A DNA stretch of 64,000 bases from Siccirubricoccus phaeus. Its GTDB lineage: Bacteria > Pseudomonadota > Alphaproteobacteria > Acetobacterales > Acetobacteraceae. Location: NCBI RefSeq assembly GCF_008360935.1, contig NZ_SRXO01000005.1:186001-250000 (forward strand), given 5' to 3'. Below, in pieces: positions 1 to 64,000 of this stretch. Position numbers and translations under genes: made by a program. How positions within the stretch are numbered: the stretch's first letter is position 1; the number at the start of each line of letters is the position of its first letter. The notes beneath the pieces were generated by a model that saw nothing but the letters and a program-made list of their open reading frames with translations, was not told where the DNA came from and did no database searches.

Positions 1-462
1 GACGCGGAGCAGGGTGCGGGCGGCGGTGTCGGGGCGGGTGCGGCCCTGTTCCCAATTGCGCAGGGCGGCGACGTCGAGACCGAAGCGCTGGGCGAATTCC
101 TCCTGCGTCACCTGCATGGCGTCGCGCAGGGCGCGGATATCCGGCTCCTCCGGCGCGGCTTGCAGGCGGGTGACGGCGAGCTGGCAGTCGCGCAGCTCGG
201 CTTCCAGCGCCGCGCTGTCCTCCACCATCGGCACCTCGACGATGACGGCGGGGGCGCCATGCATCAGGCATTCGATGGCGCGCTTGGCCTCCGCCATGCG
301 CATGTGGCGGCGGGCCAGGGCATGGACGGCGGAGATGGTGCGGGTGAGGGGGGCGGTCGGCTCAAGCCGGTAGCGCTCGGGTGAACCGGTAGGGACGCGG
401 TCGATGTCCCGGACCGGCACCCGTTGTGCGAATTTCTCCCACAAGGACGAGTTCGTCGACAT
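1..462 (-). CDS. HTH (XRE-like) regulator, candidate antitoxin, 3' end outside window
   Basis: 154 codons are visible; the gene runs off the window start. Residues 108-154 form a Cro/C1-type helix-turn-helix of the kind found in HigA/NadS antitoxins, with the recognisable run VTQEEFAQRFGLDVAALRNW. The first 100 residues are a separate helical region, rich in Ala and Arg, that I do not recognise; typical HigA/NadS proteins are only about 100 residues and lack it. The ATG at 462 is preceded by GGAGG at good spacing, so this start is well supported although it lies 101 bp inside the preceding gene. The gene is probably cotranscribed with that gene from the palindromic promoter near 716-742. By analogy with type II toxin-antitoxin loci it likely binds that operator and represses the pair. 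The DNA-binding role is fairly sure; antitoxin activity is inference. Confidence 0.75.
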   Translation of the reverse strand, partial: MSTNSSLWEKFAQRVPVRDIDRVPTGSPERYRLEPTAPLTRTISAVHALARRHMRMAEAKRAIECLMHGAPAVIVEVPMVEDSAALEAELRDCQLAVTRLQAAPEEPDIRALRDAMQVTQEEFAQRFGLDVAALRNWEQGRTRPDTAARTLLRV

Positions 463-709
463 CGAGAACCTCCATCACCAGCAACGCCAGATGCCGCATC
501 CCGGCGGGGCCGAGGCTGTTCGGCCCGAAGCCGTGATCGGCCTGGATATGGGCGCGGCGCAGCGTTATCCGGCGGCCGATCCATTCCGGCACGCCCATTA
601 GCCGGAGCCGGTCCGCCGGCGTCGCCACCAGCAGCGTCGCGATCGGGTGCTCCGTTTCCGAGGCGACGAGCTCGACCTCGATCTCCCGGATGGTCCAGCG
701 CACCGGCAT
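362..709 (-). CDS. Hypothetical protein, first gene of a possible toxin-antitoxin pair
   Basis: 115 residues, no family recognised with confidence. The protein has a beta-rich N-terminal half, then a helix around residues 68-85 and a basic, Gly/Arg/Pro-rich end containing IRTTGAGPGHRPRPYRFTR. No signal peptide or membrane segment is visible. The start ATG lies only 6 bp after a perfect inverted repeat and without a Shine-Dalgarno sequence, which fits a leaderless or near-leaderless transcript. The last 101 bp overlap, in another frame, the start of the downstream HTH gene. A small basic protein upstream of a HTH gene and behind an autoregulatory-type palindrome is the usual shape of a type II toxin gene, but no catalytic motif can be pointed out. 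Coding status is supported by codon pattern and context only. Confidence 0.6.
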   Translation of the reverse strand: MPVRWTIREIEVELVASETEHPIATLLVATPADRLRLMGVPEWIGRRITLRRAHIQADHGFGPNSLGPAGMRHLALLVMEVLDVDELVLVGEIRTTGAGPGHRPRPYRFTRALPA

Positions 710-715
710 GGCTTA

Positions 716-732
716 CTACGCTATCAGCGTAG
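716..732 (-). promoter_or_regulatory. Perfect 17-bp inverted repeat, probable autoregulatory operator
   Basis: CTACGCT and AGCGTAG arms of 7 bp flank a 3-bp centre, immediately upstream of the ATG at 709. On the minus strand a TTGAAA (737-742) stands 18 bp before TAGTAA (713-718), giving a weak sigma-70-like promoter whose -10 overlaps the palindrome. The promoter lies in the end of queF. The arrangement suggests repression of the pair by its own HTH protein. Confidence 0.6.
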
Positions 733-738
733 CGGATT

Positions 739-3496
<2,758 letters not shown>

Positions 3497-3833
3497 GGCG
3501 GGGCCCTAGCGCCGGGGCGGGGCCCTGTCCATCGAAAGGGCAGCCGGGGAAGAGATCGGCAGCTCTGCCCTGTCCCCCGCCGGGGACGGCCGGCAGCCAC
3601 GCCCCGGATCCCGGTTGGGGGGCCGGACCAGAGTTGGCCCCGGCGGACCGGGGAAGCTCCCCCGCGGGCAGGGGGCGGAGCCCAGGGCCAAAGCAGCCCC
3701 GTCCTGGCGGGAATGGCAATCTGTCCGGTTGCATATTTCCCGGACACGGTCACCTGACTGTTCCCAGCCGGCGTGACCATGCTCTAGAAGCGCTTCGCTT
3801 AAAGCGAATACGAATCCGGCAGGGAGCCCGCGC
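3497..3833. other. Intergenic region between queA and the GNAT gene
   Basis: 337 bp between divergent genes. It is GC-rich and contains degenerate pieces of the gene-end GC repeat (for example around 3655-3690) and, near 3783, a CTCTAG followed by the small palindrome described separately. No coding potential beyond reading-frame shadows and no clear promoter for queA is visible. Confidence 0.5.
3794..3808. promoter_or_regulatory. 15-bp inverted repeat upstream of the GNAT gene
   Basis: TTCGCTT and AAGCGAA arms around a single A, 25 bp before the ATG at 3834 and just downstream of a GCTCTAG. It could be an operator or the tip of one of the CTAG-linked hairpin repeats; the sequence alone does not decide. 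Confidence 0.35.
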
Positions 3834-4358
3834 ATGCCGATCCGCGATGCCGAGCCGGCCGACCTGCCGGCCATGACCGCCATCTACGCCCACCATGTGC
3901 TGCACGGCACCGGCACCTTCGAGGAAGTGCCGCCCGATGCCGCGGAGATGGCGGACCGGCTGCAGAAGGTGCAGGGCCAGGGCTGGGCCTGGCTGGTGGC
4001 CGAGGAGCCGGGCCAGGGCATCATCGGCTTTGCCTATTACGCCCAGTTCCGCGACCGCTCCGCCTTCCGCTTCGCCGCGGAGGACAGCATCTATGTCCGC
4101 AACGATGTCCGCGGCCAGGGGGTGGGCAAGGCGCTGGTGGCGGAGCTGCTGAAGCGCGCTGAGGCGGCCGGCTTCCGGCAGATCTTCGCGCTAATCGGCG
4201 ATTCCGAGAATGTCGGCTCCATCGGCCTGCATGTTTCGCTGGGCTTCCGCAAGGCCGGGGTGATGCGGGCGGCGGGGCTGAAATTCGGCCGCTGGCTGGA
4301 TCTGGTGCTGATGCAGCGGCCGCTCGGCCCCGGCGACCTGGACCTGCCGGAGGATTGA
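3834..4358 (+). CDS. GNAT N-acetyltransferase, phosphinothricin-acetyltransferase-like
   Basis: 174 residues with a complete GNAT fold. The N-terminus IRDAEPADLPAMTAIYAHHV and the region GTGTFEEVPPDAAEMADR are characteristic of the Pat/Bar and methionine-sulfoximine acetyltransferase group, and VRNDVRGQGVGKALVAELL is the acetyl-CoA pyrophosphate-binding loop (motif A). Such enzymes acetylate the amino group of methionine sulfoximine/sulfone or phosphinothricin-like compounds; the real substrate here cannot be read from the sequence. It stands alone, divergent from queA, with a gene-end-type GC repeat after it. Confidence 0.88.
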   Translation: MPIRDAEPADLPAMTAIYAHHVLHGTGTFEEVPPDAAEMADRLQKVQGQGWAWLVAEEPGQGIIGFAYYAQFRDRSAFRFAAEDSIYVRNDVRGQGVGKALVAELLKRAEAAGFRQIFALIGDSENVGSIGLHVSLGFRKAGVMRAAGLKFGRWLDLVLMQRPLGPGDLDLPED

Positions 4359-4369
4359 CGCCGCGGTTC

Positions 4370-4460
4370 GGAAACTCAGACCGGGGTCCGGGGGGCAACC
4401 CCGGGCGGGGGTGCAGGGGGCAGCGCCCTCTCCCCGGGCGGCGGGGGCGGAACCCCTCCT
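4370..4460. repeat. Gene-end GC repeat, copy A
   Basis: GC-rich palindromic block between two plus-strand genes, with the family's typical ACCGGGGTCCGGGG segment followed by GCAGCGCC and GGGGCGGAACCCC. Related blocks occur at 9594-9700, 12846-12909, 17690-17835, 24957-25137, 39471-39560, 40624-40850 and 56905-56990. Here it points opposite to the preceding gene, unlike most copies. Confidence 0.6.
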
Positions 4461-4554
4461 TTCCCCTCAACTTGCTTCCGTGCCGCGCAACGACGCCCCC
4501 GGCCACGCCGCCCATCTGCTACCCTGCCCCGTCATTCCTAAGCTGGAGGCGTTG

Positions 4555-5463
4555 ATGGCGGCTGCACTCCGGGCCTTCTTCGACCAGGCGACCAACACCG
4601 TCACCTACCTGCTCTGGGATCCGGCGACGCGCCTCGGCGCCGTCATCGACCCGGTGCTGGACTGGGACAACCGCAGCGGCGAGGCGGACACCAGGAGCGC
4701 CGACGCCGTGCTGGCCGCCGCGGCGGAGGAAGGGCTCAGCATCGCCTGGGTGCTGGAGACCCATGTGCATGCCGACCACCTCACCGCCTCCCCCTATGTG
4801 AAGGCCAAGACCGGCGCCCGGATCGGCATCGGCGAGCATATCCGGGAGGTGCAGGCGATCTTCCGCCCGGTCTTCGGCGCCGGGGATGTGCTGCCGGAAG
4901 GCGGCGATTTCGACCGCCTCTTCGCCGATGGCGAGGAATTCGCCCTGGGCGGCCTCACCCTGACGGTGCTGCACGTGCCCGGCCACACCCCGGCCTGCGT
5001 CGCCTATCTGGTGGAGGACATGGCCTTCGTCGGCGACACGCTCTTCATGCCGGATTACGGCACCGCCCGCTGCGATTTCCCCGGCGGCGATGCGCGGACG
5101 CTGTGGCGCAGCATCCAGAAGCTGCTGGCGCTGCCGCCGGAGACCCGCATCCTCACCTGCCACGACTACAAGGCGCCGGGCCGCGACGAATTCGCCTGGG
5201 AGAGCACGGTGGCGGAGCAGCGGGCGCGCAACCCGCATGTGCATGCCGGCATGACGGAGGAGCAATTCGTCGCCCAGCGGGAGGCGCGGGATGCGAAGCT
5301 GGCGCCGCCTTTGCTGCTGCTGCCCTCCATCCAGGTGAACATGCGCGCCGGCCGCTTCCCCCCGGCCGAGGCGAACGGGGTGCACTACATGCGCATCCCG
5401 GTGACGCTGAAGGGCGGGCTGGGCGGGGCGAACACCCAGGCCGTCCAGCCCCAGGCCTCCTAG
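4555..5463 (+). CDS. MBL-fold hydrolase, persulfide dioxygenase (ETHE1/Blh)-like
   Basis: 302 residues. The metal-binding signature is THVHADH (residues 69-75), with further ligands in HVPGHTPAC, VGDTLF and TCHDY. The single-iron pattern and the DYGTARCDFPGGDA loop match the ETHE1/Blh sulfur dioxygenases, which oxidise glutathione persulfide during sulfide detoxification in the cytosol. The start at 4555 is chosen because GGAGG lies just upstream; a longer open frame from 4411 runs through the GC repeat and is unlikely. No BigR/YgaP-type neighbour is present, so the sulfide role is inferred from motifs alone. The TAG stop is the CTAG of a hairpin repeat array. Confidence 0.88.
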   Translation: MAAALRAFFDQATNTVTYLLWDPATRLGAVIDPVLDWDNRSGEADTRSADAVLAAAAEEGLSIAWVLETHVHADHLTASPYVKAKTGARIGIGEHIREVQAIFRPVFGAGDVLPEGGDFDRLFADGEEFALGGLTLTVLHVPGHTPACVAYLVEDMAFVGDTLFMPDYGTARCDFPGGDARTLWRSIQKLLALPPETRILTCHDYKAPGRDEFAWESTVAEQRARNPHVHAGMTEEQFVAQREARDAKLAPPLLLLPSIQVNMRAGRFPPAEANGVHYMRIPVTLKGGLGGANTQAVQPQAS

Positions 5464-5669
5464 AGCGTGATCGGTTGAGGTCGAATCGCCCGAAACCGTG
5501 AATCACGCGACCGAACAATGAGCTAGAGCGGGGCGGGTGAGCGCAGCTCAACCGATCCCGCTCTAGAGCAGTTTCACGCTGACTGTGCAGCGCGAAACCG
5601 CTCTAGCTTATGGATTGTAGAGCAGATTCACGCGTCCGGGCGATGCCGCCCTCCGGCAATCTGCTCTAG
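5460..5669. repeat. CTAG-punctuated hairpin array 1 (four modules)
   Basis: Four successive stem-loop modules delimited by CTAG or TAG at 5460, 5523, 5563, 5603/5617 and 5666. Module 1 has GCGTGAT/ATCACGC arms; module 2 pairs CTAGAGCGGG with CCCGCTCTAG; module 3 pairs GAGC-GTTTC-CGCTG with CAGCG-GAAAC-GCTC; module 4 pairs AGAGCAGATT with AATCTGCTCT. The first CTAG contains the stop codon of the MBL gene. Positions 5461-5566 recur at 34933-35038 with 3 mismatches in 106. Confidence 0.85.
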
Positions 5670-6007
5670 CCGGCCGAAGGCACCTTCGACGCCGTCGAAG
5701 GCGACCATGCGCGCGGGCCCGGCACCTCCGCCGCCGGCCCCGGGGCGGTCGGCGGCGGCGGGAGGATGCCGCGCAGCGGCACCGCGCGTCACGCCAGAGG
5801 CGGGCCAGTCGCACGACGCGGCGAAGTCCTTGACAGGAAAGCCGGACCGTGGCGGTGGCTTGGGGTGCGCCCGGCGTCGCGCCGGGGGGCGCGCCTCCGA
5901 CGCGGCGTCGGGCGCGCATTTGCGCGCCCGGACGCGATGGCGTCCTCGGCACCGGAGGCCGAAGCCGGGCAGCGCCATCATCGGCGAGGACAGGACCAGG
6001 AACCGCC
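5670..6007. other. Non-coding GC-rich region upstream of the amidohydrolase gene
   Basis: Follows hairpin array 1. Its first 35 bp (5670-5703) contain a CCTTCGA/TCGAAGG stem and recur in inverted orientation at 35341-35389. The remainder contains short GCGC-rich palindromes. No gene is supported. Confidence 0.5.
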
Positions 6008-6754
6008 ATGACCGGCATCTTCGACGCGCATTTCCACGTCTTTCCGGCCGACGTGCCGATGCCCGGCAATGCCGGGCATGTGCCGCCGCCCTATGAGGTG
6101 GCGGAGTACCAGGAGACCGCCGCCGCGCTCGGCCTTTCCGGCGGGGCGATCGTCGCCGGCAGCGTGCAGGGCGGCGATCCCCGGCCGCTGCTGCGCGCCG
6201 CCGCCGCCCTCGGCCCGCGCTATGTGGTGGTGGCCCAGGCCGAGGCCGGGATGGATGAGGCGGCAATGGCGGCGCTGGCAGCCGCTGGCGTGCGCGGGCT
6301 GCGCTACAGCCTCTATCGCGGCCAGTGGCCGGACCCCTTCACCGTCGCCGGGCACGCCGCCCGCGCCGCCGCCTGCGGGCTGCATGCGGAGATCTATGCC
6401 GATGCCGCCATGCTGGCGCCGGCGGTGACGGCCCTCGCCGCCTTGCCGGCGCTGGCCATAGACCATCTCGGCATGACGGAGGCGGGGCTGCCGGTGGTGC
6501 TGGACCTGGCCGCGGCGGGGGCCAGGGTGAAGGCGACGGGTTTCGGCCGGGTGCAGCTCGACGTGGCGCGGGCGCTGGAACGCATCGCGGCGCGGGCGCC
6601 GCACGCGCTGATGTTCGCCACCGACCTGCCCTCGGTGCGGGCGGCGCGGCCCTTCTCGCCGGCGGATATCGCGCTGCTGCGCGCCGTGCTGGGGGAGGCG
6701 CTGGCCGGGCCGGCGCTCAGCGGGACGGCGGAGGCGTTCTATCGGGTGGGGTGA
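6008..6754 (+). CDS. Amidohydrolase-family (TIM-barrel) metal-dependent hydrolase
   Basis: 248 residues. It begins with FDAHFHVFPADVP, the first metal-binding HxH of the amidohydrolase_2 family (as in 2-pyrone-4,6-dicarboxylate lactonase and ACMSD relatives). IDHLGMTEAG carries the second conserved His and MFATDLPSVR the late Asp. Family members hydrolyse or decarboxylate lactones and aromatic ring-cleavage products; no substrate can be assigned. The protein is shorter than most PDC hydrolases (about 290). ATG at 6008 directly precedes the family's conserved N-terminus. It probably forms a transcription unit with the DUF427 gene 131 bp downstream. Confidence 0.82.
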   Translation: MTGIFDAHFHVFPADVPMPGNAGHVPPPYEVAEYQETAAALGLSGGAIVAGSVQGGDPRPLLRAAAALGPRYVVVAQAEAGMDEAAMAALAAAGVRGLRYSLYRGQWPDPFTVAGHAARAAACGLHAEIYADAAMLAPAVTALAALPALAIDHLGMTEAGLPVVLDLAAAGARVKATGFGRVQLDVARALERIAARAPHALMFATDLPSVRAARPFSPADIALLRAVLGEALAGPALSGTAEAFYRVG

Positions 6755-6885
6755 CTTGCGGGGCGGCGGGTCCGCCGCCAAGTGCTGGCCAGGTCTCGCA
6801 GCGGGCCTTGCCCCCTCCGAGCTCGCCACCAGGGCCTTGTGGCCCCCGGAGGCCGCACGGCTTCCGGACAGCAGGAGTTCCCCCC

Positions 6886-7248
6886 ATGCCCGAGATGAAG
6901 CTGCCCGGACCGGACCATCCCATCACCATCGCGCCGCATGCCGGCAAGGTGACGGTGCGGTTCGGCGGCGAGGTGATCGCCGAGACCAGCCGCGCCCTGG
7001 AGCTGAAGGAGGCCAGCTACCCGCCGGTCCTCTATATCCCGCGGGAGGATGCGCGGATGGAGAAGCTGGCCCGCACCGACCACACCACCTACTGCCCCTA
7101 TAAGGGCGACTGCAATTACTTCGGCATCCAGGCCGGCGGGCAGCAGGCGGAGAACGCCGTCTGGACCTATGAATCGCCCTACCCCGCCGTGGCCCCGATC
7201 GACGCCCACCTGGCCTTCTACCCGAACAAGGTGCAGATCACGGGCTGA
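6886..7248 (+). CDS. DUF427 domain protein
   Basis: 120 residues covering a single DUF427 domain. Signature segments are VRFGGEVIAETSRALEL, PPVLYIPREDARMEKL and the cysteine-containing TTYCPYKGDCNYF, then a conserved AVWTYESPYP. The family is widespread in bacteria and fungi with no established reaction. The Shine-Dalgarno AGGAG precedes the ATG. The gene lies after an amidohydrolase; no functional link is demonstrable. Confidence 0.9.
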   Translation: MPEMKLPGPDHPITIAPHAGKVTVRFGGEVIAETSRALELKEASYPPVLYIPREDARMEKLARTDHTTYCPYKGDCNYFGIQAGGQQAENAVWTYESPYPAVAPIDAHLAFYPNKVQITG

Positions 7249-7372
7249 CCGCAGGGGCCCACTGACGACCTCCGGGCCGACCTGACGAAGGGCCGGCGCT
7301 GCGCCCCTTCTCGGCCTTCACCTGGCCCCTGGCATCGGCCGGCTGGACCCGCGAGGCCCAGACTCAAGGTTT

Positions 7373-7423
7373 CCAAAGGCCTTTCGGCCTTTGGTGGGGT
7401 GGGTCCGGGAGGGGCAAAGCCCC
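7373..7423. terminator. Paired hairpins between convergent genes
   Basis: 7373-7394 is a perfect 9-bp stem (CCAAAGGCC with GGCCTTTGG) around TTTC. 7411-7423 is GGGGC-AAA-GCCCC, 8 bp from the stop of the convergent phosphoesterase gene. A related AAAGGCC hairpin lies near 52566. They probably terminate transcription from both sides. Confidence 0.55.
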
Positions 7424-7430
7424 TTCCGGC

Positions 7431-8489
7431 TCAGCGCCACCGCGCCCGCGCCGCCGCCGTCAGCCGCTCGTAATCCGGGCACCCGCGCGGCGCCTCCTGC
7501 GGCGGGGTGCCGATCTCCCCCAGCAGCCGGAGCTGCAGCGGTTCCGGCTCGCCCGGGTCGAACGCCACCGCCACCGCCTGCACGTCCCGCTCCCCCGGCA
7601 CCATCAGCCGGGTGAGGTTGGCCGGCATGTCCCGCAGCGGGTCGTGCGTGGCGTCCTGATGCACCAGCAGGTGGCTGTCGCCATGCAGCAGCAGCACCGG
7701 CTTCGGCGCCAGCGCCCGGGCGGCGGCGAAGATCGCCTCGCGGCTCTCCCGCAGCCCGCTGTCCCAGCCGCTGCCGCAGATCTCGGCGTAGAACAGATCG
7801 GCCTGGGTGGCGATCACCAGGCCGCGCACCCCGGGCGCCGCCGCCGCCCGCACCGTCTCCGCCAGCCAGGCCAGGTTCAGCCGGTTGCGCGAGTCGTATT
7901 CCGCCTGCGCCGCCGCCCCGGTGCGGAGCGGCGCCGGGTAGGGGTCGGCGGGGGTGGCGGGGCGGCCATTATTGCTGCCGGGGATGTGCAGGGTGACGAA
8001 CAGCACCCCGTCCGTCGTCCAGCGGTAATTCTCCGGCAGCCCCTCCTGCCGCGCGGCGCCGAGCAGCGGCGGCCCGGCGAAGAAATGCCGCCGCAGCAGA
8101 TCGAGCGCCGGCGCCCAATCCAGGGAGTCGTTCGGGCCGGCGCGGCAATCCGTCCATTCATTGTCGCCAGGGGTGTAGATCAGCGGCTTCTCCGCCACCG
8201 CCATCCAGCCGGGCGCGCCCTGCCAGCGCAAGGGCCGCAGCAGGATGGCCTCGGAGCAGGGCTCGTTCCCGCCCTTGGTGTCGCCGAGGAAGATGGAGAA
8301 GTCGTGCGGTGCCTGCTGGCCGAACTGCCGCACCAGCGCGGTCAGCCGGCCGACATCGGTGCACTCCCCGGTGGTGATGCCGCGGCAATAGGGCATGTCG
8401 CCGAAGGCGATGAAGCGCACCGGCTCCGCCCCGGCGGGTGCGAGGCCGAGAAGGAGGAGGAACGGCAGGGTAGGCAGCAGGCGGCGCAT
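7431..8489 (-). CDS. Secreted calcineurin-like metallophosphoesterase
   Basis: 352 residues. The first 21 form a clear Sec signal peptide (LLPTLPFLLLLGLAPAGAEP). The metallophosphoesterase motifs follow: FIAFGDMPYC (motif I, Asp), IFLGDTKGG (motif II), IYTPGDNEW (GDNE, motif III), and late HGDSHLLVHQD (GDSH, with the usual GxH changed). The enzyme is therefore likely periplasmic and di-metal dependent; its substrate is unknown. The stop sits beside a GGGGC/GCCCC hairpin. The gene is divergent from the lysozyme-like gene across 137 bp that contain a perfect palindrome. Confidence 0.85.
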   Translation of the reverse strand: MRRLLPTLPFLLLLGLAPAGAEPVRFIAFGDMPYCRGITTGECTDVGRLTALVRQFGQQAPHDFSIFLGDTKGGNEPCSEAILLRPLRWQGAPGWMAVAEKPLIYTPGDNEWTDCRAGPNDSLDWAPALDLLRRHFFAGPPLLGAARQEGLPENYRWTTDGVLFVTLHIPGSNNGRPATPADPYPAPLRTGAAAQAEYDSRNRLNLAWLAETVRAAAAPGVRGLVIATQADLFYAEICGSGWDSGLRESREAIFAAARALAPKPVLLLHGDSHLLVHQDATHDPLRDMPANLTRLMVPGERDVQAVAVAFDPGEPEPLQLRLLGEIGTPPQEAPRGCPDYERLTAAARARWR

Positions 8490-8526
8490 GGCGGGGGTCC
8501 GGGCCAGTGGTGCGGCATCTGGCCCG

Positions 8527-8546
8527 CTTGCGAGTGGACTCGCAAG
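8527..8546. repeat. Perfect 20-bp palindrome between divergent genes
   Basis: CTTGCGAGT and ACTCGCAAG separated by GG, with outer GGCC pairs. The flanks resemble the TGGCCCGCTT module at 12627, so it may be a member of the hairpin-repeat family rather than an operator. Confidence 0.5.
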
Positions 8547-8626
8547 TGGCCGCCGGAGCTGGAACGGTTTTTCTTGCGGCAGAAGTATGTTCCTATTACG
8601 TTCCGGAGGAGGAGGCCCCCCTCGCC

Positions 8627-9589
8627 ATGGACATCCCCGCCGCCTTCGCTACCGCCGCCGCCCGCCGCTTCACCTCCGGCCCTGAATTTCAGGCCTTCCT
8701 GCAGCAGGTGCTGGGACAGGAATTCACCGCCTGGTTCAGCGCGAAACTCGCCCGGCGCGAGGAATGGCAGAAGCTGGACATGGCGCCCGGCGCCGCCGCC
8801 GGCTTCGCCGCCGCCTGGACCGCCCTGCTGGCCCAGCGCCCCGCCAGCCTGATGGAGGTGCTGGCCCTCACCGCCATCATGATCAACGAAACCGGGGGCA
8901 GCTTCCGGCCGATCACCGAAAAAATGGGGCGGACGGGGCATCCCGGCCTCGCCTATCTGTTCGACGCCATCCCCGGGGTGAAGCGGTCCTACAACCAGCC
9001 GCCCAACATCACCGCCGGCAGGCTGTTCCGCGACCCGGCCTTCAACGCGGCGCATGGGAAGAAGCCGCTGGGCGCCGCCTTGGCGGGCAGCAAGGACCGG
9101 GTCTGGGACGGCACCGCCTACCCGCAGGGCAGCACCCCCTTCCAGCCGGACCCGGCGGTGACCGGCTATGTGATGGAAGCGGATTTCTGCAAATTCCGCG
9201 GCCGCGGCCTGATCCAGACCACCTGGCGCGAGGCCTACCGGCCGCTGGTCAGCTTCATCCAGGCCTATGCCGGGCCGCAGGCGCTGGTGGCGGAGTACCG
9301 GGAGCGCTGGGCCGGCCAGGCGCCGGAGGCGGTGCTGACCGCCAGCAGCAATGCGGATTGGGACCGGCTGTTCCAGCAGAGCGAGCTGGTCATCCCCTGC
9401 GCCGCCATGCTGGCCCACGCCAAGGCGGGCGGCTACCTGCCGCTGGCGGCGGAGGCGGCGGTGCTGAACGGCACCGGCAAGGGCTCGGTCTTGAACCTGG
9501 GCAAGCGGATCAGCGGCGGGGAGGCTTACGCAAGGCTGTTCAAGGCCCGGGTGGGGCGGATGGCGGTGGCGATGCCCAGGCTGGGGTGA
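8627..9589 (+). CDS. Lysozyme-like / glycoside hydrolase 19-related protein
   Basis: 320 residues, no signal peptide with the chosen start. The segment LTAIMINETGGSF carries a candidate catalytic Glu, and FCKFRGRGLIQTTWREAY resembles the (Y/F)xGRGxxQxT motif of chitinase-19 and lysozyme-like folds. This suggests cleavage of peptidoglycan or a related glycan, but the match is partial. The start at 8627 is preferred over an in-frame start at 8507 because a strong GGAGGAGG precedes it. How such a protein leaves the cytoplasm is not evident. A gene-end hairpin starts 5 bp after the stop. Confidence 0.65.
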   Translation: MDIPAAFATAAARRFTSGPEFQAFLQQVLGQEFTAWFSAKLARREEWQKLDMAPGAAAGFAAAWTALLAQRPASLMEVLALTAIMINETGGSFRPITEKMGRTGHPGLAYLFDAIPGVKRSYNQPPNITAGRLFRDPAFNAAHGKKPLGAALAGSKDRVWDGTAYPQGSTPFQPDPAVTGYVMEADFCKFRGRGLIQTTWREAYRPLVSFIQAYAGPQALVAEYRERWAGQAPEAVLTASSNADWDRLFQQSELVIPCAAMLAHAKAGGYLPLAAEAAVLNGTGKGSVLNLGKRISGGEAYARLFKARVGRMAVAMPRLG

Positions 9590-9593
9590 ACAT

Positions 9594-9700
9594 CGGGGGC
9601 TCCACCCCCGGGCCGCCGGCAGAGGGCGCTGCCCTCTGCACGCCCGCCGGGGCCAGGACCTGGCCCCGAACCCCGGTCCGAGTTTCGGACCTGCCGCCTC
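9594..9700. repeat. Gene-end GC repeat, copy C, with terminal hairpin
   Basis: Starts with a CGGGGG/CCCCCG hairpin (9594-9610) right after the stop codon, then CAGAGGGCGCTGCCCTCTG and a GGGGCCAGGACCTGGCCCC palindrome. Oriented so the hairpin faces the preceding gene, as expected for a terminator. Confidence 0.65.
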
Positions 9701-9833
9701 CCTCCCCCGCTTGCGGGGGGAGGGCCGGGGCGGGGGGGGCCAGCCGGCGACCTCGAAATCGCCCCGGCAAGCCTCGACAGCCCGGCCGACATCGGGTCTG
9801 GTCCGGCCGCATCATGCCAGGGCCGGGAATCCC

Positions 9834-12626
9834 ATGCAGGACAGTCACGCGCCACAGGACCAGCCACCCCCCTACCTGCAACCCGCCGAGGCGGTCCTCG
9901 CCGCCCTGGCCACCGATGCCCGCCAGGGGCTGAGCCAGGCGGAAGCGCAGCGCCGCCTCGCCCGCTTCGGCCGGAACGAGCTGGCCGCGGCGCCGGAACG
10001 CTCCGCCTGGCTCCGCTTCCTCGACCAGTTCCGCGATGTCCTCGTCCTGCTGCTGCTGGCCGCCGCGCTGGTCTCGGCCGGGCTCTGGCTGGCCGAGCGG
10101 GACTCCGCCCTGCCCTATGAGGCGCTGGCGATCCTCGCCATCGTCCTGCTCAACGCCCTGCTGGGCTATGTCCAGCAGGCCAGGGCGGCGCGGGCGGTGG
10201 CGGCGCTGCGGCAGATGTCGGCGGCCCGCGCCCGGGTGGTGCGGCAGGGCGAGCCGCAGGACCTCCCCGCCGCCGAGCTGGTGCCGGGCGACCTCATCCT
10301 CGTCGAGGAAGGCGACACCATCCCCGCCGATGCCCGCCTGCTGCACGCCGCCGCGCTGCAGGTGGCGGAGGCGGCGCTGACCGGCGAAAGCCTGCCGGTC
10401 ACGAAGGACCCCGCCGCGCTGGAGGCCGAGGCGGCGCCCGGCGACCGCACCAACATGCTCTTCAGCGGCACCGCCGCCACCTATGGCCACGGGCAGGCGG
10501 TCGTCACCGCCACCGGCATGCAGACGGAGCTCGGCCGCATCGCCGGGCTGCTGAAGGCGGCGCCGCAGGAGGCGACGCCGCTGCAGAAGGCGCTGGACCG
10601 CACCGGCAGGATGCTCGGCCGCCTCGTCATCCTCATCGCCCTGGTGATGGTCGGGACCATCCTGGCGGTCGAGGAGGTGCATGGCGCCCGGGCGGTGTTC
10701 GACGTGCTCATCCTCGGCGTGGCGCTGGCCGTCGCGGCGGTGCCGGAGGGGCTGCCGGCGGTGGTGACGGCGGTGCTCTCCATCGGGGTGCAGCGCATGG
10801 CGCGGCGCCGCGCCATCATCCGCCGCCTCGCCGCGGTGGAGACGCTGGGCTCCGCCGATGTCATCGCCTCGGACAAGACCGGCACCCTGACCCGCAACGA
10901 GATGACGGTCCGCCGCATCGTCACCGCCAGCGGGACGGTGCATCTGGAGGGCACCGGCTACGCGCCCGAGGGCGAGGTGCGGCGCGCGGCGGGCGGTCCG
11001 GCGGAGGGCGCGCTGCTGGCCGAGCTGCGCCGCTGCCTCACCGCCGCCGAATGCGCCAGCAATGCCAGGCTGCGGCCGCGCGAGGGCGGCTGGGCGGTGC
11101 AGGGCGACCCGACCGAAGGCGCGCTGCTCGTCGCCGCCCGCAAGCTGGGGCTGGAGGAGGCGGCGCTGGCGACCTGCTTCCCCCGGCTGGCGGAATTACC
11201 CTTCTCCTCCGAGCGCAAGCTGATGAGCACGCTGCATGGCGAGGCCGGGCAGCGCGTGATCTTCGCCAAGGGCGCGCCCGATGTGCTGCTGGGGCGCTGC
11301 GTGGCGGAGCTGGCGGGGGAGGCGGAGCGGCCGCTGACGCCGGAACGCCGCGCCGCCATCCTGGCGGCGAATGAGGCGCTGGCGGGGGAGGCGCTGCGCA
11401 CCCTCGGCATCGCCTGCCGCCCGATGCCCGCCGCCGGGGCGGCGGCGCTGGACGCGGATAGCGAGCGGGACCTCGTCTTCCTCGGCCTGGTCGGCATGAT
11501 CGACCCGCCGCGGCCGGAGGCGAAGGCGGCGGTGGCCCGCGCGAAGGGCGCCGGCATCCGGCCGGTGATGATCACCGGCGACCACCCCGCGACCGCCGCC
11601 GCCATCGCCGCGGAACTCGGCATCGCCGAGGGCGGGCGGGCGCTGACCGGGGCGGAGCTGGCCCGGCTGCCCGATGCCGCGCTGGACGCGGCGGTGCAGG
11701 AGGTCTCGATCTTCGCCCGGGTGGATCCGGAGCACAAATTGCGCATCGTCCAGGCGCTGCAGCGGGACGGCGCGACGGTCGCCATGACCGGCGACGGGGT
11801 GAATGACGCGCCGGCGCTGAAGACCGCCGATATCGGCATCGCCATGGGCATCACCGGCACGGATGTCTCGCGCGAGGCGGCGGACATGGTGCTGGCGGAC
11901 GATAATTTCGCCACCATCGTCGCGGCGGTGGAGGAGGGCCGGGCGATCTTCGCCAATATCCGGAAATTCCTCCGCTACCTGCTCTCCTCCAATATCGGCG
12001 AGGTGCTGACGATGTTCCTCGGCGTGCTGCTGGCCGGGGTGATCGGCCTGACCGCCGAGGCGGAAGGCGGGCTGGTGCTGCCGCTGCTGGCGACGCAGAT
12101 CCTCTGGATCAATCTGGTGACGGACGGGGCGCCGGCGCTCGCCCTCGGCCTGGACCCCGCCGATCGGGGGCTCATGGCCCGGCCGCCGCGGCCGCGGGGG
12201 GAGGGGGTGATCACCGGCTGGATGTGGTGGGGCATCGCCCTGGTCGGGCTGGTGATGGCGGCGGGGACGCTGCTGGTGCTGGATGCCGGGCTGCCGGGCG
12301 GGCTGATCCCCGGCGATGGCGGGCTGGACCAGGCCCGGACCATGGGTTTCACCACCCTGACCCTGTTTCAGCTCTTCAACGTGTTCAATGCGCGGTCGGA
12401 TGAGCGCAGCGCCTTCTCCGGGCTTTTCGTCAATCCCTGGCTTTGGGGGGCGGTGGGGCTGTCGCTCGGGCTGCACGCGGCGGTGCTCTACCTGCCGGTG
12501 CTGCAGCAGGCCTTTTCCACGGTGCCGCTGGATGCCGGGGATTGGCTGCTCTGCCTGGCGGTGGCGAGCACGGTGCTGTGGGTGCGGGAGGGGGAGAAGC
12601 TGGTGCGCAGGAAGGTCAGGGCCTAG
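9834..12626 (+). CDS. Cation-transporting P-type ATPase (P2-type, Ca2+/Na+ class)
   Basis: 930 residues of inner-membrane pump. Order: actuator domain with TGES near residue 183, the M4 segment AVAAVPEGLPAVV (PEGLP is typical of P2A/P2C pumps), phosphorylation motif DKTGTLTRN with Asp347, nucleotide-binding domain with KGAPDVLL, hinge TGDGVNDAPALK near 652, and six C-terminal helices. The N-terminal cation-ATPase domain (LSQAEAQRRLARFGRNELA) is present and no heavy-metal CxxC domain. Ca2+ export is the commonest role for this class in bacteria but Na+ or K+ cannot be excluded. ATG at 9834 has no strong Shine-Dalgarno. The TAG stop lies in the CTAG of a hairpin array. Confidence 0.93.
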   Translation: MQDSHAPQDQPPPYLQPAEAVLAALATDARQGLSQAEAQRRLARFGRNELAAAPERSAWLRFLDQFRDVLVLLLLAAALVSAGLWLAERDSALPYEALAILAIVLLNALLGYVQQARAARAVAALRQMSAARARVVRQGEPQDLPAAELVPGDLILVEEGDTIPADARLLHAAALQVAEAALTGESLPVTKDPAALEAEAAPGDRTNMLFSGTAATYGHGQAVVTATGMQTELGRIAGLLKAAPQEATPLQKALDRTGRMLGRLVILIALVMVGTILAVEEVHGARAVFDVLILGVALAVAAVPEGLPAVVTAVLSIGVQRMARRRAIIRRLAAVETLGSADVIASDKTGTLTRNEMTVRRIVTASGTVHLEGTGYAPEGEVRRAAGGPAEGALLAELRRCLTAAECASNARLRPREGGWAVQGDPTEGALLVAARKLGLEEAALATCFPRLAELPFSSERKLMSTLHGEAGQRVIFAKGAPDVLLGRCVAELAGEAERPLTPERRAAILAANEALAGEALRTLGIACRPMPAAGAAALDADSERDLVFLGLVGMIDPPRPEAKAAVARAKGAGIRPVMITGDHPATAAAIAAELGIAEGGRALTGAELARLPDAALDAAVQEVSIFARVDPEHKLRIVQALQRDGATVAMTGDGVNDAPALKTADIGIAMGITGTDVSREAADMVLADDNFATIVAAVEEGRAIFANIRKFLRYLLSSNIGEVLTMFLGVLLAGVIGLTAEAEGGLVLPLLATQILWINLVTDGAPALALGLDPADRGLMARPPRPRGEGVITGWMWWGIALVGLVMAAGTLLVLDAGLPGGLIPGDGGLDQARTMGFTTLTLFQLFNVFNARSDERSAFSGLFVNPWLWGAVGLSLGLHAAVLYLPVLQQAFSTVPLDAGDWLLCLAVASTVLWVREGEKLVRRKVRA

Positions 12627-12797
12627 TGGCCCGCTTCCGCAGTCCTGCGGACTTCGTTCTCAGGCCACTAGCCTTGGTTTTCAGCGGCCTGCTTGTCCGC
12701 TGCGTTCGCTGGAACGCAGCGGGCAGGACACTAGCCCTTTGTCCTGGCGCGTGATTCACGCCTCCGGGCGTTCCGCCCTGCGGCGATCACGCACTAG
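12623..12797. repeat. CTAG-punctuated hairpin array 2 (three modules)
   Basis: CTAG occurs at 12623, 12667, 12731 and 12794. Module 1: CTAGTGGCC pairs with GGCCACTAG, with an inner TCCGCAG/CTGCGGA stem. Module 2: CCGCTGCGTTC pairs with GAACGCAGCGG. Module 3: GCGTGAT pairs with ATCACGC. The first CTAG contains the ATPase stop codon. Module 2 is related to 35092-35150, in inverse orientation. Confidence 0.8.
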
Positions 12798-12845
12798 CCT
12801 CCAGATTGGACGGTGCCAGCCGGCAGCTTCACCCCAAGGGTCTAA

Positions 12846-12909
12846 AGCTCACACCGGGGTCCGGGGGGTGGTCCACCCCCCGGCGGGGGTTTGGGGGCAG
12901 CGCCCCCAA
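12846..12909. repeat. Gene-end GC repeat, copy D
   Basis: Ends in a perfect 8-bp hairpin TTGGGGGC/GCCCCCAA (12891-12909), 5 bp from the stop codon of the minus-strand amidase, so it probably terminates that gene. Confidence 0.65.
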
Positions 12910-12914
12910 CCCTC

Positions 12915-14111
12915 TCACCCCGCCAGGCCGAGCGCCCCCGCCAGCCTCGCCGCCAGCGCCAGCAGCGCCCGGTCCCGCCCCGGCGCCGCCACCAGCGAAA
13001 GCCCCACCGGCGCGCCATCCGCCAGCCCGACCGGCACGGACACCTCCGGCAGGCCGGCCAGCCCGGCAATGGCCGTCACCCCCATGGTCCGCTCCCGCAC
13101 CCCGTTCTGCTCCGCCGGGCTGGCCGTCAGCTTCGGCGCCGGGCTTGGGGAGGTGGGGTAGGCCAGCACCGCGCCGCCGGCCAGCAGCGCCCGCATCCGC
13201 GCCGCGAAGGGGCGGCGGAAGGCGCGGCCGGCCGCCGCCTTGGCCGGGTCCATCTCCCGCGCCGCGGCGAAGCGCTCCTTCACCCCCGGGCCGAATTCCG
13301 GGTTGGCGGCCGCCACCCAGCTTCCCAGCGTGGCCCAGGCTTCTTCCGCCTGGGCGCAGCGGAAATGCTCATAGAGGGTGCCGAGAGTCTCCGGCACCAG
13401 CGCCAGGCTGATGGTGGGGCCGAGCAGCCCTTCCAGGGCCGCCATCGCCGGCGCCAGGGCAGCGGCGGCGGCCGGCTCGGCATTCATCCAGGGTTCGCCC
13501 GGCTTCAGCAGCGGGCCCGTGGCGGCGGGCACATCCTCCGGCAGCAGCACGGCGCCGACGCGCTGCAGCACCTCCGCCCTCGCGGCGAACCAGCCCGGCG
13601 TGTCGAAGGAGGGGCCGAGGCCGCAGGCGCCGGCCAGGCTGATCGCGCCCCAGCTCGGCCGGATGCCGAAGATGCCGCAATAGCTGGCCGGGATGCGGAC
13701 CGAGCCGCCGGTATCGGAGCCGAGGGCGAAATCCACCAGCCCGCCGGCGACGGCAGCGGCCGAGCCGCAGGAGGAACCGCCAGGAAAGCGTTCCGGCGCC
13801 TTCGGGTTCAGCGGCGTGCCGTGCCAGATGTTCTCGCCGGTCAGCCCATAGGCCAGCTCCACCGTCCTGGTCTTGCCGCGGAGATTGGCACCGGCCTGCA
13901 GCAGGGCGGTGACGATGGGGGCGGTGGCGGCGGCCGGCGGGTGGGTGCGGGCCCAGTCCGGGTTGCCGTAGGTCGTCGGGTAGCCGGCGACGTCGTAAAG
14001 ATCCTTCACCGCAAAGGCGAGGCCGTGCAGCGGGCCGGCGGGGGCGCCGGCGACCGCCGCGCGCGGCCCGGGGATGAAGGCACCGAAGGGATCGGGGCTG
14101 TGGTCGGGCAT
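12915..14111 (-). CDS. Amidase (amidase-signature family)
   Basis: 398 residues. The Ser-cisSer-Lys triad can be placed: Lys36 in LAFAVKDLYDV, the cis-serine region in GGSSCGSAAAVAGG (111-124), and the nucleophile Ser137 in GSDTGGSVRIPASYCG. The family hydrolyses amide bonds in the cytosol; this member resembles those annotated as AtzF/allophanate- or indoleacetamide-like amidases, but substrate is not deducible. The start at 14111 is chosen because GGAGGAG lies just before it; an open extension to 14168 lacks one. Length is shorter than GatA (about 480) and there is no GatB/C nearby, so it is not a tRNA amidotransferase. Confidence 0.88.
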   Translation of the reverse strand: MPDHSPDPFGAFIPGPRAAVAGAPAGPLHGLAFAVKDLYDVAGYPTTYGNPDWARTHPPAAATAPIVTALLQAGANLRGKTRTVELAYGLTGENIWHGTPLNPKAPERFPGGSSCGSAAAVAGGLVDFALGSDTGGSVRIPASYCGIFGIRPSWGAISLAGACGLGPSFDTPGWFAARAEVLQRVGAVLLPEDVPAATGPLLKPGEPWMNAEPAAAAALAPAMAALEGLLGPTISLALVPETLGTLYEHFRCAQAEEAWATLGSWVAAANPEFGPGVKERFAAAREMDPAKAAAGRAFRRPFAARMRALLAGGAVLAYPTSPSPAPKLTASPAEQNGVRERTMGVTAIAGLAGLPEVSVPVGLADGAPVGLSLVAAPGRDRALLALAARLAGALGLAG

Positions 14112-14348
14112 CGCAACTCCTCCGGCGGTGAGCCCTCCGAAAGTGTCGCAAAGCCTGCGCCGCGGCAACGGGGCCGCGGCGGCACGGCGAAATTCTTCGT
14201 GGCAGCCGCGCCCGGCAGGGGCGCCGGCGCAGCCGCCCTGGACCCGTACCGGCCCGACTCTGTAAGCCCGGTACAGGCATTTTGCGCCGGCGATTACGGC
14301 CTGGCCTGCCAGTGTGCAGGCTCAGGTCGATCGCAGGCCAGGGCCGGC

Positions 14349-15737
14349 TCAGCGGGCGCGGAGCAGTTCCGGCACGCGCAGCAGGATCAGCTCGTTGCTG
14401 TCGGCGGCGGTCAGGCGGCGGCCGGCGCTGAAGGGCAGGTTGTTGTCGTTGCCGACGATGATGTGGTCGGCATCCACCACCGCCACGTTCTCGATGGTGA
14501 AGAAGGGGAAGGTGAAGCGGTCATTCGGCACGCTGGCGGCGCGGTCGCCATGGCCGCGGCCGAGGCCTTCCGGGTCGCGCACCGCCATCAGGTCGATATG
14601 GCCGATCTTGCGGACGAAGCCCTCGGAGTCCGTGGCCTGCAGATCCACCAGGTAGATGCGCTTCAGCCGGGCCGGGCTGGGGAAGCAGGCGGGCGGGGTG
14701 TTTTCGGCCGGCCGATTCGGACCTCCGGCGCAGGCCAGGGAGGGGTCGCCCTCGCCGTCGTCGCGCTCGATGATCAGGGCGCGGCGCTCATCCACCATGT
14801 TGAAATCGCCGATCGAGACGCCGCCTGGCTCGAAGCGGTATTTCAGGCTGCGGCCGGTCCATTCGCCGCGCGCCGTGTCCAGCTCCAGGATGCGGAGGAA
14901 CTGCCCCTCGACCTGGCCATTGGCCTGGAAGAGCGGCTTCTCCAGCAGGGCGTAGAGGCGGCTGCCATCCGGGGAGAGCGCCATGCCCTCATAGCCGCCG
15001 CTGCGCTGGGAGCGGAAGGCGACGGTGCCGGTGGGGCTGGCCGGGAGCTGCAGCGCCGGGTTGTCCGGGCTGCGGATCTCCTCCTCCCCGAGCTTCGTGG
15101 GGACGAGGCGCTGCACCCGGCCCTCGAGATCCACCTTGATGAGGAAGGGGCCGAATTCCTCGCCGATCCAGAAGCCGTCGGCCACGGGCTGGATGCTCTC
15201 CGGGTCGAAATCCGCGCCGGTCAGGTAGCGGCGGTCGGAGGTCTCGTTGACGATCGGGAAGGGCACGACCCGGTTGGGGTCGGAGAGGAAGATGGTGCGT
15301 TCCACCGCGACGGTGCCGGCGCGGAAATCCGGGCGCAGCTTGTGGAACATCAGCATGGTGTCGGCGGAGTTGCGGCGGTTGCCGAAGCCGTTGTCGGTCA
15401 GCACCCAATAGGCGCCGGCCTCGCCCGCCACCGGCTTGATGCCGGAGAAGCCCTGCACCGGCTGGCCCTGGAAGGGCAGGGAGAGGCCGGTGGGGCGGCG
15501 GCCATGCACCGCGCCGGTATCGCCCGGCAGGCTGCCGCGCTGCTCGATGCGGAGATTGCCGGGGCCGGTGAAGCGGCCGGAGGTGGCGAGGGCCGGCGGG
15601 GCATCGGCGGGGGGCTGGGCGAAGGTGGCGGCGGGCAGGATGGCATGGCCGGCCAGGGTGGCGTCGAAGCGCTGATCGGCCCGGGCGGTGCCGGAGACCG
15701 CGGCGACCAGGCCGGCGGCGAGCAGGATGGCGCGCAT
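14349..15737 (-). CDS. Secreted phytase-like / esterase-like beta-propeller protein
   Basis: 462 residues with a 20-residue Sec signal peptide ending near GTARA. The body matches the phytase-like domain family: LSLPFQGQPVQGFSGIKP, YWVLTDNGFGNRRNSAD, GFWIGEEFGPFLI and GGYEGMALSPDG are family blades with Asp and Glu ligands. Characterised relatives are few, and family members are annotated as phytases or esterases, so the reaction (phosphoester or carboxylester cleavage in the periplasm) is uncertain. The gene is alone, with 237 bp before the amidase gene downstream. Confidence 0.8.
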   Translation of the reverse strand: MRAILLAAGLVAAVSGTARADQRFDATLAGHAILPAATFAQPPADAPPALATSGRFTGPGNLRIEQRGSLPGDTGAVHGRRPTGLSLPFQGQPVQGFSGIKPVAGEAGAYWVLTDNGFGNRRNSADTMLMFHKLRPDFRAGTVAVERTIFLSDPNRVVPFPIVNETSDRRYLTGADFDPESIQPVADGFWIGEEFGPFLIKVDLEGRVQRLVPTKLGEEEIRSPDNPALQLPASPTGTVAFRSQRSGGYEGMALSPDGSRLYALLEKPLFQANGQVEGQFLRILELDTARGEWTGRSLKYRFEPGGVSIGDFNMVDERRALIIERDDGEGDPSLACAGGPNRPAENTPPACFPSPARLKRIYLVDLQATDSEGFVRKIGHIDLMAVRDPEGLGRGHGDRAASVPNDRFTFPFFTIENVAVVDADHIIVGNDNNLPFSAGRRLTAADSNELILLRVPELLRAR

Positions 15738-15980
15738 GTCATTCCCCCATCGGTGATGGCGGGGGTCTAATGGCGGGGCGTGTCAGTGGCGTGTCGGATC
15801 CGTGACGGGTGCGGGTCAGTGGCCCGGGTCTTACGCAGGCCGGGCCGGGCGCCGGCCGCTGTCGCCCGCGGCCGCGGCCGCGGCCTGGCGATGGCGGCCG
15901 GGCGACGCCCGTCACCGTCGGAGGCGAACCCGGCCGGCACGCCGTCCTTTCTTGCCCAGGATGGGTCCGGAGACCGCCCG

Positions 15981-16367
15981 ATGACGCCAGCCGACCTCGC
16001 CGACACCTATCGCGGCTACATCGCCTGCCTGAACCGGCGGGACTGGCCCGACCTCGCGCAATTCGTCGATCCGGAGGTGCGGCACAACGACCGGCCGCTC
16101 GGGCTGCCGGGCTACCGGGCGATGCTGGAGGCGGATGTCCGGGCGATTCCGGATCTGCGCTTCGAGATCGAGCTGCTGCTGGCCGAGCCGCCGCGCCTCG
16201 CCAGCCGGCTGCGCTTCGACTGCCATCCGGCAGGGGTGTTGTTCGGCCTCCCCGTCAATGGCAGGCGCGTCGTCTTCGCGGAGAACGTGTTCTACGAATT
16301 CCGAGGGGGCCGGATCGTGCAGGTCTGGTCCGTCATCGACAAGGCCGCCATCGCGGCACAGCTTTAG
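15981..16367 (+). CDS. SnoaL-like / ester cyclase family protein
   Basis: 128 residues with the alpha+beta barrel pattern of the SnoaL-like NTF2 superfamily: LADTYRGYIACLNRRDW, a loop with EVRHNDRPLGLPGYRAM, and the terminal FYEFRGGRIVQVWSVIDK. Family members bind small hydrophobic ligands; some are polyketide cyclases, most are uncharacterised. ATG at 15981 is preceded by GGAG at suitable distance. An open frame extends upstream to 15780 but is low-complexity Gly/Arg and not credible. Confidence 0.8.
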   Translation: MTPADLADTYRGYIACLNRRDWPDLAQFVDPEVRHNDRPLGLPGYRAMLEADVRAIPDLRFEIELLLAEPPRLASRLRFDCHPAGVLFGLPVNGRRVVFAENVFYEFRGGRIVQVWSVIDKAAIAAQL

Positions 16368-16445
16368 CCGGGGCCGGCGAGGGGCCCGTTGCCGCCATCG
16401 GGAAGGCCGAGGCAGGCGGGCCGACGCCGCGCCGGGGCTGGTGTC

Positions 16446-16486
16446 CTGCCCGCGAAATCCGCAGGACTGCGGACTCGGGACGCTAG
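16446..16486. repeat. CTAG-type hairpin module, single copy
   Basis: A TCCGCAG/CTGCGGA stem with outer GTCC pairs, ending in GCTAG. Related to module 1 of array 2. Its CTAG (16483-16486) supplies the stop codon of the minus-strand small membrane protein gene. Confidence 0.7.
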
Positions 16487-16653
16487 CTCGCCTCGAACAG
16501 CGCCGTCTTCACCGCCAGCGCCACCAGCGCGGCGGTGACCGCCGCGGCGGAGGGGCCGAGGGTGCGGGCAGCCCAATAGGCGAAGCCGCCGGCGATCAGC
16601 GCCCAGGCGACGACCTCATTCAGGTCCAGAACAGGCCATTCGAAGACGGGCAT
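16483..16653 (-). CDS. Small one- or two-helix membrane protein, unknown
   Basis: 56 residues. A hydrophobic stretch VVAWALIAGGFAYWAARTL is followed by a second, Ala/Val-rich one (AAAVTAALVALAVKTALF), so it is probably an inner-membrane protein with two short helices. ATG at 16653 is preferred because GGGAGG precedes it by five bases; an upstream ATG at 16671 has no ribosome-binding site. The gene is divergent from the ferredoxin-NADP reductase gene. No family recognised; the clear ribosome-binding site and bias support a real gene. Confidence 0.55.
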   Translation of the reverse strand: MPVFEWPVLDLNEVVAWALIAGGFAYWAARTLGPSAAAVTAALVALAVKTALFEAS

Positions 16654-16787
16654 CGGAGCCTCCCAGGCCATTTTGATGACCTGAGTGCAATGTAATGTTC
16701 ATCTGCCGCCCCGCAAGAGGATTCGCATGGCGGATCCGCGTCCTGCCTGGTTGCGATTCCCGCCGCGCTGCAGCATGAAGCGCGGTC

Positions 16788-17597
16788 ATGGACATGATCG
16801 CCCCGGCCCCGAAGCCCGCCATCCCCCCCGCCTTCTTCGGCGAGACCGTGACCTGGGTGCATCATTGGACGGACCGGCTGTTTTCCTTCCGCTGCACGCG
16901 GGACCCGGCGCTGCGCTTCGTGGCGGGGCAATTCGCCATGATCGGCCTGCTGGTGAACGGCAAGCCGCTGGTCCGGGCCTATTCCATGGTCAGCCCGCCC
17001 TGGGACGAGGAGCTGGAATTCCTCTCCATCAAGGTGCAGGACGGCCCGCTCACCTCCCGCCTGCAGCATATCCGGCCGGGCGATACGGTGCTGATCGGCC
17101 GGAAGCCCACCGGCACGCTGCTGACCGAGAATTTGCTGCCGGGGAAGACCCTGTGGTTCCTCGCCACCGGCACCGGCCTCGCCCCCTTCATGTCGCTGAT
17201 CCGCGAGCCGGACGTGTACGAGAAGTATGAGCGGGTTGTGCTCTGCCACACGGTGCGGGAGGTGAAGGAGCTGGCCTATCGCGACTACATCTCGAAGGAG
17301 CTGCCGGCGCATGAATTCCTCGGCGAGATGCTGCGCGGCAAGCTGATCTACTACCCTTCCGTGACGCGGGAGCCCTTTCCGGTGCAGGGGCGGATCACCA
17401 CGCTGATGGAAAGCGGCAAGGTCTTCGCCGATCTCGGCCTGCCGGTGATGTCGCCGGAGCAGGACCGGGTGATGATCTGCGGCTCCGAGGCGCTGAACGC
17501 CGACGTCACCGCCCTGCTGGAAGCTCGCGGCTTCGTCGAGGGCAATAACAGCAAGCCCGGCACCTATGTGGTGGAGAAGGCCTTCGTCACGAAGTAG
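16788..17597 (+). CDS. fpr: Ferredoxin/flavodoxin-NADP+ reductase
   Basis: 269 residues of a bacterial (subclass I) FNR. FAD-binding motif RAYSMVSPP (usually RxYS) is near residue 63, the NADP-binding GTGLAPFMS near 124, and the C-terminus ends VEKAFVTK, the form typical of alphaproteobacterial FPRs such as that of Rhodobacter, where the terminal residues stack on FAD. The enzyme moves electrons between NADPH and ferredoxin or flavodoxin, often in oxidative-stress response. ATG at 16788 or the next ATG at 16794 are both possible. Confidence 0.95.
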   Translation: MDMIAPAPKPAIPPAFFGETVTWVHHWTDRLFSFRCTRDPALRFVAGQFAMIGLLVNGKPLVRAYSMVSPPWDEELEFLSIKVQDGPLTSRLQHIRPGDTVLIGRKPTGTLLTENLLPGKTLWFLATGTGLAPFMSLIREPDVYEKYERVVLCHTVREVKELAYRDYISKELPAHEFLGEMLRGKLIYYPSVTREPFPVQGRITTLMESGKVFADLGLPVMSPEQDRVMICGSEALNADVTALLEARGFVEGNNSKPGTYVVEKAFVTK

Positions 17598-17689
17598 CGG
17601 CTGAAGGGCGGGGCGGCGAGGCCGGGCGATGCGCGGCTGGCGCGCCCTGCCGCCCGCCCAGGCCGATCGCAGGCCAGGACCTGGCGCCG

Positions 17690-17835
17690 GATCCCGGTCC
17701 GGGTTGCGCCCCCGATGGCTGAACCGCAAACTCCCGGCGGGGTCCGGGGGAAGCTCTTCCTCCCGGCGGAGGTGCAGGGTCGCGGGCACTGCCCGCGACG
17801 ACCTCCTGCCGGGGGTTTGGGGGCGGAGCCCCCAA
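17690..17835. repeat. Gene-end GC repeat, copy E, between convergent genes
   Basis: Fills the space between fpr and the convergent Bug-protein gene. Ends in TTGGGGGC-GGA-GCCCCCAA (17817-17835), a perfect 8-bp stem 25 bp before the Bug gene's stop. Also contains a CCGGATCCCGG... half facing fpr. Confidence 0.6.
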
Positions 17836-17860
17836 TCCTTGGCCGCCCCGCGCACTCCCC

Positions 17861-18805
17861 TCACTCCCGCCAGGGCTTCGCCCGCCACTGCGCCTGGAAG
17901 CGCGCCTGCTGCGCCGCGATCTCCGCCGCGAAGCCCGCCTCGTCCAGGTAGTGCAGCGGCATCGCCTGCCGCTCCGCGAGGCGGCGGAATTCCGGGTCGG
18001 CCGCCGCCGCCGCGATTTCCGCCGCCAGCCGCCGCAGCGCCGCCGCCGGCATGCCGGCCGGGGCTGCGAAGCCGCGCATGGAGCTCAGCACCACGTCGAA
18101 GCCCTGCTCCCGCAAGGTCGGCACCTCCGCCGCGCCGGACCAGCGCTCGGCCGCCATCTGGCCGAGGGCGCGGACCTGCCCGGCCTGCAGCTCCGCCACC
18201 GCATCGGTCATGCTGATCCCCGCCACCTGCAGGTCCCCCTGCAGCAGCGCCGCGCGCATCGCCGCGGTGCCGCTATAGGCGACCGGCGTCAGCGTCACCC
18301 CCGCCTGCGCCTCCAGCGCCAGCATGCCGAAATGCGCATAGGTGCCGATGCCGGTGGTGCCGAAGGAGACGGCGCCCGCCTCCCGCTTCGCCGCGGCGAC
18401 CAGATCGGCGAGGCTGCGGAACCGGCTGTCGGCGCGGACGAAGACGCCGCCCACATCGTCCACCAGGTTGGCGATGGGGATGAGCTGCTCGACCGCATAT
18501 TGCGCCCGCCGCTCGATCGGGATGGTGACCAGGTTGGGCAGGGTGACGACGCCGATCGTGTACCCGTCCGGCGCGGCGCGGGCGAGGGCGGCGAAGCCGA
18601 TCTCGCCCCCCGCGCCGGCGCGGTTCACGATGACGAAGGGCTGGCCCAGCCTGCCCTCCAGCCAGCGGCCCAGGCTGCGTGCGGCGATGTCGGCGCCGCC
18701 GCCCGGGCCGAAGGGGACGATGACGGTGACCGGACGCTCCGGCCAGGCCGCCCGGGCGGGCGAGGCGGCCAGGCAGGCCAGCAGCAGGGCCAGGATGCGG
18801 CGCAT
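17861..18805 (-). CDS. Bug-family tripartite tricarboxylate transporter substrate-binding protein
   Basis: 314 residues: 20-residue signal peptide, then WPERPVTVIVPFGPGGGADI, the diagnostic Bug/TctC beginning, VNRAGAGGEIGF, and the family's GTTGIGTYAH ligand loop. These periplasmic proteins bind organic acids (citrate, aromatic or nicotinic acids and others). No TctA/TctB membrane genes are nearby, which is common for the many orphan Bug proteins of this kind of bacterium. Divergent from the Gfo/Idh/MocA gene, with 92 bp between. Confidence 0.93.
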   Translation of the reverse strand: MRRILALLLACLAASPARAAWPERPVTVIVPFGPGGGADIAARSLGRWLEGRLGQPFVIVNRAGAGGEIGFAALARAAPDGYTIGVVTLPNLVTIPIERRAQYAVEQLIPIANLVDDVGGVFVRADSRFRSLADLVAAAKREAGAVSFGTTGIGTYAHFGMLALEAQAGVTLTPVAYSGTAAMRAALLQGDLQVAGISMTDAVAELQAGQVRALGQMAAERWSGAAEVPTLREQGFDVVLSSMRGFAAPAGMPAAALRRLAAEIAAAAADPEFRRLAERQAMPLHYLDEAGFAAEIAAQQARFQAQWRAKPWRE

Positions 18806-18897
18806 TCCGGTCGTTTCCTCCGACAGCGCGCCCGTCGGTTTCCGGCCCCGGGCGATTGGGCTTAGCCTATCAGCCCTATCGGGGAAGGAAACGCGCC

Positions 18898-19887
18898 ATG
18901 ATCACCGCGGGCATCATCGGCACCGGCTGGTGGGGCAAGGAGCTGCTGAAATCGGCGCGCGGCAGCAGCGCCATCCGCTTCGTCCATGCCATGAGCCGCC
19001 ATGCGGCGGCCGGCGCGCCGGTGGCCGCCGAATACGGGCTGCGCTTCTCCACCAGCCTGGAGGCGATGCTGGCGGACAAGGAGGTGCAGGCCGTGGTCAT
19101 CGCCACCCCGCACCGCTCCCACCGCGCGCTGATCGAGGCGGTGGCGGCGCGGCGCCTGCCGGTGTTCTGCGAGAAGCCGCTGACCCTGACGCGGGAAGAT
19201 GCCGTGGCGGCGGTGGCCGCCTGCCAGGCCGCCGGCGTGCCGCTGGCAGTCGGCCATAACCGTCGCTTCCTGCCGAGCCTCCTCCTCATGCAGCGCATCC
19301 TGGCGGAGGGACGGCTGGGCACGCTGCTGCATATCGAGGGGCATTCGAGCAACGAGAATTCCTCCCGCAATTTCGCCCCCTGGCGCGCCGATCCGGAGGA
19401 ATCGCCGGCCGGCGGCATGACCGGTACCGGGGTGCATGTGATCGATGCCTTCACCGCCCTGGTCGGGCCGGCGAAGCGCGTTTCCACCCTGCATGTGATG
19501 CGGAAGCCGCCGCCCGGGCCGCTCGACAGCCTCTCGGTGCTGCTGGAATTCGCCTGCGGCATCTCCGGCACGCTGGCCATGGTGCGGGCCACGCCGCTGG
19601 TCTGGCGGCTGCATCTGTTCGGCGAGCGCGGCAGCGTGGAAGCGGTGAGCGAGACGGAGGTGGTGCTGCGCGAGAGCGGCCGCGTGCCGGAGCGGCTTAC
19701 CGCGCCGAAGGCGGATACGCTGCGGGCGGAGCTGGAAGCCTTCGCCGCCGCGGCCGAAGGGCGCGCCCCCTATCCCCTGCCGCTCGACCATGCGGTGGCG
19801 AATGTCGCCGCTTTCGAGGCCATCGTGCAGTCGCTCGCCCAGGGCGGCGCGCCGGTGGAGGTGGCGGCCTGGAGCGGGATCGGTTGA
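18898..19887 (+). CDS. Gfo/Idh/MocA family NAD(P)-dependent oxidoreductase
   Basis: 329 residues. Rossmann-fold start AGIIGTGWWGKELL, the family's VIATPHRSH and the EKPLTLTREDA (EKP) motif near residue 100 for cofactor and catalysis, then a C-terminal alpha/beta substrate domain with TGTGVHVIDA. Members oxidise sugars, inositols or related polyols, but the substrate is unknown. The chosen start directly follows a purine-rich GGAAGG. The last codons (SGIG, then TGA) lie in a degenerate copy of the hairpin-repeat module, 19872-19919, which may have replaced the original C-terminus. Confidence 0.9.
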   Translation: MITAGIIGTGWWGKELLKSARGSSAIRFVHAMSRHAAAGAPVAAEYGLRFSTSLEAMLADKEVQAVVIATPHRSHRALIEAVAARRLPVFCEKPLTLTREDAVAAVAACQAAGVPLAVGHNRRFLPSLLLMQRILAEGRLGTLLHIEGHSSNENSSRNFAPWRADPEESPAGGMTGTGVHVIDAFTALVGPAKRVSTLHVMRKPPPGPLDSLSVLLEFACGISGTLAMVRATPLVWRLHLFGERGSVEAVSETEVVLRESGRVPERLTAPKADTLRAELEAFAAAAEGRAPYPLPLDHAVANVAAFEAIVQSLAQGGAPVEVAAWSGIG

Positions 19888-19919
19888 GGCCGCATCGACC
19901 GAACCCCTGAATCGCACGG
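19872..19919. repeat. Degenerate hairpin-repeat module overlapping a gene end
   Basis: GGGATCGGTTGAGGCCGCAT and following bases align with module 1 of arrays 1 and 3 (GTGATCGGTTGAGGTCGAAT), with several substitutions. The TGA in GGTTGA is the stop codon of the upstream oxidoreductase gene. Confidence 0.6.
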
Positions 19920-19953
19920 CTGCCGGGGTTGTGGGCGGAGCCCCCGCCTACTC

Positions 19954-20640
19954 CTACATCTCCGCCCAGCGCCGCAGCAGGTTGTGGTAGCTCGCCGTCA
20001 GCGCCAGCACGCTCGGGTGGTCGTCCGGCAGGGCCTGGCGCAGGCCGATGATCGCCATGTCCATGTCGTAGAGGAAGGCGCGCTGGCCGTCATCCTTCAC
20101 CATGGACTGGCTCCAGAAGAAGCAGCCCCAGCGGCTGCCGCGGGTGATCTCGTTCACCCGGTGCAGGCTGGTGGCAGGATAGACCACCATGTCGCCGGCC
20201 GGCAGCTTCACCGCATGGCTGCCATAGGTGTCCTCCACCACCAGCTCGCCGCCCTCATAGGCATCGGGGTCGGTGAGGAAGAGCGTCGTCGAGACATCCG
20301 CCCGCATGCGGAAGCCGTTGGTGCCCGGGACGTAGCGGATGGCGTTGTCCACATGCGCGCCGAAATGCATGCCCGTGTCGTAGCGGTTGAACATCGGCGG
20401 ATAGACGCGCAGCGGCAGCGCGGCGGAGGAGAACATCGGCGTGCGGCCGAGCGCGCGCAGGACAAGGTCGCCGAGCTCCCGACTGGCCGGGCTGTTCTCC
20501 GGGATCTGCAGGTTCAGCTTGATCTTGGCGGATTGCTCGCCGGCGGTCTGGCGGCCATCGGCCCAGGCTGCGGCTTCCAGCACCTTGCGGCAATGCGCCA
20601 CTTCCTCCCGGGTCAGCACCTGGCGGATCTGGACGAGCAT
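19954..20640 (-). CDS. PKHD-type Fe(II)/2-oxoglutarate dioxygenase (PiuC/YbiX family)
   Basis: 228 residues, family-typical. The iron ligands are His96 and Asp98 in [11 protein letters not shown] and His160 in TSLHRVNEI, and Arg170 in TRGSRWG binds 2-oxoglutarate. PiuC/YbiX genes accompany catecholate siderophore receptors (Fiu, PiuA) in many proteobacteria, and here a siderophore receptor gene lies upstream on the same strand. The protein probably hydroxylates something in siderophore use, but no substrate is established. A 457-bp hairpin-rich gap separates the two genes, so cotranscription is uncertain. The ATG at 20640 starts the conserved [10 protein letters not shown]. Confidence 0.93.
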
Positions 20641-21097
20641 GGGCAGGGCTCCTGCGGCTGGCGCGGCCGGGGCGGCCGTGCGGAGCGTGATCGCCTGAAA
20701 CCGCCCCGGCCGGAAGCGCGAATCACGCGGTCTGACAAAGGCCCGGTGCGGGCGGCGGGGGCGAGGCCGGCGGCCGCGTGCGCCGGGCGCAATCGCCCGG
20801 ACCTGGCACAACCGGAAGCGCGAAGCGCGCGGCGAGGCCAGGGCCGAAGCGTGCGGCGCAAATGGAGGCAAACGCGGCAGGCGCCAGAGCGCGTGGGATC
20901 GCCTCCACCGGCAGCGTGAACCACGCGACCGGACGAGGGCCTGGAGCATGCGGCGTGAGCGAAGGCGAAGGCCGCATGCTCCAGGGCGGGCGGCCCGCAT
21001 GGGCCGTCCGGGTTCTCCGCTCACCGCACCCGGATGGAAAGGGAGGCGCGGCGGGCGGAGGACAGGTCGCGCCGCCAGGGGGACGGCGCGACCCAGC
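20641..21097. repeat. Hairpin-dense intergenic region between PKHD and receptor genes
   Basis: Contains several diverged modules: GAGCGTGATCG...AATCACGC (20684-20727), GCGTGGGATCG...ACCACGCG (20891-20930), and a perfect GGAGCATGCGGC/GCCGCATGCTCC stem (20943-20981). Related to arrays 1 to 3 but without CTAG borders. No gene or Fur-like box seen in it. Confidence 0.6.
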
Positions 21098-23338
21098 TCA
21101 GTAGACGACGGCGAGGCTGGCGATGAAGGTCCGGCCGGCCGAGGGATTCACCCGGTTGCCGAACAGGTTGTCGTAGTTCAGCTCATCCGTCAGGTTATAG
21201 GCATTCAGCGCCACCCGCCACTGCCTGCGATCCCCGAAATTGTGGGAGATCAGCGCATCCAGGGTGAAGTTGGACGGCACCTCCGCGGTGTTGCCGGCAT
21301 TCAGGTAGGCTTGGCTGCGCCAGGTGATGCCGCCACCGAAGGTGAACTGGTAGGGCGTGTCGCGGAAGAACTCGTAGGTGGACCAGAAGGCCGCAGCGTG
21401 CCGCGGCACGTACTGCACCCGCTTGCCGACATTGGCCGCCGTGGCGGACCGTGTCGTTTCGCTGTCCATGTAGGTGTAGTTGGCGTTGATCGCCCAGTCC
21501 GGGGTGATGAGGCCGGTCAGGCCGATTTCGACGCCCTGGTTGCGCTGCTCGTCGCCGGTCTGGAGCAGGTCGCCGGTGTTCGGATCGGTCAGGAAGGCGT
21601 TGCCCTTCTCGATCCGGTACAGCGCGCCGTAGAGGCCGAGGCGGTTCTGGAACAGCCCGATCTTTGCGCCGATCTCGTAGCTGGTGTTCCGCTCCGGCTC
21701 CAGCGGCGTGGTGGCGGAGAAGGTGTTCTGCAGCGTGTTGACGAAGGAGCCGGGCGGGCTCGTCGAGGTGGCGTAGGAGAAGTAGTAGGTCTGGCTCGGC
21801 GTCGGCTCCCACACCAGGCTGGCCCGCGGATCGGCGAAGGTGGAGTTGGAGGAGAGCTTGGTGGTGGGGTTGGCGTTGCCGTAGAGCTTCTGGTCGATGT
21901 CGAAGTTGCTGACGCGGACGCCGCCGATGACGGAGAGCTGCGGCGTCAGCCAGAGCCGGTCGGTGAGGAAGAAGCCGAGGTGACGCTGGTTGATCTCCCG
22001 GACATTCGCCCCGGTGCCGGGGAGGATCGTGTAGCCGGCCGAGGAGTGGCTGGGGTTGAAGAGGTTCGGTGTCGGCCGGGCGCTCGGGCTGTAGGAGAAG
22101 CTGGTGCGCTCGTCGTTCTGGAACCAGGCGTCGAGGCCGAGGGTCGCCTCATGCCGGAAGGGGCCGGTGGTGAAGCGGGCGACCGCGGTGGTGACGTTCT
22201 GCGCCCCCCAGGTTTCCTGGCGGAACGGGCCGGGCCCGCCGCGGCTGGCCACGGCCGAGCTCGGGTTGGGGCCGAACAGGGTCGGCAGGCAGAAGGTGGG
22301 CGAGGTGGCGGGACAGCTCGCCGGCGTCGCCGCGAACTCACGGGTGGCAAAGCCGATTCGGGTGTCGTTGTAGACGGTGAGCCAGTCATTCGCGACATGC
22401 CGGAAGCGCGCCGTGACCCGGTCCACCGATACGTCGTCGCGGTCCAGGTTCCAGCCGTACCAGGACTGGCGCGGCACGCCGAATTCGGTCACCGGCTTGC
22501 CGATGGTCCCACCCGGCGGCGTCACCACCGGCACACCGTAATCCGGCGTCCGGTTATCCTGGAAATGCATGTACTCCACCGTGAAGGTGGTGTTGGTGCC
22601 GAGGCCGAAGGCGATGGAGGGGGCGATGCCCCAGCGGCCGGAATCGACGTCGCTGCGATCCTGCAGGCGGTTGTAATGCGCCATGGCGTTCAGCCGGATC
22701 GCCGTGGTTTCGTTGATCTGCTGGTTGACGTCGATGGTGCCGCGGTAGAGCGAGTTCTGGCCGATGGAGAGGCTGCCGGCGTAGAAGCTGCCGAGCTGCG
22801 GCGTGCGGGTGGCGATGTTGATGGCGCCGCCGATGGTGTTCTGGCCGAAGCTGGTGGCGGAGGGGCCCTTCAGCACCGTGACATTCTCGTAGTTGAAGGC
22901 ATCGCGGGTGTAGGTGCCGAAATCGCGCAGCCCGTCCGTGTAGACGTCGTTCTGCGAGGTGAAGCCGCGGATGCGGAACTGGTCGCCATTCACGCCGCCG
23001 CCGCCCTCGCCGATGGTGGCGGTGATGCCCGGGACGTTGCGCAACGCCTGGTCCAGGGTGACGACGTTCTGCTGCTCCAGGAGTTCACGCGGAACGACGT
23101 TCATCGTCTGCGGGGTGTCCTGGACGGTGCCGGGCAGGCGGGAGACGCCGGTGCTGCGGCGCAGCGTGTTGGGCGGCTCCTGGCCTTCGATCTCAAGCTG
23201 CGGCAGGCGGACCGTCGGGGCTTCCGGCGCCGGGGCGGCAGGGGTCTGGGCCTTGGCGGTGCTGGCGATCGCCAGGGCCAGCCCGACCGTCAGCGCGGCC
23301 TGGGAGGCGCTGCCTAGGAGCTGAGCGCGTTGTGTCAT
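21098..23338 (-). CDS. TonB-dependent siderophore receptor
   Basis: 746 residues: signal peptide to about residue 31 (ending STAKAQ), a plug domain ([59 protein letters not shown]), and a 22-strand barrel ending in the aromatic [13 protein letters not shown]. The plug motifs are those of catecholate/hydroxamate siderophore receptors (Fiu/PiuA/FoxA group). Outer membrane, energised by TonB. The ATG at 23338 is chosen because GAGGGA precedes it and the signal peptide begins well there; an ATG at 23350 has none. A Fur-like box lies at 23355-23381, so iron repression is likely. Confidence 0.95.
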
Positions 23339-23354
23339 TCCGTCCCTCATACTC

Positions 23355-23381
23355 TGCAAATGCGAGTCACTCTTAGTTGCA
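23355..23381 (-). promoter_or_regulatory. Fur-like box upstream of the siderophore receptor
   Basis: A 27-bp imperfect inverted repeat from TGCAAATGCGAGT to ACTCTTAGTTGCA with 10 of 13 positions paired, matching the TGCRAATnnnnATTYGCA layout of alphaproteobacterial Fur sites. It lies 16 bp before the receptor ATG. The related site before FTR1 is at 38630-38656. Confidence 0.55.
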
Positions 23382-23848
23382 GAATGACAATCGAGCAATC
23401 GGCCAACGGCACCGACGGGCCGGGCGCTGCTGCACCTGCGAATACTCCCCTCGTTGATGTTGCAGAATTGTCACTGCGCCGGGGGCGTGGCGGTGGGTCG
23501 CGGGCCGCGGGCGGAGAGTCATCAGGGCAGGGTGGCGGGCCGGGCAGGTCGTGTGTTTGGCGCCGCCGCGGCATGCGCCGGGCAGCCCCGCCACCACGCC
23601 ACCCGCCTTGCGCGGGGCTGGGGCGGGGAGGCTGGCTGCCTGCGCCCAGGCCGTGAATCGCCGGCTCAGGCACATCCGGCCCCGTCTCCGCCTGGCGCGG
23701 TTAGGCCGATACGGGCCTGGGGCGACACCGCTTGCGGCGCTTCGCCGAACAGCGTGAGGTAGGCGGCCGGAAACGGCCCAGGCAGCCTGCGGGCGCCACC
23801 GCATCGCGCCCGGGGGCCGGCGCCGCAGCGCAGGGAAGGCCCTTCGGC
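23382..23848. other. Divergent intergenic region, receptor and FMN-enzyme genes
   Basis: About 470 bp. It holds the related motifs TTGCAGAATGACAAT (23377-23391) and TTGCAGAATTGTCAC (23460-23474), 83 bp apart, which may be further regulator sites. The rest is GC-rich without coding support. Confidence 0.45.
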
Positions 23849-24955
23849 ATGTACGCGTCCCCGCCCATCCCCGCCGGCACCGTCGCGCTGGCGGATTATG
23901 AACAGGAAGCCCGCCGGCGAATCGGGGCCGAGGCCTGGGCCTATATCGCCGGCGGCAGCGCCGACGAGCTGACCCTCGCCGCCAACCGCGCGGCGTTCGG
24001 CCGGCTGCGCCTGCGGAACCGGGTGCTGGCGGAGATGGCCGGCGCCCATACGCGGCTGACGCTGTTCGGGCAGGAGCTGGCCTTCCCCATCCTGCTGGCC
24101 CCGGTGGCCTTCCAGCGCCTGGTGCATCCGGATGGCGAGACGGCCATGGCCTTCGGCGCCGCAGCGATCGGCGCCGGCATGGTCGTCAGCACCCAGGCGA
24201 GCCAGAGCCTGGAGGACATCGCCGGAGTGGCCAAGGCGCAAGGGGCACGGGGGCCGCTCTGGTTCCAGCTCTACATCCAGCCCGACCGCGGCTTCACCGC
24301 GGCGCTGATCCGCCGCGCCGAGGCGGCCGGCTACCAGGCGCTGGTGGTCACCGTCGATGCCCCGGTCAGCCTGCGCAACACCGAGCAGCGGGCCGGCTTC
24401 CGCCTGCCGGCGGGGATCGAGCCGGTCAATCTGCGGGAGATGGCGCCGCCGCCGCCGAACCGCGCCGGCCCGGCGGAGAGCGAGGTGTTCCGGGGCATGC
24501 TGGACAGCGCGGCGACCTGGCGGGACATCGCCTGGCTGCGCGGCCTGACGCGGCTACCGGTGCTGCTGAAGGGGATCATGGCGGCGGAGGATGCGGCGCG
24601 GGCGATGGCGGAGGGGGTGGACGGGATCATCGTCTCCAACCATGGCGGGCGGGCGCTGGACACGCTGCCGGCGAGCATCGAGGCGCTGCCGGGGGTGGCG
24701 GAGGCGGTGGCCGGCCGGCTGCCGGTGCTGATGGATGGCGGCATCCGCCGCGGCACGGACGTGCTGAAGGCGCTGGCGCTGGGCGCGCAGGCGGTGCTGG
24801 TCGGGCGGCCCTGCGTGTACGGGCTGGCGGTGGGCGGGCCGGTCGGGGTGATCCATGTGCTGAAGATCCTGCGCACGGAGCTGGAGATCGCGATGGCGCT
24901 GACCGGGCGGGCGAATCTGGCGGCGATCGACCGGTCGGTGTTGTGGGAGGGGTGA
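23849..24955 (+). CDS. FMN-dependent alpha-hydroxy-acid dehydrogenase/oxidase
   Basis: 368 residues. TIM barrel of the lactate/glycolate oxidase family: AWAYIAGGSADELTL (YxxGG N-terminus), LLAPVAFQRLVHPDGE, the catalytic pair in IIVSNHGGRALD (His and Arg), and DGGIRRGTDVLKALALGA and VGRPCVYGL for FMN. It oxidises a 2-hydroxy acid to the 2-oxo acid; lactate, glycolate or mandelate are possible. Lacks the membrane-insertion loop of LldD/mandelate dehydrogenase, so it is probably soluble. The start at 23849 is the first with sensible N-terminus; an upstream extension to 23732 is Arg/Gly/Ala-rich filler. Confidence 0.93.
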   Translation: MYASPPIPAGTVALADYEQEARRRIGAEAWAYIAGGSADELTLAANRAAFGRLRLRNRVLAEMAGAHTRLTLFGQELAFPILLAPVAFQRLVHPDGETAMAFGAAAIGAGMVVSTQASQSLEDIAGVAKAQGARGPLWFQLYIQPDRGFTAALIRRAEAAGYQALVVTVDAPVSLRNTEQRAGFRLPAGIEPVNLREMAPPPPNRAGPAESEVFRGMLDSAATWRDIAWLRGLTRLPVLLKGIMAAEDAARAMAEGVDGIIVSNHGGRALDTLPASIEALPGVAEAVAGRLPVLMDGGIRRGTDVLKALALGAQAVLVGRPCVYGLAVGGPVGVIHVLKILRTELEIAMALTGRANLAAIDRSVLWEG

Positions 24956-24956
24956 T

Positions 24957-25137
24957 GGGGGCTCTCCGCGACCCTGCACCTCCGCCGGGGAGGAGACCCC
25001 TCCCCGGACCCCGGTGTGAGTCGGCAGGTTGAACCGCAAAACTCACACCGGGGTCCGGGGACCGGTCCGGTCCCCGGCGGGAGTGCAGAGGGCAGCGCCC
25101 TCTGCCGGGGGTATGGGGGCGGAGCCCCCATCCTTTC
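24957..25137. repeat. Double, inverted gene-end GC repeat between convergent genes
   Basis: Two copies face each other. The left has CCGGACCCCGGTGTGAGT (25003-25020) and the right ACTCACACCGGGGTCCGG (25042-25059), an exact inverted pair of 18 bp. The right end is ATGGGGGC-GGA-GCCCCCAT (25113-25131) beside the glycosyltransferase stop. A bidirectional terminator is likely. Confidence 0.7.
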
Positions 25138-26260
25138 ACAGCCCCAGCAGGTCCAAGGTCCGCGCCACCACCTTCGCCTCGTCGAAGCGCTCCATCGCCC
25201 GGGCGCGGCCGGCCTCGCCCATGCGGGCGCGCAGCGCCGGGTCGCGCGCCAGGCGCCGCAGCGCCGCCGCCAGGGGCGCGACCGTTATGGGCGGCACCAG
25301 GAAGCCCGTCTCCCCCTCCACCACCATCTCGCGCGGGCCGCGGATATCGGTGGCCACCACCGGCAAGCCGCACAGCATGCCCTCGATGACCGACATCGGC
25401 AGGCCCTCGAAATGCGAGGGCAGGGTGAAGACATCGGCCGCCGCCAGCACTCGCGCCACGTCGTGCCGGTAGCCGAGGCGGCGGAAGCGCCGCCCCAGCA
25501 CCGCCTCGGCCCGGGCGAAGGCGGGGTCGAGGTCCTCGCCATGGTCGGAGGCGAGGCGTTCGCCGACCACCCAGAGCGTCGCCTCCGGCACCTGCTCCAT
25601 GGCCGCCAGCAGCTCCGGATAGCCCTTGTGGCGGACGAGGCGGGAGACGGCGACGATGACGCAATCGCCGGGCGCCGCGCCCAGCTCCGCCCGCACCGCG
25701 GCGCGGGCCCCGGCGTCCGGGTGGAAGAGCGCGGGATCGCGGCCGTTCAGCACCGCGGTGGCACGCGGGTGGATGCCGAGGCGGCGGGCATCGCCGGCCT
25801 CCTCCTCGCTGACCGTCAGATAGGTGTCGGTGATGCGCCCGGCCGCCCATTCCAGGCCGAGGGACAGCTTGCGCCGCCACCAGGGGCCGGGCTGGTTGAA
25901 CAGGAAGCCGTGGCAGGTATAGGCAATGTGCGGCACGCCCACGGATTTCGCCGCGGCGCGCGCCAGCAGCCCGCTGATCGGCATATGCGCATGCACCAGG
26001 TCGAAGCGCTCGCGCGCGAAGACCTGCCGCAGCGCGGCGAGGCAGCGCGCCTGGGCCAGCGGGTTCAGGCTGCGCGCCATAGGGACGGGGATGATGCGGA
26101 AGCCCTCGGCGCGCGGCAGGTCCAGCAGCGGGCCCTCGGCGCAGAGCCCCACCACCTCATGCCCCCGCGCCCGGGCGCCGCGCATCAGCGGCAACAGGAA
26201 GTGGCGGAGCGAGAAATCCACATTGGTGAGTTCGGCGATCTTCAGCGGGGGGGCGGCCAT
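25136..26260 (-). CDS. Glycosyltransferase family 4
   Basis: 374 residues, GT-B fold. N-terminal LTNVDFSLRHFLLPLMRGA; HAHMPISGLLARAAAK; VAVSRLVRHKGYPELLAAM (nucleotide-sugar side), and the GT4 EX7E motif in SHFEGLPMSVIEGMLCGLP. It transfers a sugar to an acceptor in surface-polysaccharide or glycolipid synthesis, at the cytoplasmic face. GGGGGG precedes the ATG. It lies 18 bp after the small gene 26279-26662 on the same strand, so the toxin-like cassette may be transcribed through it. The acceptor is unknown. Confidence 0.92.
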   Translation of the reverse strand: MAAPPLKIAELTNVDFSLRHFLLPLMRGARARGHEVVGLCAEGPLLDLPRAEGFRIIPVPMARSLNPLAQARCLAALRQVFARERFDLVHAHMPISGLLARAAAKSVGVPHIAYTCHGFLFNQPGPWWRRKLSLGLEWAAGRITDTYLTVSEEEAGDARRLGIHPRATAVLNGRDPALFHPDAGARAAVRAELGAAPGDCVIVAVSRLVRHKGYPELLAAMEQVPEATLWVVGERLASDHGEDLDPAFARAEAVLGRRFRRLGYRHDVARVLAAADVFTLPSHFEGLPMSVIEGMLCGLPVVATDIRGPREMVVEGETGFLVPPITVAPLAAALRRLARDPALRARMGEAGRARAMERFDEAKVVARTLDLLGL

Positions 26261-26278
26261 GGCGCCCCCCTTACGGCT

Positions 26279-26662
26279 TCAGCCGCCCAGCAGGAAGGGC
26301 GCGTAATGCGCCATCATCTGCCGGTACCAGGCGGGTGGCCCACCTTGCCGTTCCGGGTGCAAGGGCCAGCGGTCGAAGAGCTGCCGCGCGGCGGCGACAT
26401 CGCCGCCCACGGCATCGCGGACGAAGTCGGCCGGGCCGCCGATGGCGATGCTGTTATCATCGTCGGAGAGCAGGGCGAAGCTGCGGTCCTCGGGGAAGAC
26501 CAGATTGAGTCCGCCAGTGTGGCCGAGGAGGTAGCGCCGATAGGCGTCCGGCGGAAACCGCCAGACCGCCCTGGGCGCGGGACGGCCGGGATCGACGGAG
26601 GCACCAAGCACCCGGCGCTGACCGCGAGCGAGGATGGCTGCCGCGATGCGCGGGTCGATCAT
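26279..26662 (-). CDS. Hypothetical protein, candidate immunity protein
   Basis: 127 residues, not recognised. Soluble, with Pro/Trp/Tyr-rich stretches (WRFPPDAYRRYLLGHTGG, LLSDDDNSIAIGGP). The start overlaps the stop of the 80-residue gene by ATGA and is preceded by GGAGGAG, so the two are coupled. The position directly after a toxin-like gene suggests an immunity or accessory function of a polymorphic-toxin cassette; this is inference from order only. Confidence 0.6.
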   Translation of the reverse strand: MIDPRIAAAILARGQRRVLGASVDPGRPAPRAVWRFPPDAYRRYLLGHTGGLNLVFPEDRSFALLSDDDNSIAIGGPADFVRDAVGGDVAAARQLFDRWPLHPERQGGPPAWYRQMMAHYAPFLLGG

Positions 26663-26901
26663 CTCTCCTCCTCGTCGCGGGGAAGAAGGAGCACGGACCA
26701 GCCATGCGCCCGCAGCCAGGTCGAGGCGAGGACCGGCAGTTCGGTGCCTTTCGCGCGGTCCGGCAGCGGCTCGACCATTGCCCAGGCCAGCTCCTGGAGG
26801 CGTCGCTGCAACGCGGCGTCCCCGGCGCGTTCGAAGCTGGCCGCATCGAGATACTCAGCGATGGCGAGGCTGGGCGGATCGGCACGATCTTGCGTTGTCA
26901 T
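26659..26901 (-). CDS. Small hypothetical protein, candidate immunity protein
   Basis: 80 residues, acidic and mostly helical (SLAIAEYLDAASFERAGD, RRLQELAWAMVEPLPDR). No family recognised. It starts 17 bp after the toxin-like gene's stop with GGAG upstream of the ATG, and its end overlaps the next gene by four bases. The tight packing implies one transcription unit: toxin-like gene, this gene, then 26279-26662. A small acidic protein beside a toxin is typical of immunity proteins, but nothing more supports it. Confidence 0.6.
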   Translation of the reverse strand: MTTQDRADPPSLAIAEYLDAASFERAGDAALQRRLQELAWAMVEPLPDRAKGTELPVLASTWLRAHGWSVLLLPRDEEER

Positions 26902-26918
26902 GGCAGTCTCCGGATCGA

Positions 26919-27635
26919 TCAGTAGCGGAGCTTGAAGATGATGCCCCTTGAGTCCGAACGGTGCTCAAGGGTCATTCCGTTGTCGCGGCTCGTGCGCAGG
27001 ATGATTCGCGTTCCGTCCGGCAGGTTGCCAACCGTTACGCCATCGCTGTTGGTCCGGATATTGGTGGGACCCAATGCCTGAAAATCGGCTTGACGCTGTT
27101 CAGCGCCGCCCTCGCGGAACTTCACCCTGTTATTCCAATCCGGCACGCGTTGGGCGGCGGAACGGAGCCGTCCGGTGTCGATGGCGAAGGCAGCAACGGC
27201 CTCGGCGCCGCGGGCAATGACTGCGGCGGCGATTGCGGCGGCGCCCCGCTCCGTATCGGGCTGCCACCGCCGAGCACGGGCTCCGGCCGCTGCCCCAGCC
27301 GCAAGGGCTCGCCGTTTGGCCCGACTTTTTGTGCCGCGGCGAGGCGGGTCGGTCCCGTCTGATCGCCCTCGAGCCCTGCCTCGTCGCCCTGACGCGCCGG
27401 GGCATGGCGGGTGTGGGCGCCGACATGCTCGGTATGCCCGTCGCGGGTTCGGGTATAGGCCCGGACGAAGACCATCCCCCCGGCCTTCGGCCGGAGCATC
27501 GCCGCCGTACATCGCCTGGAATCCGCGCGTCACCCAGGCGCTGAAGGCCGACCGCTCCGGGTTGCCCTGCTGCCAGTAGCGCGGATCTCCGACAGCGTTC
27601 CGTAGATCATTCGGTGTCGATATGACCAAGGCCAT
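26919..27635 (-). pseudogene. Polymorphic-toxin-like protein with two compensating frameshifts
   Basis: The continuous frame from ATG 27635 codes 238 residues, but only its ends look protein-like. The N-terminus (ALVISTPNDLRNAVGDPRYW, then ERSAFSAWVTRGFQAMYGG) resembles the start of phage/toxin proteins, and the C-terminus (KFREGGAEQRQADFQALGP, VTVGNLPDGTRI, ending KLRY) resembles a common polymorphic-toxin tip domain. Between them this frame is Arg-rich nonsense, whereas the next frame reads MVFVRAYTRTRDGHTEHVGAHTR, a known VRAYTR...AHTR linker type. One G too many in the G6 run at 27481-27486 and one A too few near 27321-27325 explain the switch out and back. It may be a decayed gene or two homopolymer sequence errors. 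Start with GGAGG upstream. Confidence 0.6.
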
Positions 27636-27686
27636 CGGCGGCACCTCCTGGCCAGCCCGATAGCCGTTTGAATGGAAATAGTAAGG

Positions 27687-27692
27687 ATTATA
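27687..27692 (-). promoter_or_regulatory. Perfect -10 element (TATAAT) of the toxin-like cassette
   Basis: TATAAT on the minus strand in an AT-rich patch (27670-27750) that stands out in this GC-rich window, about 50 bp before the start at 27635. No good -35 at 17 bp is visible. The AT-rich patch suggests foreign origin of the cassette. Confidence 0.5.
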
Positions 27693-27814
27693 TTCCTATA
27701 TCGCCTGCCAGGGGTCCGGGTTATAGGTCAATCTTCCGAAAATGCCGAACGCAAGCGCTCCTGCGCAGCCTCGCCGCCAGCGGGAACCTTTCGCTATGAC
27801 CGGTTCCCCGCCGT

Positions 27815-29467
27815 TCAGCCCGTCGGCGCCTCGCCCGCCCCCACCCGGCTGATCGCCCATTGGATGGTGTCCTCCCCGGCCTCGGCCTGGAGCAGGATCT
27901 GGCTGGTGCGCCGCGCCTCGGCGCCAAGATGCACGCTGTCCTCGATCCCGACCCGCGCCCCCTTCGCGCGCAGCCGCCAGCCCTGGCCGGAGGGCAGGCG
28001 CAGCAGCACCGCGCTCTCATCCTGCTGCAGGCTGGCGACCACCGCCGGGTGCAGGTGGAAGCGCAGCACGAAGCCGGGCAGCGGCGCGCCGCCCTCGCTC
28101 ACCTCCAGCGTGTCCTCGCCGCGCAGATCGTCGCCCGTTTCGGCCAGGTACAGCCGTCGGCGATGCAGCGCGCCGAAGGGCTTGCGCCAGCCATCATGGC
28201 TGGCCTCCAGCCATTGCGCGCCATTCGCCTCATGCCGGTCGGCCTCGACGCGCTCCGGCCGGCGGCCGAGCCCTTCCTCGCGCAGTTCGCTGCTGTTGGT
28301 ATCGGCCAGCACCAGGGTGGAATGCGCGGCGGAGGCGCGCAGCGCGTCGCGCCATTCGCTCTCGGCCGCCGGCGCCGCGCCGCAATTCACCACCAGCCGG
28401 TCGCGCCCCACCGACATCTCGAAGGCCAGCGTCCCGGCATGGCTGGTGCGGTCGGCGCCGCGCGGCAGGCCGGAGGGGCCGTCCTTGGCGCGGCCGGGCG
28501 GCGGCGGCCCGGCATCGGCGATGACGACGGTGCGCCCGGCCTGCAAGCGGTGGAACCCCGTCTCCTCCAGCAGCAGCGGCGCCCGGCCGCGCGCCTGGCC
28601 CTGGGTCAGGACGAGATCGACCAGCGCCGCCCCGTCCTCCCGCGTGCCGTTGAAATGGGCGAGGCCGCCATCGCCATGGCGGAACAGGCGCAGCGCCTGG
28701 CCGGCGCGCTCCAGCACCGTGGCCAGCAAAGGCGGCGCGTTGATACCCGCGCCGTGCAGCAGGTTGCGGATCTCGATCAGATCCTGCAGCGCCAGCAGGA
28801 GCTGCGCCGGGGAGCGTTCGACATGCCCGCCATCGGGGTGGAATTGCCGCTCCAGCTCGCCCGGCAGGAAGCGCAGGGCGCGCTGCATCCAGGATTCTTC
28901 CTCCAGCGCCACGGCGGCGGCGATGGCGCCCTTCAGCGTGACCAGGGCACCGCGATGCATCGCCTCGGCGGGCAAGGCGGCGACCACGCCGCGGGCATCC
29001 TGGGCGAGGCGGACCAGCAGCTTGCGGCGGAAGCCGTCCTCCGCCGTGTTGGCGAAGAAATCCCAATGGCCGAGCCAGGCGGAAACCCGCGCCGCCGCCA
29101 CTTCCGGCGCCTGGGCCAGCGGCTCCTGCGCGCCGCGCAGCAGCCAATCCTCCGCCAGGTCGCGGGCGCGCATCCGGGCCGGGTCGGTGCCGAGGGCGCG
29201 CAGATCCCGCAGCCAGGCGAAGCCATGCGCCGCCGCCCGCCAGATGACGGGGCCGGAAGCCGCGTCCCAGCCCTCCGCCGGGTCGCCGGAGACCGGGTCC
29301 AGCCGCCGCGTGGTGCCGAGCCATTCGAATTCGCCGCGCAGCAGCTTGGCGCCGCGCGCGGCATCGCCGGGCCAGAGGTCGCGGAAGGCCCGCGCCGGGG
29401 CGTCCGGCACCTTCACCGGCTTGAGGCCGGAGAGGAATCGCCTGGTGCCGCGCAGCAGGTCCCGCAT
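27815..29467 (-). CDS. Heparinase II/III family protein
   Basis: 550 residues. An alpha-helical toroid N-terminal half (for instance VSAWLGHWDFFANTAEDGF, RQFHPDGGHVERSPAQLL with the Tyr/His-type catalytic region HVERSP) is followed by a beta-sandwich of the heparinase II/III type (FEMSVGRDRLVVNCG, AAHSTLVLADTNSSEL). Members are polysaccharide lyases or envelope-biogenesis proteins; in Acetobacteraceae and Rhodospirillales a copy often sits beside rpe, as here. No signal peptide. The start overlaps the rpe stop by one base (TGATG), so the genes are coupled. Confidence 0.88.
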   Translation of the reverse strand: MRDLLRGTRRFLSGLKPVKVPDAPARAFRDLWPGDAARGAKLLRGEFEWLGTTRRLDPVSGDPAEGWDAASGPVIWRAAAHGFAWLRDLRALGTDPARMRARDLAEDWLLRGAQEPLAQAPEVAAARVSAWLGHWDFFANTAEDGFRRKLLVRLAQDARGVVAALPAEAMHRGALVTLKGAIAAAVALEEESWMQRALRFLPGELERQFHPDGGHVERSPAQLLLALQDLIEIRNLLHGAGINAPPLLATVLERAGQALRLFRHGDGGLAHFNGTREDGAALVDLVLTQGQARGRAPLLLEETGFHRLQAGRTVVIADAGPPPPGRAKDGPSGLPRGADRTSHAGTLAFEMSVGRDRLVVNCGAAPAAESEWRDALRASAAHSTLVLADTNSSELREEGLGRRPERVEADRHEANGAQWLEASHDGWRKPFGALHRRRLYLAETGDDLRGEDTLEVSEGGAPLPGFVLRFHLHPAVVASLQQDESAVLLRLPSGQGWRLRAKGARVGIEDSVHLGAEARRTSQILLQAEAGEDTIQWAISRVGAGEAPTG

Positions 29468-30300
29468 CAGCCCTGCCCCCGCGTCGCGCCGGCAGGCGCG
29501 CTGTCGCGCTGCGCGGCAGGCGCGCTGCCGCGCGATCCGGCAGGTGCGCCGCCGCGCATTTCTGCGGCTGCACCTTCGCGCCTTCCTGCCGGTGCGCCTT
29601 CGCGTATTTTTGCGGGTGCGCCTTCGCGCATTTTTGCGGGTGCGCCTTCGCGCAACGCGGCAATCGCGGCGGCATAATCCGGCTTGCCGAACACCGCGGT
29701 GCCGGCGACCAGCACATCGGCGCCCGCCTCGATGCAGCGCGGCGCGGTCTCGGCGGTGACGCCGCCATCCACCTGCAGCGCGATCTCCCGCCCCGAAGCC
29801 TCGATCATCGCCCGCAGCGTGGCGATCTTGGCGAGCTGGGAGGGCAGGAAGGCCTGGCCGCCAAACCCCGGATTCACCGACATGACGAGGATGAGGTCGG
29901 TGAGGTCCAGCACGTTCTCCACCGCGCTGACCGGCGTCGCCGGATTCAGCACCACGCCCGCCTGCTTGCCCAGCGCCCGGATGGATTGCAGCGAACGGTG
30001 CAGATGCGGCCCGGCTTCCGGATGCAGGCTGATGATGTCGGCGCCGGCCTCGGCGAAGGCGGGGATGTAGGGGTCGGCCGGGCTGATCATCAGATGGACG
30101 TCGAAAGGGATGGCGGCGTGCTGGCGCAGCGCCTTCACCACCACCGGGCCGAAGCTGATATTGGGAACGAAATGGCCGTCCATGATGTCGAGATGCAGCC
30201 AATCCGCGCCGGCGGCGGCGACGGCGCGGGCTTCCTCGCCGAGGCGGGCGAAATCGGCGGCGAGCAGCGAAGAGGCGATGCGAACGGGGCGGGGGGCCAT
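29467..30300 (-). CDS. rpe: Ribulose-phosphate 3-epimerase with repetitive C-terminal tail
   Basis: 277 residues; the family norm is about 220. The barrel carries all expected elements: [32 protein letters not shown] (metal and catalytic Asp/His), [30 protein letters not shown] and [13 protein letters not shown]. It interconverts ribulose-5-P and xylulose-5-P. From residue 217 the protein is extended by seven octapeptide repeats of the type REGAPAKM and a final TRGQG. The repeats are encoded by 24-bp tandem units at 29485-29652. The tail is positively charged and probably disordered. Catalysis should be unaffected. Confidence 0.95.
29485..29652 (-). repeat. 24-bp tandem repeat, seven units, inside rpe 3' end
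   Basis: Seven in-frame units encode [48 protein letters not shown] and RDSAPAGA. The first two are nearly identical at DNA level and the later ones diverge progressively, the pattern left by slippage at one end. Confidence 0.85.
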
Positions 30301-30399
30301 GCGGATGGGTTTAGCGGCCGGGGGAGAGGCGGGGCAAGGCGGGCGGGCGGAGTCGCTGGCGCTTGCTCCGGCGGGGCCTCTTGCCGGTGGCGGCGCGTC

Positions 30400-30945
30400 T
30401 CAATCGGCGATGCCGGCATTGTAGCCCGGCACCCAACCATAGGCAGGCGGGAAGGGCGCGGCGGGCGGCACGCCGCCCAGCTTGCGCACCAGGTAATAGG
30501 CGAAGCTGTTGCTGTTCACCCCGTTGATGTTGAGTTCCGGCACCGGGGTGTAGGGCAGGCGGCCCGCCGTCACCTCTCGCGCCACTGCCTGGGCGCGGGC
30601 GATCAGGCGCGGGCAATTGTCATAGAGCGTGCCGCCATCCTGCAGGATGTGGCCGGGCTTCAGCGGTTCCCGCGCCAGATCCCGCTGGCGGCCGAGCAGG
30701 ACGCCCCAGCCGGGGGCGCGGCCGGAGGGGTTGCCCTCGAAGGCGGCGCCGCGCGGGCCGCCGAGGATGACGATCGCATGGTAGTAATTGCCGGCGCCGA
30801 TGACGTTGTGGATGCCGAGATGCTCGAAAGCGACGTCGTAACGGCAGGTGCCGCTCGGCCGTTCCCGCGGCACCATCTGGGCCAGGGTCGGGCCCGGCGC
30901 CGGGGTGGCGAGGAGGAGCGGGAGCAGAAGCAGGGCTGCGCGCAT
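30400..30945 (-). CDS. Secreted hypothetical protein
   Basis: 181 residues with a Sec signal peptide (LLLLPLLLATPAPGPTLAQM). Mature part has GNYYHAIVILGGP, with a candidate His, and NINGVNSNSFAYYLVRKLG. The H...NSNS arrangement recalls NlpC/P60- or LRAT-like papain-fold proteins, but no obvious catalytic Cys follows, so this is only a resemblance. Two cysteines in the mature part could form a disulfide. Not in an obvious operon: 99 bp to rpe and 80 bp after the glycosyltransferase gene, all on the minus strand. Confidence 0.7.
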   Translation of the reverse strand: MRAALLLLPLLLATPAPGPTLAQMVPRERPSGTCRYDVAFEHLGIHNVIGAGNYYHAIVILGGPRGAAFEGNPSGRAPGWGVLLGRQRDLAREPLKPGHILQDGGTLYDNCPRLIARAQAVAREVTAGRLPYTPVPELNINGVNSNSFAYYLVRKLGGVPPAAPFPPAYGWVPGYNAGIAD

Positions 30946-31025
30946 GCGGGCGGCCTCGGCCGGGTGGAACGGGGGTGGAATTTTCCGCCTGCGGGGCGTC
31001 GCGGTAAAGCCCGCAGGGGTGCGGT

Positions 31026-32225
31026 TCACGGGGGCGTGAGAGGGGCTGGGGGACGTGCCGGGCCTGTCTCCGCCGCCGGCTCGGGCGCGATGCGGGTGAC
31101 GTCGCCCGCCGCATCCAGCGCGTAGTGCCGCCCGGCCCAGGCGATCTCCCGCCCCCGGGCGCTGCCCAGCCAGGCCGCCAGGTGCAGCAGCGCGGCGGGC
31201 GGGGCCAACCAGGGCTGCCATGCCGGCACGCGCGCGGCGGCCGCCGGCGGCAGCACCAGGGCGGCGAGACGCCGGCGCAGCCAGCCCCGCCCGGCCTGCA
31301 GCCCCAGCGCCACCGGGAAAGCGGCCCAATGGCCGCCCAGCAGCGCCGCCCCCACCCCCAGCACCGGCAGCCAGGCCGCCAGCCCGGCCAGCGCCCAGGC
31401 CCAGGGCAGATGCAGCCGCAGCAGGCGGTACTGCCTGATGCCGAAGGCCAGGCTGGTCGCGGCATCGCCCGAGACCTCGCCCGGCGGGCGGACCATCAGC
31501 GGGGCGTAGATCACCATGCCCAGCCGCCGCGCGGCCCGGGTCAGCGTCAGATCGTCCGAGAGCGCCCGGTCCCAGAGGCGGGGCAGGTCCAGCCGCGCCA
31601 GGGCGTCCGCCCGGATCGCCGTGGCCCCGCCCCAGCAGAGGTTGCAGGCGGCGCAGCGGGGCAGGGCGCCGATGCAGGCCTCGATCAGCGCCAGGCTTTG
31701 CGCCGCCCAGCCGGCGATCCATCCGCTGCTGGGGGCCGCCAGGGTCCAGCGATAGCCGGAGGCGATCTCCGCCTGCCCCGTCAGCACCGGCCGCAGCAGG
31801 GCGCGCAGCATGCCGGGCGGGGGGGCGGTGTCCGCGTCCAGCGTCACCAGCGCCGCATCCTCCGGCCGCAGGGCGGGCAGGGCGGCGAGCAGGTTCTGCA
31901 CCTTCTGGCCGCGCTGCCCGGCCGGGCCGGCGACGACCAACCGGCTGCGCCCCGGCAGGGCGGCGCGCAGCAGGGGCACGGCCGGGTCGGCCTCCGATTC
32001 CACGGCGAAGGCCACGCGGAAGCCCGGCCAATCCTGCGCCGCCAGCCCTTCCAGGAAGCGTGGCAGCCCCACCGCCCCGCGCACCGGCACCACCACCAGC
32101 ACGGGCGGCTCGGTCGCTGGCTGGGGCTGGGGGCGGCGCAGCAGGTACAGGGTCCAGGCGCAGCCCAGCAGGGCCAGCACGCCGCCGGCCAGCCAGCAAG
32201 CGACCAGGAACGCGCTCATTGCCAT
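31026..32225 (-). CDS. Membrane glycosyltransferase family 2 (ceramide-glucosyltransferase/HpnI-like)
   Basis: 399 residues. One N-terminal helix (AFLVACWLAGGVLALLGCAW), a GT-A domain with VLVVVPVRG, LDADTAPPPGML (the DxD-equivalent), RALSDDLTLTRAARRLGM (third Asp) and RQYRLLR (the (Q/R)xxRW-like site), then two or more C-terminal helices. This GT21-like layout is used by ceramide glucosyltransferases and by hopanoid-associated HpnI. No hopanoid genes are in the window, so HpnI is a guess. Start at 32225 or 32219; neither has a clear ribosome-binding site. A minisatellite lies just upstream. Confidence 0.8.
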   Translation of the reverse strand: MAMSAFLVACWLAGGVLALLGCAWTLYLLRRPQPQPATEPPVLVVVPVRGAVGLPRFLEGLAAQDWPGFRVAFAVESEADPAVPLLRAALPGRSRLVVAGPAGQRGQKVQNLLAALPALRPEDAALVTLDADTAPPPGMLRALLRPVLTGQAEIASGYRWTLAAPSSGWIAGWAAQSLALIEACIGALPRCAACNLCWGGATAIRADALARLDLPRLWDRALSDDLTLTRAARRLGMVIYAPLMVRPPGEVSGDAATSLAFGIRQYRLLRLHLPWAWALAGLAAWLPVLGVGAALLGGHWAAFPVALGLQAGRGWLRRRLAALVLPPAAAARVPAWQPWLAPPAALLHLAAWLGSARGREIAWAGRHYALDAAGDVTRIAPEPAAETGPARPPAPLTPP

Positions 32226-32869
32226 GCCGGGCAGAGTGCCGTCCCGCCGCGCCCTTGCCCAGGGGCGAGCGGTGTTGCCGGACAACTCGGCGGGCGGGGT
32301 GCCGGACGAGGCGCCGACCAGGACGGGGGCGGGGTGCCGGATGGGATGCCGACCGGGAAGTGGGCGGGCGTCGGACGGGGCGTCCACCAGGAGGCGGCAG
32401 GGTGCCGACCAGGATGGTGGGGCGGGGCGCCGGACGGGGCGCCGGGCCAGGAGGCGGCAGGTGCCGACCAGGATGGTGGGCGGGGCGCCGACGGGGCGCC
32501 GGCCAGGAGGCGGCAGGTGCCGACCAGGATGGTGGGCGGGGCGCCGGACGGGGTGCCGGCCAGGAGGCGGCAGGGTGCCGACCAGGATGGTGGGCGGGCG
32601 CCGGACGGGGTGCCGGCCAGGAGGCGGCAGGGTGCCGACCAGGATGGTGGGCAGGGCGCCGACCGATGCCGGTCCGGAGGCCGACCAAGGCGGCGGAGGG
32701 GCCGGGTGGCGTGCCGACCAGGGCCGCGGGCGGATGCAGGACGAAGCGCAGACCAAGGCGCGGCCGGGGCGCCGGCGCGCCGCCCAGGGGCGGGCAAGGG
32801 CGGGGAAGCGGCTTGGCGCCCGCGGCGCGCGGGTTGCATCATCCGCGGCGCAAAGCGGGGAAGGCAGCC
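32226..32869. repeat. Minisatellite of ~57-bp units in divergent intergenic region
   Basis: Four well-kept units start at 32402, 32461, 32517 and 32575 (59, 56, 58 and 57 bp), each beginning GTGCCGACCAGGATGGTGG and ending CCAGGAGGCGGCAG. Decayed units precede from about 32290 and follow to about 32700. Lengths that are not multiples of three argue against coding, although all frames stay open because of composition. The remaining 32700-32869 is GC-rich and seems featureless. Confidence 0.8.
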
Positions 32870-34357
32870 ATGGCGGAGTATGATCTGGTCGTGCGGGGCG
32901 GGCTGGTCGCCACCGGCTTCGGCACCACGCGCTGCGATATCGGCATCAAGGCCGGCCGCATCGCCGCGCTGGCGGAGCGCATCACCGATGCCGAGTCCGT
33001 CCTCGATGCCGGCGGGCTGCTGGTGCTGCCCGGCGGCGTGGACACCCATTGCCATATCGAGGAACCCGCCCGCGGCGGCTACACCAGCGCCCAGGAGGGC
33101 GCGGCGCCGCCCGAGGTGACGGTGCAGGAAGAGAGCTTCGTCTCCGCCAGCACCTCGGCCTTCGCCGGCGGCACCACCTCCGTCGTCTGCTTCGTGCCGC
33201 AATGGAAGGGCGAGGGCATCCTGCCGCGCCTCGCCGATTACGAGCAGCGCGCCGCGCGCGGCATGCTGGATTACAGCTTCCACCAGATCATCGCCGACCC
33301 CTTCCCCGGCGTGCTGGAGGAGGAGGTGCCGCAGATCGTCGCGAAGGGCATCCGCAGCCTGAAGGTCTTCCTGACCTATGAGCCGCTGCACCTGACCGAT
33401 GAGCAATATCTCCGCGTGCTGGTCACGGCGCGGCGGCATGGCTGCCTCGTCACCGTCCATTGCGAGAATTACGCGGCGATCAACTGGCGCACGGAGGCGC
33501 TGCTCAAGGCCGGGCTGACCGCGCCGAAATACCATGCCTGGTCCCGCCCGCCGGTGGTGGAGCGGGAGGCGACGCACCGCGCCATCGCCCTGGCGGAGCT
33601 GGTGGACCAGCCGATCCAGGTCTTTCATGTGAGCTGCGCCGAGGCGGCGGAGGAGATCGCCCGGGCGCAGTATCGCGGCGTGAAGGTCTGGGGCGAGACC
33701 TGCCCGCAATACCTGGCGCTGACCGCGGCCGACATGGACCGGCCCGGCTTCGCCGGCGCCGCCTTCATGTGCAGCCCCTCGCCGCGCAGCAGGGAGGAGC
33801 AGGCGCAGATCTGGGAGATGATCCGGCGTGGCACGCTGGATGTCGTCTCCTCCGACCATTGCGGCTTCTCGATGAACAGGCCCGGCGCCGGCAAGCAGGC
33901 GAGCGGGCACGGGGCGTCCTTCCGCGACATCCCCAACGGCATTCCGGGGCTGGCCGCCCGGCTGCCCATCCTGTTCTCGGAGGGCGTCTCCAAGGGGCGA
34001 ATCGGCCTCGACGAATTCGTCCGGCTGACGGCGAGCAACCCGGCGCGGCTGATGGGGCTGCCGGGGAAGGGCGTGATCGCGGTCGGCGCGGATGCCGATC
34101 TCGCCTTGTGGGATCCGGCGAAGAAAATGGTTCTGACCAACGCGCTGATGCAGCACGCGATCGACTACACGCCTTATGAGGGGCTGGAGGTCACCGGCTG
34201 GCCGGTGGCGACACTGCGCCGCGGCGAGGTGGTGATGCGTGACGGCGTTGTGCAGGCGAAACCAGGCACGGGACGCTTCCTGCCGCGTGTACCCTATGCG
34301 TACATTCAACCGCGTGGGGTGGTGGCGGATGGTTTCGATGCCGCCCCGCCCCTGTAG
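32870..34357 (+). CDS. D-hydantoinase / dihydropyrimidinase-family amidohydrolase
   Basis: 495 residues. Binuclear metal site: His60 and His62 in GGVDTHCHIEEP, a probably carboxylated Lys165 in SLKVFLTYE, His197 in VTVHCEN, His253 in FHVSCAEA and Asp329 in SSDHCGFS. The long C-terminus (LPRVPYAYIQPRGVVADG) is that of hydantoinases rather than dihydroorotases. It opens cyclic amides such as hydantoins or dihydropyrimidines in the cytosol. No carbamoylase neighbour is seen, so the pathway is not fixed. The start follows a GGGGAAGG-type ribosome-binding site. Confidence 0.9.
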   Translation: MAEYDLVVRGGLVATGFGTTRCDIGIKAGRIAALAERITDAESVLDAGGLLVLPGGVDTHCHIEEPARGGYTSAQEGAAPPEVTVQEESFVSASTSAFAGGTTSVVCFVPQWKGEGILPRLADYEQRAARGMLDYSFHQIIADPFPGVLEEEVPQIVAKGIRSLKVFLTYEPLHLTDEQYLRVLVTARRHGCLVTVHCENYAAINWRTEALLKAGLTAPKYHAWSRPPVVEREATHRAIALAELVDQPIQVFHVSCAEAAEEIARAQYRGVKVWGETCPQYLALTAADMDRPGFAGAAFMCSPSPRSREEQAQIWEMIRRGTLDVVSSDHCGFSMNRPGAGKQASGHGASFRDIPNGIPGLAARLPILFSEGVSKGRIGLDEFVRLTASNPARLMGLPGKGVIAVGADADLALWDPAKKMVLTNALMQHAIDYTPYEGLEVTGWPVATLRRGEVVMRDGVVQAKPGTGRFLPRVPYAYIQPRGVVADGFDAAPPL

Positions 34358-34460
34358 GGCGTGATCGCTTCCGGTGGACTCGCCGTGGGCGCGAATCACG
34401 CGACCGAACAAGGATCCGGGGCATGAGCCGCGAGCGCGAGCGAAGGGATCATGCCCTGGG
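34358..34460. repeat. Hairpin-repeat modules downstream of the hydantoinase gene
   Basis: GGCGTGATCGCTTCCGG pairs with GCGAATCACGC (module-1 type), followed by GGGGCATGAGCC...ATCATGCCC. The first module starts at the stop codon TAG of the hydantoinase gene. Diverged copy of the family in arrays 1 and 3. Confidence 0.6.
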
Positions 34461-34520
34461 CGAGGCAGGGGGAGCAGCGTTGCGCGCCCGGCGGCGGCCC
34501 GCCTCCCGGATGAGGCGCGC

Positions 34521-34883
34521 ATGATTCCGATCGAGCCCGAATACACCACCCACAACACGGTGGAGGAGCCCTGGCGGGTGGCGCGGCTGATCCGCACCGA
34601 TGGCAGGGTGCGGGAAGTGCTGCGCATCCTGACGCCGGATGCGAAGGATGGCGAGGGCAGCCAGGGCGAGGTGATCTGGACCCATCACGTGCTGCGGCTG
34701 CATGACGACCGCGGCACCTTGCAGGCGCATGTCACGGCGGCGCTGGGCGGCTCTGCCTGGCTGGCGGTGCTGGGGCTGGCGCTGTCCCGGGCCTGGGATG
34801 GGGAGGATGAGGGCGAGGTGGAGTTCGTGGTGGAGGGCGAGCCGATCCCCTGGCCGCTCGACGCCGTGCTGGGCGAGCCCTAG
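34521..34883 (+). CDS. Hypothetical protein
   Basis: 120 residues, not recognised. Soluble and acidic, with an HNTVEEPWRVARLIRTDG start and a beta-rich middle (VIWTHHVLRLHDDRG), then an alanine/leucine helix (AWLAVLGLALSRAWDG). ATG at 34521 is chosen over a frame opening at 34374, whose extra residues come from a hairpin repeat. Bounded by repeats on both sides; the TAG stop lies in the CTAG of array 3. No operon partner. Confidence 0.6.
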   Translation: MIPIEPEYTTHNTVEEPWRVARLIRTDGRVREVLRILTPDAKDGEGSQGEVIWTHHVLRLHDDRGTLQAHVTAALGGSAWLAVLGLALSRAWDGEDEGEVEFVVEGEPIPWPLDAVLGEP

Positions 34884-35150
34884 AGCGGCTTCACCTCGCC
34901 TGCACTCGGCGAACCCGCTTCAGCCCTTTGTTTAGAGCGTGATCGGTTGAGGTCGAATCGACCGAAACCGTGAATCACACGACCGAACAATGAGCTAGAG
35001 CGGGGCGGGCGAGCGCAGCTCAACCGATCCCGCTCTAGCGGCATTTTCCGAGTCGTCCGGCGATTCCGCCGGGTTTGAAAATGCTCTGATGCCCTGTCCG
35101 CGAAGTTCGCTGGATTTCCAGCGAACGCAGCGGACAAGCAGGCCACCAGC
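34880..35150. repeat. CTAG-punctuated hairpin array 3 (five modules)
   Basis: Starts with the stop codon CTAG of the 120-residue gene. 34933-35038 is the near-identical copy of 5461-5566 (103 of 106 bases). Then GCATTTTC/GAAAATGC with an inner CCGGCG/CGCCGG stem (35040-35087), and a TTCGCTGGA/TCCAGCGAA-type module (35092-35150) related to array 2. Confidence 0.85.
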
Positions 35151-35471
35151 GGCGCTTCGGGCTTCACCATCCCCGGGGGCCGCACCATCAAGGACATTCC
35201 GTCCGGGCGCGCCCATGCACGCGCGACGCCGCCCAGGCCCAGGCCATGGGGCCGATCTCAAGTCAAGGATTTCGCCGCGCGAGCGCGGTGCCGCTGCGTG
35301 GCACCCTTGACTTGAAATCGGGCCCCATGGCTCTGGCGAAAGGTCGCCTTCGACGGTCTCGAAGGCGCCGAGAAGCGCCTTCGGCCAGCGAGGGGCGGGC
35401 GAGGCGACAATGGGCCATGCCCTCGGCGACGGGCGGGGACCATGGAGGTCCGGAGGACGGGTCGGGTCGGC
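35151..35471. other. Non-coding region before the glycosylase gene end
   Basis: Contains an inverted pair CAAGTCAAGG (35259-35268) and CCTTGACTTG (35307-35316), and at 35341-35389 the CCTTCGA/TCGAAGG repeat shared with 5670-5703. No gene supported. Confidence 0.5.
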
Positions 35472-36161
35472 CTACCCATCCTCCACCACCGGCCGCCCGG
35501 TGACGAAGCGCCAATGGTGCCACAACAGCCGCGCCGCCAGCGACCGCCACGGCGCCCAGCGCGCCGCCGCCATCGCCGCCAGCAGCTTCGGCGTCGGCCG
35601 CGCCGCCAGCCCCAGCAGATGCGCGGCACTCGCCGCCAGGGCCAGGTCGCCACTTGGAAAGATGTCGGGGCGCTGCTCGGCGAAGAGCAGGTGGATCTCG
35701 GCCGTCCAGGGACCGAGCCCCTTCACCGCCACCATGCACCGCACCGCCTCGGCATCCGGCAGCGCCGCCAGCGCGGCGAAGTCCAGCCGCCCGTCCAGGC
35801 AGGCGGTGGCGAGCGCCCGCGCATGCGCCGCCTTGGGCCGGGACAGGCCGGCCACGCCGCACAGCGTCGCGTCGTCCATGGCCAGCAGCCCCGCCGGCTC
35901 CAGCGCCCCCGGCAGGGCGGAGAGCCGCTTCCAGATCGCGGCCGCCGCCTGGTTGCTGATCTGCTGGCCGCAGATCGCCCGCAGCAGCCCGGGAAAGCCC
36001 GGCTGCCGGCTGCGCCAGGGCAGCGGCCCGGCGGCGGCCTCGATCGGCGCCAGCGCCGGGTCGGCCGCCACCAGCGCCGCCAGCCCGGCCACCGCCCAGG
36101 GGGGCGGCAAGGGGAACGGGGAGGGGGGCGGCGGGGATGGACGGGAGGAGAGGGGAACCAT
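35472..36161 (-). CDS. DNA-3-methyladenine glycosylase, AlkA-like (HhH-GPD)
   Basis: 229 residues from ATG 36161. The HhH-GPD fold is seen in LLRAICGQQISNQAAAAIWKRL, the hairpin-loop GVAGLSRPKAAHARALA and MVAVKGLGPWTAEIHLLF, ending with the family's catalytic Asp in FPSGDLAL. It removes alkylated bases (3-methyladenine and others) for base-excision repair. A GTG at 36221 would add 20 residues; neither start has a strong ribosome-binding site. The N-terminal 20 residues are Pro/Ser-rich. Divergent from the response-regulator gene. Confidence 0.9.
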   Translation of the reverse strand: MVPLSSRPSPPPPSPFPLPPPWAVAGLAALVAADPALAPIEAAAGPLPWRSRQPGFPGLLRAICGQQISNQAAAAIWKRLSALPGALEPAGLLAMDDATLCGVAGLSRPKAAHARALATACLDGRLDFAALAALPDAEAVRCMVAVKGLGPWTAEIHLLFAEQRPDIFPSGDLALAASAAHLLGLAARPTPKLLAAMAAARWAPWRSLAARLLWHHWRFVTGRPVVEDG

Positions 36162-36356
36162 CCCCGCCGCCTGTAGCGCATCGGCCCATTGACGGGGATG
36201 GGTCGGGGCCACACCCCCCACGTCGGCCCGCCATGTTGCCGCCAGAACCCCCAGGGCGTGCCGAATTGCAACACTCTGCTACTGCCACGGGAGTCGGCAA
36301 CTTGGGGAAATATCGGGCAGGTGAAATCCCCGCAGGATTGTTATGTAACGGCAGCC

Positions 36357-37076
36357 ATGGAACCTCAGCCCCATATCCTGGTCGTCGACGATGACCGGGA
36401 GATCCGCGACCTCCTCTCCCGCTTCCTGGAGCGCCAGGGCATGCGCGTCTCCGCCGCGCGGGACGCCAAGGAGGCGCGGAAGCTCTGGCCGCTCGGCCGC
36501 TACCATCTGGTGGTGCTGGACCTGATGCTGCCGGGCGAAAGCGGCCTCGATCTGGCAAAATGGCTGCGCAGCCAGGCCGAGGTGCCGATCGTGATGCTGA
36601 CCGCGATGAGCGAGGAGACCGACCGCATCGTCGGCCTGGAACTCGGCGCCGACGACTATTTGGGAAAGCCCTTCAACCCGCGCGAATTGCTGGCCCGCAT
36701 CCGCGCCGTGCTGCGGCGCGCCAGCGGCGAGGGCAGCGGGCCGAAGGAGCCGCCGCCCAAGGCCATCCATTTCGCCGGCTGGGTGCTGGAACCCGCCCGC
36801 CGCCGCCTGGTGAACCCGGACGGGGTGGAGGTGCCGCTGACCGGCGGCGAATACGAGCTGCTGCAGGTGCTGGTGGAGCGCCCAAACCGCGTCCTCACCC
36901 GCGACATGCTGATGGATCTGCTGCGCGGCCGCCAGGCCGGGCCCTTCGACCGGGCGATCGACGTCGCCGTCTCCCGCCTCCGCCGCAAGCTGGAGGATGA
37001 CGGGCGCAACCCCAACCTCATCAAGACGGTGCGCGGCGGCGGCTACGTCCTGGCCGCCACCGTGGACCGCAATTGA
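36357..37076 (+). CDS. OmpR-family response regulator
   Basis: 239 residues: receiver domain with the acidic pocket VVDDDREIRDL, phospho-acceptor Asp55 in LVVLDLMLPG, Thr/Ser switch and Lys104 in LGKPFNPREL, then a winged-helix DNA-binding domain (LTGGEYELLQVLVERPNR, VSRLRRKLEDDGRNPNLI, TVRGGGYVLA). Cytosolic regulator working with the kinase encoded next; stop and start overlap. Target genes are unknown. The start at 36357 has the canonical receiver beginning; a longer open frame to 36189 crosses the promoter region. Confidence 0.95.
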   Translation: MEPQPHILVVDDDREIRDLLSRFLERQGMRVSAARDAKEARKLWPLGRYHLVVLDLMLPGESGLDLAKWLRSQAEVPIVMLTAMSEETDRIVGLELGADDYLGKPFNPRELLARIRAVLRRASGEGSGPKEPPPKAIHFAGWVLEPARRRLVNPDGVEVPLTGGEYELLQVLVERPNRVLTRDMLMDLLRGRQAGPFDRAIDVAVSRLRRKLEDDGRNPNLIKTVRGGGYVLAATVDRN

Positions 37077-38560
37077 GCGCCGCCACCTCGGACAGCGAGG
37101 CGGGCGGGGCCGCGCCCGAGCGGTCCCGGAACCAGCAGGCGGGCGAGCCGCCGCCCTCCCCGGGCCAGGCCCCCGGTTCCTCCCCGGGCTCTTCCCCAGG
37201 CTCTTCCCGCTGGCGGCTGCCCTGGCTCTGGCCGCAGAGCCTGGCCGGCCGCACCTCCCTGGTGCTGCTGCTTTCCCTCACCGTCATCCAGGCGCTGGGG
37301 CTGACCATCCATGCGCTGGACCGGGTGGATCTGCAGCGCTTCTCCCAGGGGCGGGAGATCTCGGCGCGCGCCATCAGCGCCTGGCGCACCGTCATCCTCG
37401 CCCCGCCGGAGCGGCGGCAGCAAATGCTGGCCGAGCTGGAAATGCCCCAGGGGCTGGAGGTGACGCTGGAGGACAAGCCCCGAGCGCGGCGCGACCAGCC
37501 CGCCCTGCCGCCGCCCATTCTCGGCATGCTGCGGCTGGATGTCATCGGCCTCGGCCCGCCGCGCTTCCGGCCGCGCGACGTCATCACCTCCTGGGGCGGG
37601 CCGGGCTCGCCGGAATTCCTGGTCTCCCTGCGGCTGCCGAGCGGGGAATGGCTCAACCTGCACATCCTGCTGCCGCCGCCGCGGCCCTGGCATTCGGAAA
37701 CCTTCCTCGTCGCCTTCCTGGCCATGACCCTGGCCGGCGGGTTGCTGATCTGGTGGGCGACCCGGCGGCTGACCCGGCCGGTGCGGGTGCTGGCCGAGGC
37801 CGCCGACCGGCTGGGCCGCGACGTGAACGCGCCCCCCCTGCCCGAGGCCGGGCCAAGCGAGGTGGCGACCGCCGCCCGCGCCTTCAACACCATGGCGGAG
37901 CGCATCCGCCGCTTCGTCAGCGACCGCACCCAGATGCTGGCCGCCATCGGGCATGACCTCCGCACGCCGATCACCCGGCTGCGCCTCCGCGCCGAGTTCA
38001 TGGAGGATGACGAGCAGCGGCGGAAGATGCTGGCCGATCTCGAGGAGATGGAGGCGATGGTGGCCGCCACCCTGGCCTTCGCCCGGGACGATTCCGCGGC
38101 CGAGCCGACCTCCGCCCTTGACCTGGCGGCACTTTGCCGCACCGTGCTGGACGAGACGGCGGATGCCCATCCGGAGCAGGCCGAGGCGCTGAGCTATGCT
38201 GGGGCGGAGCGGCTGGTGGTGCAGGTGCGGCCGGTGGCGATGAAGCGGGCGCTGGCCAACCTCATCGGCAACGCCCTGGCCTATGGCAATGCCGCGCAGG
38301 TGACGGTGCTGCCCCCCGCCGCCCCTGGCCAGCCCGCGCAGATCCGCATCGAGGATGAGGGCCCCGGCATTCCGCCGAGCGAGCTGGAAGCGGTGTTCCA
38401 GCCCTTCAAGCGGCTGGAGGGCAGCCGCAACCGGGAGACCGGCGGCACCGGGCTCGGCCTGCCCATCGCCCGCAACATCCTGCGCGGCCATGGCGGCGAC
38501 GTGGTGCTGCGCAACCGCCCGGCCGGGGGGCTGCTGGCGCTGGTGACCCTGCCCGTCTGA
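37073..38560 (+). CDS. Sensor histidine kinase (EnvZ-like)
   Basis: 495 residues from a TTG codon that overlaps the regulator's stop (TTGA); no ATG or GTG upstream of the first membrane helix is available. Order: Pro/Gly/Ser-rich cytosolic tail (GSSPGSSPGSS), helix TSLVLLLSLTVIQALGL, periplasmic domain to about 220, helix FLVAFLAMTLAGGLLIWW, HAMP, dimerisation domain with His294 in AAIGHDLRTPITRLR, and ATPase with NLIGNALAYG, DEGPGIPP and GTGLGLPIA. The sensed signal is unknown. The N-terminal tail of about 50 residues is unusual. Confidence 0.94.
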   Translation: MSAATSDSEAGGAAPERSRNQQAGEPPPSPGQAPGSSPGSSPGSSRWRLPWLWPQSLAGRTSLVLLLSLTVIQALGLTIHALDRVDLQRFSQGREISARAISAWRTVILAPPERRQQMLAELEMPQGLEVTLEDKPRARRDQPALPPPILGMLRLDVIGLGPPRFRPRDVITSWGGPGSPEFLVSLRLPSGEWLNLHILLPPPRPWHSETFLVAFLAMTLAGGLLIWWATRRLTRPVRVLAEAADRLGRDVNAPPLPEAGPSEVATAARAFNTMAERIRRFVSDRTQMLAAIGHDLRTPITRLRLRAEFMEDDEQRRKMLADLEEMEAMVAATLAFARDDSAAEPTSALDLAALCRTVLDETADAHPEQAEALSYAGAERLVVQVRPVAMKRALANLIGNALAYGNAAQVTVLPPAAPGQPAQIRIEDEGPGIPPSELEAVFQPFKRLEGSRNRETGGTGLGLPIARNILRGHGGDVVLRNRPAGGLLALVTLPV

Positions 38561-38629
38561 CCCCGACAGGGGCGATCCATCGCGCATGAGCGGAATTTCA
38601 CGCGACGCGAACGGGGTTCGGCGCTAGGG

Positions 38630-38656
38630 TCCAATTGATAATCATTCGCAATTGCA
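38630..38656 (+). promoter_or_regulatory. Fur-like box upstream of the FTR1 permease
   Basis: AATTGATAATCATTCGCAAT forms the core, 19 bp before the ATG. It fits the classical GATAATNATTNTC pattern and pairs with the 23355-23381 site in layout. CAATTG occurs at both ends (38632 and 38649). Confidence 0.7.
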
Positions 38657-38674
38657 GAGAAGCTGCAGGCCACC

Positions 38675-39469
38675 ATGTCGAACGCCGTCGAAGCCGCCCT
38701 GATCCTGCTGCGGGAAGGGCTGGAAGCCATCCTGGTCCTCGCCGCCCTGGCCGCCCTGCTGCGCCGCATGGCGCCGGAGCGGATGGGCGCCCTCTGGGGC
38801 GGCGCCGGCCTCGGCCTGCTGGCCAGCCTGGCCACCGCCGCCGCCTACATCGCCTGGCGCGACGGGGTGCATGACGACACGGTGGAGGGCATCACCTGCC
38901 TGCTCGCCGCCGCCATCATGCTCTGGACCGGCGGCTGGCTCTGGCGGCGCTCCGACCCGCGCGGCTGGAAGCAGAGTCTGCAGCGCCAGGCGGAGGCGGC
39001 GCTGGCGGCCAGGCGCGTTGCCATCGCCATCGGCACCATCAGCTTCCTGGCGGTGTTCCGGGAAGGGGCGGAAACCATCCTCTTCCTGGCCGCCCTGGCG
39101 CAGGATGGTGGCTGGGGCGGCATGGTGGTCGGGCTGCTGGTGGCCTCGCTGGGGCTCGCCGTGCTGTGGGTGGTGCTGAACCGGGCGGCGGTGCGGCTGC
39201 CGCTCGGGCCGCTGTTCAAGGCCACCTCGCTCTTCCTGCTGCTCATGGCCGCGCGCCTGGTCGGCGCCGCCATCCAGGAATTCCAGGAACAGGCGATGGT
39301 GGGGTTCGAGCCGGCGGACCTGCCCGACTGGGTCGTGGATATCGGCGTCTCGCCGAGCTGGCAGGGAATCGGCGCCCAGGCGGCGGTGCTGGTGCTGGCA
39401 GGGGTGGTGCTGCTGCTGGCGCGGCGGGCCGGGGCGGAGGCTGGGTCCGCCGCGGCGGCGGCGGAGTAA
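38675..39469 (+). CDS. FTR1-family iron permease
   Basis: 264 residues with about seven membrane helices. The iron-binding REGLE motif is at 13-17 ([10 protein letters not shown]) and the second, REGAE, at 130-134 ([11 protein letters not shown]); the second differs from the consensus REGLE by L to A, which occurs in several bacterial EfeU/FTR1 proteins. Imports iron across the inner membrane, usually with EfeO/EfeB, which are missing nearby. A Fur-like box stands just upstream. Separated from the histidine kinase by 114 bp, so an independent promoter is likely. Confidence 0.93.
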
Positions 39470-39470
39470 T

Positions 39471-39560
39471 CGGGGGCTTCGCCCCCGCGCCCCCAGCAGG
39501 AGGCGCCGCCTCCTGCACCTCCGCCGGGGCCAGGACCTGGCCCCGGACCCCGGTCTGAGT
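39471..39560. repeat. Gene-end GC repeat, copy H, with terminal hairpin
   Basis: CGGGGGC-TTC-GCCCCCG (39471-39487) begins one base after the FTR1 stop codon. Next comes AGGAGGCGCCGCCTCCT and the family's GGCCAGGACCTGGCC. Probable terminator. Confidence 0.7.
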
Positions 39561-39665
39561 CCTGGACCCGTGGGTTCAACCGGCCGACAGATGGCGACGG
39601 CCTCTGGCGTTCGCCCCAAGGGCATGGCAGCAACGGTGCGACAAACCCCCCAAGGGGGGTCTGCC

Positions 39666-40622
39666 ATGGAGACCGCCATGTCCCGAAGCCTCCGCGTCGC
39701 CGTGCAGATGGACCCGATCCAGTCCATCAACATCGACGCCGACAGCACCTTCGCCCTGATGCTGGAAGCCCAGGCGCGCGGCCACACGCTGTACCACTAC
39801 CATGTCCGCGACCTGGCCCTGGCCGGCGGCCGGCTGGTGGCGCAGGCGGAGCCGGTGACGGTGGAGCGCAAGCACGGCGCCCATTGGCAGTTCCGCGAGA
39901 CGGCGGAGCTGGACCTCGCCACCTGCGACGTGGTGCTGATGCGCCAGGACCCGCCCTTCGACATGGCCTACATCACCGCCACCCACCTGCTGGAGCACAT
40001 CCACCCGAAGACCCTGGTGGTGAACGACCCGGCCAGCGTCCGCAACGCCCCCGAAAAGCTTTTCGTCCTGCATTTCCCCGAGCTGATGCCGGAGACGCTG
40101 GTGACGGCGGACCGGCGGCAGATCCTGCGCTTCCGGGAGAAGCATGGCGACATCATCATCAAGCCGCTCTTCGGCAATGGCGGCGCCGGGGTGTTCCACA
40201 TCAAGCCCGGCGATTCCAACCTGAACAGCCTGATCGAGATGTTCACCGAACGCTCGCGCGAGCCGCTGATGGTGCAGCGCTACGTGCCGGAGGTGCGCCA
40301 GGGCGACAAGCGCATCATCCTGGTGGATGGCGTGGCGATGGGCGCCATCAACCGCGTGCCGGCGGCAGGCGAATCGCGCAGCAACATGCATGTCGGCGGC
40401 CGGCCGGAGCAGACCACGCTGACGCCGCGCGAGCAGGAGATCTGCGCCGCCATCGGGCCGGAGCTGAAGCGGCGCGGGCTGATCTTCGTCGGCATCGACG
40501 TGATCGGCGGCTATCTGACGGAGATCAACGTGACCTCGCCGACCGGGCTGCAGGAGATCGCCCGCTTCGACGGGGTGAACCTGGCCGGGGCGATCTGGGA
40601 CGCGATCGAGGCGCAGCGGTAG
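39666..40622 (+). CDS. gshB: Glutathione synthase
   Basis: 318 residues. ATP-grasp enzyme joining gamma-glutamylcysteine and glycine. Visible: [19 protein letters not shown] (family start), [41 protein letters not shown] (ATP loop), [14 protein letters not shown], and [14 protein letters not shown] (metal-binding Asn). ATG at 39666 with AAGGGGGG before it; a second ATG at 39678 with GGAG would give 314 residues. Normal length for the family. Followed by a gene-end hairpin at 40624. Confidence 0.97.
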
Positions 40623-40623
40623 G

Positions 40624-40850
40624 CGGGGCGCTGCCCCGGGCCCCGGCAGGGGCTCTGCCCGTTGGCGGCAGTGCCGCCACCCCTCGCCGGGGCTGAGGCT
40701 TGGCCCCGGACCCCGCCCTGAGTCTGCTGGTTGGACCCACGGGTCTGGAACCCAGACCGGGGTCCGGGGACCGGTCCGGTCCCCGGCGGAGGTGCAGGAG
40801 GCAGCGCCTCCTGCCGGGGGCGTGGGGGCGGAGCCCCGTCACCTCACGGC
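40624..40850. repeat. Double gene-end GC repeat between convergent gshB and hisE
   Basis: CGGGGC-GCT-GCCCCG (40624-40638) beside gshB's stop, and GGGGC-GGA-GCCCC (40825-40837) beside hisE's stop, with CCGGACCCC and GGGGTCCGG halves in inverted order between them. Same design as 24957-25137. Confidence 0.7.
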
Positions 40851-41356
40851 AGCTTCGTCGTCCTCGCCGCCCTGACGATCCCCTTCGGCCTCGCCGCCTT
40901 CTCGACGATTCCGCTGATCCCCTGGCGCCGGTGCAGTTCCGCCCAGACCTCCTCCGGCCTTATGCCGCCATCCACCCACACCACCACCAGGTGGTAGAGC
41001 AGATCGGCGCTCTCCAGGATCGTCTCGGCCCGGTGGCCCTGCGTCGCCTCGATGACGCATTCCACCGCTTCCTCGCCCAGCTTCTGCGCCACCTTGGCGG
41101 TGCCGCGGGCCATCAGCCGGGCGGAATGGGAATGGTTCACATCGCCGGAAAGGCGCCGCTGCTCCACCGTCTGCCACAGCCGGTCCAGCACCGTGGCGTC
41201 GCCATCCGCGGCGGGGATGTCGAGCGGCGCCAGGATGCGCTTCTCCACCGAGCGGACGGATTTCGGCGGCTTCTTGGTCTTGGCGGGCGCCGCCACCGCT
41301 TCCGGCATCGGCAGGCTGGCCGCCTTGGCGGCTTTCTTCTTCGGGCTTTTCGGCAT
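40844..41356 (-). CDS. hisE: Phosphoribosyl-ATP pyrophosphatase HisE with basic extension
   Basis: 170 residues; HisE alone is about 105. The C-terminal 115 residues are the enzyme: [26 protein letters not shown] with the metal-binding Glu pair, [13 protein letters not shown]. It hydrolyses PR-ATP to PR-AMP, second step of histidine synthesis. The N-terminal 55 residues ([17 protein letters not shown]...) are Lys/Ala/Pro-rich and resemble histone-like tails; a start near residue 50 has no alternative start codon with ribosome-binding site. The ATG overlaps the hisF stop (TGATG). Confidence 0.93.
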
Positions 41357-42141
41357 CAGGCGGCCTCCGCCGGCAGCGGCCGCACCGGCAGGCCGGCGGC
41401 GGCCAGCGCCGCCTTGGCATCCCCGATCCGGAACTCGCCATAGTGGAACACGCTGGCGGCGAGCAGCCCGCTGGCCCCGGCCCTCGCCCCCTCGACGAAA
41501 TGCTGCACCGTGCCGACGCCGCCCGAGGCGATGATCGGCACCGGTACCGCAGCGCGGACGGCGCGCAGCAGCTCCAGGTCGAAACCGGATTTCGTGCCGT
41601 CCCGGTCCATGCTGGTCAGCAGGATCTCCCCGGCGCCCGCCGCCGCCATGCGCGCGGCCCATTGCACGGCATCGATGCCGGTGCCGCGGCGGCCGCCATG
41701 GGTGAAGACTTCCCATCCCCCTGGCCACCGCCCCGGTGCCGATTGCCGCGCATCCACCGCGACGACGATCGCCTGGCTGCCGAAGGCCTCCGCCGCGCGG
41801 GTGACGAGCTCGGGCTCCGCCACCGCGGCGCTGTTGATGCTGACCTTGTCGGCGCCGGCGAGCAGCAGGCGGCGGCAATCCTCCACGCTGCGCACGCCGC
41901 CGCCGACGGTCAGCGGAATGAAGACCTCGGCGGCGGTGCGGGAGACGACGTCGTACATCGTGTCGCGATTTTCATGCGTTGCGCCGATGTCGAGGAAGGT
42001 GATCTCGTCCGCGCCTTCGCGGTCATAGGCGCGGGCCTGCTCCACCGGGTCCCCGGCATCGCGCAGCGCGACGAAGTTCACGCCCTTCACGACGCGGCCT
42101 TCCTTCACGTCCAGGCAGGGGATGACGCGCAATGCGAGCAT
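41356..42141 (-). CDS. hisF: Imidazole glycerol phosphate synthase subunit HisF
   Basis: 261 residues, complete cyclase barrel: [19 protein letters not shown] (catalytic Asp), [42 protein letters not shown] (second catalytic Asp), [17 protein letters not shown] and IIASGGVGT. Uses ammonia supplied by HisH to convert PRFAR to IGP and AICAR. Start at 42141 matches the family. Overlaps hisE by one base. Separated from hisA by the binding-protein and MNT genes, unusual for this operon. Confidence 0.97.
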
Positions 42142-42285
42142 CGCTTGGGGGGCCTCCGGCAAGGCACGCAAGGGGCGCGCCACGCGACGCGCCAGGAAGA
42201 GCGCGCCGGTCGGCCCCCATGGCGGGGATGCGCGCCCAGGTCAAGCGATGTTGCCGCGTCATTATCCGGTCGTCAGCGCATGCCG

Positions 42286-43077
42286 TCAGCGCGGCAGCGG
42301 GATCAGCCCGGTGGCGGCGATGGTCGGCCGCGCTTCCGGCCCCTGCAGGAAGGCGATGAATTGCCGCGCCAGCTCCCGCTGCTGCGACTTCGCCGCAAGG
42401 CCGGCGGAGAAGATCGTCACCTGCTGCACCTCGCGCGGGATCTCGCCGACGAAGTCGGTGCCGCGCTCGGGCAGCAGCTCGCTCACCTGCTGGAAGCCGA
42501 TCTCCAGCTCGCCGCGGGCGACGCGGCTGGCGACGCGGTCCGTCACCACCCGCACCGCCTTCGGGATCACCTGCTCGGCGACGCCGAGCCGGGGGAATAG
42601 CTCGTTGGAGAGGTAGGTGCCGGAAGCGCTGGCGGAATAGCCGATGGATTTCGCCTCCAGCAGGGTGCGGCGCAGGGCATCCACGGTGGAGATGTCCGGG
42701 TGGCGGGCGCCGGCGCGGACCACCATGCCGATGGTCGATTCCACCAGATCGGTGCGGCTGCCGGGGAGGACATGGCCGGCCGTCACCAGCCGGTCCAGCG
42801 CCGGGGCGGCGAGGACGACGACATCGGTGGTCTCGCCCTTCTCCAGCCGGGCCGGGATGGCGGTGGGGGAGACGCCCATGGAGGAGCCGCGGATGATGGT
42901 GATGCGGTGGCCCGTCGCCGCCTCGAATTGCGGGGCGAGCTTGCCGAGGGCGGCATCGAAGCCGCCGGAGGTCATGACGAGGAGCTCGGCGGCCTGGGCC
43001 AGGGCGGGGACCAGGGCGGGTGCCGCGGCGAGGAGGGCCGCGAGCAGGGCGCGGCGGGCGAGGGCGGGCATTCGCAT
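42286..43077 (-). CDS. ModA-like periplasmic substrate-binding protein
   Basis: 263 residues with a signal peptide (RRALLAALLAAAPALVPALAQA). Mature domain: LLVMTSGGFDAALGKLAPQF, GSSMGVSPTAIPARLEKGE, VVLAAPALDRLV, typical of the molybdate/tungstate-binding ModA-like class often annotated as extracellular solute-binding family 11-like. The ligand-binding residues of true ModA are not clear, and no ABC permease or ATPase adjoins it. It lies 144 bp upstream of hisF on the same strand, interrupting the histidine gene order. Ligand unknown. Confidence 0.85.
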   Translation of the reverse strand: MRMPALARRALLAALLAAAPALVPALAQAAELLVMTSGGFDAALGKLAPQFEAATGHRITIIRGSSMGVSPTAIPARLEKGETTDVVVLAAPALDRLVTAGHVLPGSRTDLVESTIGMVVRAGARHPDISTVDALRRTLLEAKSIGYSASASGTYLSNELFPRLGVAEQVIPKAVRVVTDRVASRVARGELEIGFQQVSELLPERGTDFVGEIPREVQQVTIFSAGLAAKSQQRELARQFIAFLQGPEARPTIAATGLIPLPR

Positions 43078-43135
43078 GGGACGTTTCCCCCTGATAGGCT
43101 GGCCGGAGCCTATCCCCGGGCCATGACCTGCGCCA

Positions 43136-43441
43136 ATGGAACGACCCCTGACTGAATACCGTTTCCTGCAGGCGCTGCGCGACCTGCCCTTTGTCGAGGC
43201 CATCTGGCTGTTCGGCAGCCGGGCGCGCGGCTTTGCGCGGGACCGGAGCGATATCGACCTGGCGCTGCTCTGCCCCCGGGCGACGGCGGCGGATTGGACG
43301 GCGGCGGAGGCGATCGTGGAAGGGGCGGATACGCTGCTGTCCATCGATCTGGTGCGCTTCGATGCGCTGCCGGAGGGCAGCGAGCTGCGGCAGGCGATCC
43401 TGCGCACCCATGTGCCGCTGTTCGAGCGGCGGGCGGCATGA
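43136..43441 (+). CDS. Minimal nucleotidyltransferase (MNT) domain protein, antitoxin-type
   Basis: 101 residues. The MNT signature is complete: LFGSRARG (26-32) with SDIDLALL (Asp39, Asp41). In MNT/HEPN (MntA/HepT-type) modules this enzyme AMPylates the HEPN partner and neutralises its RNase toxicity. Here the partner follows with an ATGA overlap but is truncated. Lies on the strand opposite to the surrounding histidine genes. The function may be lost or redirected without a full partner. Confidence 0.9.
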   Translation: MERPLTEYRFLQALRDLPFVEAIWLFGSRARGFARDRSDIDLALLCPRATAADWTAAEAIVEGADTLLSIDLVRFDALPEGSELRQAILRTHVPLFERRAA

Positions 43442-43668
43442 GCGGCGAGGCGGTGGCGGCGCTGCGGGAGCGGCTCGGGCAGGTCGCCCAGGCGCTGGAC
43501 CGGTTCGGGGCGGCCCTGGCCCGCGACCCGGCCAGCGACGACCTGCTGGTGGACGCGACCATCCAACGCTTCGAATTCAGCATCGAGCTGTTCTGGAGTG
43601 CCGCCCAGGCGGCGTTGCGGCGGGAGGGGATCGAGGCCAGGAGCCCCCGCGCTGCACAGTCAGCGTGA
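43438..43668 (+). pseudogene. Truncated HEPN-domain protein (HI0074/HepT-like), end formed by a repeat
   Basis: 76 residues where the family has about 130. The N-terminal helices are normal (RLGQVAQALDRFGAALA; DATIQRFEFSIELFWSAAQAAL), then the reading frame enters the hairpin repeat at about 43652 and stops: the last residues AAQSA are repeat-encoded. The second half with the Rx4-6H RNase motif is gone, so the protein cannot be a functional HEPN nuclease. ATGA overlap with the MNT gene. Confidence 0.75.
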
Positions 43669-43679
43669 AACCGCTCTAG
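43645..43679. repeat. Half of hairpin-repeat module 3, at the HEPN/hisA junction
   Basis: GCTGCACAGTCAGCGTGAAA and the following CCGCTCTAG match, with a few changes, the two arms of module 3 in array 1 (5563-5606), read in inverse order. It supplies the stop of the truncated HEPN gene on one strand and, through CTAG, the TAG stop of hisA on the other. Confidence 0.75.
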
Positions 43680-44437
43680 CCCCCCGTCAGGGCCAGCGCC
43701 GCCGCCGGATCCACCCGCCCGTCATAGAGCGCGCGGCCGATGATGACGCCCTCGATCCCCTCGGCGGCCACCGCCGCCAGGGCTTCCAGATCGGCGAGCG
43801 AGGCGACGCCGCCCGAGGCGATGACCGGCAGCCGCACGGCACGGGCCAGCGCCAGCGTCGCCGCGACATTCACCCCGCCCAGCATCCCGTCGCGGTCGAT
43901 ATCGGTGTAGATGATGGCCGCCGCCCCGGCATCCTCGAAGCGCTTCGCCACTGTCTCGGCCGGCAGGGTGCTCACCTCCGCCCAGCCCTCGGTCGCCACC
44001 ATGCCGCCCTTGGCGTCGATGCCCAGCGCCACGCGCCCGGGAAAGGCGCGGCAGGCCGCCAGGGCGAAATCCGGGTCCTTCACCGCCGCCGAGCCGAGGA
44101 TGATCCGGCTGACGCCGCTGGCCAGCCAGGCCTCGGCCGTTGCCATGCTGCGGATGCCGCCGCCGAGCTGCACCTTGATGCCCCCGGCGACGCCCCCGGC
44201 CCCCCCCTGCACGGCGGCGAGGATCGCCTGCACCGCCGCCGCATTGGCCGGGCGGCCGGCGAAGGCGCCGTCCAGATCCACCACGTGCACCCAGGCAAAG
44301 CCGGCAGCCGCGAAGCCGGCGGCCTGAGCGGCGGGGTCGGCGCCATAGACCGTGGCCTGGTTCATTTCGCCCCGCTTCAGCCGGACCACCCGGCCGCCCT
44401 TCAAATCGATGGCGGGGTAGAGGGTGAGCTTCGCCAT
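43676..44437 (-). CDS. hisA: ProFAR isomerase HisA
   Basis: 253 residues. Barrel homologous to His[19 protein letters not shown] (catalytic Asp), [58 protein letters not shown] (second Asp) and [13 protein letters not shown]. Converts ProFAR to PRFAR. The stop lies in a repeat CTAG. Eight bp separate it from the GNAT gene upstream, so it belongs to the hisB-DUF2628-hisH-GNAT-hisA unit. Confidence 0.97.
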
Positions 44438-44445
44438 CGCGGGAC

Positions 44446-45024
44446 CTATTGGTTCAGCCCCAGCACCTGGCCGGTGCTGCGGCCACGGCCCGGCTCCAGG
44501 GGCTTGTAATAGTAATGGCCGGCGACGGTCTGGCCGCGCACCCGCGCATAGGCGGGATGGGTGCCCCAGCGGATATAGCCCATGCCCTCGAAGAGGTTGA
44601 TCGCGGTCTGCTGCGTCTCCCGCACATCCAGGTTGAGGACGCGGTGGCCGAGGGCGGCGGCGCGCTCCTCCACCCGCCGCAGCATCAGCCGGGCGAGGCC
44701 ATGGCCGCGGGCATAGGGGGCGATATAGGCATGGGTCAGGGTGGCGCCGATCGCCTGCGCCTCATTGTTGCGGGGCGGGCGGACGAGCTGGGCGCTGCCC
44801 ACCACCATGCCGTCCAGCCGGGCGATGAACAGCTCCCGTTCCGGCACCAGCAGCACGCCGCGGAAATGGCGTTCCAGGGCAGCGCGGCCCTGGGGCTCGA
44901 TCCAGCCGAAGCCGCCGCCCTCGATGATGGCGGCATCGGTCGCCTCGCAGAGCTCCGCCATGTCGTGGTCGGAAAGCTCGGTGACGCGTTCGACCAGGAG
45001 ATGGGTGGGAGAGGTCTCGCTCAT
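44446..45024 (-). CDS. GNAT N-acetyltransferase inside the histidine operon
   Basis: 192 residues. GNAT core: [20 protein letters not shown] (strands), [22 protein letters not shown] (acetyl-CoA loop RGHGLA) and [18 protein letters not shown]. Overlaps hisH by ATGA and hisA follows by 8 bp, so it is co-translated with histidine genes. Substrate unknown; the location suggests neither a histidine step nor a simple insertion, as spacing is that of a settled operon member. Confidence 0.9.
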
Positions 45025-45683
45025 GGCGTCCAGCGCAGGAAATTGCCGAGGAGGCGCAACCCGACCGTCGCGCTCTTCTCGGCGTGGAACTGAGTGCCGG
45101 CGATATTGCCGCGTCCGACCATGGCGACGACCGGGCCGCCATAGTCGGTGGTGGCCAGGAGCTCCTCCTGCCGGCCGCCCTGGAGGGCGTAGGAATGGAC
45201 GAAATAGGCATGCTCGCCGGGGGCGATGCCGGCCAGCAAAGGGTGGCGGCCGGCGGGGAAATCCAGCGTGTTCCAGCCCATCTGCGGCAGGGGCAGGGGG
45301 GCGCCGGCTTCATCCTTCGGCGCCATCGGCGCCATGTCCCCGGCAATCCAGCCGAGGCCCGGGGTCACGCCGTGCTCGAGGCCGCGCTCCGCCATCACCT
45401 GCATGCCGACGCAGATGCCGAGCAGCGGGGCGCCGGCGGCGACGCGTTCGTTCAGCGCTTCCACCATGCCGGGCAAGGCGAGCAGGCCGCGCATGCAGGC
45501 GGCGAAGGCGCCCTGGCCGGGCAGGATGATGCGGTCGGCGCGGCGGACCGCCTCCGCCTCCCGCGTCACCGCGGCGGCGATGGGGATACCGGCGGTGGCG
45601 GCGGCCCGTTCCAGCGCCCGCATCACGGAGGCGAGGTTGCCGGAGCCGGGATCGACCACCGCGATGGGCAGCTTCGCGCTCAT
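45021..45683 (-). CDS. hisH: Imidazole glycerol phosphate synthase glutaminase subunit HisH
   Basis: 220 residues of a class-I glutaminase. VVDPGSGNLASVMRAL start, RIILPGQGAFAACM, catalytic Cys in GICVGMQVMAERG, and His/Glu in NIAGTQFHAEKSATVG. It makes ammonia for HisF. The oxyanion strand motif PGQGAF (usually PGVGxF) has Q in place of V. The start overlaps the DUF2628 stop by ATGA. Confidence 0.97.
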   Translation of the reverse strand: MSAKLPIAVVDPGSGNLASVMRALERAAATAGIPIAAAVTREAEAVRRADRIILPGQGAFAACMRGLLALPGMVEALNERVAAGAPLLGICVGMQVMAERGLEHGVTPGLGWIAGDMAPMAPKDEAGAPLPLPQMGWNTLDFPAGRHPLLAGIAPGEHAYFVHSYALQGGRQEELLATTDYGGPVVAMVGRGNIAGTQFHAEKSATVGLRLLGNFLRWTP

Positions 45684-46147
45684 GCCGAGGCGGCGGCGAG
45701 AGGGGCGGCCAGGGGGAGGGCGAGGGCGGGGCGGGCGGCCAGCAGGCGGCGCAGCGCCTCCGCCTCATCCCGGGCGGCGACCACGGCGCCCAGGGCGTAG
45801 CCGCGGCGGGCGAGGGCGGCGGCGCGGAGATCCTGCGCCATGGCGCCGAGCAGGAATTGCCCGGCCAGCAGGCTGGGCAGCACGGCCCAGCCCGGCGCCA
45901 GGACGGCCAGCAGCAGGACCAGGCCGAGCCAGGCCATGGCCCCCCACCACAGCCGGTGGCGCAGCAGCCAGAACGGGCCGAACAGGAAGGCACCCCAGGC
46001 GAAGCCTTCCCGCAGCATCAAAGCGGGCCGCGCCGCCGGGCCAGGCCGGGGGGCGGGCGCGGCGGCAGCCGGGCCGGTGGGCGGCACGCTGCCGGCCCGC
46101 GCAAGGCGTTCGGCCTCGGGCGGGAGATGGACGGTCCAGACGCGCAT
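45680..46147 (-). CDS. DUF2628 membrane protein
   Basis: 155 residues. After a soluble Pro/Ala-rich start (residues 20-42) come LREGFAWGAFLFGPFWLL, the DUF2628 signature, and two or three hydrophobic segments (MAWLGLVLLLAVLAPGW, LPSLLAGQFLLGAMAQD). Likely in the inner membrane, function unknown. In many alphaproteobacteria a DUF2628 gene sits between hisB/hisF and hisH, as here, with one-base overlap to hisB. No direct role in histidine synthesis is known. Confidence 0.9.
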   Translation of the reverse strand: MRVWTVHLPPEAERLARAGSVPPTGPAAAAPAPRPGPAARPALMLREGFAWGAFLFGPFWLLRHRLWWGAMAWLGLVLLLAVLAPGWAVLPSLLAGQFLLGAMAQDLRAAALARRGYALGAVVAARDEAEALRRLLAARPALALPLAAPLAAASA

Positions 46148-46749
46148 CAGGCCTCCAGCACCCCCTTGGTGGAGGGAATCGCATCCGCGGCCCGCGGATC
46201 CAGCTCCACCGCCATGCGGAGGCTGCGGGCCAGCGCCTTGAAACAGGCCTCGGCCACATGGTGCGCGTTGGTGCCTGCCTTCAAGGTCAGGTGCAGGGTG
46301 ATGCCGGCATTGAAGGCGAAGGCGCGGAAGAATTCCTCGAACAGCTCGGTATCCATCGTCCCGATCTTGTCGCGCTGGAAGGGCACGGACCAGGCGAGGA
46401 AGGGGCGGCCGGAAATGTCGATGGCGGCTTCCGCCAGCGCCTCATCCATGGGGATGAGGGCGTGGCCGTAGCGGCGGATGCCGCGCTTTTCCGCCAGCGC
46501 CTGGCGCAGGCACTGGCCGAGGACGATGCCGACATCCTCAGTCGTATGATGGTCGTCGATATGCAGGTCGCCCGCCGCCTGGATGTCCAGGTCGATGAGG
46601 GCGTGGCGGCCTAGCGCCGTCAGCATATGGTCGAGGAAACCGATGCCGGTCGCGACGCTGACCGCGCCGGTGCCGTCCAGCACCATGGTGGCGGTGATGG
46701 CGGTCTCGGAGGTGGTGCGGGTGAGGGTGGCGGTGCGAGGGGCGGACAT
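46147..46749 (-). CDS. hisB: Imidazoleglycerol-phosphate dehydratase HisB
   Basis: 200 residues, monofunctional IGPD. Metal sites: [67 protein letters not shown], and [19 protein letters not shown]. Dehydrates IGP to imidazole-acetol phosphate. First gene of the unit; start at 46749. Divergent from hslV with a 183-bp purine-rich, GGAAGGAGGGCGGG-repeating spacer on which no promoter is clear. Confidence 0.97.
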
Positions 46750-46932
46750 CGGCGAGGAGATACGCCGGCAGGGGGGGCGGAGCAACCGGGATGGAAGGGG
46801 AGGGGGAGGCGAGTGGGGAAAGGGGTGAAGAGAGGAGGCCAAGGGGAAGGAGGGCGGGGAAGGAGGGCGGGGAAGGAGGGCGGATCGGCCGTTCGGCCCG
46901 CCCCGGTTGCCGCCGGCGGGGGAAAGGGCCAC

Positions 46933-47517
46933 ATGGCTGCCATGCCTACCCCCTACTCCCAGGCCGCACCGGACCTCGCCGGCTGGCACGGCACCACCAT
47001 CCTCTCCGTCCGCAAGGGCGGGCGGGTCGCCATGGCCGGGGACGGCCAGGTCTCCCTCGGCCAGACCGTGGTGAAGGGCAATGCCCGCAAGGTCCGCCGC
47101 ATCGCCAATGGCAAGGTCCTGGCCGGCTTCGCCGGCGCCACCGCCGATGCCTTCACCCTGCTGGAACGGCTGGAGGCGAAGCTGGAACGCTTCCCGGACC
47201 AGCTCGAACGCGCCTGCGTCGAACTCGCCAAGGATTGGCGCAGCGACCGCTACCTGCGGCGGCTGGAAGCGCTGCTGGCCGTCGCCGACGCCCGCCGCTC
47301 CCTGCTGCTGACCGGCCAGGGCGATGTGCTGGAGCCGGAGGATGCCGTCATCGGCATCGGCTCCGGCGGCAATTACGCCCTGGCCGCCGCCCGGGCGCTG
47401 CTGCCGGTGGAGGGGATGGACGCCGAGGAGATCTGCCGCCGGGCCATGAAGATCGCCGGCGACATCTGTGTCTACACCAATGGCAATATCGTGCTGGAAA
47501 CCCTGGACGCCGCCTGA
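46933..47517 (+). CDS. hslV: HslV, ATP-dependent protease proteolytic subunit
   Basis: 194 residues. Active-site Thr follows WHG in [16 protein letters not shown], so about 20 residues must be removed to free the Thr; the extended WHGTTI form is normal in alphaproteobacteria. Also [26 protein letters not shown] and [17 protein letters not shown]. Assembles as a double hexamer with HslU in the cytosol. Start at 46933 or at 46942. Overlaps hslU by one base (TGATG). Confidence 0.96.
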
Positions 47518-48842
47518 TGCTGGAAGCCGTGAACCTCTCCCCGCGCGAGATCGTCTCGGAGCTGGACCGCTACATCGTCGGCCAGCATGACGCCAAGCGG
47601 GCCGTCGCCATCGCGCTGCGCAACCGCTGGCGCCGGCAGCAACTGCCGGAGGGGCTGCGCGAGGAGGTGGTGCCGAAGAACATCCTGATGATCGGCCCGA
47701 CCGGCTGCGGCAAGACGGAGATCGCCCGCCGCCTGGCGAAGCTGGCCAACGCGCCCTTCCTGAAGGTGGAGGCGACGAAATTCACCGAGGTCGGCTATGT
47801 CGGCCGCGACGTGGAGAGCATTGTCCGCGACCTGGTCGAGGTCTCCATCACCCAGACGCGCGAAGCCTCCCGCAAGGGCGTGCAGGCCAAGGCGGAGCTG
47901 GCGGCGGAGGAAAGGCTGGTGACGGCGCTGGTGGGCGAGGGGGCCTCCGGCGAGACGCGGCTGAAATTCCGCCGCATGCTGCGCGAGGGCCAGCTCGAGA
48001 GCCGCGAGGTGGAGGTGCAGGTGGCCGATGCCGGCGGCGGCATGCCGATCGGCATGATCGACCTGCCGGGCGCGCAAGGGCTGCAGATGCAGAACATGCA
48101 GGACATGCTGGGCAAGATGTTCGGCGGCCGCACCAAGGCGCGGAAGATGACCGTCGCCGAGGCGCGCCAGGCGCTGCTGAAGGACGAGGCGGACAAGCTG
48201 CTGGACCAGGAGCAGTTGACCCGCGAGGCGGTGGCGAACGCCGAGAACAACGGCATCGTCTTCCTCGACGAGGTGGACAAGATCGCCCGCGGCTCCTCGG
48301 AGAACGGGGTGCGGGGCGGCGATGTCAGCCGCGAGGGCGTGCAGCGCGACCTGCTGCCGCTGATCGAGGGCACCACCGTTACCACCAAGCATGGGCCGGT
48401 GAAGACGGACCACATCCTCTTCATCGCCTCCGGCGCCTTCCACCTGTCGAAGCCCTCCGACCTGCTGCCGGAGCTGCAGGGCCGGCTGCCGATCCGGGTG
48501 GAGCTCTCCGCCCTGACGCGGGAGGATTTCCGCCGCATCCTGACCGAGCCGGAGCATTCCCTCATCAAGCAGTATGTCGCGCTGCTGGGCACCGAGGGGG
48601 TGACGCTGGAGGTGAAGGAGGATGCGGTGGACGCCATCGCCGACCTGGCGGCCGACATCAACGCGAAGGTGGAGAATATCGGCGCGCGGCGCCTGGCGAC
48701 GGTGCTGGAGCGGCTGCTGGAGGAAATCAGCTTCACCGCCAGCGACCGCGGCGGCGAGACGGTGCCGGTGGATGCGGCCTATGTGCAGGAGAAGGTGGCG
48801 CCGCTGGCGGGGAGCGCGGATCTCAGCCGGTATATTCTGTAG
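47517..48842 (+). CDS. hslU: HslU, ATPase subunit of HslVU
   Basis: 441 residues of AAA+ unfoldase: [16 protein letters not shown], Walker [34 protein letters not shown] pore loop (GYVG), an I-domain (residues 110-240), Walker [13 protein letters not shown], sensor [15 protein letters not shown], and the C-terminus SRYIL that docks into HslV. Translational coupling with hslV. Normal length for the family. Confidence 0.97.
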
Positions 48843-48850
48843 ATACGAGT

Positions 48851-48894
48851 GTTATAACTTTCCCTGGCCTGGGATGGGCCGGGGGTGTTATAAC
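48851..48894 (+). promoter_or_regulatory. Twin GTTATAAC palindromes, likely toxin-antitoxin operator
   Basis: The palindrome GTTATAAC occurs at 48851-48858 and 48887-48894, each preceded by GT, 36 bp centre to centre. They lie between the hslU stop and the AbrB-type antitoxin start. AT-rich steps are rare in this window. Likely sites for cooperative binding of the antitoxin. Confidence 0.65.
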
Positions 48895-48921
48895 CTGCGT
48901 GGACACGAAGGGGCTGCCGCC

Positions 48922-49146
48922 ATGGCCACGCTGAAGCTGCGCGCGATCGGGAATTCGGTGGGGGTGGTGCTGCCGAAGGAGTTGCTGGCGCGGTTGAACC
49001 TGCAGGAGGGGGATACCCTGCATGCGATCGAGACTCCCGAAGGCCTGACGCTGACGCGCCTGACCGCCGAGCAGGAGGAGCAGTTGCGCATCGGGCGCGA
49101 GGTGATGCGCAAATACCGCAATGTCCTGCGCGAATTGGCAAAGTGA
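48922..49146 (+). CDS. AbrB/MazE-type antitoxin
   Basis: 74 residues. A swapped-hairpin AbrB domain: TLKLRAIGNSVGVVLPKELL, LNLQEGDTLHAIETPEGLTL, then a C-terminal helix that would cover the toxin (EEQLRIGREVMRKYRN). Paired with a Doc toxin rather than a MazF; its usual partner in Doc modules is Phd, so this is the AbrB-type variant. Represses its operon through the twin palindromes, by inference. Start with GGGG a suitable distance upstream. Confidence 0.9.
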   Translation: MATLKLRAIGNSVGVVLPKELLARLNLQEGDTLHAIETPEGLTLTRLTAEQEEQLRIGREVMRKYRNVLRELAK

Positions 49147-49544
49147 GTGGCGAGCCGCACTGGCTGGACCGCGAAGTTCTGCTGCTGTTGCACCGCGCGG
49201 CCCTGGCGGAGCATGGCGGGTTGGCCGGTGTCCGAGATCACGGGCTGCTGGACAGTGCGCTGGCCCGTCCGCAGAACCTGCATGCCTATGAAGGCGAAGG
49301 GGATCTTTGCCGGCTGGCGGCAGGCTATGCCGGCGGGATCGTGCGCAACCATCCCTTCGCCGATGGCAACAAGCGTACCGCCTTCATCGCTGCCATTGTT
49401 TTCCTGGATCGGAACGGCGTGGTGACCGAGCTGGCCGAGGGCGAGGCTATCGCCGCCATGCTCGACCTCGCCGCCGGCGACCTGCCGGAGGAAGGCTTCG
49501 CCGCTTGGCTTCGCGACAACATCCGGTCGCGCCAGGGTTCCTGA
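49143..49544 (+). CDS. doc: Doc-family (Fic-fold) toxin, death-on-curing type
   Basis: 133 residues. Fic motif HPFADGNKRTAF at 70-81 is canonical (HxFx(D/A)GNKR). Phage P1 Doc phosphorylates EF-Tu and stops translation; this protein has the same length, GLLDSALARP and VRDHG motifs. It uses GTG as the start, overlapping the antitoxin stop as GTGA. The antitoxin neutralises it. The module follows hslU on the same strand but has its own operator. Confidence 0.93.
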   Translation: MSGEPHWLDREVLLLLHRAALAEHGGLAGVRDHGLLDSALARPQNLHAYEGEGDLCRLAAGYAGGIVRNHPFADGNKRTAFIAAIVFLDRNGVVTELAEGEAIAAMLDLAAGDLPEEGFAAWLRDNIRSRQGS

Positions 49545-49596
49545 CGGAAGGCACAGCCCTCTCCGGCGGCAGATGGGCAGTAGGAACAGCTATCGG

Positions 49597-51663
49597 CTAA
49601 GCCGGCCGCAGCCACACCGCGATATCGTGAAACGCCACGCCCCCGGCCGGCGCCACCGGGTCCGCGCCGACCAGTGCGTTCACCCCGATGCCCTCCGGGA
49701 AATCGGCACTGGGAGAAATGCCTTCCAGCGCCAGCACCCCTTCCAGCACCCCGTCGAACAGCATCGCCTTCAGCGTCAGCGCGCCGCGCGCATTGCCGAT
49801 GCGCACCGTCGCCCCATCGGTGATTCCGAGCCGCGCCGCATTCTTCGGGTTCACCCGCAGCACCGGCGCCCCCTCGCGCTTCTTGGAACCCGGCGTTTCG
49901 GTGAAACTGGTGTTGAGGAAGCTGCGCGCCGGCGGGGTGATCAGGCGGAAGGGCGTGTCCGCCCCCGCCCATTCCAGCTTCTGCCAGTAGCTCGGCAGGG
50001 ACGGCATCTCCCCGCCATAGGGGCCGAGGGCCGCCCAATCCGGGCGGAAGCGGAAGCGCCCGTCCGGCTGCGGGAAGCCGGCGAAGGCCGGGCCCGAGGG
50101 GATGGCATTCGCCACCGGCAGGAAGCCCTGCGCCACCGCCTCCGCCCAGCCGCCATGGCCGGAGGCGCGGAGCGTCGAATCCAGAATCTCGACATCGCTC
50201 ATCCCGAAGCCAGGATGCTCCGCCCCGAGGCGCGCCGCCAGCCCCTGCACCACCGCATGGTTGGACCGCGCCTCGGCATAGGGCGCGATCACCTGCGGCG
50301 CCACGGTCAGCGCCGTGTGGCCGAGGCCCATGGTGATGTCGTTCTGCTCAAGGAAGGTGGTCGCCGGCAGGACGATATCGGCGAAGGCGGCGGTGGGCGT
50401 CAGGAATTGCTCATGCACCGCGAGGAACAGGTCCTCCCGCGCCAGGCCGCGGCGCACCGCATGGCTGTCCGGCGCCACCTCCGCGCTGTTGGCGTTCTGG
50501 ATCAGCATGGCCTTCACCGGCGGCCCGCCGCAGAGCGCCTCCGCCTCGCTATTCAGCACCGCGCCGATGCGGGACTGGTCCAGCACCCGCACCTTCGGGT
50601 CGATCCGGTCGCTGGCCCAGGCGAGCCGCGTATCCAGCCCCCAGCCATCCAGCGCGTAGAAGAAGGCGCCGCCGCCCTCCTTCGCCCAGGCGCCGGTCAG
50701 GGCGGCAAGGCAGGAGACGGCATGCATGGTCGCCGCCCCGTTGCGGTGCCGGGTGAAGCCGACGCCGGCGCGCAGGAACAGCCGCGGCGTTTCGATGTAG
50801 AGCCGCGCCAGCTCCGCGATCGCCGCCTCGCTGAGCCCCGTGACCTCCGCCGCCCAGGGGATGGAATGGCTGCGGATATGCGCCTCCACCTCCGCCGACC
50901 AGTCGGTGTGCTGCGCCAGGAAGTCCCGGTCCGCCGCCCCCGCCTCCAGCGCCGCCGCCATCAGCGCCAGCGCCAGCGCCGCATCCGTGCCCGGCCGCAG
51001 CACCAGCCCCAGATCGGCGGCCTCGATGGACGGCGACCGATAGGCGTCGATCACCACCAGCTTCGCCCCGCGCGATTTCCGCGCCCGCTGGATATGGCTC
51101 ATCAGGTTCACCTGGGTGGCGACCGGGTTGCCGCCCCACATCAGGATCAGGTCGGCCTCCGCTACCCCCCGCGGGTCGCTGCCGCGGGCGGCGCCGATGC
51201 CGGCCTTCCAGCCCATCTGCGCCGGGGTGATGCAGATGGTGGAGATCTGCCGCGAATACCCCATCACATGCCGCAGCCGGTCGATCCCCCAGCGGGAGAG
51301 CACGCCGAGCGTCCCGCCGCTGTGGTAGGGCCAGACCGCCTCCGGACCGTACTCCGCCGCGGCGGCGCGGAACGCTTCCGCAACCCGGTCCAGCGCCTCG
51401 TCCCAGCCGATCTCGGCGAAGCGCCCCTCGCCCTTGGCGCCCACCCGCAGCAGCGGCCGCGCCAGCCGCCCCGGGTGATGCACCCGCTCCGCATACCGCG
51501 CCACCTTCGCGCAGCAGGTGCCGGCCGTGTAGTCATAGGCGGCCGAGCCGCGCACCCGGCCGATCCGCGTCGGCGAGAGCTTCTCCACCTCCAGCACGCA
51601 GGCGCTGGGGCAGTCATGCGGGCAGGCGGTGCGGATCTGGCTGGGGGCGAGGCTGCCATCCAT
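49597..51663 (-). CDS. Molybdopterin-dependent oxidoreductase with [4Fe-4S] site
   Basis: 688 residues of the DMSO-reductase class. The N-terminal cluster motif is CPHDCPSAC (Cys14, Cys18, Cys22) plus a fourth cysteine in YTAGTCCAKV. Then SGGTLGVLSRWGIDRL, VMGYSRQISTICITPAQMG, LILMWGGNPVATQVNLM and a C-terminal dinucleotide-binding domain (PVLRVNPKNAARLGITDGA). No signal peptide or Tat motif, so cytosolic. It is a formate-dehydrogenase-alpha/nitrate-reductase relative; the substrate cannot be inferred. Start at 51663 with GGAG upstream. Confidence 0.92.
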   Translation of the reverse strand: MDGSLAPSQIRTACPHDCPSACVLEVEKLSPTRIGRVRGSAAYDYTAGTCCAKVARYAERVHHPGRLARPLLRVGAKGEGRFAEIGWDEALDRVAEAFRAAAAEYGPEAVWPYHSGGTLGVLSRWGIDRLRHVMGYSRQISTICITPAQMGWKAGIGAARGSDPRGVAEADLILMWGGNPVATQVNLMSHIQRARKSRGAKLVVIDAYRSPSIEAADLGLVLRPGTDAALALALMAAALEAGAADRDFLAQHTDWSAEVEAHIRSHSIPWAAEVTGLSEAAIAELARLYIETPRLFLRAGVGFTRHRNGAATMHAVSCLAALTGAWAKEGGGAFFYALDGWGLDTRLAWASDRIDPKVRVLDQSRIGAVLNSEAEALCGGPPVKAMLIQNANSAEVAPDSHAVRRGLAREDLFLAVHEQFLTPTAAFADIVLPATTFLEQNDITMGLGHTALTVAPQVIAPYAEARSNHAVVQGLAARLGAEHPGFGMSDVEILDSTLRASGHGGWAEAVAQGFLPVANAIPSGPAFAGFPQPDGRFRFRPDWAALGPYGGEMPSLPSYWQKLEWAGADTPFRLITPPARSFLNTSFTETPGSKKREGAPVLRVNPKNAARLGITDGATVRIGNARGALTLKAMLFDGVLEGVLALEGISPSADFPEGIGVNALVGADPVAPAGGVAFHDIAVWLRPA

Positions 51664-51740
51664 GGCGTGTCTCCGGGCTCCTCCCCACATCCTGCCGGGC
51701 CGGCGAACCCGGCGCCATCCCGAAGGTTGTTGCCCTGCCG

Positions 51741-52535
51741 ATGAGCGACCGAACCCTGCCCGTCCCCGCCACCTTGCCGCCCGAGGCCCAGCAGGAGCTG
51801 GAATCCGCCCTGGCGGTGCTGGAGGGCGTCTCCCTCCCCATGCGCCTGGCCAGCCTGGTCGGCAGCTCCGTCGACTCGCTGCGGCGGCAATTGCCGCTGC
51901 CGGCCCAGCGCCTGCTGATGGCGGCGGTGCAGCGCGCGCTGGAAGTGGCCATGCGCACCGCGCTGAAGAGCGATCCGGCGCGCAATCCCACGCCGCTCTC
52001 CGGCGCCTGGCTGCATCGCGGGCTGCTGGCGGCTTCCGGCGTTGCCGGCGGGGCGCTGGGCCTGCCGGGCACGCTGCTGGAACTGCCCGTCTCCACCACC
52101 CTGCTGCTGCGCCAGGTGGCGGCCATCGCGGCGGAGCAGGGGGAAGACCTGTCGCGCGCCGAAGCCCAGGCGGAATGCCTGAAGGTCTTCGCCCTGGGCG
52201 GCAGGGACCCGACGGATGACGCGGCGGAAAGCGGCTATTTCGCCCTGCGCCTGGCCCTGGCGGAAACCTTGCAGGGCGCGGTGGGGCGAGGGCTGGCCGG
52301 GCTGCTGCCGGGCTTCCTCGGCGCCGTCGCGGCGCGCTTCGGGGCGCCGGTCGCGGTGAAGCTTTCCGCCCAGGCGGCGCCGGTGATCGGCGCGGCAGGC
52401 GGGGCGGCGGTGAACCTCGCCTTCCTGGAGCACTTCCGCGGCATCGCCACGGCGCATTTCACCATCCGCAGGCTGGAACGGAAGCATGGGCCGGTGCTGG
52501 TCAGGGCAGCCTACGAGGCGCTGCGGACGGTTTGA
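51741..52535 (+). CDS. EcsC family protein
   Basis: 264 residues with a typical EcsC domain: AVLEGVSLPMRLASLVG, GLLAASGVAGGALGLPG, TLLELPVSTTLLLRQVAAIA, and KVFALGGRDPTDD. The family is named after the Bacillus EcsC protein; function uncertain, often membrane-associated. Divergent from the molybdopterin enzyme gene across 77 bp. The stop codon lies inside a perfect 27-bp hairpin. Confidence 0.88.
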   Translation: MSDRTLPVPATLPPEAQQELESALAVLEGVSLPMRLASLVGSSVDSLRRQLPLPAQRLLMAAVQRALEVAMRTALKSDPARNPTPLSGAWLHRGLLAASGVAGGALGLPGTLLELPVSTTLLLRQVAAIAAEQGEDLSRAEAQAECLKVFALGGRDPTDDAAESGYFALRLALAETLQGAVGRGLAGLLPGFLGAVAARFGAPVAVKLSAQAAPVIGAAGGAAVNLAFLEHFRGIATAHFTIRRLERKHGPVLVRAAYEALRTV

Positions 52536-52557
52536 GGGGGACGTCGTCCCCCTCAAA
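52531..52557. terminator. Perfect 12-bp hairpin overlapping the EcsC stop codon
   Basis: TTTGAGGGGGAC and GTCCCCCTCAAA flank GTC. The TGA stop (52533-52535) is in the left arm. Followed by a second hairpin with AAAGGCC-GAAA-GGCC (52566-52581), the same type as 7373-7394. Strong terminator for the plus-strand gene, and possibly for the minus-strand ABC genes. Confidence 0.75.
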
Positions 52558-52609
52558 CTCCCCCTACCAAAGGCCGAAAGGCCATTGGAAACCTTGAGTC
52601 CGGAGCCGT

Positions 52610-53419
52610 CTAGTCAATACCGCCCGACGCACTCAACGCACGCCTCACCCGGTTCGCCACCTGCGCAAAACCCACCGTCTCCGTCATGTCCAGCGTCCGG
52701 GGGCGCGGCAAATCCACCGCAATGTCGCCGATGATCCGGCCGGGGCGGGGACTCATCACCAGCACGCGGTCGGCCAGATAGACGGCTTCCGAAATGCTAT
52801 GGGTGATCAGCAGCACCGTCTTGCGCTGCTCCATCCAGATGCGCTGGAGCTCACCGTTCATCTGCTCCCGCGTCATCGCATCCAAGGCGCCGAAGGGCTC
52901 ATCCATCAGCAGCAGCTCCGGGTCATGCACCAGGGCGCGGCACAGCCCGACGCGCTGCTGCATGCCGCCCGAAAGCTCCCACGGATGCCGGTCGGCGAAG
53001 CCGGACAGGCCGACCAATTCGATCAGCGCCTTGGCCGTCGGCAGATAGGCCGCCTTGTCCATGCCCCGGATCTCGATCGGCAGCAGGATGTTCTCCAGCA
53101 CGCTGCGCCAGGGCATCAGCAGCGGCGACTGGAAGACGATCCCGACCTCCGGCGAGGGGCCCGTCACCCCCGCCCCCTTCACCCGCACCGCGCCGGCACT
53201 CGGCATCAGCAGGCCGGAGACCAGCTTCAGCAGCGTGCTCTTGCCGCAGCCGGACGGCCCGACCACCGCCAGGAACTCCCCCGGCGCCGCCGCCAGCTCG
53301 ATGCCGCTCAGCGCCGTCACCGCCCCGCGCTTCGAGCGGTAGGCGAGATCGACCCCCTCCAGCGCGATCACCGGCCTCCCGGCGGTCACCGTCCGGGCTG
53401 CTTCCAGCACCTCGCTCAT
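52610..53419 (-). CDS. ABC transporter ATP-binding protein (nitrate/sulfonate/taurine class)
   Basis: 269 residues: Walker A GPSGCGKSTLLKL, Q-loop IVFQSPLLMPWR, signature LSGGMQQR, Walker B LLLMDEPFGALD, H-loop LLITHSISEAVYL. The class (TauB/SsuB-like) works with a single permease, here encoded upstream. Stop is TAG in a CTAG. Start overlaps the binding-protein stop by ATGA, so this is the last gene of the four-gene operon. Confidence 0.95.
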   Translation of the reverse strand: MSEVLEAARTVTAGRPVIALEGVDLAYRSKRGAVTALSGIELAAAPGEFLAVVGPSGCGKSTLLKLVSGLLMPSAGAVRVKGAGVTGPSPEVGIVFQSPLLMPWRSVLENILLPIEIRGMDKAAYLPTAKALIELVGLSGFADRHPWELSGGMQQRVGLCRALVHDPELLLMDEPFGALDAMTREQMNGELQRIWMEQRKTVLLITHSISEAVYLADRVLVMSPRPGRIIGDIAVDLPRPRTLDMTETVGFAQVANRVRRALSASGGID

Positions 53420-54441
53420 GCCGGGATGAACGCATTGGTGTAGATGGTGTTCACTGGCACCTTCTGGTTCGCGGTGATGGCGCCGCTCTGCACCAGCAGG
53501 TTCAGGCAATTCTCCCAATCGCCATCGGTGGTGAAGCCCAGCGGCTTGCCCTCCGTCGCCGCGGTATAGAGGCGCGGCACCGTCAGCTCCCATTGCAGCT
53601 TCACCGAATCCCGCCGGTTGGCCGGGGCGCGGGAGCGGCGCATCGCCACGTCCGTCGCTGCGTCATGGTTGGCCGCCGGCACGCAATCCGCGACGCTGCG
53701 GGAGGCGGCGCGGGTGAAGCGGCGGACGAGGTCCGGGTTCTGCGCGATGGTGTCGTCATGCACCAGCAGCCCCTGGCTCATCGACTTCACCCCGAAATCG
53801 GCGAAGGGCATGATGTGGATCGGCTTGCCCTTCCCCTCCCGCGCCGCGACGACCATGTCCATGGGCGAGCCGATGACGGTGCTGACGATGCCCTCCACCT
53901 GCCCCTGGTAGAACACCGTGTTGCGCGCCGCGACGGCGACGATGCGCAGCGTCACCTGGTCCGGGCGGATGCCGTTGGCCGAGAGCAGCAGGTCCAGCGT
54001 CGTCTTCTGGTCCGCCGCGGCGGCGAGGCTGCGGCCGATCATCTCCTGCGGCGTCCGCATCGGCTTCTCCGCCCAGGAGACGATGGCCGAGCCGCCATTC
54101 TGCACGATGACGAAGATGCTCTTCGCCTTCACCCCGCGGGCGACGGAATTCGCCGTCACCATGCAATCCGCCATGCCGAAGGTGTCCTCCTTCGCCTGGA
54201 CGAGATTGACCGCCTTGGCCGAGCCGGAGCCGTCCCGGACGTCGAGCTCGATGCCCTCCTCGGCGAAGAAGCCCTTCTCCACCCCCCAGTAGAAGGGGAT
54301 CTGGTAGCCGGACAGCGCCCAGTCCAGCCGCAGGCTGGCGGCGGTGCGGCCCTGCGCGACGGCCGGGGCGGCCAAGGGGCCAACGAGCGGCGCGGCGAGC
54401 AGCGTGGCGCCGAACCCGCGCCGGGTGATACGGAAACTCAT
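53416..54441 (-). CDS. ABC transporter substrate-binding protein (NMT1/THI5-like)
   Basis: 341 residues with a Tat-like signal peptide (ITRRGFGATLLAAPL; twin Arg). The mature domain resembles TauA/SsuA/NMT1: LRLDWALSGYQIPFYWGVEKG, FFAEEGIELDVRDGSGS, FGMADCMVTANSV. Likely periplasmic binder of a sulfonate or N-heterocyclic compound; the ligand cannot be read. The two genes around it belong to the same operon. Confidence 0.9.
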   Translation of the reverse strand: MSFRITRRGFGATLLAAPLVGPLAAPAVAQGRTAASLRLDWALSGYQIPFYWGVEKGFFAEEGIELDVRDGSGSAKAVNLVQAKEDTFGMADCMVTANSVARGVKAKSIFVIVQNGGSAIVSWAEKPMRTPQEMIGRSLAAAADQKTTLDLLLSANGIRPDQVTLRIVAVAARNTVFYQGQVEGIVSTVIGSPMDMVVAAREGKGKPIHIMPFADFGVKSMSQGLLVHDDTIAQNPDLVRRFTRAASRSVADCVPAANHDAATDVAMRRSRAPANRRDSVKLQWELTVPRLYTAATEGKPLGFTTDGDWENCLNLLVQSGAITANQKVPVNTIYTNAFIPA

Positions 54442-54451
54442 CTCTTGCTCC

Positions 54452-55300
54452 TCAGCCGGCGTTGCGGATGGAGACGTGCCAGGGGATGACCAGCCGCTCG
54501 AGCTGGACGACGGCGACGAAGAGCGCGATGCCCATCGCCACTAGGATCAGCAGCGCGGACCACACCAGCGGCCCGTCCAGGGTCGCGGTGGAGGTCAGCA
54601 GCAGATAGCCGAGCCCGACATCCGAGCCGACGAATTCCGCCACGATGGCGCCCACCACGGCGGAGCAGATGGCGATCTTCAGCCCGGCGAAGATCTGCGG
54701 CAGCGCGGTGGGAATGCGCACCTTCAGGATGGATTTCACCGCGCCCGCGCCCATGGAGCGGACCAGGTCCAGCATGTCCGCCTCCACCGCCTTCAGCCCG
54801 GTAACGGAGGCGACGACCACGGGGAAGAAGGAGATCAGGAAGGTGACCGCCACCTTGGGCGGCAGGCCGAATCCCAGCCAGACGACGAAAAGCGGCGCGA
54901 TGGCGACCTTCGGGATGGTCTGGGAGCCGACGATGAGCGGCATCAGCATCCGCTCCAGCGTGCGGTTCAGCACCACCGCCAGCGCCAGCCCGATGCCGAG
55001 CACGGCGCTGACCAGAAAGCCCAGCAGCACCACCGCCGCCGTCGCCTTGGTGTGGCGCCAGAACAGCGGGGCGTCCTCCGCGATCTTCTGTGCGACCGCG
55101 ATGGGGGAGGGGAGGAGGTATTCCGGGATGGCGAAGAATTTCACCGCCCCCCACCAGGCCAAGCCGACACCGGCCAGCAGCAGCAGGGGCAGCAGGATGT
55201 TCAGCAGCCGCGCCGGCTCCGGCAGGGCGAGGCGGCGGGCCAGGGGGGCAGCGCCAGGTGCGGCGCCGGCCGTGGGCCCAGGGGCGGGAATATCGCTCAT
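54452..55300 (-). CDS. ABC transporter permease (TauC/SsuC class)
   Basis: 282 residues with about six helices and the BPD-transporter loop EADMLDLVRSMGAGAVKSILKV (EAA motif). N-terminal 30 residues are Ala/Gly/Pro-rich, then the first helix ILLPLLLLAGVGLAWW. Inner-membrane channel of the importer with the ATPase and binding protein. Overlaps the monooxygenase stop (ATGA); 10 bp precede the binding-protein gene. Confidence 0.93.
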   Translation of the reverse strand: MSDIPAPGPTAGAAPGAAPLARRLALPEPARLLNILLPLLLLAGVGLAWWGAVKFFAIPEYLLPSPIAVAQKIAEDAPLFWRHTKATAAVVLLGFLVSAVLGIGLALAVVLNRTLERMLMPLIVGSQTIPKVAIAPLFVVWLGFGLPPKVAVTFLISFFPVVVASVTGLKAVEADMLDLVRSMGAGAVKSILKVRIPTALPQIFAGLKIAICSAVVGAIVAEFVGSDVGLGYLLLTSTATLDGPLVWSALLILVAMGIALFVAVVQLERLVIPWHVSIRNAG

Positions 55301-56637
55301 GGCGCCAGATTCTCCCGCAGGGTCCGGCCTTCGTAGTGGCGGCGGAAGCGGCCGCGGCGTTGCAGCTCCGGCACCAGCAGCGTCACCAGGTTCTGCAGCT
55401 GCACCCGCGGCCCGCCCTGGCTGTGGCCCAGCATGAAGCCGCCGCGCTCGCCCGTCGCCTCGAACACCTCCTCCAGCCGATCGGCGATCTGCGCTGCGGT
55501 GCCGGTGCGGGTGTTGCTGTAGCCGGTGGCGGCGCGCAGGCCGTGCTGGAAGAATTCCTCCCGCGTCACCTCGCCATCCTCGCCATGCTCGGCGATCAGC
55601 AGCCCGACGAAGCCGACCGGGGAGGCATTCGCCGCCACGATCCGCTCCTGTAATTCCCGCAGGGTGAAGCGGGAGGGCAGGGTGGACATGTCGAAGCCGC
55701 TATTGTGGGAGAGCCAGACGCCGACCGCTTCCTCCGGCACTGCCTCGATGATCTTTTCTTTCATCGCCGCGGCCTCGGCGGCCGTTTCGGCGACGATCGC
55801 CTTGGTGGACCAGACGATGCCGACCTGGGACGGGTCGCGGCCCTTCTCGCGCAGGATCTCGTCCAGCTCCGCCCGCTGCTTCGCCATCAGCGGCAGGGAT
55901 TTCGTGGCGGCGAAGACGTGGTCCGCCACATGCGCCGCGGCCCGGGTGCCGCGGGGGGAGCCGCCAGCCTGGATCATCACCGGCCGCCCCTGCGGCGAGG
56001 ACGGCGCGTTCAGCGGCCCGCGCACCCTGAAGAAGCGCCCCTCATGGTGGATGGGCTTCACCTTCGCCGGATCGGCCACCTGCCCCGTCTTGCGGTCCCA
56101 GAGGAAGGCGCCGGGCTCGACGCTGGCCCAGAGCGCCTTGCAGACATCGACGAACTCCTCCATCCGGTCGTAGCGGACGGCGTGTTCCACCAGCTCGTCA
56201 TGGCCGTAATTCTGGTAGTCGGAGCGGCGCTGGGAGGTGATGACGTTGAACGCCATGCGCCCGTTCGTCACATGGTCCAGGCTGTTCAGCAGCCGCGCCG
56301 TGTAGAAGGGGTGCATGAAGGTCGAGGAATAGGTCAGGCCGAAGCCGACATGGCTGGTCACCCGGGACATCAGGGTGATCCAGGGCGACATGTCCATGCG
56401 CGGCCAGGCGACGCCCCAGCGGGCGGCGTCCTCGATGTCGTCCTTCCAGGTGTTCGGGATGCCGGTGCCGTCGCCGAAGAAGATCATGTCGAACAGCCCG
56501 CGCTCGCAGGTGCGGGCCACTTCCTCGAACAGGCCGGGATCGGGGTAGTTGGGGCCGACCCAGCTTCCCGGGTCGCGCCAGAGGGTCTCCACCTGGGTCC
56601 AGGAGATGTCGAGGGCGAGGTGCATGCGCCTGGGCAT
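55297..56637 (-). CDS. LLM-class flavin-dependent monooxygenase (NtaA/SnaA/DszA-type)
   Basis: 446 residues. Luciferase-like fold: PGLFEEVARTCERGLFDMIFFGD, PWITLMSRVTSHVGFGLTYS, NVITSQRRSDYQNYG, PVMIQAGGSPRGTRAAAHVAD (FMN site) and VGVWLSHNSGFDMSTLP. This class opens C-N or C-S bonds of imported compounds using FMNH2 from a reductase. First gene of the operon with an importer, so it probably attacks the imported substrate. ATG at 56637 starts the family N-terminus; the longer frame to 56682 lacks a ribosome-binding site. Confidence 0.93.
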   Translation of the reverse strand: MPRRMHLALDISWTQVETLWRDPGSWVGPNYPDPGLFEEVARTCERGLFDMIFFGDGTGIPNTWKDDIEDAARWGVAWPRMDMSPWITLMSRVTSHVGFGLTYSSTFMHPFYTARLLNSLDHVTNGRMAFNVITSQRRSDYQNYGHDELVEHAVRYDRMEEFVDVCKALWASVEPGAFLWDRKTGQVADPAKVKPIHHEGRFFRVRGPLNAPSSPQGRPVMIQAGGSPRGTRAAAHVADHVFAATKSLPLMAKQRAELDEILREKGRDPSQVGIVWSTKAIVAETAAEAAAMKEKIIEAVPEEAVGVWLSHNSGFDMSTLPSRFTLRELQERIVAANASPVGFVGLLIAEHGEDGEVTREEFFQHGLRAATGYSNTRTGTAAQIADRLEEVFEATGERGGFMLGHSQGGPRVQLQNLVTLLVPELQRRGRFRRHYEGRTLRENLAP

Positions 56638-58098
<1,461 letters not shown>

Positions 58099-58129
58099 TC
58101 CATCCCTCCTCCGGCGGAGCCAGCCCAGC

Positions 58130-59323
<1,194 letters not shown>

Positions 59324-59327
59324 CGCC

Positions 59328-60224
59328 ATGGCCGTTCTCGTCGACCGCAACACCCGCGTGATGACCCAGGGCTTCACCGGCGCCCAGGGCACCTTTCATG
59401 CCAGCCAGGGCATCGCCTATGGCTCCACCTATGTCGGCGGCACCACGCCGGGCAAGGGCGGCACCATGCACCCGGAGCTGAACCTGCCGGTCTTCGACAC
59501 GGTGGCGGAGTGCGTGGAGAAGACCCAGGCCAATGCCTCGGTCATCTACGTCCCGGCGCCCTTCGCGGCGGACGCCATCCTCGAAGCGATCGACGCCGAG
59601 ATCCCCCTCGTCATCTGCATCACCGAGGGCATTCCGGTGCTCGACATGGTGCGGGTGAAGCGGGCGCTCAGCGGCTCCAAATCCGTGCTGGTCGGGCCGA
59701 ACTGCCCGGGCGTCATCACGCCGGAGCAGTGCAAGATCGGCATCATGCCGGGCCATATCCACCGGGCCGGCTCGGTCGGCATCGTCTCCCGCTCCGGCAC
59801 CCTCACCTATGAGGCGGTGGCGCAGACCACGGCGGCCGGGCTCGGCCAGTCCTCCTGCGTCGGCATCGGCGGCGACCCGGTGAAGGGGCTGGACTTCATC
59901 GATGTGCTGGAGATGTTCCTGAAGGACGACGAGACGAAGTCCATCATCATGATCGGCGAGATCGGCGGCGAGGCCGAGGTGATCGGCGCCGAATACCTTC
60001 GCCGCGAGAATTTCGGCCCGGGCAAGCCGAACAAGAAGGTGGTCGGCTTCATCGCCGGCGCCACGGCCCCGCCGGGCCGCCGCATGGGCCATGCCGGCGC
60101 GGTGATCTCCGGCGGCAAGGACACGGCGGCGGCGAAGATGGAAGCCATGGCCTCGGCCGGCATCCATGTCGCGGACAGCCCGGCGGCGCTCGGCTCCACC
60201 ATGGTGCGGGCGCTGAAGGGCTAG
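59328..60224 (+). CDS. sucD: Succinate-CoA ligase alpha subunit
   Basis: 298 residues. CoA-binding [16 protein letters not shown] and [19 protein letters not shown]-like [32 protein letters not shown], and the phospho-His in [17 protein letters not shown]. Pairs with SucC. Ends in CTAG (60221-60224). Next come a CGGTCCC/GGGACCG hairpin (60239-60255) and GCGGCGGG/CCCGCCGC (60312-60332), terminating the operon. Confidence 0.98.
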
Positions 60225-60238
60225 GTGTGGGGAGGGCG

Positions 60239-60332
60239 CGGTCCCGGCGGGACCGGCCCCGGAAAGCGTCCCGGCCCTTCGCCAGGCGCCAGGGCAAGGG
60301 GGAATGCCAGGGCGGCGGGCCGAACCCGCCGC
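60239..60332 (+). terminator. Two hairpins after sucD
   Basis: CGGTCCC-GGC-GGGACCG at 60239-60255 and GCGGCGGG-CCGAA-CCCGCCGC at 60312-60332. They separate the mdh-sucCD unit from sucAB, whose promoter must lie in 60333-60501. Confidence 0.5.
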
Positions 60333-60501
60333 AAAAGCGGGGGTGAGACCCTATGTTAACCGGCGCCGGCGTCCTATCTGAGGTCCGCGCGGCGCCGGAA
60401 CGCTGTTCAGGTCCGCGCGTGCCCCGCGCGGCATCCCCGCGCGGCTTCCGCGCATGATGCAGTGCACCGCCGGCCGAGGATGGGCCGGCAGGGAGAAGAA
60501 C

Positions 60502-63387
60502 ATGGCCGGAGTGGACATTCTCGCCAGCGCGATGACGGGCGCCAACGCCGCCTATCTCGCCGATACCTATGCCCGCTGGGTGGAGAATCCCGGCAGCGTC
60601 GATCCTTCCTTCGCCGAGCTTTTCGCCGCGCTGAACGATGATGCGCGCGCCGTGCTGACCGATGCGCTCGGCGCCTCCTGGGCGCCCCGCCCGCGCGGCG
60701 GCTTCGCGCCGGAGCCGGAGGCGCCGCCCACCGCCAGGGGCAAGGACGGCAAACCCGCCCCCGCCGCCGCGGCGGACCCGGCCGCCATCCGCGCCGCGCA
60801 GCTCGATTCCATCCGCGCCCTGATGCTGATCCGCAGCTACCGGGTGCGCGGCCATCTGGAAGCGCAGCTCGACCCGCTCGGCCTGCAGCAGCCGAAGCCG
60901 CACCAGGAACTCTCCCCCGCCTTCTGGGGCTTCACCGAGGCCGATCTGGACCGGCCGATCTTCATCAACGGCGTGCTGGGGCTGGAGACCGCCTCGGTCC
61001 GCCAGATCCTCGAAGTCTGCCGCGCCACCTATTGCGGGCCGATCGGCGTCGAGTTCATGCATATCCAGGATCCGGAGCAGAAATCCTGGATCCAGCAGCG
61101 CATGGAAGGCGCCCCCTGGGTCCGCGCCTTCGACGCCGCGGCGAAGCGCCGCATCCTCTCCCAGCTCACGGAAGCCGAGGGCTTCGAGGCTTTCTGCGCG
61201 AGGAAATACGTCTCCACCAAGCGCTTCGGCCTGGAAGGCGGCGAGAGCACCATCCCCGCGGTGCAGACCGTGATCGAGACCGCAGCCGCGGCGGGGGTGA
61301 ACGAGATCGCCATCGGCATGGCGCATCGCGGCCGGCTGAACATGCTGGTGAACGTGGTGAAGAAGCCCTTCACCCAGGTCTTCTCGGAGTTCAAGGGCGT
61401 CGGCGCCAACCCCGACGACGTCCAGGGCTCGGGCGACGTGAAGTACCACCTCGGCACCAGCACGGATGTCGAGGTGGCGGGGCGCATGGTGCATCTCTCG
61501 CTGCAGCCCAACCCCTCACATCTGGAAGCGGTGAATCCGGTGGTCGCCGGCAAGGTGCGGGCGCGGCAGGACATGTCGGGGGACACCAAGACCCGGCATT
61601 CCGTCATGGGCATCCTGCTGCATGGCGATGCCGCCTTCGCCGGCCAGGGCGTGGTGTATGAGACGCTGGCGATGAGCCAGCTCATCGGCTACCGCACCGG
61701 CGGCACCATCCACATCGTCACCAACAACCAGATCGGCTTCACCACCGTGCCGGTGCATGCCTATTCCGGCCTCTACTGCACCGATGTGGCGAAGAGCGTG
61801 CAGGCGCCGATCTGGCATGTGAATGGCGACAACCCGGAGGCGGTGGTCTTCGTCTCCCGCCTCGCCGCCGAATTCCGCCAGCAATTCGCCACCGACGTGG
61901 TGGTGGACATCGTCTGCTACCGCCGCCACGGCCATAATGAGAGCGACGAGCCGGCCTTCACCCAGCCGATCATGTATGGCCGGATCCGCGAGATGAAGAC
62001 GACCCGCACCCTCTATGCGGAGCGCCTGGCCGCCGAGGGCACGGTGCCGGCCGAGGAGAGCCGGGCGGTGCTGGACGCCTTCAACCAGAAGCTTGAGGAA
62101 GCGCACCAGGCGGCGCAGAGCTTCAAGCCGAACAAGGCGGATTGGCTGGAAGGCCATTGGTCCGGGCTGAAGGCCGTGGCGGTGGGCGAGGAGGTGGAGC
62201 AGCTCCACGCCACCGCCGTCCCGCTGGAGACGCTGCGCGAGGTGGGCAGCGCGCTGGCGCGGGTGCCGGAGGGCTTCTCCGTCAACCCGAAGATCACCCG
62301 CCAGCTCGAGGCCAAGAAGCAGGCGATCGAGAGCGGCGAGGGCATCGACTGGGCGACCGGCGAGGCGCTCGGCTTCGGCACGCTGCTGCTGGAAGGCCAT
62401 CGCGTGCGCCTCTCCGGCGAGGATGTCCAGCGCGGCACCTTCAGCCATCGCCACGCCTATCTCGTCGACCAGAAGACCCAGGCGGAATACGTCCCGCTGA
62501 ACAACATCCGCGACGGCCAGCCGAAATTCGAAGCCTTCAACAGCCTGCTCTCCGAATTCGGCGTGCTCGGCTTCGATTACGGCTACTCGCTGGCCGACCC
62601 GCACACGCTGGTGCTGTGGGAAGCGCAATTCGGCGACTTCGCCAATGGCGCCCAGGTCATCATCGACCAGTTCATCGCCAGCGCGGAGACCAAGTGGCTG
62701 CGCATGTCGGGCCTCGTGATGCTCCTGCCGCATGGCTACGAGGGGCAGGGGCCGGAGCATTCCTCCGCCAGGCTGGAGCGCTACCTGCAGCTCTGCGCCG
62801 AGCGGAATCTCCGCGTCTGCAACCTGACCACGCCGGCGAATTACTTCCACGCGCTGCGGCGGCAGTTGAAGGCGAACTACCGCAAGCCGCTGATCCTGAT
62901 GACGCCGAAATCCCTGCTGCGGCACAAGCTGGCGGTCTCCTCGCTGGCGGATTTCGGCCCGGGCAGCGCCTTCCGCTACGTGATCCCGGAGATCGACGCG
63001 ATCGCGCCGGAGGAGGAGGTGAAGCGGGTCGTGCTCTGCACCGGCAAGGTCTATTACGACCTGCTGCAGGAACGCCGCGACAAGGGCATCAAGGATGTGG
63101 CGCTGATCCGGGTGGAGCAGCTCCATCCCTTCCCGACCGCCGGCCTGAAATCCGCGCTGGCGCCTTATAAGCGCGCCGAGGTGGTGTGGTGCCAGGAGGA
63201 GCCTGAGAATATGGGCGCCTGGACCTATATGGACCGGCGGCTGGAGAAGGTGCTGAAGGAGCTGGACATCGCGGCGAAGCGGCCGGAATTCGTCGGCCGC
63301 CGCGAGGCGGCGAGCCCGGCCACCGGCCTCGCCAAGGTGCACGGACAGGAACAGGAAACCCTGGTGCGGCAGGCGCTGGGCCTTTAA
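60502..63387 (+). CDS. sucA: 2-oxoglutarate dehydrogenase E1 component
   Basis: 961 residues, family-typical. N-terminal SucB-binding segment ANAAYLADTYARWVENPGSV, linker with Pro/Ala/Lys, then the TPP domain: GMAHRGRLNMLVNV, GDVKYHLGTSTDV, SLQPNPSHLEAVNPVV, QIGFTTVPVHAYSG, the metal motif around VNGDNPEAVVFVSR, and DVVCYRRHGHNESDEP. C-terminal transketolase-like halves (LPHGYEGQGPEHSSARLER) are present. Decarboxylates 2-oxoglutarate in the complex with SucB. ATG at 60502 with GGGAGAA upstream; a start at 60454 has none. Confidence 0.97.
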   Translation: MAGVDILASAMTGANAAYLADTYARWVENPGSVDPSFAELFAALNDDARAVLTDALGASWAPRPRGGFAPEPEAPPTARGKDGKPAPAAAADPAAIRAAQLDSIRALMLIRSYRVRGHLEAQLDPLGLQQPKPHQELSPAFWGFTEADLDRPIFINGVLGLETASVRQILEVCRATYCGPIGVEFMHIQDPEQKSWIQQRMEGAPWVRAFDAAAKRRILSQLTEAEGFEAFCARKYVSTKRFGLEGGESTIPAVQTVIETAAAAGVNEIAIGMAHRGRLNMLVNVVKKPFTQVFSEFKGVGANPDDVQGSGDVKYHLGTSTDVEVAGRMVHLSLQPNPSHLEAVNPVVAGKVRARQDMSGDTKTRHSVMGILLHGDAAFAGQGVVYETLAMSQLIGYRTGGTIHIVTNNQIGFTTVPVHAYSGLYCTDVAKSVQAPIWHVNGDNPEAVVFVSRLAAEFRQQFATDVVVDIVCYRRHGHNESDEPAFTQPIMYGRIREMKTTRTLYAERLAAEGTVPAEESRAVLDAFNQKLEEAHQAAQSFKPNKADWLEGHWSGLKAVAVGEEVEQLHATAVPLETLREVGSALARVPEGFSVNPKITRQLEAKKQAIESGEGIDWATGEALGFGTLLLEGHRVRLSGEDVQRGTFSHRHAYLVDQKTQAEYVPLNNIRDGQPKFEAFNSLLSEFGVLGFDYGYSLADPHTLVLWEAQFGDFANGAQVIIDQFIASAETKWLRMSGLVMLLPHGYEGQGPEHSSARLERYLQLCAERNLRVCNLTTPANYFHALRRQLKANYRKPLILMTPKSLLRHKLAVSSLADFGPGSAFRYVIPEIDAIAPEEEVKRVVLCTGKVYYDLLQERRDKGIKDVALIRVEQLHPFPTAGLKSALAPYKRAEVVWCQEEPENMGAWTYMDRRLEKVLKELDIAAKRPEFVGRREAASPATGLAKVHGQEQETLVRQALGL

Positions 63388-63418
63388 GGCGCAGCGCGGC
63401 GCGGGAAGGTAGCGAGAT

Positions 63419-64000
63419 ATGGCGACGGATATCCTGGTGCCCACCCTGGGCGAGAGCGTTTCCAGCGCAACGGTGGCGCGCTGGCTGAAGAAGGCCGGCG
63501 AGGCCGTGGCGGTGGATGAGCCGCTGGTCGAGCTGGAGACCGACAAGGTGACGGTGGAGGTGAATGCGCCGGCCGCCGGCGTCATCGAATCCATCTCGGC
63601 GGATGAGGGCGCGGAAGTGGCGCCTGGCGCGGTGCTGGGCGTGATCGGCGGCGCCGGCGCCGGCGCTGCCCCGGCCAGGCCGCAGCCCGCCCCGGCGGCG
63701 CCGGCCCCGGCGCCCGCCGCCGCGGCGCAGCCCAAGGTGGAAGCGCCGCGCGTGCCGGCCGGCCCGGTGGCGGTGCCCGGCGCGCCCGTTTCCGGCACCC
63801 ATGCGCCGCTGCCCGCCGCCGCCAAGATGATGGCGGAGAACAACGTGACGGCCGAGCAGATCGGCACCGGCACCGCGAAGGATGGCCGCATCAGCAAGGG
63901 CGACGTGCTGGACTTCCTGGCCCGCCCGGCGGCGGCGCCTGCCCCCGCCGCCAAGCCCGCCGCGCCCCGCGCCGAGGAGGCGGGCGAGGAGCGGGTGAAG
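63419..64000 (+). CDS. sucB: Dihydrolipoamide succinyltransferase (2-OGDH E2), 5' part
   Basis: 194 codons visible; the gene continues past the window. Lipoyl domain with the lipoylated Lys in VELETDKVTVEVNAPAAG (residue 43), an Ala/Pro linker (residues 78-120), then the E1/E3-binding domain PLPAAAKMMAENNVTAEQ with GTGTAKDGRISKGDVL. The catalytic domain is outside. 31 bp after sucA, so sucAB form an operon. GGAAGGT precedes the ATG. Confidence 0.96.
   Translation, partial: MATDILVPTLGESVSSATVARWLKKAGEAVAVDEPLVELETDKVTVEVNAPAAGVIESISADEGAEVAPGAVLGVIGGAGAGAAPARPQPAPAAPAPAPAAAAQPKVEAPRVPAGPVAVPGAPVSGTHAPLPAAAKMMAENNVTAEQIGTGTAKDGRISKGDVLDFLARPAAAPAPAAKPAAPRAEEAGEERVK

Follow-up and report, generated by a model that had tools for sequence, protein, structure and literature searches.

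The described repeats closest to the element analysed here are the CIR, the Caulobacter CcrM-associated intergenic repeats (Chen and Shapiro 2003, via the available text of PMC2229807). As that text has it, CIR are about 110 bp long and consist of two arms and a linker, with GANTC in the terminal loop and TA at the termini; target-site duplication is entered as '?', mobility is left open and CIR are not placed inside genes (PMC2229807). The accessible part of PMC10969869 calls them strictly intergenic. Among the statements of PMC2229807 available to us are also that GANTC is the CcrM site and that CIR are partly MITE-like. The same portion of PMC2229807 describes RUP of Streptococcus pneumoniae, 107 bp long, with 108 copies and TA targets, for which IS630-Spn1 has been proposed to act in trans. 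RIMEs (Rhizobium-specific intergenic mosaic elements) are repeats of rhizobial intergenic regions (PMC2573895, in extract), and REP/REPIN are palindromic repeats of extragenic DNA that reach high copy numbers and share a conserved tetranucleotide (PMC3733652). The BOX repeats of pneumococcus encode the stop codon of 36 CDS, with no strong evidence of truncation according to the part of PMC3049150 at hand. A literature search that covered few subscription journals found no account of target duplication by CIR.

We find that the window, the whole stretch of 64,000 nucleotides analysed here, contains two copies of a recently amplified mobile element of the CIR type, and what is new is evidence on how such an element moves.

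Two copies in the window and about one hundred in the genome

The initial annotation reported two 106-bp intergenic copies with 103 identities and no gaps. Indeed, re-alignment of 5461-5566 with 34933-35038 gives 103/106 identities, ungapped, and the match breaks off sharply at both ends. Two hairpins with CTAG borders were claimed for each copy; both copies have the two hairpins as well as internal and terminal CTAG (internal at 5523-5526 in copy 1 and at 34995-34998 in copy 2), but the left border, CTAG in copy 1, is TTAG in copy 2. The surrounding spaces are unrelated, as had been stated, but the first of them is not purely intergenic, as the first three bases of copy 1, TAG, are the stop codon of the ORF at 4411-5463. 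We set the boundaries of copy 1 by the ends of the identity together with the TA duplication at other sites. The parts of the two copies are as follows.

5461-5566, plus strand: element copy 1, with TA at 5461-5462, the 101-bp body GAGC...GCTC at 5463-5563, TA at 5564-5565 and the target G at 5566
5465-5508, plus strand: hairpin 1 of copy 1, from the consensus fold and covariation
5483-5487, unstranded: GANTC (here GAATC) in the hairpin-1 loop of copy 1, element positions 23-27, present in 79/83 full copies
5500-5504, unstranded: second GANTC (GAATC), in the 3' arm of the same hairpin, element positions 40-44, present in 78/83 full copies and in 18/18 sequences of alignment A2 (described below)
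5509-5522, plus strand: linker of copy 1 (..ACAATGAG), conserved in alignment A2
5523-5566, plus strand: hairpin 2 of copy 1, CTAG to CTAG, from covariation and repeat matches
4411-5463, plus strand: upstream ORF with the TAG of copy 1 as its stop; its ortholog in G001 ends 3 codons earlier
34933-35038, plus strand: element copy 2, with TA at 34933-34934, the body at 34935-35035, TA at 35036-35037 and the target G at 35038
34937-34980, plus strand: hairpin 1 of copy 2; its two GANTC sites lie at 34955-34959 and 34972-34976
34995-35038, plus strand: hairpin 2 of copy 2, from covariation and repeat matches

The window as a whole had no Rfam match at gathering scores. The heptamer CTAGAGC occurs 11 times in it, compared to 2.92 expected from dinucleotide shuffles (maximum 7 in 100 shuffles), and TAGAGC/GCTCTA ends hold 10 of the 23 CTAGs of the window. 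CTAG is strongly depleted across the window, with these 23 occurrences against about 167 expected from base composition. At both window sites the element is absent from two relatives, G001 and G002, and the intergenic DNA there is wholly different (for G002 at the second site, on the left side only).

To count copies, as had been recommended, we searched the draft genome (6.55 Mb in 54 contigs; the window lies on contig C45) with a 72-nt core pattern of 70 specified positions. The core occurs at 104 places with at most 3 mismatches (47 forward, 57 reverse), 36 of them with zero mismatches, while the reversed control pattern gives 0. From fetched loci and the window we collected 95 distinct copies: 83 differ from the 106-nt consensus at no more than 12 positions, 18 of these being identical to it, and the remaining 12 have an indel, greater divergence, or hairpin 1 joined to another hairpin. 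The flanks are unrelated. At E ≤ 1, BLAST matches are present in 30 of 40 genomes (own included), many of them weak. The case considered in the initial annotation, in which the unit occurs only twice in one genome and is absent from relatives, thus does not hold, given some 100 copies and matches in relatives.

The copies in G001, which is of the same genus, are 74-88% identical and older, and in other genera of the family it is mostly hairpin 1 and the linker that are matched. The G001 copies (L127-L129, L225-L242) are decayed, many with TGGAGC or CAGAGC instead of TAGAGC. The matching named records include one 'uncultured Rhodospirillales' MAG and two from an Asaia MAG; a search of a plasmid collection did not find the element.

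Target sites, stop codons and nested repeats

The insertion target is YTAR, and mostly CTAG: the left TA is preceded by C in 65/83 and by T in 14/83 copies, and the right TA is followed by G in 79/83 and by A in 4/83. Orthologous sites in G001 and G002 (about 80-93% and 69-89% identical, respectively, in the larger aligned blocks) allowed us to look for empty sites in close strains, a check suggested in the initial annotation. Both ends are defined in 87 of the 95 copies; 45 have a flank matched in the relatives' DNA that was examined, and 6 can be aligned over at least 30 nt on each side of the junction in G001/G002. In three of these six, G001 has a single TA where our genome has TA-element-TA.

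L025, empty in G001: 88.6% identity over 402 nt
L084, empty in G001: 84% identity over 351 nt
L087, empty in G001: 92.4% identity over 397 nt; the TA lies in a TAA stop that became TAG on insertion

The other three comprise two sites with TGA at the junction (L010 and L066) and one that is too diverged (L098). In G002, the L087 site has a gap at the junction.

The duplication of TA is also visible within another repeat. The copy at L016 sits inside a different 106-nt repeat, and when its flanks are closed up over a single TA they match that repeat in 23 uninterrupted places from 21 sources (the window and L001 being one place); 22 of the 23 matches are ungapped around the junction, and 17 have CTAG there. 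Both window copies also adjoin other repeat families.

5564-5669, minus strand: second 106-nt two-hairpin repeat family, sharing a TA with copy 1; 22 near-full matches, 85-100% identical, from 21 sources of own DNA, with the window and L001 as one place
34881-34932, minus strand: first part of a third repeat family, split by copy 2; the joined flanks align ungapped with L064, L119, L095 and L097, and there are 5 near-full matches in own loci
35036-35089, minus strand: second part of the third family, from the joined-flank alignment and the near-full matches
34374-34883, plus strand: ORF whose TAG stop is the terminal TAG of the third family; in its G001 and G002 orthologs this codon is a TGA stop

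The joined flanks of copy 2 match 8 places, one of them in a relative (L042); the best 4 matches, at 82.7-86.3% identity, are ungapped at the junction, and the junction bases in these four are CT, TG or CG, not TA. The linker of the second family is CTTATGGATTG, and the third, again of two hairpins, has a GAATC-bearing hairpin and a AACAAAGGGCT linker on the minus strand. At four loci of the same genome (L075, L108, L109 and L111) a further repeat, which starts TAGTGTCCCGATTCC or TAGTGTCCTGCCCGCGAAGTTCGC and begins at TAG, follows the element directly.

Landing on stop codons is frequent. Based on GC3-based gene calls made in the analysis, the terminal TAG is the stop codon of the adjoining frame in 31 of the 95 copies, 23 at the hairpin-1 end and 8 at the hairpin-2 end (P=0.011). 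No coding-like frame enters the element in another phase in any of the 95 copies; a looser scan gave one (L009). Sixteen of the 28 sites compared with G001 and G002 were picked for ending a gene, and another set held 24 gene ends, 14 of them of the element family. Orthologs in G001 or G002 stop at the identical codon in 25 of 32 gene-relative pairs and are shifted in 7. The relatives' stops at the same codon are TGA in 12 cases, TAG in 10 and TAA in 3; thus, the stop before insertion is often not seen as one that contains TA. In a first comparison, which took TAGAGC stops of the element and one other family, all same-codon relatives had TGA (9/9, with 3 more shifted), while for own TAG stops without the element the relatives had TAG in 10, TGA in 3 and TAA in 2 cases, with 2 shifted. 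The excess of TGA among relatives of element-bearing stops persists in the larger sample. A conversion of TGA to TAG by insertion was considered and dropped on the larger sample of 12 TGA, 10 TAG and 3 TAA. Stop codons that bear the element here have a different TAGAGC hairpin in G001 at L099, L115 and L021, and likewise at the other gene end of L016; at L109, the same other repeat family stands at the stop codon in both genomes.

Covarying hairpins and GANTC sites

The two hairpins covary across genera. Alignment A2 holds 18 sequences from ten genomes and eight genera, namely the window copy and 17 of 24 copies prepared from relatives (43 loci), aligned with MAFFT without structure, and the structure was written from folds. 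Decayed and near-duplicate copies were left out, and this choice of well-kept copies favours a well-kept structure. In A2, 89.0% of the pair cells are paired, compared to 73.6% after shuffling and 31-41% when the structure is slid. Of 34 pairs, 21 show compensatory change on both sides; shuffling gives 15.4, with 21 attained in 3 of 500 shuffles, and sliding gives 4-12. The covariation score is 0.469 compared to 0.193 shuffled and 0.08-0.10 slid. When folded as a single sequence, copy 1 pairs its two ends, unlike the consensus fold, because the ends within its own family are also inverted repeats.

We ran a covariance model on 299 genomes from the phylum and, with a cut-off of E ≤ 0.001, obtained matches in 28, our own and 27 others, all of the same class; kinship is listed for 48 of the 299, two listed genomes of the same family are without a match, and the 251 unmatched genomes are those without a kinship listing. 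The class-wide matches retain TAGAGC-like ends, hairpin 1, often a AAACAAAGAG-like linker, and hairpin 2. The compensatory changes across genera show that structural selection also acts on the element over long times. The initial annotation had offered recent copying, by a mobile element or by gene conversion, or else strong structural selection. Some 100 copies with unrelated flanks, together with the empty sites and the TA duplication, point to a mobile non-autonomous element, on which structural selection acts in the long term as well; gene conversion alone is not enough, since a relative has empty sites where copies stand here.

The element is enriched in GANTC, with 1.89 sites per element, or 17.8 per kb of element; the density is 1.54 per kb for own loci and 1.31 per kb for the window. 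In A2, the loop site is found in 9 of 18 sequences and is thus not kept in all genera. Class-wide, 26 elements contain 32 GANTC compared to 10.6 after mononucleotide shuffling, and 5 of the 26 have none. The element may be linked to methylation.

Candidate enzymes, rival readings and known systems

We looked for DDE transposases with two profiles, PF13358 (IS630) and PF13586 (IS5). The IS630 profile finds one locus with an open frame and a remnant in the draft. The locus contains a putative IS630-like element of 1055 bp (L133 1375-2429, G000:C23:264498-267899) with TA-GAGC ends, TA-GAGCCATTTCCGATCAG and TA-GAGCGGCCTCCGACCTGATTGAAT. Similar GAGCGTTTTC ends are found on the IS630s of two relatives, 1057 bp long in G010 and 1059 bp in G011, where one end reads GAGAG. 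Ends of this type are present in 3 of 30 IS630 loci; in the other 27 the ends differ or are not recognisable, and several of these loci run off their contig. The initial annotation had asked for an IS with matching ends, and here the answer is divided: TA-GAGC is common to the element and one IS630 of the genome, but beyond TAGAGC the ends of the element family are unlike those of IS630. Scored against the three IS630s, the element family shares TAGAGC alone and ranks 24, 24 and 13 of 29 elements (24 with L133). A CIR-like element, L287, resembles the L133 IS630 at each of its two ends, left to left and right to right (16/18 and 22/27, TAGAGC included; shuffle P=0.003). A first test of six ends gave P of 0.02-0.25, and a two-ended shuffle test on the three IS630s gave P=0.003, 0.030 (with ends swapped) and 0.017, which are single-test values uncorrected for two tests and three ISs. 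ISY100 duplicates TA (PMC2170065, in extract). A two-base TA duplication together with TA-GAGC ends would favour IS630-type transposition in trans, to judge from sequence. IS630 itself reportedly prefers the TA in CTAG, going by the title of a 1991 paper by Tenzen and Ohtsubo. A DDE transposase has no evident use for conserved hairpins, and this counts against the IS630 reading.

The reading we prefer, at a probability of roughly 75%, is that of a CIR-type miniature element, transposable but non-autonomous, that duplicates TA and was most likely moved by an IS630/Tc1-type DDE transposase. The 101-bp body, GAGC...GCTC, inserts into the TA of CTAG or YTAR and doubles it, as the three orthologous sites and the nested one show. 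With G as the first base of the element and TAG restored at its edges, a stop TAG or TAA hit in this way is TAG at the same codon afterwards and the protein is unchanged, as seen at the three clean sites. Insertions at other places in genes are presumably removed by selection. Further elements can land on the CTAG at either edge, which explains the chains and nests that are shown for one copy and seen in the window. The mobilising enzyme would probably act in trans.

Another DDE transposase could have done the same work, for example one of the IS5 branch with TA, TNA or CTAG targets, and IS5-branch elements with CTAG targets do exist (IS870). The genome has three PF13586 matches, two above the curated cut-off, and one IS5-like element of 857 bp (L131 914-1770, G000:C34:146374-149613) has inverted GAGC ends, GAGCGGCTAACAAAAC and GAGCGCCTAACACAAC, with TTA on both flanks, so that GAGC alone does not single out IS630. 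However, its flank repeat is of three bases, TTA, compared to a TA duplication within CTAG for the element; of 16 positions beyond TAGAGC, its left end shares 2 and 4 with the element family; and it is an IS630 that matches a CIR-like element at both ends, in a test run on IS630 ends only. We therefore consider a transposase of such another family unlikely. This IS5-like element apparently lies within a frame that resembles an IS110-type transposase by eye. The TAG-footed hairpins and the conserved two-hairpin structure also recall REP/REPIN elements moved by a RAYT, an HUH tyrosine transposase, and a published model has GTAG-tagged REPs with RAYTs (PMC3733652). This link, which the initial annotation had put forward, is not supported: PF01797 (Y1_Tnp; RAYT/IS200) has no match in the 54-contig draft at E ≤ 0.1, while the same search is positive in 8 of 14 control genomes, and TA is duplicated at the empty sites. 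HUH insertion is not known to duplicate TA, and we judge movement by a RAYT very improbable.

A reading that dispenses with movement holds that the element is a functional RNA or 3'-UTR element whose copies are alike through gene conversion and structural selection. Strong covariation across genera would fit this, as would the one third of copies that begin or end at a stop codon and the tendency of hairpin 1 to face the gene (23 versus 8, P=0.011). Yet it has to contend with sites that are empty at 84-92% identity, a copy within another repeat, unrelated flanks, and 36 copies with identical cores at 70 specified positions, and we give it hardly any credence; at most, mobile copies could have been put to such a use secondarily, after they had spread. 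Extending the preferred reading, CIR-type elements across Alphaproteobacteria might all be IS630-mobilised hairpin transposons in which GANTC ties transposition to the CcrM hemimethylated phase after replication, spreading harmlessly via CTAG stop codons and each other's edges. Dam sites tie IS10 transposition to the hemimethylated phase. We offer this wider scheme as a speculation, and a rather doubtful one.

Among known systems, REP/REPIN share with the element high copy number, palindromes, extragenic position and a conserved tetranucleotide, but our genome is without a Y1 transposase match and the element duplicates TA. BOX repeats, which are modular in build, likewise encode stop codons and are otherwise unrelated. 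RIMEs are about 108 bp long with two palindromes, and the likeness, by description only, lies in intergenic position and this similar size. RUP agrees in size, copy number, TA target and an IS630 proposed in trans; however, the terminal inverted repeats of RUP resemble those of its IS, while our element shares TAGAGC alone with IS630 and folds as two separate hairpins.

The element fits CIR by five features, as likened to CIR1-CIR4 from descriptions, not sequences: its length of 106 nt (TAG to TAG also 106 nt in G022, G020 and G006, and 98-138 nt in class-wide matches), two inverted repeats as two arms joined through a linker, a GANTC site in the hairpin-1 loop (79/83 copies), TA at the termini, and an intergenic position, with 31 of 95 copies abutting a gene at its stop codon. 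Both occur in several alphaproteobacteria. The difference is that there are about 100 near-identical copies here and that target duplication, '?' for CIR in the text available from PMC2229807, is shown here. The recent burst in this genome makes empty sites readable, and with them the TA duplication, the CTAG-type targets and the landing on stop codons. The covariance model reaches other families of the class and, with the candidate enzymes, makes the question of CIR mobility testable.
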